From: a virus
IMG/VR virus record: IMGVR_UViG_3300047554_000247
Coordinates: 1-21,944 of that record
DNA: 21,944 nt
Strand: one strand, 5' to 3'
Both the position numbers and the translations under genes were made by a program. Below are positions 1 to 21,944 of this stretch, piece after piece. How positions within the stretch are numbered: position 1 is the first letter of the stretch; every line of letters starts with the position of its first letter. The notes under the pieces were generated by a model. That model saw nothing but the letters and a program-made list of their open reading frames with translations. It had not been told where the DNA came from and did not search any database.

Positions 1-1476
1 ACGAAGATCTACATTATTTAGTTCTTTAAAATATGGCTGGGTTGTTAGCCATCCGAATAATACTAAAGGCATTACTAAGTCATCGTGATATCCTTCATCT
101 GCCTCATAAGAACCCTTCTTTTCAATAAAAGTAGAGATTTCAGAGATGGTATCAGCGTCACTAATTATCATCTTTTTCTCTTCAACCATAGACTTAAAGT
201 TATGGCATCCGATTCGCTTAACACGTTTATCAGTATTGACCCCTAAACGAGTCTTTCCTCCACCGAATCCACCACCGACGTACTGTCCTGTAGATGAACT
301 GTTGACCATTAGGATATTTTCATACTCTAATTCTGCGTGTAAAATATAAGCCACCTGTTCGCTGATGTTAGTCTCAACCAAAACATAGGCTTCGTTGTAT
401 TCTTTTGCAATTTTATGTATCACGTTAGGATACAGAAGGGGACTAATCTCGTTATTACGATACTTAGCAACAATTCGATATGGAGTTTCCGTAATGTCGA
501 TAACTTGGAATGCTGAGTGATCGCCTCCGACACCTTTTGCCACGTCCGCAATCAAACAATAAGTATGACCAGCTGAAGGTCTTACATAAACATCCAATCC
601 TTCTTTCTGATAAATCGTAGGATCGATAGACATCTGAGCGATAATATCAGCATTAATAAGAGTTAAACTAGAACCCAAGAACTTACAAGCAACCTCTTGG
701 TTGTACTTGAGTTCACCCAACATCGCTTTCTGTTCTTCAGCCCACTTCTCGTCACGACCTGGAATCTCCCAGTAAGGAATGAACAGAGGTACGAATCCGT
801 TACGACCATTCTCAGCATCATTCCAGAATTTCCAGAAGTGATTGTAACCCAGTGGCGTAGAAGACAGAAGAATCTTTGTAGTCTGACCAGCAGAAATTGT
901 AGGGTAAACAGAAGTGAAGAACTGTTCAGCTACAGTATTCGGAATGATCGCAGCTTCGTCAACGTATAGTAAGTTAACAGACTTACCACGAATACCAGAG
1001 GCTGAAGTTGCTGCGGTGAATACCTTAGAGCCGTTCTCCAATTCAATATCACCCTTGTTCCAAGTAGTAACACCCTGTTGCAACCAGATAGGCAGAGCTT
1101 CGTACATAATTTGGTAACGATCCAAAACTTCACGTGCTGCAGTGGCTTTGTTAGCCAAGATAGCCACGTTCTTATTTGGTTGAAATACTGTATACCAAAG
1201 GATATAAGCAGCAGATGTAGTTGTCTTACCCTGCTGACGACCTTCCATAAGAATTACACGACGATTATTATGGATTACGTCAATCTTCTTCTTTTGACAA
1301 TCGTATAACGAAAACTTAATTAGACCATGGTCAAGAGAAACGATATAGCAGTAGTTTTCAATAAAGTAAACTGGATCCTGAGAGCACTTGATATACTCTT
1401 GGATCTGTTCTGGCGTAAAGTTTATCTGAACACCAGCTGCTTTCAGGTTTGGATTATTATTATAAAATTCAGCCAT
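1..1476 (-). CDS. 17: Terminase large subunit gp17, 3'-truncated by the window edge
   Basis: This is the ATPase-nuclease motor that packages DNA into the prohead and cuts concatemers. I translated the minus strand from ATG at 1476 to position 1: 492 codons with no stop, so the C-terminus lies outside the window. Visible motifs are Walker A GRQQGKTT (about residues 79-86), Walker B LLYVDEAA (169-176), the coupling motif SSTPLG (205-210), and nuclease acidic residues in IADVAKG (D311), VETN (E368) and YHDDLVM (D465/D466). These correspond to T4 gp17 D401, E458 and D542. T4 gp17 has 610 residues, so perhaps 60-100 residues are missing here. The ATG directly follows the gp15 stop codon with no spacer, which suggests coupled translation. 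The usual gene 16 is not between them. Identification is very secure. Confidence 0.96.
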   Translation of the reverse strand, partial: MAEFYNNNPNLKAAGVQINFTPEQIQEYIKCSQDPVYFIENYCYIVSLDHGLIKFSLYDCQKKKIDVIHNNRRVILMEGRQQGKTTTSAAYILWYTVFQPNKNVAILANKATAAREVLDRYQIMYEALPIWLQQGVTTWNKGDIELENGSKVFTAATSASGIRGKSVNLLYVDEAAIIPNTVAEQFFTSVYPTISAGQTTKILLSSTPLGYNHFWKFWNDAENGRNGFVPLFIPYWEIPGRDEKWAEEQKAMLGELKYNQEVACKFLGSSLTLINADIIAQMSIDPTIYQKEGLDVYVRPSAGHTYCLIADVAKGVGGDHSAFQVIDITETPYRIVAKYRNNEISPLLYPNVIHKIAKEYNEAYVLVETNISEQVAYILHAELEYENILMVNSSSTGQYVGGGFGGGKTRLGVNTDKRVKRIGCHNFKSMVEEKKMIISDADTISEISTFIEKKGSYEADEGYHDDLVMPLVLFGWLTTQPYFKELNNVDLR

Positions 1477-2223
1477 TTAGAAATTATCTAACCAAGTCTC
1501 GCTAGTTACAGTTGCTGTGGTGTAATCACCATCTGCGGTATATGTTCTATTTGGGTTAGAGAAGTTTTCATTATTACCAATATTAGAGTTAACCTGAGTG
1601 ATAACTCCTTGACCAGCGATAGGTCCAAACAGATTCATTTTTAATTGAAAACCAAGAGTATGAGTAACAAACCTTCTTTCTTGGAAGGATCCGTCGTATT
1701 CATCTTGGACAGTAACATTATTTAACACAATAGGCATATCTGTTGTAATACCCATAGAAGGGACTGTGTTTAATGTTAGTGTGTATTCTGGGGTGAATGT
1801 TGGAAGAATTTGTTCCAAAATCTGAAGACCATCTTCTTGTGTTTTCGTTAATATGTAAAGATTAACATCTACATTGTATGGAACAGGAGTATAAACAGTA
1901 GGAACTGTTGATGTATTGCTTGTAGTTTTAATCTGTTGCATACGATTTGTTTTTCTAGAAGGATCGTACGAGTAGTTAACAATCTCAAAAGACATTCTTG
2001 GAAGAGTTGTATAAGTGCTCATTTCTAAATTTGGATCTGAGTCTAAACGAACCAACCACTTTTCTTTTGGCGCATATGCTAAAGGGACTTGAATGCGTTG
2101 TGCCGTAGTGCCGTTTACAGAGTCGCCTTCTTTACGATCAATGTAGATGTCGCTGAATAAACGACCAAACGCTACGATACCCTTGCGGATAATTCCGTGA
2201 TAATATACGTGACCATTAAGCAC
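1477..2223 (-). CDS. 15: Tail terminator / sheath stabiliser gp15
   Basis: A 248-residue homologue of T4 gp15 (272 residues), the hexameric ring that caps the tail tube and sheath and joins the tail to the neck. The N-terminal pattern HGIIRKGIVAFGRLFSDIYI, followed by IQVPLAYAPKEKW, matches the family's beginning (tail-sheath-stabiliser fold, RVPITYASKEH in T4). Translation starts at GTG (2223), which overlaps the end of gp14 by 8 bases. A good Shine-Dalgarno sequence, GGGGAG, lies about 7 bases upstream, inside the gp14 coding region. The C-terminal 50 residues are Asn/Thr rich and of low complexity. The gene lies in canonical T4 order after 13 and 14 and directly abuts gene 17. Confidence 0.93.
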   Translation of the reverse strand: MLNGHVYYHGIIRKGIVAFGRLFSDIYIDRKEGDSVNGTTAQRIQVPLAYAPKEKWLVRLDSDPNLEMSTYTTLPRMSFEIVNYSYDPSRKTNRMQQIKTTSNTSTVPTVYTPVPYNVDVNLYILTKTQEDGLQILEQILPTFTPEYTLTLNTVPSMGITTDMPIVLNNVTVQDEYDGSFQERRFVTHTLGFQLKMNLFGPIAGQGVITQVNSNIGNNENFSNPNRTYTADGDYTTATVTSETWLDNF

Positions 2224-3139
2224 GGTTTATCTCCCCGAATGGATTGCTCTCGTCGAAGTTGATAACATCAACAGACTCATCCTTAAATTTATTGTTGTCG
2301 CCGAATGAAGATGGCTTATCAATATCAACTTCGATGGTAGAAGTTGCTGCAGCATTTACGCCAGCACCACCAACAAAAGATATTGCTGGAGCAGTTTGAT
2401 AACCAGAACCACCATTAGTTACATCTACACGAACAACTTTATTAGCTGAAACGCCAGAGCCTAATACTGCTGTTGCTGTTGCACCAAAACCAGATGAACT
2501 TGTAAACACGACCTGTGGTGCAGAAGTATATCCAGAGCCGTTATTGGTCATAGTGATACTCTTAACAGCACCGAAAGCAGAACGTGTTGCATTGGTATTA
2601 AATGTCTTAAGTGTTTCAAATGCGTCAACCTGAGGGATTCCAGTATCGATAGCTTCGGAAGCGTACTGGAACAATTCAACCTGTAACTTATATACGTATA
2701 GCTTACCTAGTTGATAGAATGGGTCTTGATGTTGAACGAACTTAATTTCGAACAAACCTTTAGACAGTGGGAAGTAGATTAAGTCACCTTCGTTTGGGCG
2801 ATTAGGTAGAGTGGTCGCACCGTATCGACCAACCATCTGATCCCAACGGCGACGAGCAACCACTAGCGTAGCAGACTGTTCAACCATTAAACCGAACTTC
2901 TGAATAAACGCTCCCTGCCCACCGAATGAATCTACGTTTTCGAAGTACATCTCGATAGGAAACGCAGACTTAAATTGGCTTAGACGATCCTCGCCAAGAA
3001 TCTCATCTTTAGAAACTAATGTTCTTGGGATGTACATAACCTCTTGACCATAGATACGCAATGATTCTATGATCAAGTCTTCGATTAGGTACTGCTCGTT
3101 TCGAGTGCCCTGTGTGAAATATACATTAGTTGTTGACAT
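2216..3139 (-). CDS. 14: Neck protein gp14, with a C-terminal GSGY-repeat insertion
   Basis: A 307-residue homologue of T4 gp14 (256 residues), which with gp13 forms the head-tail neck. The core is strongly conserved: MYIPRTLVSKDEILGEDRLS (35-54), IEMYFENVDSFGGQGAFIQK (62-81), VARRRWDQMVGRYG (94-107) and FYQLGKLYVYKLQVELFQY (141-159). After residue 188 comes a stretch absent from T4, with two about 43-residue repeats centred on NNGSGYTSAP (199-208) and NGGSGYQTAP (242-251). Similar GSGYTSAP beta repeats decorate virion proteins of many marine phages. The tail end (272-307) is acidic and Asn rich. The start is one base after the gp13 stop and has only a weak upstream GGGT, so translation is probably coupled. 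gp15 starts within the last codons. Confidence 0.94.
   Translation of the reverse strand: MSTTNVYFTQGTRNEQYLIEDLIIESLRIYGQEVMYIPRTLVSKDEILGEDRLSQFKSAFPIEMYFENVDSFGGQGAFIQKFGLMVEQSATLVVARRRWDQMVGRYGATTLPNRPNEGDLIYFPLSKGLFEIKFVQHQDPFYQLGKLYVYKLQVELFQYASEAIDTGIPQVDAFETLKTFNTNATRSAFGAVKSITMTNNGSGYTSAPQVVFTSSSGFGATATAVLGSGVSANKVVRVDVTNGGSGYQTAPAISFVGGAGVNAAATSTIEVDIDKPSSFGDNNKFKDESVDVINFDESNPFGEINRA
2330..2575 (-). repeat. Two GSGY-type beta repeats in gp14
   Basis: The region encodes gp14 residues about 189-270. Two units align: ITMTNNGSGYTSAPQVVFT and VDVTNGGSGYQTAPAISFV, about 43 residues apart. Each is followed by an Ala/Gly-rich stretch (GFGATATAVLGSG and GAGVNAAATSTI). T4 gp14 lacks this insertion. 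The role is unknown; surface decoration or stabilisation is plausible. Confidence 0.75.
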
Positions 3140-3140
3140 T

Positions 3141-4106
3141 TTAACCCATTATGAAGTTTAGTGGGGCAGACTTGTTTTGTAGTTCGTCTCTTAATGTACG
3201 GATCTCTTCCATAGCCTCTGCATATAACTTATCGCCATCAAGCGTAACACCACCTGGAAGTTGAATACCAGAGAACTTCTTAATGTTTACAGCCCATTGA
3301 CGCTTGATCAATGCTGTTGTATATTCTTTTAACCAAGTCTCATTCCAAACTTTAGACCATTGGTTTGGATCCATCGCACGGTATGCCTTTATTAGGATAT
3401 AATTACCCAGAACCACGTTCTGTGCCCAGTTAATATCCAAGTATAAACGATCTTGTAAACGATTGAATCTATAATCAGTTTTAGCGTTAAGAGTCCAGTC
3501 TAACAAGTCTAGGTGCTGCATAACAGTCGTATAGTAAATGATAGACGTAGATGTTAAATCATATAGATCGTGCAAGCGTAATTGGTACTGCAGGTCGAAG
3601 ATATTCTTAGAAGAAGATGCTGAGCTAATAGAACAAACTTCAGTAACACCCCAAACGTAATCTGGTACAGCGATTGAACGAAGGTCGTATTCATTCAAAG
3701 TTACTGGGTTTGTAGTAGCAAGAGTTCCTGTTACAGACGCACCAGCAATAACTTCACCAGCTTGGAATGTCCCCTTAACATCTTTAACTAACAATAGGTT
3801 GCCAGTAGATTCCCTTCCTTCCTCTTTAGTGACAATAGCTTTAGCTCCAGATGATAATCCAGTAATGGTATCGTTTATCGGAAATGCTTGCGCATTGTTA
3901 CTGATAAGAGTAGCCTCAGAAGCACGAATTTTTTGTTTTAAATAAACTGATTCAATACCGTCATAGTGGTATTGTCTCCAATAGTCTAACGCCTCATCAA
4001 TACGATCTTCGATCTGATCGTCATCTGCGTTAATTTCAAGAACAGGTGCACCAAGAGCACGTAGGCAATACTGTTTAAGTGTTTCTCTTGAATTTGGATT
4101 AGCCAT
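3141..4106 (-). CDS. 13: Neck protein gp13, with an inserted beta-domain
   Basis: A 321-residue homologue of T4 gp13 (309 residues), a neck component that joins the portal to the tail. Family features are the N-terminal RETLKQYCLRALGAPVLEIN (7-26), the following DDDQIEDRIDEALDYWRQYH, and a C-terminal half with YRFNRLQDRLYLDINW and ILIKAYRAMDP. Between IESVYLKQKI (51-60) and the conserved DYVWGV segment (149-154) lies an extra segment, about 75-135, with the pattern GLSSGAKAIVTKEEG followed by GTFQAGEVIAGA. It looks like a small inserted beta-module, and a similar one occurs in the large tail protein at the other end of the window. A Shine-Dalgarno AAGGTG lies just before the stop of the upstream fibre gene, three bases from this start. 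Confidence 0.93.
   Translation of the reverse strand: MANPNSRETLKQYCLRALGAPVLEINADDDQIEDRIDEALDYWRQYHYDGIESVYLKQKIRASEATLISNNAQAFPINDTITGLSSGAKAIVTKEEGRESTGNLLLVKDVKGTFQAGEVIAGASVTGTLATTNPVTLNEYDLRSIAVPDYVWGVTEVCSISSASSSKNIFDLQYQLRLHDLYDLTSTSIIYYTTVMQHLDLLDWTLNAKTDYRFNRLQDRLYLDINWAQNVVLGNYILIKAYRAMDPNQWSKVWNETWLKEYTTALIKRQWAVNIKKFSGIQLPGGVTLDGDKLYAEAMEEIRTLRDELQNKSAPLNFIMG
3702..3884 (-). other. Inserted beta-module in gp13
   Basis: The region encodes about residues 75-135 of gp13, with the pattern GLSSGAKAIVTKEEG ... GTFQAGEVIAGASVTGTLA. T4 gp13 goes almost directly from the YLKHKI-type strand to the PD-VIGV strand, so this stretch is an addition. The spacing of Gly and hydrophobic residues resembles the segment VITTSNNSGSAVV ... 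GTISNGQAFTGSVSGATGTV in the large tail protein (about 20729-20911). That suggests a mobile surface module shared among the virion proteins. The assignment rests on eye alignment only. Confidence 0.55.
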
Positions 4107-4109
4107 TTA

Positions 4110-5279
4110 TTACACCTTGAAAAGAGTTGCCTGACCTTTAATTGCAGCAGTGCCAGAAGAGCAAGTTGCAAAAATAGTCAAAGTGCCAGCAGAAATTGAA
4201 CCAGAGAATGTAGTATTTGTATTTGCGCTCTGCATTTCATTCGCTACTGTATAGTTTTCGTTGAATGTTACGTTAGTGTCATCATGCATAAACAACATTT
4301 CCATAATTCTGTATACAGTGCCATTAGTTACAGAAAGAACAATTTTACCAGAACGATAAGTCGCAGATGATAATGCTAGAATCGCAGTCGGTGATGTGCC
4401 AGAAGTGGAAGCTGAAAACCCTCTGGTTGTTAAGATATGATCATCTTTCTGCCAACCAGTTGCAGCAGACCAAGTTATAGTTTTATCAGTCGATCCCTTA
4501 AGAGTGATACCACCACCTTCAGCTGTAGTGTCAGTTGGAGAAGAAACATCACCAATAATTACGTTTTTGTCTTCAACGACTAAGTTTACAGTATTGATGT
4601 TTGTGGTCGTACCGTTGACAGTTAAGTTGCCACTAACAGTAAGATCAACTGTAGTAAGAGATGTTAGACCATCCAGAGTTGTAGATGTTCCACCGAACGG
4701 AACAGTCGTAGTACCATATGTAACCTGACCGAGAGCCCAAGTAGGAGCATAACCAGCACCAGCAGACTTCAAGAACGTGCCAGAAGCACCAGCAGTAATG
4801 AAAGTAGATAAACCAGTATCTGCTTGGATAATCAACTGACCAGCAGAACCACCAGCGATGTTAGTTGCTGTAGTGGCTAGTGTAGCAGTACCAGCAGAAA
4901 TAGAAGAAGCAGCAACCCAAGTAGGTGCTCCAGTACCGCCAGAAACTAGAACCTGACCAGATGTACCACCAGCTGTGAGAGCCAAACCAGAAGCAGTAGA
5001 ATATGCGACTGCACCTGCTACTGCAGTTAGAGCAGAACCAGTACCACCGTATCCTAAACCAACAGCAGTACCCTGCCAAACAGAACCTGTGCTGAATGTT
5101 TTATTGAGAGCAGTCTGAGCAGAGACGTTGTTAAGCATAATGGAACCACCACCTGCGGTAGTTCCATCGTGTAGACGAAGGGTTTTTAGATCGGTGTCAA
5201 CAGAAAGTTCACCAACTGCACCTGTGAATGCGTTGTTCTGTGTAGTTGTACCTCGTCTAAATTGTACTTGTGTTGACAT
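4110..5279 (-). CDS. Tail-fibre-like virion protein with tropism-determinant-type N-terminus
   Basis: A 389-residue protein. Its N-terminus (VQFRRGTTTQNNAF, GELSVDTDLKTLRLHDG, about residues 5-41) is the adaptor-type fold found at the start of many phage fibre and tropism proteins (major tropism determinant or hyaluronidase-like head). The middle is rich in Gly, Ala, Ser and Thr, with repeated GTSGQVLVSGGTGAPTW-like units typical of fibre shafts. Then comes LTVSGNLTVNGTTTNINTVN, followed by VEDKNVIIGD, and a C-terminal beta-domain (about 285-389) ending in KGQATLFKV. The start has Shine-Dalgarno AGAGGA 6 bases upstream. The gene lies immediately before gene 13, where T4 keeps fibritin (wac), so a neck-whisker role is possible. 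It shows no clear fibritin sequence, and I prefer a general fibre call. Confidence 0.75.
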   Translation of the reverse strand: MSTQVQFRRGTTTQNNAFTGAVGELSVDTDLKTLRLHDGTTAGGGSIMLNNVSAQTALNKTFSTGSVWQGTAVGLGYGGTGSALTAVAGAVAYSTASGLALTAGGTSGQVLVSGGTGAPTWVAASSISAGTATLATTATNIAGGSAGQLIIQADTGLSTFITAGASGTFLKSAGAGYAPTWALGQVTYGTTTVPFGGTSTTLDGLTSLTTVDLTVSGNLTVNGTTTNINTVNLVVEDKNVIIGDVSSPTDTTAEGGGITLKGSTDKTITWSAATGWQKDDHILTTRGFSASTSGTSPTAILALSSATYRSGKIVLSVTNGTVYRIMEMLFMHDDTNVTFNENYTVANEMQSANTNTTFSGSISAGTLTIFATCSSGTAAIKGQATLFKV

Positions 5280-5301
5280 AGTTTTCCTCTAATCGATATA
5301 T

Positions 5302-8178
5302 TTAGGCTTGGGCTTCTGACCAGAATAAGTTTACGTTCACGTTTGCAGTTGTATTTGAAAGGTTTCTAACAACAACCGCCAAAACGTCTGGACCATCTGG
5401 ATAATTAGAATAACCACCAATCGCTGAGTTTGTCAATTCTTTAAGGTTTGACAAGTCGATTTCAGCAAAACCAGATGGTTGCCCTAGTGTTGAAAAGTTT
5501 TGCTCGCCTGGAGTTGCTGCTGTAGAAGTGCTAGTAGAAACCTGTGCGAACGAAGGTTGAGAACCTAGTGGAACTGTGTTAACAGCTGACCACGTTAATG
5601 TTGATGCGTCAATATTACCTGGATTCAAAATACCGTACACCTGTACTGATTGGTCAGCCTGTACCTGTAATCGTTGTAGTAATAATTGAGAACGATTGAT
5701 AAGATCTCGATCACCGAAATTACCAGCAATAGAGTTTGAAACTGACGGAGCCAATCTTAAGAAGAATACTGTTTCTGACGAATTGGCGTTGACGCTATTT
5801 GCTGTAGATGCATAGTTAAAGTAGTAACCACGATCTGAGTCAAAGTTGCCGTCCATAATATAAGAAGAACCCCAGTGGTTAATAATAGGGGAGCACGTGC
5901 AAGTGATTAAAGTCACTGAGTTGTATCCATTTCCAACCGCATGGACTGCTGCAGCACCACCAGAGAATGTCTTAGTAGAACCACCAACGAACATTTGGAA
6001 AGACGCACCACGAGTTAAACCAGTTAACGTATTGCCTGCCTTACCAGTGTATGTTATATACTCACTGTCAATAAGAACTACACCACCTGTAGATGGGAAT
6101 CTAGACGCATCATAAAGATCCATTGTTGTTTGAGTATTGTTCATCGCAGAAGCTAAACGATCTCGAGCAGATTCATTAATCGCCTGATAACGAACTGCAG
6201 TGTTAGCAGTTCTCATATACGCTTCATCGTTTACGTTGTTCTGTTTCATACGGTGAACAAGAATCATATTACCGTCACCACCACGACACATAAAGTCGAT
6301 GAAACCAGCACCATACCAAGAGAACGAGATACCTAACATTTGCATCTTGTTTAGGTTAATATTGTAACCAGAAATACCTGTACCATCAATCTTATCAAAG
6401 TTAAATTGAGATTGAGGGACACGTTGGTCTATAACCTGAGCGATTTTGATACCAGAAGAACTATTGACTCCACGATATTCTGGGTTAATAGACATAGTGT
6501 TATCGTCAGTAATAGAACCGATACGGTATGTCATACCACGAATAACAATAGAATCACCAACCTTTAACTGCTGAGTGAAACGACATCCTGCACCAGTAAC
6601 TAACTGAGAACCAGAAGTAACAGACACGAAACCAGATAGTTGATAAGTTGCAGAACGCTTAACTACTGCCAATTCTTGTCCATCAAATTCCCAGAATAAT
6701 CCGTTTTGATCATCGAATGGACCGCAACGAGTGCAAGCACCAACCCAGTTTTTAACTGTAACACGTGGTAGGTTAGTGATAACCGCAGTTGTAGAACCTA
6801 GTGCTGTCGTTGCATTAACAGTGAAAGTAGATTCATTAACGATAGAAGCAACACCGTAGACGCCATTATATCCAGAAGTAACAACTCCTGAAATTTGAAT
6901 AGTGGCACCTGCTTGTAGACCATGGTCGATCTCTGTAGAAACGGTGATAACAGAACCTACTCCAGTACCAGCAGCAGAAATTTGGTCCAAGTTAATAACA
7001 GGGTTAAACAAAATACCAGAAGTCCAAAGAATACCTTTACCTGATTGGTAACGCATGTATTTCTTAGTCTGACGAGATACAGAAGCACCATGAGATGGTA
7101 AGAATGTACCGATGTTAACACCGCCATCGAATGGACGGTGTTGCACATAAGCGTCGGAACGTGTATAAGTCTTAGCTACAATACCTGCATTTGCTACAGC
7201 ACCACCCACTCGAGCGGTGAAAGTAAATGTAGTATTTGTTGGAACAGTTTCAACGAAGAAGTTACCACCCATTAAATCATGGTTTGTTCCAGTAGAAGTA
7301 ACAATATTAACTAGGGGACATCCTGCAACCAGACCATGTGGTGCAGAACAAGTAACTGTAATTTTAGATGGAGAGTTAGCGTCAGAAGTATAACCAGTAA
7401 TTGGAAGTTCTGCGCCAGCATAGAAACCACCACGACGAGCATAAGTTGATTGGTTGTAAACAGAAGTTCCATTTATACCAACGATACCTTTAGCGAAGTA
7501 AGTAAAGGTAGTAGAAGATGGGACAGTAGCTACAACGAACGCACCTTCAGCACGTGCAGCATTTGATACACCTGCTGCACCGAAGATAATAACTGGTTGC
7601 GCAACAGAAAGACCATGTGGCTGCGAGCAGGTAACAGTCATAATAGATGGGTTACCACCATCAGAAGTGATATTAGTCATGAACAAGTCAAGACCTGGCT
7701 TTTCGTAAATACCTGGAATACCACGAATGTCAGAATAGTTCTGCCACTTAGTAGGCTGTAGACCATATTCAAAGTCAGCGTCAATCAAAGCCTGTGGTTG
7801 AGCAACACGTTGGCGTTCAATAGCATCAACACCGAAAGCGTATGGACGAACAATGTTACCGATTTGTTTTGGTGCGTCAGTATAGATAGCGATTTTATCT
7901 GTACTCAACATCGAAGCTGTATCAGCTGCAAATGTTACAGTACTAGCGCCGACTTGCTCAGAGTACTGAGAAGAGCCACCCATAAAAGTAGTGTCGCTTG
8001 GATCGTATGTGATCGTACCATTTTTAGTTGGGTCACCAATCGCATAGATGTTTGTTTGTTGAGTCTTGTTTGCAATAATCAAAAGTTGAGTCAGATCAAC
8101 TTTACCAGGAAATTTTAGTGTACCTTGTCCTGGAGCATTTGGAGTGAATATGTATTTTTCAATTAACTGACGTGCCAT
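5302..8178 (-). CDS. Large virion structural protein with HGL beta-repeats
   Basis: A 958-residue protein. The N-terminus (ARQLIEKYIFTPNAPGQGTL, then KFPGKVDLTQLLIIANKT) is a signature I associate with a conserved virion protein of T4-like marine phages; its exact position is unknown to me. Three copies of an about 60-residue beta-module lie at about 168-230, 261-325 and 402-457. Each has the pattern T-V-T-C-x-x-PHGL-x-x-x ... F-x-V-x-T-V-P-x-x-T-T-F (third copy more divergent). The C-terminal part contains a conserved block around QMLGISFSWYGAGFIDFMCR and ends with a beta-rich domain (YPDGPDVLAVVVRNLS). The start is supported by Shine-Dalgarno AAGGATATACA directly before the ATG, overlapping the stop of the upstream gene. 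It is probably a baseplate- or tail-associated fibre component. No catalytic motif is visible. Confidence 0.75.
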   Translation of the reverse strand: MARQLIEKYIFTPNAPGQGTLKFPGKVDLTQLLIIANKTQQTNIYAIGDPTKNGTITYDPSDTTFMGGSSQYSEQVGASTVTFAADTASMLSTDKIAIYTDAPKQIGNIVRPYAFGVDAIERQRVAQPQALIDADFEYGLQPTKWQNYSDIRGIPGIYEKPGLDLFMTNITSDGGNPSIMTVTCSQPHGLSVAQPVIIFGAAGVSNAARAEGAFVVATVPSSTTFTYFAKGIVGINGTSVYNQSTYARRGGFYAGAELPITGYTSDANSPSKITVTCSAPHGLVAGCPLVNIVTSTGTNHDLMGGNFFVETVPTNTTFTFTARVGGAVANAGIVAKTYTRSDAYVQHRPFDGGVNIGTFLPSHGASVSRQTKKYMRYQSGKGILWTSGILFNPVINLDQISAAGTGVGSVITVSTEIDHGLQAGATIQISGVVTSGYNGVYGVASIVNESTFTVNATTALGSTTAVITNLPRVTVKNWVGACTRCGPFDDQNGLFWEFDGQELAVVKRSATYQLSGFVSVTSGSQLVTGAGCRFTQQLKVGDSIVIRGMTYRIGSITDDNTMSINPEYRGVNSSSGIKIAQVIDQRVPQSQFNFDKIDGTGISGYNINLNKMQMLGISFSWYGAGFIDFMCRGGDGNMILVHRMKQNNVNDEAYMRTANTAVRYQAINESARDRLASAMNNTQTTMDLYDASRFPSTGGVVLIDSEYITYTGKAGNTLTGLTRGASFQMFVGGSTKTFSGGAAAVHAVGNGYNSVTLITCTCSPIINHWGSSYIMDGNFDSDRGYYFNYASTANSVNANSSETVFFLRLAPSVSNSIAGNFGDRDLINRSQLLLQRLQVQADQSVQVYGILNPGNIDASTLTWSAVNTVPLGSQPSFAQVSTSTSTAATPGEQNFSTLGQPSGFAEIDLSNLKELTNSAIGGYSNYPDGPDVLAVVVRNLSNTTANVNVNLFWSEAQA
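6808..7677 (-). repeat. Three HGL-type protein repeats
   Basis: The region encodes about residues 168-457 of the 958-residue protein. Units 1 and 2 share MTVTCSQPHGL / ITVTCSAPHGL and VVATVPSSTTFTYFAKG / VETVPTNTTFTFTARV. Unit 3 has ITVSTEIDHGLQAG and STFTVNATT. A related VRVWHTNHGMYAGSSVTIDG unit occurs in the large tail protein at about 19.7-19.8 kb. These look like small duplicated beta-modules used as surface decoration. Confidence 0.7.
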
Positions 8179-8187
8179 TGTATATCC

Positions 8188-9573
8188 TTAGAAGCCGAAA
8201 ATAATAGAATAACCAAGATAGTCTGATTTGACTGACTGGTCGATGTTGTTCAACGAAATAATACCTGTGAAACTTAGAACACCCAAGTCATAAATGTTAT
8301 AAGCGATTTCACTAACTAGACCCAAGTTTTCTGAAACAGTTACGTTACTATCATATACATATCCAAGATCTGATTGGGATGTAGCAAAAACAGCAGACGC
8401 AACAACTGCGTTCGAATCAGCGTTGATCCAAGCAGAACCTGTGAATGTTAAAACTTGTTGCGGTTGCGCACTAGTAATTAAAACGTCTGATAGATTAGAT
8501 AGAGCAGGAGAAGGTGGGTTGGACCAGCTAAGACCAGTTGGTCCACGAGCAAGGTATTGCCCAGTATTTCCAGTAACACCATTGATAGAAAGTAGCGTAG
8601 TAGAAGTTAATGTAATAGTTCCACTAAGACTTGGTGATGTTAGAGATTTATTTGTTAATGTATCGGTAGTAGCACGACCAACTAAAGTATCTGTTCCAGT
8701 AGGTAGTGTTAATGTACCACTATTAGAAATAGTAGAAATTACTGGAGCAGTAAGAGTTTTATTTGTAAGAGTGCTTGTGCTGGTAAGAGTAGGAACAGAG
8801 ACGCCAGCAACACTTAGCGTAGAACCATAATTTATTGATCCAGCATTAGAAGTATAATTTTTAGTAAATGGATACGATGTAAAGTTCGCTGGTAGAGAAG
8901 TAATCTCACTTGGGTTTACTGTATTAAATACTTGAGCTACATAGTTACCGTAATAACGACTGTTACAGTCTACATCTACAGTAATAGTTCCATATATTGT
9001 AGATAGAATATTTAACGCTAGGATAAATTGCGCAGATCCAGTTCCAGTCTCATTAACCCATATAACAGGAGCTACTAACTGAGAACTCGTTCCACTTAGT
9101 TCTTCGTCATACGTACATGTCCAAGAAAGATCAGGTAATGTATTGGATCTTAATGTAGCCTGGAAATTAATAATCTGAACTGCGCTTCCAGATTGTACTA
9201 AAATTCTACCAACAATTGTATAGTTATCAGAGCTTCCCTGTGGTGTTACAGTAAGAAATGGTTGGAACTCTCCAGTGTCAAGGTAACTTGATGATTGTCC
9301 AGTAGCTCCACCATTATATACTTGGGAAAACTTTTGAATGTTAGAGTTTTTATAACGAATGTTATCAACAATAGTAGTGCCGTTGAACTGGTTAGTTCCA
9401 GTCCAAGTATTGTTGCTCCCTAATGAAGCGAATGATGATATAGCGTTGGAAGAGTTTTTGAAATACAGTTTACCATCAGCATAGTTTAATGCTAATTCAC
9501 CGTAGTCTAAGTCAGTAGTTAACGGAACTTTTGCCGCAACGGATGACTTTTTGAGTACAATCTTATTACTCAT
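8188..9573 (-). CDS. Tail-fibre-like virion protein
   Basis: A 461-residue protein. The N-terminus (KIVLKKSSVAAKVPLTTDLD, then YGELALNYADGKLYFKNSSN) is an adaptor-type tropism-determinant head like those of neighbouring fibre genes. The central region contains the shaft repeats TSTSTLTNKTLTAPVISTI, TDTLTNKSLTSPSLSGTITL and SINGVTGNTGQYLARGPTGL. The TNKTLT-type repeat is common in phage fibres. The C-terminal 70 residues form a distinct non-repetitive end domain finishing in DYLGYSIIFGF. Shine-Dalgarno AGGAAG lies 4 bases before the ATG. The previous fibre gene ends 60 bases upstream, and a hairpin fills the gap. Receptor binding is a reasonable but unproven role. Confidence 0.78.
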   Translation of the reverse strand: MSNKIVLKKSSVAAKVPLTTDLDYGELALNYADGKLYFKNSSNAISSFASLGSNNTWTGTNQFNGTTIVDNIRYKNSNIQKFSQVYNGGATGQSSSYLDTGEFQPFLTVTPQGSSDNYTIVGRILVQSGSAVQIINFQATLRSNTLPDLSWTCTYDEELSGTSSQLVAPVIWVNETGTGSAQFILALNILSTIYGTITVDVDCNSRYYGNYVAQVFNTVNPSEITSLPANFTSYPFTKNYTSNAGSINYGSTLSVAGVSVPTLTSTSTLTNKTLTAPVISTISNSGTLTLPTGTDTLVGRATTDTLTNKSLTSPSLSGTITLTSTTLLSINGVTGNTGQYLARGPTGLSWSNPPSPALSNLSDVLITSAQPQQVLTFTGSAWINADSNAVVASAVFATSQSDLGYVYDSNVTVSENLGLVSEIAYNIYDLGVLSFTGIISLNNIDQSVKSDYLGYSIIFGF

Positions 9574-9594
9574 TCATCTTCCTAAAAAGGTTAG

Positions 9595-9616
9595 ACTGGG
9601 AGTAAGAACTCCCAGT
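9595..9616 (-). terminator. Intergenic hairpin between two fibre genes
   Basis: A perfect 9-bp inverted repeat: ACTGGGAGT, loop TCTT, ACTCCCAGT on the minus strand. It lies between the stop of the 769-residue fibre gene and the start of the next. A CTTTTT run begins about 6 bases past the stem rather than directly at it, so termination may be weak. It may instead be an RNA-processing or stability element. Confidence 0.6.
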
Positions 9617-9633
9617 TAATTACTAATTGTATC

Positions 9634-9640
9634 TATTTAG
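9634..9640 (-). promoter_or_regulatory. Possible late promoter CTAAATA over a stop codon
   Basis: The minus strand reads ACTAAATAGATAC, where the TAA is the stop codon of the 769-residue fibre gene. It resembles the late-promoter core NATAAATA but has only partial agreement (CTAAATA). A start site here would place the 9595-9616 hairpin in the leader of the next fibre gene. The same heptamer also occurs inside genes, so this is weak. Confidence 0.25.
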
Positions 9641-11946
9641 TATGTTCCGCCATCGATGTTGAAACCATCGATAGTAGAAGTGCCAGCACCAGCGCCAGTC
9701 AAGTTAGCAGACAATGTTACGTTACCAGTAACGCCAAGAGTAGAACTCAATGTTGCTGCTCCAGAAACTGCTAAAGTAGAAGTTAAAGTCGCCGCACCAT
9801 TAGCTGCCAAAGTTGTGAACGCACCAGTAGAACGAGTTGTAGCACCGATTGGTGTGTTGTTAACAGTACCACCAGAGATAGTTAACGCATCATTAATGTA
9901 TGCATCTGCGATAACAGAACCGTTCCAAGTACCAGTAGTAACAGTACCTAGAGTAGTGATAGAAGTCTGACCGACATAAGTTGACGCAATATCAATACTA
10001 TCAGCGTTAACAGTGATGCGGTTAGCTGTACCAACAACATCAACAACACCAGAAGTGTATGTTAAACCAGCACCAGCGACGCTTGACTTTAATTGTAGGT
10101 TGTCTGAAACAATTTCAATACCACCAGAACCAGCGACATTAACTTCTAAAGTGTAGCCGTTCTTAGAAAGACCGTTACCTGCGATCAATGTTCCAGATGT
10201 AGAGAACAGAGTGAAAGATAGCGCAGTAGTACCTAGAGTGATAGGGTCGTTAGTAGTTAGAACAAAACCAGTGTCGCTGTTAACTGCACCCTCTTCAACG
10301 AAGCAGAACATACCAGAAGTGACTTCACCACCTGGATTGTTGTCTGCGTCAGTAGCACGAGTCCAAGATCCAGAAGCAACGACGTAGATACCGTTCTGAG
10401 AACCAGTTGTCTGATCTTTAACAAGAACACGATCACCAACAGAAAGCGCCACACCGTCAATAGTTTGTGTATTGCTTAGTGTGATGTTACCAGTAGTTGC
10501 GACACGAACAGAACCCTTAACGTCTAGACCAGAACGAGCAGCGTCAACGTAGTACTTTGTAGCTGCATCAGAGTCAGCAGTCGGCTCAGCAAGATTGGTA
10601 ATCTTGTGTGCATTCATATCGACGTTAGCGCCGAATGTTGCAACTCCAGTCACACCTAATGTTCCACCAATAGTAGTGTTACCAGTTACAGCTAATGTAG
10701 AACTTAGAGTAGCTGCACCAGTGACACCCAAAGTACCAGCTAATGTTGTATTACCAGTAGACGCTTGAACATTAAACTTATTGGTGTTAACTGATAGATC
10801 GTTAGTAACAGCAAGAGTGCTTGATAAAGTTGTAGCACCAGTAACTGCTAGAGTGCCACCTAGAGTTGAGTTACCTGTTACACCAAGAGTACCAGCAACA
10901 GAAGTATTACCTGATGTAGCAGAAACAGTGAACTTGTTAGTATTAACAGCGAAGTCGCCAGCAACACCAAGAGTAGAACTTAGAGTAACAACACCAGTAA
11001 CACCAAGAGTGCCACCGATAGTAGCGTTACCAGTTACACCAAGAGATGATAGACCAGCAAGACCAGTGGTTGTAGAACCTAGAGTTAGTGTAGAAGAGCC
11101 AAGAGTGATAGTCTTAGCAGAAACAGCACCAGCAGTTACTGTGAAGTTAGCAGTGTCGAAAGAAGCAACACCCTTGTTAGTAGTAGTTGCGTCTTCAGCA
11201 GAAATAGTTAAAGTGTTAGCAGTAATAGCAGTGTCAATACCCTCACCGCCAACGATGGCTAGAGTTTCTGATAGTAGAGAAATACCATCAGATCCAGTGT
11301 CACCAGTTAGGTTTAGAGTAGTAGCAACTGATACAGAACCAGCAGCAGACAAACGACCTTTACTATCAACAGTAAATGTAGGAATTGCTGTGGCAGAACC
11401 ATAAGAACCAGCAGTTACGCCAGTGGTCTTAAGTGCTAGTGAAGTAGTGCCAGCTGTGTCATCATATGTAGCGTCAATTTCAGATGAATCAACGATACCA
11501 CCACCAGCTACGTCTTGAATATACTCTTGTAACGATGTACTAACATCTGTATAAATGTTAGTGATAATAGTTTTACCAGTACCATTTGGTGTGATGTTAA
11601 TATCACCATTGGTATTAGTAGAAGATAATGTATTACCTGTTAATTGTAAGTTACCAACTAACCACTTATCGATCGTACCAGTAGAAGAAAGTACTGGGAT
11701 AGACTTAGCGTTTGTTGTGAGTGTACCACCAGATCCACCTGCATCAACTAAGCCAGTGTAGTATTTACCACCGATGATTACGTGGTTAACCGCATTACCT
11801 GCGGTTTCTGTGCCCATACCAATGTATAAACGATCACCACCATTTGATCCATTGTCTGCTAATGCAGAATACGCTAACTCACCTGCACCAAGCGTAGCTG
11901 GGTTGCCAGATGTGCTAGAGCGTTTAATTCTAATAATTGAAGCCAT
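9637..11946 (-). CDS. Long repetitive tail-fibre protein
   Basis: A 769-residue protein. The N-terminal head (SIIRIKRSSTSGNPATLGAG, then ELAYSALADNGSNGGDRLYIG) is an adaptor-type fold with a GELAY motif. Residues 299-440 are built of LGVTG/LAVTG shaft repeats of 10-11 residues, arranged in larger units of about 51 residues that include VNTNKFTVSATSGNT and VNTNKFNVQASTGNT. Next comes a conserved globular insertion: MNAHKITNLAEPTADSDAAT, then KYYVDAARSGLDVKGSVRVAT and ADNNPGGEVTSGMFCFVEEG (about 444-570). More shaft repeats follow. The protein ends in IDGFNIDGGTY, an ending I have seen in fibres of marine T4-like phages. Shine-Dalgarno GGAGA precedes the ATG by 8 bases. The repetitive DNA is a likely site of recombination between fibre genes. 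Confidence 0.85.
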   Translation of the reverse strand: MASIIRIKRSSTSGNPATLGAGELAYSALADNGSNGGDRLYIGMGTETAGNAVNHVIIGGKYYTGLVDAGGSGGTLTTNAKSIPVLSSTGTIDKWLVGNLQLTGNTLSSTNTNGDINITPNGTGKTIITNIYTDVSTSLQEYIQDVAGGGIVDSSEIDATYDDTAGTTSLALKTTGVTAGSYGSATAIPTFTVDSKGRLSAAGSVSVATTLNLTGDTGSDGISLLSETLAIVGGEGIDTAITANTLTISAEDATTTNKGVASFDTANFTVTAGAVSAKTITLGSSTLTLGSTTTGLAGLSSLGVTGNATIGGTLGVTGVVTLSSTLGVAGDFAVNTNKFTVSATSGNTSVAGTLGVTGNSTLGGTLAVTGATTLSSTLAVTNDLSVNTNKFNVQASTGNTTLAGTLGVTGAATLSSTLAVTGNTTIGGTLGVTGVATFGANVDMNAHKITNLAEPTADSDAATKYYVDAARSGLDVKGSVRVATTGNITLSNTQTIDGVALSVGDRVLVKDQTTGSQNGIYVVASGSWTRATDADNNPGGEVTSGMFCFVEEGAVNSDTGFVLTTNDPITLGTTALSFTLFSTSGTLIAGNGLSKNGYTLEVNVAGSGGIEIVSDNLQLKSSVAGAGLTYTSGVVDVVGTANRITVNADSIDIASTYVGQTSITTLGTVTTGTWNGSVIADAYINDALTISGGTVNNTPIGATTRSTGAFTTLAANGAATLTSTLAVSGAATLSSTLGVTGNVTLSANLTGAGAGTSTIDGFNIDGGTY
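10627..11052 (-). repeat. LGVTG shaft-repeat block
   Basis: The region encodes residues about 299-440 of the long fibre. Short units (GTLGVTG, STLAVTG, ATLSSTL, TTIGGTL) alternate, and two longer copies of about 51 residues each carry a VNTNKF segment. The DNA repeats are imperfect, with many synonymous differences, which fits an old duplication rather than a recent one. Confidence 0.8.
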
Positions 11947-11958
11947 CTATATTCTCCG

Positions 11959-12210
11959 TTAAAATTCGCCACCTTCCATATTCTGCGCATCTAGCGTAGT
12001 TGTGGAAGTCCATCTATTTGTTGTTGTTCTATAAACTAAAATCGACCCATTCAACTTACCATTAGTAGTCACGTCAACATCTGCGATGTTGTCAATTGAT
12101 TCTACCACGGCTGGGTTGGCAACATTGGAAGAAGCGAGTGTAAGAACACCCTCAGAGACAGCGACCTGAAGTGCTTCATCGGTTTGTACAATAGCGATTG
12201 TATCGGACAT
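11959..12210 (-). CDS. Small virion-associated protein
   Basis: An 83-residue acidic protein of unknown function. Its C-terminal half, DVDVTTNGKLNGSILVYRTT followed by TNRWTSTTTLDAQNMEGGEF, resembles a short motif common in fibre-region proteins of marine T4-like phages, where 'NG-LNGSVLVY' segments join or cap fibre domains. The start is one base after the stop of the preceding 111-residue gene, without a clear Shine-Dalgarno sequence, so translation is probably coupled. The stop lies 12 bases before the long fibre gene. Position and size suggest a fibre connector or accessory protein, but no direct evidence for that role is visible. Confidence 0.7.
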   Translation of the reverse strand: MSDTIAIVQTDEALQVAVSEGVLTLASSNVANPAVVESIDNIADVDVTTNGKLNGSILVYRTTTNRWTSTTTLDAQNMEGGEF

Positions 12211-12211
12211 A

Positions 12212-12547
12212 TTAAATCTGGGTAATCTGTGGATTTACTGTTACTATTCCCTCAACCACTCTGGTTTTTGTTCCAGATGGAGAGGTAATTTCGACGTCAT
12301 AAAGCCATCTTCCAGCAGGGATAGCTTCAGACTGTTGTGGGGTTAATTGAAGGCGAACCTTACCTGTGTTTGCATCGTAGATAGATGCGGTAAAGTTATA
12401 CGCTGTGCTGGACTGATATGACTTTCTCATCTGAGAAGCCACGCTATATCCAGTTAGATTAAGTGCTTGTCCGTTGGTAGCTGCAACTGTGATAATGTTG
12501 CTGTAGGATGCCCCAGCGTCCACGAAAAGATTGCTGACAGTCGCCAT
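12212..12547 (-). CDS. Small Ig-like virion protein (BppU-N-like)
   Basis: A 111-residue all-beta protein. The layout (VDAGASYSNIITVAATNGQA, LNLTGYSVASQMRKSY, ASIYDANTGKVRLQLTPQQS, IPAGRWLYDVEIT and VVEGIVTVNP) matches the small domain found at the N-terminus of baseplate upper proteins (BppU-like) and stand-alone virion proteins of T4-like phages. It probably forms part of a fibre attachment site. The ATG has Shine-Dalgarno GGGGA with 6-base spacing, but that GGGGA is also the 3' arm of a 10-bp hairpin containing a late promoter. Translation is therefore expected mainly from transcripts that start in the hairpin loop. The gene is followed immediately by the 83-residue gene. Confidence 0.75.
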   Translation of the reverse strand: MATVSNLFVDAGASYSNIITVAATNGQALNLTGYSVASQMRKSYQSSTAYNFTASIYDANTGKVRLQLTPQQSEAIPAGRWLYDVEITSPSGTKTRVVEGIVTVNPQITQI

Positions 12548-12549
12548 TC

Positions 12550-12599
12550 AAAATCCCCAAATTATTCTTATACTTCTTATTTATAAGCATGGGGATTTT
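12550..12599 (-). promoter_or_regulatory. Hairpin that sequesters a Shine-Dalgarno sequence
   Basis: On the minus strand AAAATCCCCA (12599-12590) pairs perfectly with TGGGGATTTT (12559-12550) across a 30-base loop. Inside the loop CTTATA and TATAAG can form a second 6-bp stem. The right arm contains GGGGA, the Shine-Dalgarno sequence of the 111-residue gene. Read-through RNA would hide it; RNA starting in the loop would not. The same structure could act as a weak terminator for the upstream gene. Confidence 0.65.
12578..12585 (-). promoter_or_regulatory. Late promoter TATAAATA inside a hairpin loop
   Basis: A perfect match to the T4 late-promoter core TATAAATA, 30 bases upstream of the ATG of the 111-residue gene. 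The expected start site, about 5-7 bases downstream, falls at about 12572. The transcript would therefore lack the left arm of the hairpin and leave the Shine-Dalgarno sequence free. The intergenic location makes it the most convincing late promoter of the window. Confidence 0.75.
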
Positions 12600-12605
12600 T
12601 GTAAT

Positions 12606-13631
12606 TTACAAGAAAATGTTTCTGTAGTCGTCTAAAAGGAATATCCAGTCAGGTTCATGGACTGAAAATGTCGATATTTTCTTAGTTTTGTTCTTAGCAT
12701 AATGTTCAAACCCTAAGCTAGAAAGAAACTCACGCATTTGCCATCGATGTGTAGTAGAATCGCCTGGAGTGCGAGTGAATGGTTCTTTGGTAGTAATAGC
12801 CCATCTCTGGAAGTCTTCAGAGTCGAAAAACCCATGAATTAGATCGAACTTGTCTTTTTCAAGTAAAATTTTATGTTCATATATTGCAGTATACCAATCT
12901 AAGTTAAAGATGCAATACCATCTTAGATCAGCTACTGTTTCAATTTTTCTAGGAGAAGCGTCAATCATGGGTTGAAAAAATTCTAGAATTTCTTCTGACA
13001 CATTCTTCTCGTATGGCTCGTAAATAGTTTCTGGAGTCCCAAGTGTATGATGGAACATCGCATTTCCACCATTAGCGAACATATCGTCTGTTGGACCGAA
13101 TAGCTGGTTACCGCACATACCACTAACATAGATCTCATCTACATTTTTATAGTTTAAATCGTTTCTTTTAGCTACACCTATATCAAATTCAAATTTATTT
13201 TTTATATCTCTATCGAATAAGTCGCCAGATTCGACTATAGAATTATAAGTGCCAAGAACCTTAACTTGAGATTTATCAGTAGCACACTCATGTAGGATGT
13301 ATAAAATGTATGTACTGTCTATCCCGCCAGACCACATAACATTAATCTTTTTGCCAGAAGAAAGTAGCTGCTTAGCACGTTCTACAGAAACCTCATGAAA
13401 GGACTTATTAAATCCTTCTGTAGAAGGCATTGGATGTTTATCTGGAGATATCTTTAGAAAGTGCGGTAGTTTACCAGTTCTATCGTAGATTGCATTATAT
13501 GAATTTAACCCAAATTTTTCATACAGCTCAAACGTGCTACGATGTCCTGTTATGAATGGTGTGGTTTCTAATAATGTTGGGTTTTCTCTAAGAATCTTAG
13601 AGACTAGTTGTGGGTGATAATAAAGTATCAT
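12606..13631 (-). CDS. Asparagine-synthetase-like ATP-pyrophosphatase lacking a glutaminase domain
   Basis: A 341-residue protein. The PP-loop VMWSGGIDSTYILYIL (98-113) is the ATP-pyrophosphatase signature of asparagine synthetases and relatives. VSGMCGNQLFGP (169-180) aligns with the SGEGSDEIFGGY motif of AsnB, but Asn-Gln replaces Asp-Glu. The N-terminal Ntn glutaminase domain of AsnB is absent: the protein starts MILYYHP, with no Cys2 nucleophile, and about 90 uncharacterised residues precede the PP-loop. It may use free ammonia or another amine, or activate a carboxylate for a different ligation. A GAGGA Shine-Dalgarno sequence lies 4 bases before the ATG, just after a terminator. It follows the radical SAM/TRAP cassette. 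By eye it is more AT-rich than the structural genes, suggesting separate acquisition. The substrate is unknown. Confidence 0.8.
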   Translation of the reverse strand: MILYYHPQLVSKILRENPTLLETTPFITGHRSTFELYEKFGLNSYNAIYDRTGKLPHFLKISPDKHPMPSTEGFNKSFHEVSVERAKQLLSSGKKINVMWSGGIDSTYILYILHECATDKSQVKVLGTYNSIVESGDLFDRDIKNKFEFDIGVAKRNDLNYKNVDEIYVSGMCGNQLFGPTDDMFANGGNAMFHHTLGTPETIYEPYEKNVSEEILEFFQPMIDASPRKIETVADLRWYCIFNLDWYTAIYEHKILLEKDKFDLIHGFFDSEDFQRWAITTKEPFTRTPGDSTTHRWQMREFLSSLGFEHYAKNKTKKISTFSVHEPDWIFLLDDYRNIFL

Positions 13632-13644
13632 ATGTTCCTCAAAA

Positions 13645-13670
13645 CGAAAAAAGGGAGCCGAAGCTCCCTT
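13645..13670 (-). terminator. Rho-independent terminator with UUCG loop
   Basis: The minus strand reads AAGGGAGC, TTCG, GCTCCCTT, then TTTTCG. This is a perfect 8-bp stem with the extra-stable UUCG tetraloop and a run of Ts. It lies 18 bases after the stop of the TRAP-like gene and ends about 14 bases before the next start, closing the cassette. Confidence 0.9.
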
Positions 13671-13671
13671 G

Positions 13672-13679
13672 TATTTATC
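13672..13679 (-). promoter_or_regulatory. Candidate late promoter GATAAATA
   Basis: A match to NATAAATA, 8 bases after the stop of the TRAP-like gene and one base before the terminator stem. A start 5-7 bases downstream would fall inside the left arm of the terminator. New transcripts would then escape it while read-through is stopped. It would serve the asparagine-synthetase-like gene, whose ATG is 40 bases downstream. Confidence 0.6.
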
Positions 13680-13687
13680 ACTTCAAA

Positions 13688-14632
13688 TTAGTGTAGTTGA
13701 ATCTTCTCAACTAGACCTGGAGTGAAGTAGTCAGCAAATTTAGCGTAAACTGGAGCAGTAACTTCTTTGAAACGTGCTTCTTGTTCAGCAGTCATCTTAA
13801 CAACTTCAACACCCTCAGCTTCGCATTGAGCCAAGATGTTTGGAATGTCTGCAACAGATTCACGACGCTCAGCACGAGCAGCGTTAAATGCAGCAGTAGA
13901 CAAGATCTCTTGAGTTTCAGCATCGAACTGCTTGAAGAAGTCTTGGTTTACGATGATAGAAGTCAAGAACAAGCTATGTGCTGTATCGTTAACAACTTTG
14001 AAAGACTTATGCTGGTCCAGTGGGAATACACGAACGTAAGTAGACTCACCAGCTTCGATCAAACCTGCATCAGCAGCAGCGTTCATTTCTTCCAAAGCGA
14101 TGTGTTCTTTAGGTTCAGCGCCAAGCAACTTGAACGTCTCAACAGCAACTGGAGAACGGCTAGTACGAACTGTACGACCTTGCCATGCTTCTACAGTGTC
14201 AGCCTTAAAGTTAGCTGGAACGACACGGTAACCACCAGAGTAAGTGAAAGACATAGCATGAGTGTTGGAATTCTTAGCAACACCAGCCAATAGATCCATA
14301 CCAACAGAACCTTCTAAAACTGCATCTGCGTGAGCGTGGTCACGGAACAGGAATGGAAGATCTAGGGCGTGTAGGTCTTTGTTATAGTCAGCTAACCAAG
14401 TAGTGTAGATATGGCTCATTTCGATGGTGCCATCGTCAACTAACTTCATTAGTGCATCTTTGGTAATCTTTCGACCACCATTGTATTTTGCAGAGTAGTC
14501 AGACAAAGAAAGGACTTCGATGTCGAAAGCACCGTTAGTTTTCTCGTTGACTTCTTTTGCGAATCGTTCTGCTACTTTCAAAAACAAACCGATTGGCTCG
14601 TGGGCGATGACCCACTTTACATGTTTAGTCAT
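13688..14632 (-). CDS. TRAP-type (DctP family) solute-binding protein without signal peptide
   Basis: A 314-residue protein that matches the mature part of TRAP substrate-binding proteins over its length: WVIAHEPIGLFLKVAERFAK (7-26), EVNEKTNGAFDIEVLS (27-42), HALDLPFLFRDHAHADAVL (88-106), the WQGRTVRTSRSP block with the substrate-carboxylate arginine position (R156), VETFKLLGAEP (164-174) and NDTAHSLFLTSIIVN (215-229). These proteins normally deliver organic acids to a membrane transporter from the periplasm. Here no signal peptide precedes the domain and no DctQ/M membrane genes are present, so the product should stay in the cell or be built into the virion. The ATG overlaps the upstream stop (ATGA), with Shine-Dalgarno AGAGGA 9 bases before it. 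By eye, base composition resembles the structural genes more than its two AT-rich neighbours. Confidence 0.88.
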   Translation of the reverse strand: MTKHVKWVIAHEPIGLFLKVAERFAKEVNEKTNGAFDIEVLSLSDYSAKYNGGRKITKDALMKLVDDGTIEMSHIYTTWLADYNKDLHALDLPFLFRDHAHADAVLEGSVGMDLLAGVAKNSNTHAMSFTYSGGYRVVPANFKADTVEAWQGRTVRTSRSPVAVETFKLLGAEPKEHIALEEMNAAADAGLIEAGESTYVRVFPLDQHKSFKVVNDTAHSLFLTSIIVNQDFFKQFDAETQEILSTAAFNAARAERRESVADIPNILAQCEAEGVEVVKMTAEQEARFKEVTAPVYAKFADYFTPGLVEKIQLH

Positions 14633-14922
14633 TTCTTAGTTTCCTCTAAAATGTTGGTATCGAAAATCCAACTTTCCTTTTGGTTATTTAGGTCTATCAC
14701 TCTTCTCATGATAGGTATTTTATTATTTATAACGAACTCTATTGTAGACTCGTTAGGGAATCCATCAATATATTTAGTTGGAATAATAGTTCCTCTAGCC
14801 CCATAAACAGGAGTTAGAGAGTTATAGTGAAAATAATCACCAATAGTGAATAAATCTAAGTTCTCACCGAACCTAGGATACTGATTTATCTCTACGAAAG
14901 TTTCGTCGATGAAAGGTGTCAT
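14629..14922 (-). CDS. Small protein of unknown function in the radical SAM cassette
   Basis: A 97-residue acidic protein that I do not recognise. It is rich in Ile, Asn, Phe and Tyr (DLFTIGDYFHYNSLTPVYGA, TIEFVINNKIPIMRRVIDL) and has a predicted beta/alpha mix, no cysteine, no signal peptide and no membrane segment. Its start overlaps the stop of the radical SAM gene (ATGA) and its own stop overlaps the next start (ATGA), so the three products are probably made together. No Shine-Dalgarno sequence is visible, in line with coupled translation. It could be a partner or recognition protein for the radical SAM enzyme. Without Cys it is not an obvious thioether substrate. A late-promoter match lies within it. 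Confidence 0.75.
   Translation of the reverse strand: MTPFIDETFVEINQYPRFGENLDLFTIGDYFHYNSLTPVYGARGTIIPTKYIDGFPNESTIEFVINNKIPIMRRVIDLNNQKESWIFDTNILEETKK
14724..14731 (-). promoter_or_regulatory. Possible internal late promoter TATAAATA
   Basis: A perfect TATAAATA on the coding strand inside the 97-residue gene (over codons for Val-Ile-Asn-Asn), 91 bases upstream of the TRAP-like gene. It could raise late expression of that gene alone. The AT-rich coding context makes a chance match possible. Confidence 0.4.
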
Positions 14923-16301
14923 AGAGATTTAATAGGTATAATTTTCTTGGTAGTTTTTGGAATACCGTAAACCATCCCGAAGATGTCTTTTCTATCTTCT
15001 GGCATAGCCTTATTTTCGTCTTCGATATAAATCGGAATCATCCCTGTCAACATCTCGATAGAGCAGCAAAATACGACGATATTATCGCTGTATGAATTCG
15101 TACAAGTAGTTTCCCACAGTGGACCAGTTAGGAAGAAACAAGCACCTTTACATATATGTAATACAGGACAGTTGGGGCATTCTTCACGATCGCTCCAATG
15201 AGTTCCTGTAGCGACTTCCACAGAAGATAAGCTAGAAACATGGCCAATATGATGTGAAATACCAGAAGGATTGGTAGAAACTGTTGACACGTTCTGACAA
15301 GTTAGAACATTTCCGTTAAGGTCTATCGCCATATTATCTGAAAGATCCATACCACACTTTTGTGTGATATCTTCAGATCTTTTACCATTAGAAATAGAAT
15401 TAATAAAGTTATCTACCTTAGTTTTAATAGTGCTATAACGAGTTACATATCCAGCACGAATTTCATCGAAAGTGAACTTTCTAAAGTTCATTTCCTGTTC
15501 TGCATTTTCCAAGGAAGAAGTGACGCCACCTTCGTCATATGCGTCGATGAATGTACCTTCACCTATTAGTAAATACTGTAAGTAATGTTCACCCAATTCT
15601 GTTGCAATTAGCTTTTCAAAAAACTGTTGAACACTGGCTCTACTGATATTTTTAGCAGTTACCATTGAGTTGAAACTCAAACGATTTTTTGTCGCTAATA
15701 CTTTATAAGCGTACAGAATTCCTTCTTTACTCTCTTTATCATCTAATGGGTCTGGACCACGAACAAACTGTCCTGGACCATCATGTGAAATACCGATACT
15801 AAATCCCAGATTATCTAACCAATCAACCTTTTCTTTATCTAAAAGACTTCCGTTAGTTATAATAGAAAAATTAGAGTTTGGGTATTTCTGTCTTATCTGT
15901 TCTGCTAGAGGTTTTAAGGTTTTCCAATAAACCAAGGGCTCACCACCCCAAAATTCAAAGGAACGATTTAATCCTAGCTTATCATCACCACCATCAAACC
16001 AAGTTTCCATATTTGACACAAAGGGAGCTATATCATCTGGATTGGTTGAATCTGCATGCGGTACAAATCTCTGGTTACAATACTCGCATTCGTAATTGCA
16101 AGATAACCCGAGTTGTATTTTTACAGTTTTTGGATTTTTACCAGTCTGAATCTTGACCTGTTTTTTCTCAGTTAGATCGAGGTTGGTTTGGATGACTGGG
16201 GAACCATCTTCCCAGTTTAGAGTGCTGTACTTAGAATCATAAACAACTTTCTTTCTTTCCTGAGTCACTGGATGAGAAAGAGTAACATTAAATTTTGCCA
16301 T
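14919..16301 (-). CDS. Radical SAM/SPASM peptide-modifying enzyme
   Basis: A 460-residue protein. CNYECEYC (C68, C72, C75) is the CxxxCxxC site for the SAM-binding [4Fe-4S] cluster. FWGGEP (117-122), SIITNGSLL (146-154) and GFSIGISHDGPG (166-177) are further radical SAM barrel motifs. The C-terminal SPASM domain has C316, C335 (in GNVLTC), then C375, C378, C384 and C388 (CPNCPVLHICKGAC) and C400, enough for auxiliary clusters. SPASM enzymes usually modify ribosomally made peptides or proteins, for example by thioether bonds in sactipeptides and ranthipeptides, or by formylglycine in sulfatases. An N-terminal extension of about 58 residues precedes the barrel. The ATG has AAGG 8 bases upstream. 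The gene starts a cassette with two ATGA overlaps and follows fibre-region genes, including one ending in (Asn-Cys)4, its best candidate substrate here. Confidence 0.93.
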   Translation of the reverse strand: MAKFNVTLSHPVTQERKKVVYDSKYSTLNWEDGSPVIQTNLDLTEKKQVKIQTGKNPKTVKIQLGLSCNYECEYCNQRFVPHADSTNPDDIAPFVSNMETWFDGGDDKLGLNRSFEFWGGEPLVYWKTLKPLAEQIRQKYPNSNFSIITNGSLLDKEKVDWLDNLGFSIGISHDGPGQFVRGPDPLDDKESKEGILYAYKVLATKNRLSFNSMVTAKNISRASVQQFFEKLIATELGEHYLQYLLIGEGTFIDAYDEGGVTSSLENAEQEMNFRKFTFDEIRAGYVTRYSTIKTKVDNFINSISNGKRSEDITQKCGMDLSDNMAIDLNGNVLTCQNVSTVSTNPSGISHHIGHVSSLSSVEVATGTHWSDREECPNCPVLHICKGACFFLTGPLWETTCTNSYSDNIVVFCCSIEMLTGMIPIYIEDENKAMPEDRKDIFGMVYGIPKTTKKIIPIKSL

Positions 16302-16316
16302 AATATACCTTAAATT

Positions 16317-16341
16317 ATAAAGGGGATCTAGTCCCCTTTAT
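16317..16341 (-). terminator. Hairpin upstream of the radical SAM gene
   Basis: The minus strand reads ATAAAGGGGA, loop CTAGA, TCCCCTTTAT: a perfect 10-bp stem followed by AATTT. It directly follows the stop of the upstream Ig-like gene and ends 15 bases before the radical SAM start. The T-run is short, so it may be a partial terminator or an attenuator. Confidence 0.7.
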
Positions 16342-16346
16342 TTATT
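16339..16346 (-). promoter_or_regulatory. Candidate late promoter AATAAATA overlapping a stop codon
   Basis: A match to NATAAATA. The stop codon TAA of the upstream Ig-like gene lies inside it, and its last three bases belong to the following hairpin stem. Transcripts starting 5-7 bases downstream would lose most of the left hairpin arm. The radical SAM ATG is 37 bases downstream. Confidence 0.6.
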
Positions 16347-17136
16347 CGACTGGAATGATAATCTGATTTAGAGAAGGGACTCTTCTATAACCTGCTCTTA
16401 CACGAACAGCTTCTCCTGCTACTAAGTCTGTAGAATATGCAGTAAGAGATCCTGTTCCATTAGTCAATGTAACACGTTGTTTATTAGTTAAACCATAAAC
16501 TGCATCTATAAAAACTTCTTTGACAGAAGGATCTGCGCTAACAGTAATAGTCACAGAAGAATTTGGAGCAATTGTCTGTGAAGAACTAGTTAATGTGATA
16601 GTAGGTAAATGTTCTTTGAAACCTGCCACAGTAGTTGCAGACTCTGCTGCTGTTTTAAGAGTTCCAGCGTATTGATAATTAGCGTTCTGTGGAGTTCTTA
16701 AAACTACTGTCCAAGTTGAAAAATCACCATCTTGATCGTCTACTAAAATATAGAAAGGATATGAATTGTATGGAGCATTAGAAGATGGCTTAGAACGGCT
16801 TGATAATGTATCAGCAAAGATATCAATAAATTCTGAAGGTGGTATCACATACGCTTCGGTAGGAATACCTTCAGAATCTGATACAACTTGCACAGATGGG
16901 TTCACACCATATACAACAAAGTCTGCACCAGTACCAAATTGTTTTAGATTAGCAGCTAATACTTTATTCCATAGAAGTACGGAGTCTGTATTATCAGTAT
17001 TGTGCTGAACTACTTTTATTTCAAAATAGTCGTCGTTACCATCAAGATGAAATGTAACACCAGAACTTTCTTTTTGTGGTATAGTTGAAGTTGTGTAATC
17101 TGGATTACCAACTATGTGTTTTTTAATCTTAATCAT
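16342..17136 (-). CDS. Ig-like virion or fibre-accessory protein
   Basis: A 264-residue protein, starting at ATG 17136 (MIKIKKHIVGNPDY). A longer frame opens at TTG 17154 inside the preceding gene. I prefer the ATG because AGGA lies 6 bases upstream, the same layout as in neighbouring genes. The N-terminal 165 residues are unrecognised (KVVQHNTDNTDSVLLWNKVL, YVIPPSEFIDIFADTLSSRS, FYILVDDQDGDFSTWTVVLR). Residues about 176-264 look like an Ig-type beta-sandwich (LTSSSQTIAPNSSVTITVSA, then PSVKEVFIDAVYG, RVTLTNGTGSLTA and GEAVRVRAGYRRVP). It lies between the (Asn-Cys)4 fibre and the radical SAM gene, with an 11-base gap to the former. It could be a fibre-tip partner, but no function is proven. 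Confidence 0.75.
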   Translation of the reverse strand: MIKIKKHIVGNPDYTTSTIPQKESSGVTFHLDGNDDYFEIKVVQHNTDNTDSVLLWNKVLAANLKQFGTGADFVVYGVNPSVQVVSDSEGIPTEAYVIPPSEFIDIFADTLSSRSKPSSNAPYNSYPFYILVDDQDGDFSTWTVVLRTPQNANYQYAGTLKTAAESATTVAGFKEHLPTITLTSSSQTIAPNSSVTITVSADPSVKEVFIDAVYGLTNKQRVTLTNGTGSLTAYSTDLVAGEAVRVRAGYRRVPSLNQIIIPVE

Positions 17137-17147
17137 TGGATATCCTA

Positions 17148-17174
17148 TTAGCAATTACAGTTGCAGTTACAGTT
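17148..17174 (-). other. C-terminal (Asn-Cys)4 motif
   Basis: Codons AAC TGT, AAC TGC, AAC TGT, AAT TGC, then TAA (residues 384-391). Four strictly alternating Asn-Cys pairs end the fibre. Variation at both third positions shows that the pattern is not a simple tandem DNA expansion. It could be a crosslinking, metal-binding or radical-SAM substrate tail; nothing in the sequence decides between these. Confidence 0.85.
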
Positions 17175-18323
17175 GTGTGCTCTTAGCAACATGTTGGTTC
17201 CTTGACGAATTGTATCATAAACACCAGCAGTATAGAAAATAGTTGGGTAATGGTGATAGTTAGCGTTACCAAAACAGTTACCAATAACACGACCGCCACC
17301 ACCGTCAACGAAGAAACCGTAGTTACCCAAGTTGTTAGAGAATTGTGACAAGTGACCTGGCCAACCACCGCCAGCAGAAGATGCGTAACCTGCAGAACCA
17401 GCAAAACCAGCGTATGAGACGTTAGTGACGGAAACCGCACCAGTAGCACCCTGAACAGATGTAACAGGAACAGAAACGGTAACAGCACCTGTGTTACCTT
17501 GAACAGATGTAACAGCAGCGTTAATAGTAGGGTTACCAGCAACACCGCTACCGTTATCAACAGTAATACCAGCACCAGCAACAATTGATCTAGTAGCAGA
17601 AGCACCAGAACCAGTTCTAATGTAGATACCAGTACCTGCCTGACCAGACAATGCTGTTAATTCAGCAGAGTATGCTTGGACATCTGTACCAATACGAACA
17701 CCTAGCGTAGCACGAGCAGTAGCTGCATCAGCGTCCGCCATATGGCCACGCATGTAAGAACTAGATGTAAAAGTAGCTGCTGTACCAGATCCAGTAAAAT
17801 ATGGAACTAAGTTAGCTCCAGAAACGATACCAGCTAATGCTGCTAATTCTGCGTCATATGCTTGGACGTCTGTACCAATCGCTAGACCTAAGGCAGTACG
17901 AGCGCCAGCTGCAGTAGTAGAACCTGTACCACCAGAGCCGATAGCTAAAGCAGTAGAAAGGGTGATAGAACCGCTAGTGATTGCTGCAACACCAGAGAAA
18001 GTACCAGAGAAGGTAGAAGCTGTGATGGTGTTAGCTGCAAAGTTACCACTAGAGTCACGAGTAACAACAGAGCTCTTGTCAGTAGCTGCTGGAAGTGCAG
18101 AAGAGTTAGCTAAACCACGAACTAAGTCAGCATCTACACCAGATCCAGTACCATCAACTGTGATAAGTTTGGCTAGGACGTCTGCTGCAGTATAAGAAGC
18201 TGCAGTTTGACCAGTTTGGATTGCGTTACTTAAGTTCGTAAAGTTAGCATCGACTTCGGCGTTTGTAAGAGGGCTACCTTTGGTAGATCTTAGCGTAATT
18301 GATGGTGCGGAAATGCTTGCCAT
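17148..18323 (-). CDS. Tail-fibre-like protein ending in (Asn-Cys)4
   Basis: A 391-residue protein. The N-terminus ([20 protein letters not shown], then TNLSNAIQ) is a fibre head seen in many phage tail fibres. The shaft contains duplicated blocks ([20 protein letters not shown] and [40 protein letters not shown]). The last about 90 residues form a Gly/His/Tyr-rich tip ([39 protein letters not shown]) ending in [10 protein letters not shown]. Apart from one further N-C pair (VIGNCF) the protein has no Cys that I see. The repeat is encoded with mixed synonymous codons (AAC/AAT, TGT/TGC), so the protein sequence appears to be kept, not a simple DNA repeat. Shine-Dalgarno AAGGA precedes the ATG by 7 bases. 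A C-terminal run of exposed Cys suggests crosslinking, metal binding or enzymatic modification. Confidence 0.88.
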
Positions 18324-18341
18324 TTAGGATCCTTTTTCAAC

Positions 18342-18563
18342 TTATTTGTTTACGAGTTTTATGAGAAGATCTTTAATTTCTCGCAACTCATTCTTCATAT
18401 TATTTATCTCATCTGTATGTTGAGAAATTAGCTGATCTTTTTGCTCTGCCAGCCTAACTCTCTCCATATATTCCTCATATTCTGTCCTGTTTGTATTTAT
18501 AATGGCTCCGCTAGAGATATCTCTAACTAAGCCATTATGTCCCTGAACTTTTAAGTAATTCAT
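18342..18563 (-). CDS. Small coiled-coil protein
   Basis: A 73-residue protein. The N-terminus YLKVQGHNGLVRDISSGAII (residues 3-22) is a short pattern I have seen in small proteins of T4-like marine phages. Residues about 28-71 (YEEYMERVRLAEQKDQLISQ, then HTDEINNMKNELREIKDLLI) form a highly charged heptad-like helix expected to make a coiled coil. The ATG shares its A with the last base of the upstream stop (TAATG), so translation is coupled to the large tail protein. The function is unknown; an assembly chaperone or small connector would fit its size and place. Two late-promoter matches lie within it, upstream of the (Asn-Cys)4 fibre. Confidence 0.8.
   Translation of the reverse strand: MNYLKVQGHNGLVRDISSGAIINTNRTEYEEYMERVRLAEQKDQLISQHTDEINNMKNELREIKDLLIKLVNK
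18401..18408 (-). promoter_or_regulatory. Possible late promoter GATAAATA
   Basis: A NATAAATA match inside the small coiled-coil gene, 77 bases upstream of the (Asn-Cys)4 fibre ATG. The coding context (Glu-Ile-Asn-Asn) could produce it by chance. Confidence 0.4.
18494..18501 (-). promoter_or_regulatory. Possible late promoter TATAAATA
   Basis: A perfect late-promoter core inside the small coiled-coil gene (codons for Ile-Ile-Asn-Thr), about 170 bases upstream of the (Asn-Cys)4 fibre. It is a plausible second start for that transcript, but it lies in AT-rich coding DNA. Confidence 0.4.
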
Positions 18564-21500
18564 TATGGGCAGGCAATAATTCTTAAGTCCTTAACTAGCG
18601 GGACTGCAGAACTGTTTGTAGATTTCATTACGATTTTAACGACTAATGTGTCAAAAGCAGCCATACCAGTTAAAGTATAGTCCATATCTGTGAATGTTGT
18701 ATCGCCCAACTCGACTTTCTTAACTGATGCGTCTGGTGACAATAATGTATATTTAGCTGTATCTAGCTGGGACTTATCGCCAGTACAAGTCTTGTAATAT
18801 ACCAACAAATCAGCTTCAGTAGGAATATTTGCTGCAAAACGAACTCTCAAATATGTAGATGGATTTGCAAATTTCACTGGGGTTGTTACGAAAGAACTCA
18901 GAGTGGTGCTACCATCTGGAGCGATTTCGTCGTAGAACATCTCACGAACAGAAACTGTTGTTCCACTTACTGCAGATTCAGATGTTCCGCTGAAAGAACC
19001 ACCAGAAGTATTAGTTCCTAAAGTGATAGTAGCTGTAGTACCATCATCTGTGAAACCAGTAACTAGGTATGTTCCATTGTTACCAGCTGTCGTAGCAGAC
19101 GCAATAGTTACATAGCGTCCAATGCCGATAGCAGCCATAGCGGATCTTACTGTAGCATTAGTAGAAGAGAACCCAGTAGAACTGAACGTAAATGCTCCAG
19201 TTGCACCAGTAAACAACTGCTTAACGTCTAGCGCTGCTACGTTTGTATTAGATTCAGTAGGATAGTTAACGATGTTAGAAATTGCTACCAAACTAGCTCT
19301 AGAAGTATCGATAACTGGAGAAACTGCATCGTTTGTAGTAGATAGCAAGCATGTGAATGTTACAGACTTGTTACCACCCATTAGAATGTTTTCGTTAACT
19401 TCAGAAGCGATAACACGAGGTGAATCAAAGTAGTTATCTTCCTTAACCAAGCATGGAGTAGTTGTGGTATCTGCCTGATATGGAGTCTGAGTTCCATCGA
19501 TAGATTTACCACTGGTTGTGGAGATGTTGAACGAACACTTAGTGTCAGAGAATGTCTGCATCTGGATAGATGGGTTAACTAAGTCATAGTTAATGTTCTT
19601 AGTTGCACGTGCCAGAGTGCTTCCAGCGTAACCACTAGAAGTAGCTGAATTTGTGACAGTAAATGTGTAGCAATCTTTGTCTGCGTTACCGATAACGTGA
19701 GTTCCATTGATTTCAGCAGCTGGGATACCATTAACTGTTCCAGTTACACCATCAATAGTTACAGAAGAACCAGCGTACATTCCGTGGTTTGTATGCCATA
19801 CACGAACTGTAGTACTTCCAGACGCTGTCTGGAATGGGTCTGTTCCAAGGAAGTCATAAGGTAAAACATCGTTAACGAACTGCACGTTACCTACAGCAGT
19901 AGTATCGAACTTAGCACGATAGATTGTGAACTTAATATCTTGGTTCTGATCAGCTGTCCAAGTAGATGCGTTCTGAGACTTGAACATTACACCAGCGTAT
20001 GGTTGCTGAGAAATAGTTCTGCCAGAAGATCCTGGGATTTGATCTCCCATAGAAGAGATCCAAACCTTATAGTTATTAGAGTCTGACTGCAAGACGAAAC
20101 AATATTCTCCATTATCCTGAACATAAACAGGAGTAGTGAAATTGAAACGTGTAGGTGTATCAAATGTTGGAACTTGATAATCTACTGCTGAACCATCTGA
20201 CAATGTAACCATATTAGAAGACAGGTTTACTTGTTCTGGCTTCAAAGTAACACGGCTGAATGGTAGAACATTCTTACCTGGATATCCGTTAACCATCTCA
20301 CGAATTTCCAGAGTAACAGGGATGCGATCGTCTTTAGTAGCAAAGAAGATATCAATACCAGTTAGGAATGCACCACCCTTTTGTTGTACCAAGAAAGATT
20401 GAGCTAATGGATCATACCAACCAGTATCAGAAACGACACGTTCAGAAGTCTGGTAGATTGTTTGTCTAGCAGCAGGGTCGTCATTTGGTCCGATAACTTC
20501 ACGAACAAGTTCAGCGTTACGAACTGCGTTGACAAGACCTTGTTTAGTTTCTAGAACACCTTCTGCACGATAGATAGCACGTCCACGAGATGTCCAGCTA
20601 CCAGTAGATGTAGAAGAATCAATCAATTTAAATTCTCTTCCACCTGTACGGAAACGAACAGAATCTGTGTTAGGAATATTGAATAGAAGGTTCAGATCGC
20701 CATTCTTATTTGTAACTAGAGTAGTCTGTGCTGTTAGAGAAATTACAGTACCTGTAGCCCCAGAAACAGAACCTGTGAATGCTTGTCCGTTAGAAATTGT
20801 TCCGATAACATTCACTACATCCAAGATGTATGCGCCAGTGTCTGGGTCAACGTGTGTTCCTACAACAACGGCAGAACCAGAGTTGTTGGAAGTTGTAATA
20901 ACATCACCCTTATTCAAACAAACTTGAGAGTCGCCTGCAATTCTACGCTTAGTTTCAGAAGCAGAGCCACCAACATTAGAAGTTGTATCGAATGCAACTG
21001 AGTTTGTTGGAGTGTAGACCAACTTAGAAGCTGCTGTCACGTAGTCGCCAACTGCAACATCGTCGAAGTAACTGTAGAAGCGTGTTTGTGGCTTCAATCC
21101 ACGTACTTGAACTAAAACATTTCTAGAACGAATGTAAGGGATAGTTGTTTTAGAAACAGTTCTTTCACCTACATTTTCATAGCTATAAGATTCTTTCAGA
21201 GTAGTTCTAATACCTTCTCTTGCCTGACCAACTGGAGTAGCTACAACTTCTGTTGTAACGACACGGCGTGCCCATCCAGAAGCCTCTGGTCCAAGACCAA
21301 ATCTAGCATCTAGTGCTGCACCACCATCACCACCACGACGATCAGCTTCGTATGTATTTGTTACACCAGTACCGACTGGTTGACCGATCCAATCTGTTCT
21401 CCATGGACCCCAAACAGTTCCGTAGTTATTCTCACCATTAATAATACCAGCTGCAACAGCCATGGTGCGAATTACGTTATAGTTACCTTCAACCTTGTTG

Positions 21501-21944
21501 ATAAAAGGATCTGGCATTGTTGTTGTCTCAAACCAATCATCTGTAGGTGGATTGATTTCAACATTACCCAAGAAAGTGATAATAGCAAATGGGTTGATAT
21601 TTTCTAAGCGAGAAGCGTATTCTTGTTTAACAAGAACAGGAGTATCAATAATTGGAAGAGTGATAATATCACCATTCAATTGATACTTAGAATTAGAACG
21701 CTGTGTATTGTTAGAATTCTTTTCTAACAAGTTTACGTTCTTCATAACATAGAATGGTCGCAACTCACCCTTAGTTTTATCGATAGAACAGAAGTAATCA
21801 ACTTTTGTTGGATCGCCGATAGTATCGCTACCAGAGAAGCTATCAACAACAAATCCGTTTTTCATTCTATCCATACCTTTAGAGTCAGTCAACTTCATTG
21901 ACTGAGTATCTGTTTCTAGTAATGATAGAGATGTGTAGTACTCT
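18563..21944 (-). CDS. Large tail/baseplate protein (DUF4815-like), 5'-truncated
   Basis: At least 1126 residues. The frame begins with an ATG at 21898 but stays open to the window edge, and the 15 upstream codons (EYYTSLSLLETDTQS) continue the protein pattern. The true start is therefore outside. The first visible part (MKLTDSKGMDRMKNGFVVDS) and SRLENINPFAIITFLGNVEI (96-115 from that ATG) are typical of DUF4815-type tail proteins of T4-like marine phages. A domain about 480-660 (DPLAQSFLVQQKGGAFLTGI, FATKDDRIPVTLEIREMVNG) looks like a virion beta-sandwich. Two decorative modules are visible: GSAVVVGTHVDPDTGAYILD with GTISNGQAFTGSVSG (about 330-390), and an NHGMYAG HGL-type unit. In transcription order it precedes all fibre genes here, as baseplate genes do in T4. 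Confidence 0.85.
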   Translation of the reverse strand, partial: EYYTSLSLLETDTQSMKLTDSKGMDRMKNGFVVDSFSGSDTIGDPTKVDYFCSIDKTKGELRPFYVMKNVNLLEKNSNNTQRSNSKYQLNGDIITLPIIDTPVLVKQEYASRLENINPFAIITFLGNVEINPPTDDWFETTTMPDPFINKVEGNYNVIRTMAVAAGIINGENNYGTVWGPWRTDWIGQPVGTGVTNTYEADRRGGDGGAALDARFGLGPEASGWARRVVTTEVVATPVGQAREGIRTTLKESYSYENVGERTVSKTTIPYIRSRNVLVQVRGLKPQTRFYSYFDDVAVGDYVTAASKLVYTPTNSVAFDTTSNVGGSASETKRRIAGDSQVCLNKGDVITTSNNSGSAVVVGTHVDPDTGAYILDVVNVIGTISNGQAFTGSVSGATGTVISLTAQTTLVTNKNGDLNLLFNIPNTDSVRFRTGGREFKLIDSSTSTGSWTSRGRAIYRAEGVLETKQGLVNAVRNAELVREVIGPNDDPAARQTIYQTSERVVSDTGWYDPLAQSFLVQQKGGAFLTGIDIFFATKDDRIPVTLEIREMVNGYPGKNVLPFSRVTLKPEQVNLSSNMVTLSDGSAVDYQVPTFDTPTRFNFTTPVYVQDNGEYCFVLQSDSNNYKVWISSMGDQIPGSSGRTISQQPYAGVMFKSQNASTWTADQNQDIKFTIYRAKFDTTAVGNVQFVNDVLPYDFLGTDPFQTASGSTTVRVWHTNHGMYAGSSVTIDGVTGTVNGIPAAEINGTHVIGNADKDCYTFTVTNSATSSGYAGSTLARATKNINYDLVNPSIQMQTFSDTKCSFNISTTSGKSIDGTQTPYQADTTTTPCLVKEDNYFDSPRVIASEVNENILMGGNKSVTFTCLLSTTNDAVSPVIDTSRASLVAISNIVNYPTESNTNVAALDVKQLFTGATGAFTFSSTGFSSTNATVRSAMAAIGIGRYVTIASATTAGNNGTYLVTGFTDDGTTATITLGTNTSGGSFSGTSESAVSGTTVSVREMFYDEIAPDGSTTLSSFVTTPVKFANPSTYLRVRFAANIPTEADLLVYYKTCTGDKSQLDTAKYTLLSPDASVKKVELGDTTFTDMDYTLTGMAAFDTLVVKIVMKSTNSSAVPLVKDLRIIACP
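20729..20911 (-). other. Beta-module resembling the gp13 insertion
   Basis: The region encodes about residues 330-390 (from the ATG at 21898) of the large tail protein: KGDVITTSNNSGSAVVVGTH, VDPDTGAYILDVVNVIGTIS, NGQAFTGSVSGATGTV. It shares the SGA-x-V-x(about 10)-G-x-L-x-V-x-x-V-x-GTF/I-x-x-G-x-x-x-x-G layout with the insertion in gp13 (3702-3884). Homology is suggested, not proven. Confidence 0.5.

Follow-up and report, generated by a model that had tools for sequence, protein, structure and literature searches.

A candidate RiPP-like maturation island for an Asn-Cys-tailed fibre protein in a T4-like phage

Introduction

The type of modification considered here is known from small peptides and, as far as we found, none has been described for a virus particle; full-text literature searches, which covered few subscription papers, returned no description of a fibre-tip system. 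Radical SAM, 2OG-Fe oxygenase and substrate-binding-protein genes in phage tail regions are usually filed as auxiliary metabolism, and the tip of the T4 fibre carries His-x-His iron sites. Among described radical SAM systems, "Cluster 59" has a precursor with an Asp-Cys repeat (up to six) and occurs with a recombinase, its product being given as unknown in the part of the source available (PMC9062424). In the available part of its own description, PesC is an asparagine-synthetase-like enzyme responsible for C-terminal nitrile/amide formation in RiPPs (PMC13060819).

Here we analyse a stretch of viral DNA of 21,944 nt (IMG/VR record IMGVR_UViG_3300047554_000247), referred to as the window. The original prediction for this stretch singled out three genes, encoding a radical SAM enzyme, a 97-residue protein (s97) and a TRAP-like binding protein, as a tightly coupled unit unlike any set recognised from a pathway. 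The set is indeed an unrecognised one, and the trio is real, yet it is part of a larger natural unit.

Results

The island, which belongs to a T4-like phage, holds six genes and is flanked on each side by a conserved structural gene. All lie on the minus strand of the window, in the order fibre protein ending NCNCNCNC, Ig-domain protein g270, radical SAM/SPASM enzyme, s97, TRAP-like protein and PP-loop ATPase (Table 1). Its position between the conserved structural genes g73 and g111 agrees with the fibre/baseplate region that had been proposed.

Table 1. Features of the island and its borders in the window.
Feature	Coordinates	Strand	Remarks
g73, phrog_473 virion protein	18342..18563	-	conserved left border of island
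Tail-fibre-type protein, 391 aa, C-terminal tail carrier, proposed substrate	17148..18323	-	phrog_24210 tail fiber 4.4e-14
Codons of C-terminal NCNCNCNC tail, mixed synonymous codons	17151..17174	-	
g270, Ig-like (Big_1/intimin-like) C-terminal domain plus N-terminal part	16342..17154	-	
Late-promoter-like AATAAATA, 38 b upstream of radical SAM start	16339..16346	-	
Hairpin, g270/radical SAM gene interval	16320..16339	-	z -2.3
Radical SAM/SPASM enzyme, 460 aa, phrog_1802	14919..16301	-	
ATGA overlap radical SAM/s97, exact 4 b	14919..14922	-	
s97, 97-aa protein without family	14629..14922	-	
ATGA overlap s97/DctP, exact 4 b	14629..14632	-	
TRAP-type solute-binding protein (DctP family), 314 aa, no evident signal peptide	13688..14632	-	
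Late-promoter-like GATAAATA, 41 b upstream of PP-loop start	13672..13679	-	
UUCG-loop intrinsic terminator after DctP	13651..13670	-	
PP-loop ATPase, 341 aa, asparagine-synthetase/LarE-like motif SGGIDST, s97 partner	12606..13631	-	
g111, L-shaped tail fibre assembly type, phrog_1084/3304	12212..12547	-	conserved right border of island

Both predicted stop-start overlaps are present and exact. Among related loci the exact ATGA is partly conserved, at 13/35 distinct radical SAM/s97 junctions and 10/32 distinct s97/TRAP-like junctions, with gaps measured to the nearest in-frame ATG, which may differ from the real start. The upstream hairpin was also found, and the late promoter said to be embedded in it corresponds to a T4-late-promoter-like ATAAATA at its edge. 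Sites of this type occur six times on the minus strand of the window and not at all on the plus strand, and five of the six precede a gene start by no more than 120 b. The UUCG terminator is real, but it does not end the functional group, since the PP-loop gene, which starts 56 b past it with a promoter-like site of its own, pairs with s97.

The identity of the radical SAM/SPASM enzyme is confirmed by scores above the curated cut-offs for Radical_SAM (PF04055, 34.9 bits vs 29.5) and for the SPASM domain (TIGR04085, 31.0 vs 27). The Cx3Cx2C motif (C68, C72, C75) is invariant in 16/16 aligned enzymes, as is the complete SPASM set C..Gx4C..Cx2Cx5Cx3C..C with its seven cysteines (C316, G330/C335, C375, C378, C384, C388 and C400). 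Membership of a known maturase family finds no support: among the best 25 of 49 NCBIfam families, the named maturases score far below their cut-offs (e.g. PapB, 57.7 vs 340).

The strongest partner of this enzyme, overlooked by the original prediction, appears to be the tail of the fibre protein encoded two genes upstream. Across 154 distinct tails, some of which are chance ORFs (e.g. in L020, L026 and L317), 136 end in Cys, the residue preceding Cys is Asn at 550 of 722 positions, and each repeat holds 3-11 cysteines. The carriers are mostly fibre-type proteins, typically of 80-400 aa (maximum 1082 aa), that bear the repeat C-terminally, and they fall into several families that BLAST does not link (components of 121, 14, 11, 9 and 2, plus six singletons, some of them chance ORFs). 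The RiPP hallmark of a co-encoded substrate with a conserved core is present in the NC-tail protein beside the enzyme; the hallmark of a short precursor with a leader peptide is absent, the carriers being large and leaderless.

Enzyme and tail co-occur in both search directions and are absent together. For these counts, near-identical enzymes were dropped (identical N-terminal stretch, or 90% identity and above in the module and tree analyses), as were loci with too little flank. The enzyme alone retrieved 41 non-redundant viral loci. In 37 of them a nearby upstream protein ends CxCxC, and two more carry the same repeat ahead of a Hint domain; both Achromobacter phages, JWF and 2-1, have the enzyme with a Hint-type tail, on gp28 and its homologue. 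The tail is present in 30/31 enzyme-bearing loci fetched by the TRAP-like protein. In bacterial genomes it accompanies the enzyme in 49/66 loci, with the Hint form in a further 3/66; a recognised tail is absent from 12/66, of which three have very distant enzymes and some others long-branch ones. Searching from the tail, the enzyme lies downstream of 43/48 NCNCNC-ending proteins among the matches listed (non-redundant ORFs of at least 60 aa). Counting against this reading, two unrelated protein families end NCNCNC without such an enzyme nearby. A permuted-motif control placed the enzyme by 0/47 stretches, only four of which were ORF ends, all below 36 aa.

Relatives without the enzyme gave the converse result. 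In 17 enzyme-free loci such a tail was found on 1/1301 ORFs, in antisense. Kyanoviridae, the T4-like cyanophages that include Sf-CH8, have structural genes related to those of the window phage; in Sf-CH8 the g111 homologue directly follows g73. Eight Kyanoviridae loci (of 335 records) contain no NC-tail fibre, g270, radical SAM, s97, DctP or PP-loop gene, and such a tail occurs on 1/472 of their ORFs, a 40-aa antisense one. A g73 scan for enzyme-free relatives returned only six loci: L356-L358 have the enzyme together with NC tails, L355 carries the tail and stops short of where the enzyme would lie, L359 lacks both enzyme and NC tail, and L360 is cut off; isolate genomes were taken for the enzyme-free comparison. 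That the tail arose by chance or from low-complexity sequence is ruled out by this lack of tails in enzyme-free relatives, by the permuted-motif control and by the mixed synonymous codons with which the tail peptide is nevertheless kept.

The remaining genes behave as exchangeable modules. As predicted, s97 belongs to no known family, with no match in Pfam, PHROGs or NCBIfam; its structure model (confident alpha/beta, pLDDT 89.6) matches none of the solved folds, which speaks neither for nor against s97 as a RiPP recognition element, and none was otherwise recognised in the system. Its gene tracks the PP-loop gene in 31/31 cases with enough flank. In the PP-loop protein, the SGGxDS motif (S101, G102, G103, D105, S106) is invariant in 33/33 aligned sequences; the Asn_synthase domain scores 15.1 against a cut-off of 21 bits, with no N-terminal glutaminase match. 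The TRAP-like assignment holds, with DctP (PF03480) at 148 bits vs 23.4 and NF037995 at 109.1 vs 50, while TIGR00787 stays under its cut-off (111.8 vs 175). Read by eye, the N-terminus of this protein lacks a hydrophobic stretch, and the window contains no QM-like ORF that could be a DctQ/DctM partner. The TRAP-like gene is exchanged on its own: it is 95-97% identical to relatives (88-90% in DNA) where flanking genes reach only 38-65%. In other phages it adjoins other secreted binding proteins.

The neighbourhoods thus separate the predicted trio. The enzyme occurs without the s97, TRAP-like and PP-loop genes in 33/65 non-redundant viral loci; the PP-loop/s97/TRAP module is optional. Conversely, 17 loci, among them some short fragments, have the TRAP-like gene and no enzyme. 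Independent occurrence of the genes, named at the outset as what would contradict a unit, is largely what we found; together with the TRAP-like exchange and the s97-PP-loop pairing it rules out that the three move as one. The narrower suggestion that the radical SAM enzyme acts together with a small partner is judged right.

A second module takes the alternative place. A 2OG-Fe oxygenase is present in 41 and the PP-loop gene in 30 of 96 loci, with none shared (Fisher value, relatedness ignored). One 295-aa cluster was counted as oxygenase without a family match, on HxD..H..R-like spacing in 8/8, and is the sole basis in four loci; with family-supported oxygenases alone the counts are 37 and 30 of 96, still with none shared. 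On the enzyme tree, made without the three most distant enzymes (L352-L354), the PP-loop label switches at least six times on well-supported branches. Terminal Asn-Cys is found in 28/32 tails from PP-loop-type loci and 33/72 from oxygenase-type loci (relatedness uncorrected), which is only suggestive of a link with the PP-loop type.

The g270 gene is kept between the NC-tail protein and the radical SAM gene in 91/131 representative loci. Its fold match is limited to residues 183-270, which resemble Ig/Big_1 domains (1f00, Z 10.8, rmsd 1.9, 84 aligned). Proteins g340 and g240 occupy the g270 position and are at most putative g270 homologues.

Discussion

We consider it very probable that the region is a RiPP-like fibre-tip maturation island, in which an enzyme modifies the Asn-Cys tail of the fibre and a finishing module follows. 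The fibre protein would be synthesised with its C-terminal (Asn-Cys)n tail, which the radical SAM/SPASM enzyme would bind in the cytoplasm, making covalent changes along the repeat. The likeliest change would be thioether links from Cys sulphur to neighbouring residues, of the sacti-/ranthipeptide type, and the outcome a rigid, oxidation-proof tip that g270 probably caps, guides or joins. Finishing in the window phage may fall to the s97/PP-loop pair, activating with ATP a carboxylate, which could be that of the tail's own C-terminus or belong to a small acid bound by the signal-less TRAP-type protein. In phages with the other module, the 2OG-Fe oxygenase may hydroxylate the tail.

The enzyme could instead act like the anaerobic sulfatase maturases and turn the tail cysteines into formylglycine, so that the fibre tip would carry an aldehyde able to bond to host amines. 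A sulfatase maturase does have the best E-value among the best 25 of the 49 named families (1.7e-17, but 63.6 bits vs a cut-off of 349), and among structures the best coverage of core and SPASM comes from solved sulfatase maturases (4k36, 3e-13). However, the sulfatase maturation site has a motif of CxPxR/SxPxR type, which the tails lack, and an Asn-spaced repeat of 3-11 cysteines is unlike it; we regard this chemistry as unlikely. It seems to us quite improbable that the alternating-cysteine tail is a metal-binding needle, comparable to the His-x-His iron sites of the T4 fibre tip, into which the radical SAM enzyme, or else its clusters, would help to insert a metal or Fe-S centre. The full set of SPASM cysteines is present, the oxygenase/PP-loop exchange fits multi-step residue chemistry better, and we know of no precedent for a SPASM enzyme acting as a metal loader, even though the cysteines of an alternating xCxCxC stretch would point inward if the fibre is, as presumed, trimeric, and an aromatic acceptor is missing from most of the 154 tails.

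Least credible of all is that the trio is a metabolic cargo operon, combining small-molecule binding with radical chemistry, that lies beside a Cys-tailed fibre by chance. The co-occurrence of enzyme and tail both ways, in viral and bacterial loci, and the relatives lacking both speak against it, and cargo is unlikely for the enzyme. For the TRAP-like protein, which moves independently and adjoins other secreted binding proteins elsewhere, that reading may apply.

Fibre-tip maturation might also be one case of a widespread virion RiPP machinery, a possibility that we hold tentatively and lean somewhat against. Phages and prophages of Alpha- and Betaproteobacteria would add an (Asn-Cys)n tag to the tips of virion proteins that are not related to one another. 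The radical SAM/SPASM enzyme would cross-link the tag, either 2OG-Fe oxygenase or PP-loop/s97 (a C-terminal cap or TRAP-delivered small acid) would finish it, and one branch would expose it through self-cleavage of a Hint domain. If the maturation reading is true, phages have a post-translationally rebuilt fibre tip whose substrate, enzyme and finishing modules can be named, and two isolates, the Achromobacter phages JWF and 2-1, allow it to be tested. The chemistry of peptide natural products would then reach virion proteins, stable cross-linked tips could be made by means of a C-terminal tag, and the genes for radical SAM enzymes, 2OG-Fe oxygenases and substrate-binding proteins in phage tail regions would have an explanation.

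The sacti-/ranthipeptide SPASM maturases (PapB, CteB/SCIFF, geopeptide and others) share with the window enzyme the radical SAM core, the full SPASM cysteines and a Cys-rich modified stretch encoded next door, with weak profile similarity. They differ in that the substrate in the window is the leaderless C-terminus of a large virion protein in a phage tail module, and in that the window enzyme falls below the maturase cut-offs (best 25 of 49). The His-Xaa-Ser system (HxsB/HxsC) likewise has a short-repeat substrate and a radical SAM/SPASM enzyme, but the window enzyme is far under its cut-offs (39.3 vs 370 and 28.8 vs 267.9). PesC, as far as the available text describes it, shares an ATP-dependent PP-loop enzyme acting at the C-terminus of a modified peptide, and Asn-Cys ends 28/32 PP-loop tails; the window PP-loop protein differs in its 341 aa without a glutaminase domain, its motif-level likeness only (9lei, E 0.0045) and its partner s97 (PMC13060819). 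Cluster 59, likened here by its description in the available part of the source, shares an x-Cys dipeptide repeat beside a radical SAM enzyme; there the repeat is on a peptide, whereas the window places Asn-Cys on tail fibres, together with g270 and exchangeable modules (PMC9062424).

Layout of the island

The original prediction described a cassette of three genes, encoding a radical SAM protein, a 97-residue protein and a TRAP-like protein, joined by two ATGA overlaps. The window sequence bears this out: the genes and both 4-base overlaps are present on the minus strand where predicted, as are the hairpin ahead of the genes and the UUCG terminator behind them. The genes lie within an island flanked by g73 (a phrog_473 virion protein) and g111 (of the L-shaped tail fibre assembly type), with the transcription order fibre-type protein, g270 (an Ig-domain protein), radical SAM/SPASM enzyme, s97 (the 97-aa protein), DctP (the TRAP-like protein) and PP-loop ATPase. 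Six ATAAATA late-promoter-like sites occur on the minus strand between 12578 and 18501, five of them just 5' of gene starts, and none on the plus strand.

Island features with coordinates in the window
Feature	Position	Strand	Remarks
Fibre-type protein, 391 aa	17148-18323	minus	first in transcription order; C-terminal residues NCNCNCNC
g270	16342-17154	minus	between fibre-type protein and radical SAM/SPASM gene
PP-loop ATPase	12606-13631	minus	just past UUCG terminator

A family search identified the third predicted protein as a solute-binding protein of the DctP family. The 97-aa protein had no family match in three libraries, and its confident structural model (pLDDT 89.6) had no match among solved folds. 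The C-terminal domain of g270 is Ig/Big_1-like.

Co-occurrence of the NC tail and the enzyme

The fibre-type protein ends in an (Asn-Cys)n repeat (NC tail). The enzyme served to fetch 41 non-redundant viral loci with at least 3 kb of upstream DNA. Of these, 37 have an upstream same-strand ORF ending CxCxC and two have the repeat immediately ahead of a Hint domain; of the remaining two, one reads NCNCDRNCGC at its end on visual inspection and the other, a fragment, shows no tail. DctP-fetched loci bearing the enzyme have the tail in 30 of 31 cases, and the last ends NCRNCNC. The 66 loci from bacterial genomes, chiefly of Burkholderiales and Alphaproteobacteria, comprise 49 with the tail, three with the Hint form, two scored as weak (one of which looks real) and 12 with none.

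The reverse search used a degenerate DNA pattern for NCNCNC-stop. Among the matches listed, 48 non-redundant ORFs reach 60 aa and have sufficient DNA beyond them; in 43 of these the enzyme follows on the same strand, and the other five are other proteins, including a DUF6712 family. A permuted control (same codons, other order) matched 47 stretches, none with the enzyme and only four being ORF ends, all under 36 aa. Without the enzyme the tail was essentially absent, ending 1 of 1,301 ORFs across 17 DctP loci and 1 of 472 in Kyanoviridae-type loci, both antisense. The island families were absent from all eight Kyanoviridae-type loci fetched (8 of the 335 records matching g73), and in the isolated cyanophage Sf-CH8 the g73 and g111 homologues adjoin directly, with no gene between.

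NCNCNC also ends a DUF6712 protein of ~202 aa (L172, L188; also L124, L206) and phage proteins of 184-190 aa (L161, L167, L180; also L121), with no such radical SAM enzyme nearby. NC-tail and radical SAM genes are present in genomes of Rhodobacteraceae (L328, L329, L331, L332, L334-L336, L338, L341, L342), and Thalassobacter stenotrophicus has more than one copy (L328, L329, L342, plus a fragment in L348); in L332 they are accompanied by fibre-like and 2OG-Fe oxygenase-like genes and lie beside apparent exopolysaccharide genes.

Composition and carriers of the tail

Across 154 distinct tails, the residue preceding Cys is Asn at 550 of 722 positions (Ala 77, Asp 41, Arg 17), Cys is the last residue in 136 tails, and repeat units number 3 to 11, most commonly 4. 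The peptide is kept while its synonymous codons vary. Carriers comprise one large fibre family and several others without a BLAST link to it (components of 121, 14, 11, 9 and 2 proteins, plus six singletons that include chance ORFs). Some loci have two or three NC-tail proteins in tandem; in L155, L171, L179, L186, L215 and L222 these are small proteins each ending NCNCNC, and a radical SAM gene comes next in every one but L222, whose sequence stops short of that point.

The Hint form of the repeat occurs in Achromobacter phages JWF and 2-1, and in JWF the Hint match begins immediately after the repeat. The same arrangement, a repeat running directly into a Hint (CFxxxT) domain of one fibre protein, is seen in L030, L031, L108, L109, L299, L318 and L347 (Hint match checked in L109 and L031). 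A Hint domain at this position suggests self-cleavage that would expose the tail.

Exchangeable accessory genes

Of 131 representative loci, a sample enriched in DctP loci because one scan started from DctP, 91 have g270, 53 a 2OG-Fe oxygenase-like gene, 33 PP-loop, 31 s97 and 30 DctP. Among 96 loci with enough flank, 41 have oxygenase-type clusters (37 family-supported), 30 have PP-loop and none has both. The PP-loop label requires eight changes on the enzyme tree (n = 93), at least six forced by well-supported branches, and modules have therefore been gained or lost repeatedly. PP-loop accompanies s97 in 31 of 31 cases with enough flank; one s97 locus lacks DctP and one lacks the enzyme.

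DctP has been exchanged on its own: the window protein is 95-97% identical to those of four relatives (88-90% at the DNA level), versus 38-65% protein identity for s97, the enzyme and PP-loop. Comparison of L051-L054 with window positions 13688-14632 indicates a recent swap of the DctP-type gene between otherwise diverged phages. By reading, phage contig L093 (5070-8960; also L095) encodes an apparently complete TRAP transporter, with DctQ-, DctM- and secreted DctP-like proteins, followed by a signal-less DctP-type protein. One phage, L063 (83-10536), combines a signal-less DctP, a PP-loop paralogue, an apparent ligase, a dehydrogenase, a BKACE-like enzyme and secreted TctC-like proteins (by reading), possibly a small-molecule pathway.

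Proposed mechanism

The two-way co-occurrence, the joint absence, the grafting of the tail onto several carriers and the enzyme class together make it very probable that the radical SAM enzyme has the NC tail as its substrate. Both the radical SAM and SPASM domains of the window enzyme score above curated cut-offs, and the three cluster cysteines and full seven-cysteine SPASM pattern are kept in 16 of 16 diverse members. Given the chemistry of radical SAM/SPASM enzymes, Cys-based thioethers would be the most likely product.

Formylglycine on the tail is a rival product. Among solved structures, anaerobic sulfatase maturases gave the best coverage and radical SAM protein 8vpo the best E-value. 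The enzyme's score stays under the cut-off for each named maturase family among the best 25 of 49 families. The cysteine-rich tail might otherwise be loaded with metal in place of thioether formation. The mutual exclusion of the modules and their enzyme classes suggest a finishing step, which would be performed by an oxygenase in some loci and by an ATP-dependent carboxylate-activating enzyme in others. Beside PP-loop, 28 of 32 tails have Asn-Cys as their last two residues, versus 33 of 72 beside oxygenases (raw counts that ignore kinship), which fits C-terminal recognition.

Comparison with known systems

No description of an NC-tail/radical SAM system was found in the literature searched, and the available portions of papers on JWF-like, alphaproteobacterial and Campylobacter phages did not link tail and enzyme (PMC9959647, PMC10783043, PMC2853527). 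An asparagine-synthetase-like enzyme that forms a nitrile at a peptide C-terminus (PMC13060819) is a published parallel to the proposed PP-loop finishing step. The nearest report found is of an Asp-Cys repeat peptide encoded beside genes for a radical SAM enzyme and a recombinase, whose product was unknown there (PMC9062424).

What the first reader, a model, noticed from the sequence alone, without database searches (positions are those of the whole stretch)
14919..18323. A radical SAM/SPASM enzyme next to a tail fibre ending in (Asn-Cys)4: possible phage tail-fibre modification system
Seen: a fibre protein whose last eight residues are four Asn-Cys pairs, an Ig-like protein, then a complete radical SAM/SPASM enzyme (C68/C72/C75; SPASM Cys 316-400), all in one direction. 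Known: SPASM enzymes such as sactipeptide and ranthipeptide maturases attach Cys sulfur to backbone or side-chain carbons of nearby residues, and the substrate gene is usually adjacent. Inference: the enzyme crosslinks or otherwise modifies the Cys-rich fibre end before assembly, giving a hardened or chemically unusual receptor-binding tip. I know of no described phage fibre matured this way. Alternatives are metal binding or disulfides at the fibre tip, with an unrelated role for the enzyme.
Basis: partly seen in the sequence, partly recalled or inferred. Interest (0 to 1): 0.88.

Follow-up and report, generated by a model that had tools for sequence, protein, structure and literature searches.

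The report
Radical-SAM enzyme paired with phage fibre tips
Many phages make tail fibres whose tips end in repeated asparagine-cysteine pairs, and nearly always carry beside them a radical-chemistry enzyme that probably cross-links those cysteines, an apparently undescribed way to finish a virus's host-binding tip.

Summary
A blind DNA search for (Asn-Cys)3-stop in IMG/VR gave 84 loci where the motif ends an open frame. A homologue of the window's radical SAM/SPASM enzyme lies in the same record in 64. The other 20 are cut by a contig end (11) or belong to three other protein families (9). Of 35 non-ORF control hits, 1 has it. Conversely, 141 of 155 enzyme loci with at least 3 kb upstream carry an alternating X-Cys terminus. 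A third search, using only the fibre trunk, split 36/0/0/12: motif and enzyme occur together or not at all. When the motif moves to another gene, the enzyme follows. In ten loci the motif precedes a self-cleaving Hint domain that would re-expose it. Motif genes come as one, or as exactly three position-conserved paralogues, as expected for a homo- or heterotrimeric tip. The enzyme has ten invariant cysteines and its best structural match is the thioether maturase CteB. Best reading: a dedicated maturase modifies the cysteines of a trimeric fibre tip, probably by thioether links. The linkage is shown; the chemistry is inferred.

The parts
17148..18323 (-). Tail-fibre protein, 391 aa, predicted trimeric, C-terminus (Asn-Cys)4
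   Evidence: same-trunk homologues
17151..17174 (-). (Asn-Cys)4 motif, predicted substrate site
   Evidence: pairing
16342..17136 (-). Conserved fibre-associated protein, 264 aa: N-terminal beta domain plus Ig-like C-terminal domain (177-264)
   Evidence: family in 124/155 enzyme loci; intimin/invasin-type Ig-like fold
14919..16301 (-). Radical SAM/SPASM maturase, 460 aa (PHROG 1802 family)
16077..16100 (-). CxxxCxxC radical-SAM cluster motif (C68, C72, C75)
   Evidence: invariant in 46 sequences
15102..15356 (-). SPASM domain, 7 invariant Cys (C316, C335, C375, C378, C384, C388, C400)
14629..14922 (-). Small protein after the enzyme (97 aa), linked in a subset of loci; role unknown
   Evidence: 13 of 155 loci; overlaps the enzyme gene by 4 bases

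Best explanation
A phage-encoded radical SAM/SPASM maturase recognises the C-terminal (Asn-Cys)n tail of a trimeric tail fibre, or of a small separate tip protein, and modifies it before or during virion assembly. SHOWN: near-absolute genetic coupling of motif and enzyme; several unrelated carriers; a free C-terminus or one that a Hint domain could re-expose; one or exactly three motif genes per locus; intact catalytic and auxiliary-cluster cysteines. INFERRED: alternating Cys point the same way from three parallel beta-strands and meet at the three-fold axis; the enzyme joins Cys sulfur to carbons of nearby residues (Asn first candidate, as in the N-x-x-C ranthipeptide NxxcA), covalently locking the tip within or between chains. 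The Ig-like protein is probably a fibre partner or chaperone. In about half of the loci a 2OG-Fe(II) oxygenase may add a second modification. Split confidence: enzyme acts on the tail 0.85; chemistry is thioether 0.55; links join different chains 0.3.
For: Motif-first search: 64 of 84 ORF-terminal loci have the enzyme in the record, the other 20 being contig-truncated (11) or other protein families (9); 1 of 35 control hits. Enzyme-first: 141 of 155 loci, 103 of 114 clusters at 90% identity; opposite-strand ORF control 10 of 8607. Trunk-first: 36/0/0/12, Fisher p = 1.4e-11. Motif moved to a separate 123-140 aa gene still has the enzyme. Hint domain directly after the motif in 10 loci, including cultured Achromobacter phages JWF and 2-1, with conserved Cys1 and His. 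One (126) or three (14) motif ORFs per locus; triplet members pair by position in 40 of 42 best matches. Best structural match CteB, Z 23.7 over 364 residues. Three rather than four AuxI Cys compared with anSME. Cys has Asn at i-3 in 388 of 499 cases; NxxcA links Cys23 to Asn20 (PMC8326336).
Against: No product, activity or virion protein has been measured. The 14 enzyme loci with no motif by my rule include two that plainly have one (L169, L203) and divergent homologues where I could not find it. Spacers are not always Asn (Ala 72, Asp 43 of 641), so Asn may not be the acceptor. The Asn-at-i-3 count follows largely from the repeat itself. AuxI may be completed by a conserved Asp (D319) as in PqqE rather than left open. 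Alternating Cys would also suit metal binding.
Confidence: 0.8

Rival explanations
1. The enzyme acts on the (Asn-Cys)n tail but with other chemistry: epimerisation to D-residues, Cys-to-formylglycine oxidation as in anaerobic sulfatase maturation, or another radical edit.
For: The top NCBIfam similarity is anaerobic sulfatase maturase (63.6 bits, cut-off 349.45) and anSMEcpe is among the best structural matches (Z 20.2). Alternating residues recall alternating D/L peptides. The epimerase EpeE matches at Z 13.3.
Against: anSME's fourth AuxI cysteine (C261) has no counterpart. There is no C/S-x-P/A-x-R sulfatase-type motif in the tails. The best structural match is the thioether enzyme CteB.
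Confidence: 0.25
2. The alternating cysteines bind metal or form disulfides at the trimer tip, as HxH motifs bind iron in T4 gp37 and pyocin fibres, and the enzyme has an unrelated or only supporting role.
For: In trimeric fibres a single HxH motif per chain gives six His around one Fe (PMC6116203); CxC repeats have the same geometry. Exactly three paralogues fit a trimer.
Against: It does not explain the 36/0/0/12 coupling to a SPASM maturase, or why the enzyme follows the motif to a different gene.
Confidence: 0.1
3. Hitch-hiking: enzyme and motif sit in one exchangeable host-recognition cassette without a functional link.
For: Radical SAM gene cassettes were noted as variable in the host recognition cluster of pelagimyophages (PMC7029224). 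The window has that cluster's layout.
Against: Pairing persists across at least four carrier families, enzyme identities of 30-70%, and siphovirus, myovirus and prophage contexts. Other cassette genes (DctP, PP-loop, small protein) are in only 13-15 of 155 loci.
Confidence: 0.03

Closest known systems
CteB (SCIFF/ranthipeptide maturase; PDB 5WGG, 5WHY)
   Same: Radical SAM plus SPASM, best structural match of the model (Z 23.7), Cys-rich substrate encoded nearby, three-Cys AuxI implied
   Different: Substrate is a virion fibre of roughly 80 to over 1000 aa with no removable leader; C-terminal alternating X-Cys instead of a six-Cys peptide
NxxcA ranthipeptide system (Cys23-Asn20 beta-thioether; PMC8326336)
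   Same: N-x-x-C spacing occurs throughout (Asn-Cys)n
   Different: Single link in a short peptide of Streptococcus, not a phage structural protein; product here unknown
Anaerobic sulfatase-maturating enzyme anSMEcpe (PDB 4K36-4K39)
   Same: Best sequence similarity among curated families; modifies Cys in a large protein
   Different: Far below the curated cut-off, one AuxI Cys fewer, no sulfatase motif in the substrate
His-Xaa-Ser system (HxsB/HxsC)
   Same: Radical SAM maturases paired with repeat sequences (from my own knowledge); HxsB gives a weak similarity
   Different: His-Xaa-Ser repeats, two maturases, not tied to phage fibres
T4 gp37 / pyocin HxH iron-binding fibre motifs (PMC6116203)
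   Same: Short alternating motif of a trimeric fibre; three chains meet on the axis
   Different: Histidine and metal, no dedicated enzyme
Hint / hedgehog-type autoprocessing domains (PF05203, PF01079)
   Same: Domain starting at a Cys directly after the motif in ten loci
   Different: Here predicted only to expose the fibre tail; cleavage not tested

Membership tests
Radical SAM superfamily | CxxxCxxC cluster motif in a partial TIM barrel | tested here: met
   PF04055 34.9 bits (cut-off 29.5), C68/C72/C75 invariant, barrel in model
SPASM subfamily | Seven-Cys SPASM motif C-x(9-15)-G-x4-C, C-x2-C-x5-C-x3-C, C | tested here: met
   TIGR04085 31 bits (cut-off 27); 7 invariant Cys
Anaerobic sulfatase maturase (anSME) | Curated equivalog score of TIGR03942 | tested here: not met
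   63.6 vs 349.45
Anaerobic sulfatase maturase (anSME) | Eight auxiliary-cluster Cys, including the anSMEcpe C261 position | tested here: not met
Ranthipeptide/sactipeptide maturases | Membership of a curated maturase family (e.g. PapB NF047865) | tested here: not met
   57.7 vs 340; all curated RiPP maturase models listed are far below cut-off
Ranthipeptide/sactipeptide maturases | AuxI cluster with an open site for substrate Cys | tested here: inconclusive
   three AuxI Cys by alignment, but D319 could be a fourth ligand; clusters are not in the model
Ranthipeptide/sactipeptide maturases | N-terminal RiPP recognition element (RRE) | tested here: inconclusive
   N-terminal strands align in the CteB match from residue 1; not tested separately
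Ranthipeptide/sactipeptide maturases | Thioether product | not testable with these tools
   needs mass spectrometry
RiPP systems | Short precursor with leader peptide and cleaved core | tested here: not met
   substrate is a fibre or 80-140 aa tip protein with C-terminal motif; Hint variants would cleave off a C-terminal, not N-terminal, part

The most novel reading that the evidence does not exclude
A widespread virion-maturation system in which a phage radical SAM enzyme covalently staples the three chains of a fibre tip by carbon-sulfur links, with heterotrimeric versions built from three dedicated tip proteins and versions whose tip is exposed by Hint self-cleavage.
Probability: 0.35. Interest if true: 0.96.

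Novelty: new variant of a known kind. Interest (0 to 1): 0.92.

Why it matters
If true, radical-SAM peptide chemistry, known from antibiotics and enzyme cofactors, also finishes the host-binding end of viruses. Nothing like it appeared in the open-access papers I could search. It would give hundreds of unannotated phage genes and (Asn-Cys)n fibre ends one function, offer a natural route to covalently locked trimer tips, and explain Hint domains in some phage fibres. It is testable with a cultured phage and with co-expression.

Tried and rejected
Microsatellite origin of (Asn-Cys)4: rejected, mixed synonymous codons and conservation in many loci. Weak radical SAM homologues of Campylobacter phage CP220 and Salmonella phage SPN3US: different neighbourhoods and no terminal motif found within 5-6 kb; not counted. 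Three protein families ending in (Asn-Cys)3 without the enzyme ('...YVKGESNCNCNC', '...ELCGLENCNCNC', '...IKLNCNCNC'): other proteins, set aside. Middle protein and the 134-aa substrate type against cultured phages: no match. Fibre C-terminal domain query: few loci, mostly ones already found. Literature: nine text searches, none describing this system; the library lacks most subscription journals and preprints. PDB fold search of the middle protein: only the Ig-like domain matched. Apparent counter-examples (12 fibres with the enzyme but no motif) vanished when the downstream genes were read.

Full report
OBSERVATION. The window is a 21,944-base fragment of an IMG/VR virus record. Gene order, read with PHROG matches for the genes around the finding, is that of a T4-like phage: terminase, neck-region genes, several fibres, then on the same strand a large tail protein, a small virion protein, and the genes of the finding. 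The terminase is closest to Methylophilales phage Melnitz, marine cyanophages and pelagiphage HTVC008M at 52-54% identity. The fibre ends in (Asn-Cys)4-stop, written with mixed codons. All ten cysteines (C68, C72, C75, C316, C335, C375, C378, C384, C388, C400) are invariant in 46 homologues, and the AlphaFold model is good (mean pLDDT 92.3).

TEST 1, MOTIF FIRST. In 84 of them the hit ends an open frame of at least 80 aa; in 35 it does not, which is the control. The enzyme family was found in 56 loci of the first group, and searching the whole records added 8, one of them a fragment at a contig end: 64 of 84. Of the 20 left, 11 have a contig that ends 0.07-1.4 kb after the motif, before the place where their type carries the enzyme, and 9 belong to three other protein families. 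In the control 1 of 35 records has the enzyme, about 57 kb away. As a background, only 3 of 50,697 phage records in GenBank hold a near-full-length homologue, two of them the same phage.

TEST 2, ENZYME FIRST. The window enzyme found 49 IMG/VR loci, and its family profile found 80 loci in bacterial genomes, mostly prophage-like, such as Limnohabitans, Burkholderia paludis, Magnetospirillum, Thalassobacter and Rhodoplanes. Together with test 1 this gives 188 loci with the enzyme. Of 155 with at least 3 kb upstream, 141 have a same-strand ORF ending in at least three X-Cys pairs, or in such pairs followed by a Hint domain. After clustering at 90% identity it is 103 of 114. On the opposite strand only 10 of 8607 ORFs end this way. 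L169 and L203, counted as negatives, have visible motifs that break the rule.

TEST 3, TRUNK FIRST. I searched with the first 150 residues of the window fibre, which hold neither motif nor enzyme. Of 48 loci with a complete fibre and at least 3 kb downstream, 36 have an (Asn-Cys)n ORF and the enzyme, 12 have neither, none has only one (Fisher p = 1.4e-11). Related phages are not independent, so this p-value overstates; the absence of mixed cases is the point. At first 12 fibres seemed to have the enzyme without the motif. In these the fibre ends in what reads like a chaperone-type domain, and the motif, up to eight pairs, is on a separate 123-140 aa gene further down. The enzyme therefore follows the motif, not the fibre.

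ANATOMY OF THE SUBSTRATE. In 142 distinct motif ORFs the run has 3-10 Cys, most often 4. The residue before the first Cys is Asn in 129. All spacers: Asn 483, Ala 72, Asp 43, others under 8 each. The run ends at the very last residue in 92. Carriers fall into at least four families over their whole length and about eleven by their last 80 residues. In ten loci the motif is followed directly by a domain starting CFP..T with a conserved downstream His. In the cultured Achromobacter phages JWF and 2-1 it matches the Pfam Hom_end_hint model above its cut-off. Cleavage before that Cys, normal for Hint domains, would leave the motif as the new C-terminus. This is inference from the domain, not shown.

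ONE OR THREE. Loci have one motif ORF (126) or three (14); a single locus has two, and these ORFs lie next to each other. The three are short tandem paralogues. Across loci the first matches the first, the second the second and the third the third in 40 of 42 best matches, and their tails differ by position, commonly five, four and four Cys. The natural reading is a heterotrimer where other phages have a homotrimer. The 14 loci include near-identical ones, so perhaps seven or eight are independent.

ENZYME. The best structural match is CteB, a thioether-forming maturase (Z 23.7, 4.0 A over 364 residues), then ChlB 21.3, anSMEcpe 20.2 and TigE 18.4. It reaches no curated maturase cut-off, so it is a separate family, PHROG 1802. 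Aligned to anSMEcpe, C316 and C335 match C255 and C276, and there is no counterpart of C261. A review (PMC8326336) states that sacti- and ranthisynthases can leave an auxiliary cluster open to bind substrate Cys, whereas SuiB, PqqE and anSME are fully ligated; PqqE uses an Asp. Since D319 is invariant here, the open site is likely but not proven. The same review describes NxxcA, a Cys23-Asn20 thioether, which fits the N-x-x-C register of the motif.

PARTNERS. The 264-aa Ig-like protein belongs to a divergent family present in 124 of 155 loci, sometimes in two copies. Its C-terminal domain is intimin/invasin-like (Z about 10.8) and full-length relatives were found only among predicted phage proteins. 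JWF-type loci have a different protein in that place. 2OG-Fe(II) oxygenase homologues lie within 6 kb in 84 of 155 loci.

PRIOR KNOWLEDGE. Nine text searches of open-access papers found no description. A pelagimyophage survey noted radical SAM gene cassettes as a variable part of the host recognition cluster, without linking them to fibre ends (PMC7029224). JWF is a temperate siphovirus (PMC3899368).

VERDICT. The functional link between enzyme and (Asn-Cys)n tail is about as strong as comparative genomics can make it. Modification of the tail is the most economical reading (0.85). Thioether chemistry is the leading but unproven product (0.55). By working principle it is a new variant of SPASM maturase systems; as a way of finishing a virion it has no precedent that I could find.

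Noticed in passing
window 13688-14632 (-): A DctP-type TRAP solute-binding protein (E 4.7e-43) that appears to lack a signal peptide, in the fibre cluster of a phage; it lies near the enzyme in 13 of 155 loci. It might be a virion or cytoplasmic ligand binder.
   Followed up: partly
window 12606-13631 (-): PP-loop ATPase-like protein (SGGIDS motif, weak QueC/LarE similarity) that lies near the enzyme in 15 of 155 loci.
   Followed up: partly
L049, L109, L150, L151, L159, L193: One to three 2OG-Fe(II) oxygenase genes between the fibre and the radical SAM gene; homologues within 6 kb in 84 of 155 loci, suggesting a second hydroxylation-type modification.
   Followed up: partly
L141:3298-4326 and L157:8468-9976: Second, divergent radical SAM genes directly next to the main enzyme.
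   Followed up: no
L273, L291 (after the middle gene): Desaturase-like and other genes inserted between the middle protein and the radical SAM gene, which lies about 5.2-5.7 kb downstream of the fibre.
   Followed up: no
L018, L047, L066, L082, L100; L015, L061, L074; L055: Three other protein families ending in (Asn-Cys)3 with no homologue of this enzyme in the record; possibly a different use of the same ending.
   Followed up: partly
L261: A fibre with the same trunk as the window's but a different C-terminal part, suggesting tip swapping; the contig ends there.
   Followed up: no

Follow-up and report, generated by a model that had tools for sequence, protein, structure and literature searches.

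A C-terminal Asn-Cys run of phage tail fibres, probably the substrate tag of a phage-encoded radical-SAM/SPASM maturase

In the His-Xaa-Ser, CXXX-repeat and Cys-every-fifth systems, a radical-SAM/SPASM enzyme is encoded beside a protein that carries a short tandem motif, and to our knowledge none of these systems is known from phage fibres. The maturase PapB, of the ranthipeptide type, forms its bond between Cys and Asp within a CX3D motif. The tips with which phages bind receptors are regarded as folded protein and nothing else. Radical-SAM genes of marine viruses have been described in other settings: pelagimyophages carry radical-SAM cassettes within the host-recognition cluster (PMC7029224), while 261 'ahbD' calls from Baltic Sea viruses (PMC9301287) and 12 radical-SAM genes of one T4-like marine genome (PMC5332604) were listed as auxiliary metabolic genes; the available excerpts of these three papers mention no link to fibre ends. 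In open-licence PMC full text, we found no paper linking radical-SAM enzymes to fibre ends and none describing the system reported here. Close relatives of its enzyme occur in 2 of 50,697 phage genomes (three records), those of Achromobacter phages JWF and 2-1, which tblastn with two divergent enzymes found again with nothing further; their published annotation gives the enzyme as an anaerobic sulfatase-maturating one and draws no connection with the fibre.

The window, that is, the whole stretch of DNA analysed, is a 21,944-base record of a virus of bacteria in which tail and packaging genes (terminase, sheath stabiliser, head closure) are T4-like. Its features are collected in Table 1. The fibre-like protein P0001 matched tail-fibre PHROGs at 4e-14 and weaker, its body matched only cyanophage and other fibres across 16-23% of its length, and direct look-up of the 51-residue tip against phage records gave no match. 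The gene ends on the minus strand with AAC TGT AAC TGC AAC TGT AAT TGC TAA, which bears out the (Asn-Cys)4 C-terminus of the original prediction with its strict alternation and its variation at both third positions (AAC/AAT, TGT/TGC). All five Cys residues of P0001 are preceded by Asn; among the 24 Cys of eight other window proteins, none is. At the composition of the rest of P0001 (5.2% N and 0.26% C), the expected number of such runs per protein is about 1e-13. The statement that free Cys is rare in the other fibres of the window held for part of them and failed for the 958-aa and 1111-aa virion proteins, which have nine Cys each.

Table 1. Positions of the Asn-Cys fibre, the enzyme and adjoining features in the window
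Feature	Position	Strand	Basis or remark
Tail-fibre-like protein P0001, 391 aa, presumed substrate	17148..18323	-	ORF; PHROGs; Cys context
C-terminal (Asn-Cys)4 run and stop codon	17148..17174	-	Sequence; Cys at every second residue kept in homologous ends
Fifth Asn-Cys pair, GNCF, tip domain	17274..17279	-	Sequence; family trait of Asn-Cys pairs outside the run
P0003, 264 aa, between fibre and enzyme	16342..17136	-	N-terminal domain of unknown fold and C-terminal Ig-like domain
Radical-SAM/SPASM enzyme P0002, 460 aa, presumed maturase	14919..16301	-	Families, fold, linkage
CX3CX2C radical-SAM cluster motif, residues 68-75	16077..16100	-	Invariant in 36/36 aligned sequences
SPASM region, Cys 316, 335, 375, 378, 384, 388, 400	15102..15356	-	Seven Cys invariant in 36/36
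97-aa protein, doubtful member of the system, overlapping the enzyme gene at its end	14629..14922	-	Relatives in 6/126 loci

Loci (L numbers below) were gathered by a scan of virus contigs with P0002, which gave 49, and by a profile from alignment A1 against bacterial genomes, from which the best 80 of 112 relatives were taken; all loci, including those chosen by DNA motif (see below), were reduced to 126 with enzymes less than 90% identical. Across 107 distinct ends, the run consists of 3 to 10 xC units with Cys at every second residue. The position before Cys within runs (n = 549) holds N in 360, A in 83 and D in 55 cases, one of the three thus standing in 498, and the Cys is more constant than the residue before it. 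Repeat number varies among homologous ends with the Cys spacing kept; strict Asn-Cys alternation is not the family rule. Of the 434 Cys that lie beyond the runs, 324 have Asn before them, although Asn makes up 7.7% of the residues there, so that the unit is Asn-Cys itself, beyond the terminal repeat alone; the earlier assignment of the GNCF pair to the tip agrees with this trait.

The same kind of tail is found on bodies that differ. By the 150 aa before the run, the proteins fall into ten tip families that BLAST does not join at 1e-4, one of 82 members that includes the window, one of 12, and eight small ones. In 14 of 113 Asn-Cys proteins, a Hint domain follows the run directly; in these ends the last run Cys reads CFPAGT..., as in JWF (Hom_end_hint 3e-12), and is the residue at which the domain starts (L001 and L002, plus loci such as L031, L032, L082, L196 and L238). 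Self-cleavage by the Hint domain would free the run.

The codons allow maintenance of the run to be judged. In the comparison with near relatives L004 and L010, the differences within the eight motif codons are all synonymous (4, with 0 nonsynonymous), against 4-5 of each kind in the 18 preceding codons; compared with L003, the motif shows 3 synonymous and 1 nonsynonymous, and the preceding codons 5 and 7. Among 86 runs with at least three N and three C codons, both codons vary in 43 and neither in 11. Tandem Repeats Finder detected a weak period-12 array in the window gene (2.1 copies, 92% match), and an origin by duplication is therefore conceivable in this one gene, its maintenance being a separate question. 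As the cause of maintenance, DNA slippage is rejected on account of the 43 runs with both codons varied and the mostly synonymous motif differences. Selection at the protein level, as first proposed from the window's codons, is upheld by the predominance of synonymous changes against all three relatives and by the Cys spacing, which is kept in the 107 ends while the number of units varies.

The enzyme P0002 is encoded by the second gene downstream of the fibre on the same strand. It scored 34.9 bits against the radical-SAM core model PF04055 (cut-off 29.5), 31 bits against the SPASM model TIGR04085 (cut-off 27) and 1e-61 against PHROG 1802 ('radical SAM domain-containing protein'), and stayed below the curated cut-offs of many peptide-maturase families. 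Its ten cluster Cys, three radical-SAM and seven SPASM, are invariant in all 36 aligned enzymes. The structure model (pLDDT 92.6) best matched the thioether-forming CteB (5wgg, Z 23.5, rmsd 3.7, 337 residues), followed by ChlB (9gm3, Z 21.2), anSME (4k39, Z 20.1) and TigE (Z 18.7), with the epimerase EpeE weaker at Z 13; Foldseek ranked anSME first. In anSME, we take Asp277 to be the catalytic base, Cys276 the SPASM Cys before it, and Cys261 an extra cluster ligand, while CteB presumably has an open auxiliary-cluster site. The residue after Cys335 of P0002 is Gln in 35 of 36 enzymes, where the aligned anSME has Asp, and the 36 aligned enzymes have no column for an eighth SPASM Cys. The lack of both anSME traits argues against formylglycine and, together with the three-Cys first auxiliary cluster, favours a reaction of the thioether type. 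No RiPP recognition element (RRE) domain appeared among the matches of the enzyme and P0003 to general family models and solved structures. Plasmids gave no match to the enzyme.

The linkage of run and enzyme was examined in both directions. In the forward direction, loci chosen by enzyme, with at least 3 kb of upstream DNA and an enzyme score of at least 300, were searched for an Asn-Cys protein upstream on the same strand; outside this count stood the 34 of 126 loci chosen by motif, 7 enzyme-chosen loci with less than 3 kb upstream and 3 enzyme-chosen loci scoring below 300, which have the protein in 3/3. The protein was present in 25 of 27 non-redundant virus loci, in 39 of 52 bacterial-genome loci (from the best 80 of 112 relatives), and also in both isolated phages and the window. 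At less than 60% enzyme identity, the virus and genome loci gave 26/33 (genome side again from the best 80 of 112), and the same motif rule applied to opposite-strand ORFs gave 0/3365.

Of the two virus misses, L034 lies on a contig that starts inside the repeat, and in L050 the tail is degenerate (NCNCDRNCGC) and the enzyme gene is split into three overlapping pieces; these features of L050, at 5680-6621 (+) and 7800-9356 (+), may reflect joint decay of tail and enzyme. The 13 genome misses comprise L200, L239, L183 and ten others. In L200 the Asn-Cys block lies 18 aa from the end. Over residues 1-300 the fibre of L183 shares 91% identity with its counterpart in L189; its tail, however, is absent and the region after the fibre is altered, which points to a deletion or an assembly error. 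No Asn-Cys protein or peptide was found in L207, L224, L228, L236, L237, L241, L243, L244, L245 and L246, and the enzyme scores of these ten are all below 430.

In the reverse direction, a search for NCNCNCxC as a DNA pattern, made without regard to the enzyme, yielded at least 119 stretches; positives were those in which an ORF of 60 aa or more holds the motif in its reading frame, either no more than 12 aa from the C-terminus or immediately followed by a Hint domain. Among the matches listed, a same-strand enzyme accompanied 54 of 69 such proteins, that is, 31/31 with at least 4 kb of downstream DNA and 23/38 with less, compared with 2 of the 50 remaining motif stretches (Fisher p 2e-17, near-duplicates included in the counts). 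The two exceptions among the 50 are apparently members overlooked by the rule: in L090 the contig ends just at this place, and the tip of L080 is rich in NC. Therefore, the Asn-Cys run and the enzyme are tightly linked in both directions.

Other genes of the neighbourhood are less constant. A P0003-like protein lies on the same strand in 82 of the 106 non-redundant loci with an Asn-Cys protein, and the order fibre, P0003, enzyme is kept in 72. In the P0003 model (pLDDT 86), the Ig-like domain matched intimin 1f00 (Z 11.1 over 84 residues); a role as precursor-recognition protein found no support, the whole model having given the Ig-like C-terminal domain and otherwise unnamed viral proteins. 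Three protein clusters resemble 2-oxoglutarate oxygenases, a name given on weak Pfam matches (one of the four proteins above its cut-off) and on FlmC at 1.4e-12. Their members are present in 62 of the 126 loci, and among the 106 that have an Asn-Cys protein in 56; the window has no recognised oxygenase gene. The 97-aa protein gave no match in family searches.

Further genes were seen in passing. A DctP-type TRAP solute-binding protein at 13688-14632 (-) (PF03480, 4.7e-43; relatives in 6/126 non-redundant loci) lies in the phage tail region without an obvious signal peptide; it may belong to the virion or serve attachment instead of forming part of a transporter. A PP-loop protein at 12606-13631 (-) shows weak Asn-synthase/QueC-like matches and has relatives in 5/126 loci. 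In L018, L030, L034, L042 and L229, a fatty-acid-desaturase-like gene lies near the enzyme, the L018 copy matching the DesA family at 2.6e-9.

Some loci carry Asn-Cys proteins of unusual form. L239, with a Bacteriovorax-like neighbourhood in a record titled Proteobacteria, encodes at 9735-9923 (+), 0.4 kb past the end of the enzyme relative, a 62-aa ACACAC peptide ending SAGACACACGGPCY that looks like a small peptide precursor; no peptide of this type was seen in L237, L241, L245 or L246. In L207, as read from the translations, the enzyme lies beside transporter genes. A classical RiPP origin was considered on account of this peptide and these transporters and was set aside, such cases being too few. 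L066 has two Asn-Cys-tailed proteins, at 2383-2754 (-) and 6038-6700 (-), beside two radical-SAM genes, and one of the two also has a long CQxCQ repeat. L074, L081 and L160 encode short proteins (less than 90 aa) with a CNCNCNC run at the end, their enzymes being distant from the main family; two or more radical-SAM genes are present in both L074 and L160. A KNCNCNCHC near the start, followed by further Cys pairs, marks small proteins of L059-L062, L067, L078, L093, L109, L140, L152, L159, L164 and L167; the enzyme was never found in their DNA examined, and they form a different family, perhaps a metal-binding one.

According to the above-described analysis, we read the Asn-Cys run as a substrate tag, on which a RiPP-like system encoded by the phage acts to mature the fibre tips; to this reading we give a probability of about three in four. 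Since tag and enzyme are nearly always together, the fibre tips are probably enzymatically modified, and the fibre of the window is very likely the substrate of its enzyme. Of the metal site, disulfide knot and enzymatic crosslink originally put forward for the clustered Cys, the third is favoured, given that nearly every such protein has the gene of a radical-SAM/SPASM enzyme next to its own. A presumed ribosomal substrate with a recurrent motif is encoded near the enzyme, as in the broad class of radical-SAM/SPASM peptide maturases, by both linkage and motif counts; where a classical RiPP has a leader or follower that is removed, the fibre body precedes the run and, as far as seen, stays. 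Points against the reading are the ten of 52 genome loci in which the enzyme was seen and an Asn-Cys protein or peptide was not, the lack of an RRE domain among the general matches of the enzyme and P0003, and the lack of a recognised oxygenase gene in the window. The basis throughout is genomic association and modelling, from which we are fairly sure of the link between run and enzyme and much less so of the product.

In the proposed mechanism, the precursor would be the fibre gene product, and the enzyme would act on Asn-Cys, and also Ala-Cys and Asp-Cys, units of the C-terminus and tip domain. The most likely chemistry would join the Cys sulfur to a carbon of a nearby Asn, Ala or Asp in a thioether of the sactipeptide or ranthipeptide type, although as the actual product a thioether is tentative, at slightly less than even odds. 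Such bonds would make a compact tip, resistant to proteases and oxidation-proof, of what is otherwise a floppy, Cys-rich end at the point of contact between fibre and host; a role of the modified tip in host attachment is somewhat more likely than not. In about half of the loci the oxygenase-like gene product would probably add a further modification, and in some fibres the Hint domain after the run may be cut off, freeing it. Taken whole, the picture of a dedicated radical-SAM maturase, joined by oxygenases in roughly half the loci, that puts thioether and perhaps also hydroxy-Asn features on the Asn-Cys dipeptides of a receptor-facing and sometimes Hint-freed fibre tip seems to us evenly poised between right and wrong. 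The run could also be bound by the enzyme without modification, or modified by the oxygenases alone.

Other tasks can be imagined for the enzyme. It may epimerise or otherwise alter the Asn, Ala or Asp and leave the Cys free or disulfide-paired, which would give an alternating D/L end with an unusual helix. The restriction of the position before Cys mainly to N, A and D fits such a role, as do the structural matches to TigE, which we take to be an epimerase, and less closely to EpeE; but CteB, ChlB and anSME are structurally nearer, and the Cys, above the residue before it, is what the run keeps most constant, which makes epimerisation unlikely.

A metal-binding tip, in which a trimer would assemble at least 12 Cys and the enzyme would have another task or help to build the metal site, is quite improbable. 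Dense CxC spacing suits metal binding, and the spacing of the run counts for this reading; the small NCNCNCHC proteins without an enzyme from the same scan (e.g., L059-L062) may themselves be metal binders. It fails to explain, however, the 31/31 linkage to the enzyme among the matches listed, and it leaves the Asn before isolated Cys without a reason.

Formation of formylglycine from Cys by an anSME-like enzyme, giving an aldehyde-lined tip that would bond to host amines, has a similarly small chance. The best NCBIfam match of P0002 is anSME (1.7e-17), anSME structures match its model at Z ~20, and the JWF gene is so annotated. Against this stand the score of 63.6 bits where the curated cut-off is 349, the Gln after Cys335 and the missing extra SPASM Cys, and a run that lacks CxPxR, the sulfatase-type modification motif.

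Finally, that enzyme and Asn-Cys fibres merely co-travel in an exchangeable host-recognition cassette, as the pelagimyophage paper on radical-SAM cassettes in such a cluster might suggest (PMC7029224), is very improbable, since the tail is common to ten unjoined tip families with differing bodies, the motif predicts the enzyme in 31/31 cases among the matches listed, and co-travel leaves unexplained why the end of the fibre, rather than its body, goes with the enzyme.

Maturation of the Asn-Cys tip by a dedicated enzyme would mean that recognition of the host can depend on residues that the genome does not spell and that structure prediction is unable to see. It also offers a concrete candidate function for viral radical-SAM genes so far listed as auxiliary metabolic, a set of which would, if the reading is true, be re-classed as virion-maturation genes. 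RiPP-type chemistry would then be part of the tailed-phage virion, and the system would be the first known ribosomal-peptide modification system that builds a host-recognition tip of a virus.

Compared with the known systems, the CteB/SCIFF maturase of the ranthi-/sactipeptide type (5wgg, 5why) provides the nearest solved fold, with radical-SAM and seven-Cys SPASM domains and a Cys-rich peptide substrate; but P0002 is 16% identical to it and scored 32.8 bits against TIGR03974 (cut-off 425), and CteB acts on a short peptide, whereas in the window the presumed substrate forms the end of a virion protein of 391 aa. PapB (NF047865) is the second-best NCBIfam match (1.1e-15), at 57.7 bits for a cut-off of 340, and the run has CX1C spacing and no CX3D. 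The tandem-motif systems have HXS, CXXX or a Cys at every fifth residue where the fibres have (N/A/D)C, and their enzyme models were far below cut-off for P0002 or not among the matches listed. The best NCBIfam match, anSME (TIGR03942, 1.7e-17), shares the fold class and differs in its catalytic Asp and eighth SPASM Cys, both missing here, with P0002 at 63.6 bits for a cut-off of 349.45. In Achromobacter phages JWF and 2-1 the run stands directly before a C-terminal Hint domain, unlike in the window, but a fibre with an Asn-Cys run, a protein of about 240 aa and the enzyme follow one another in the same order as here.
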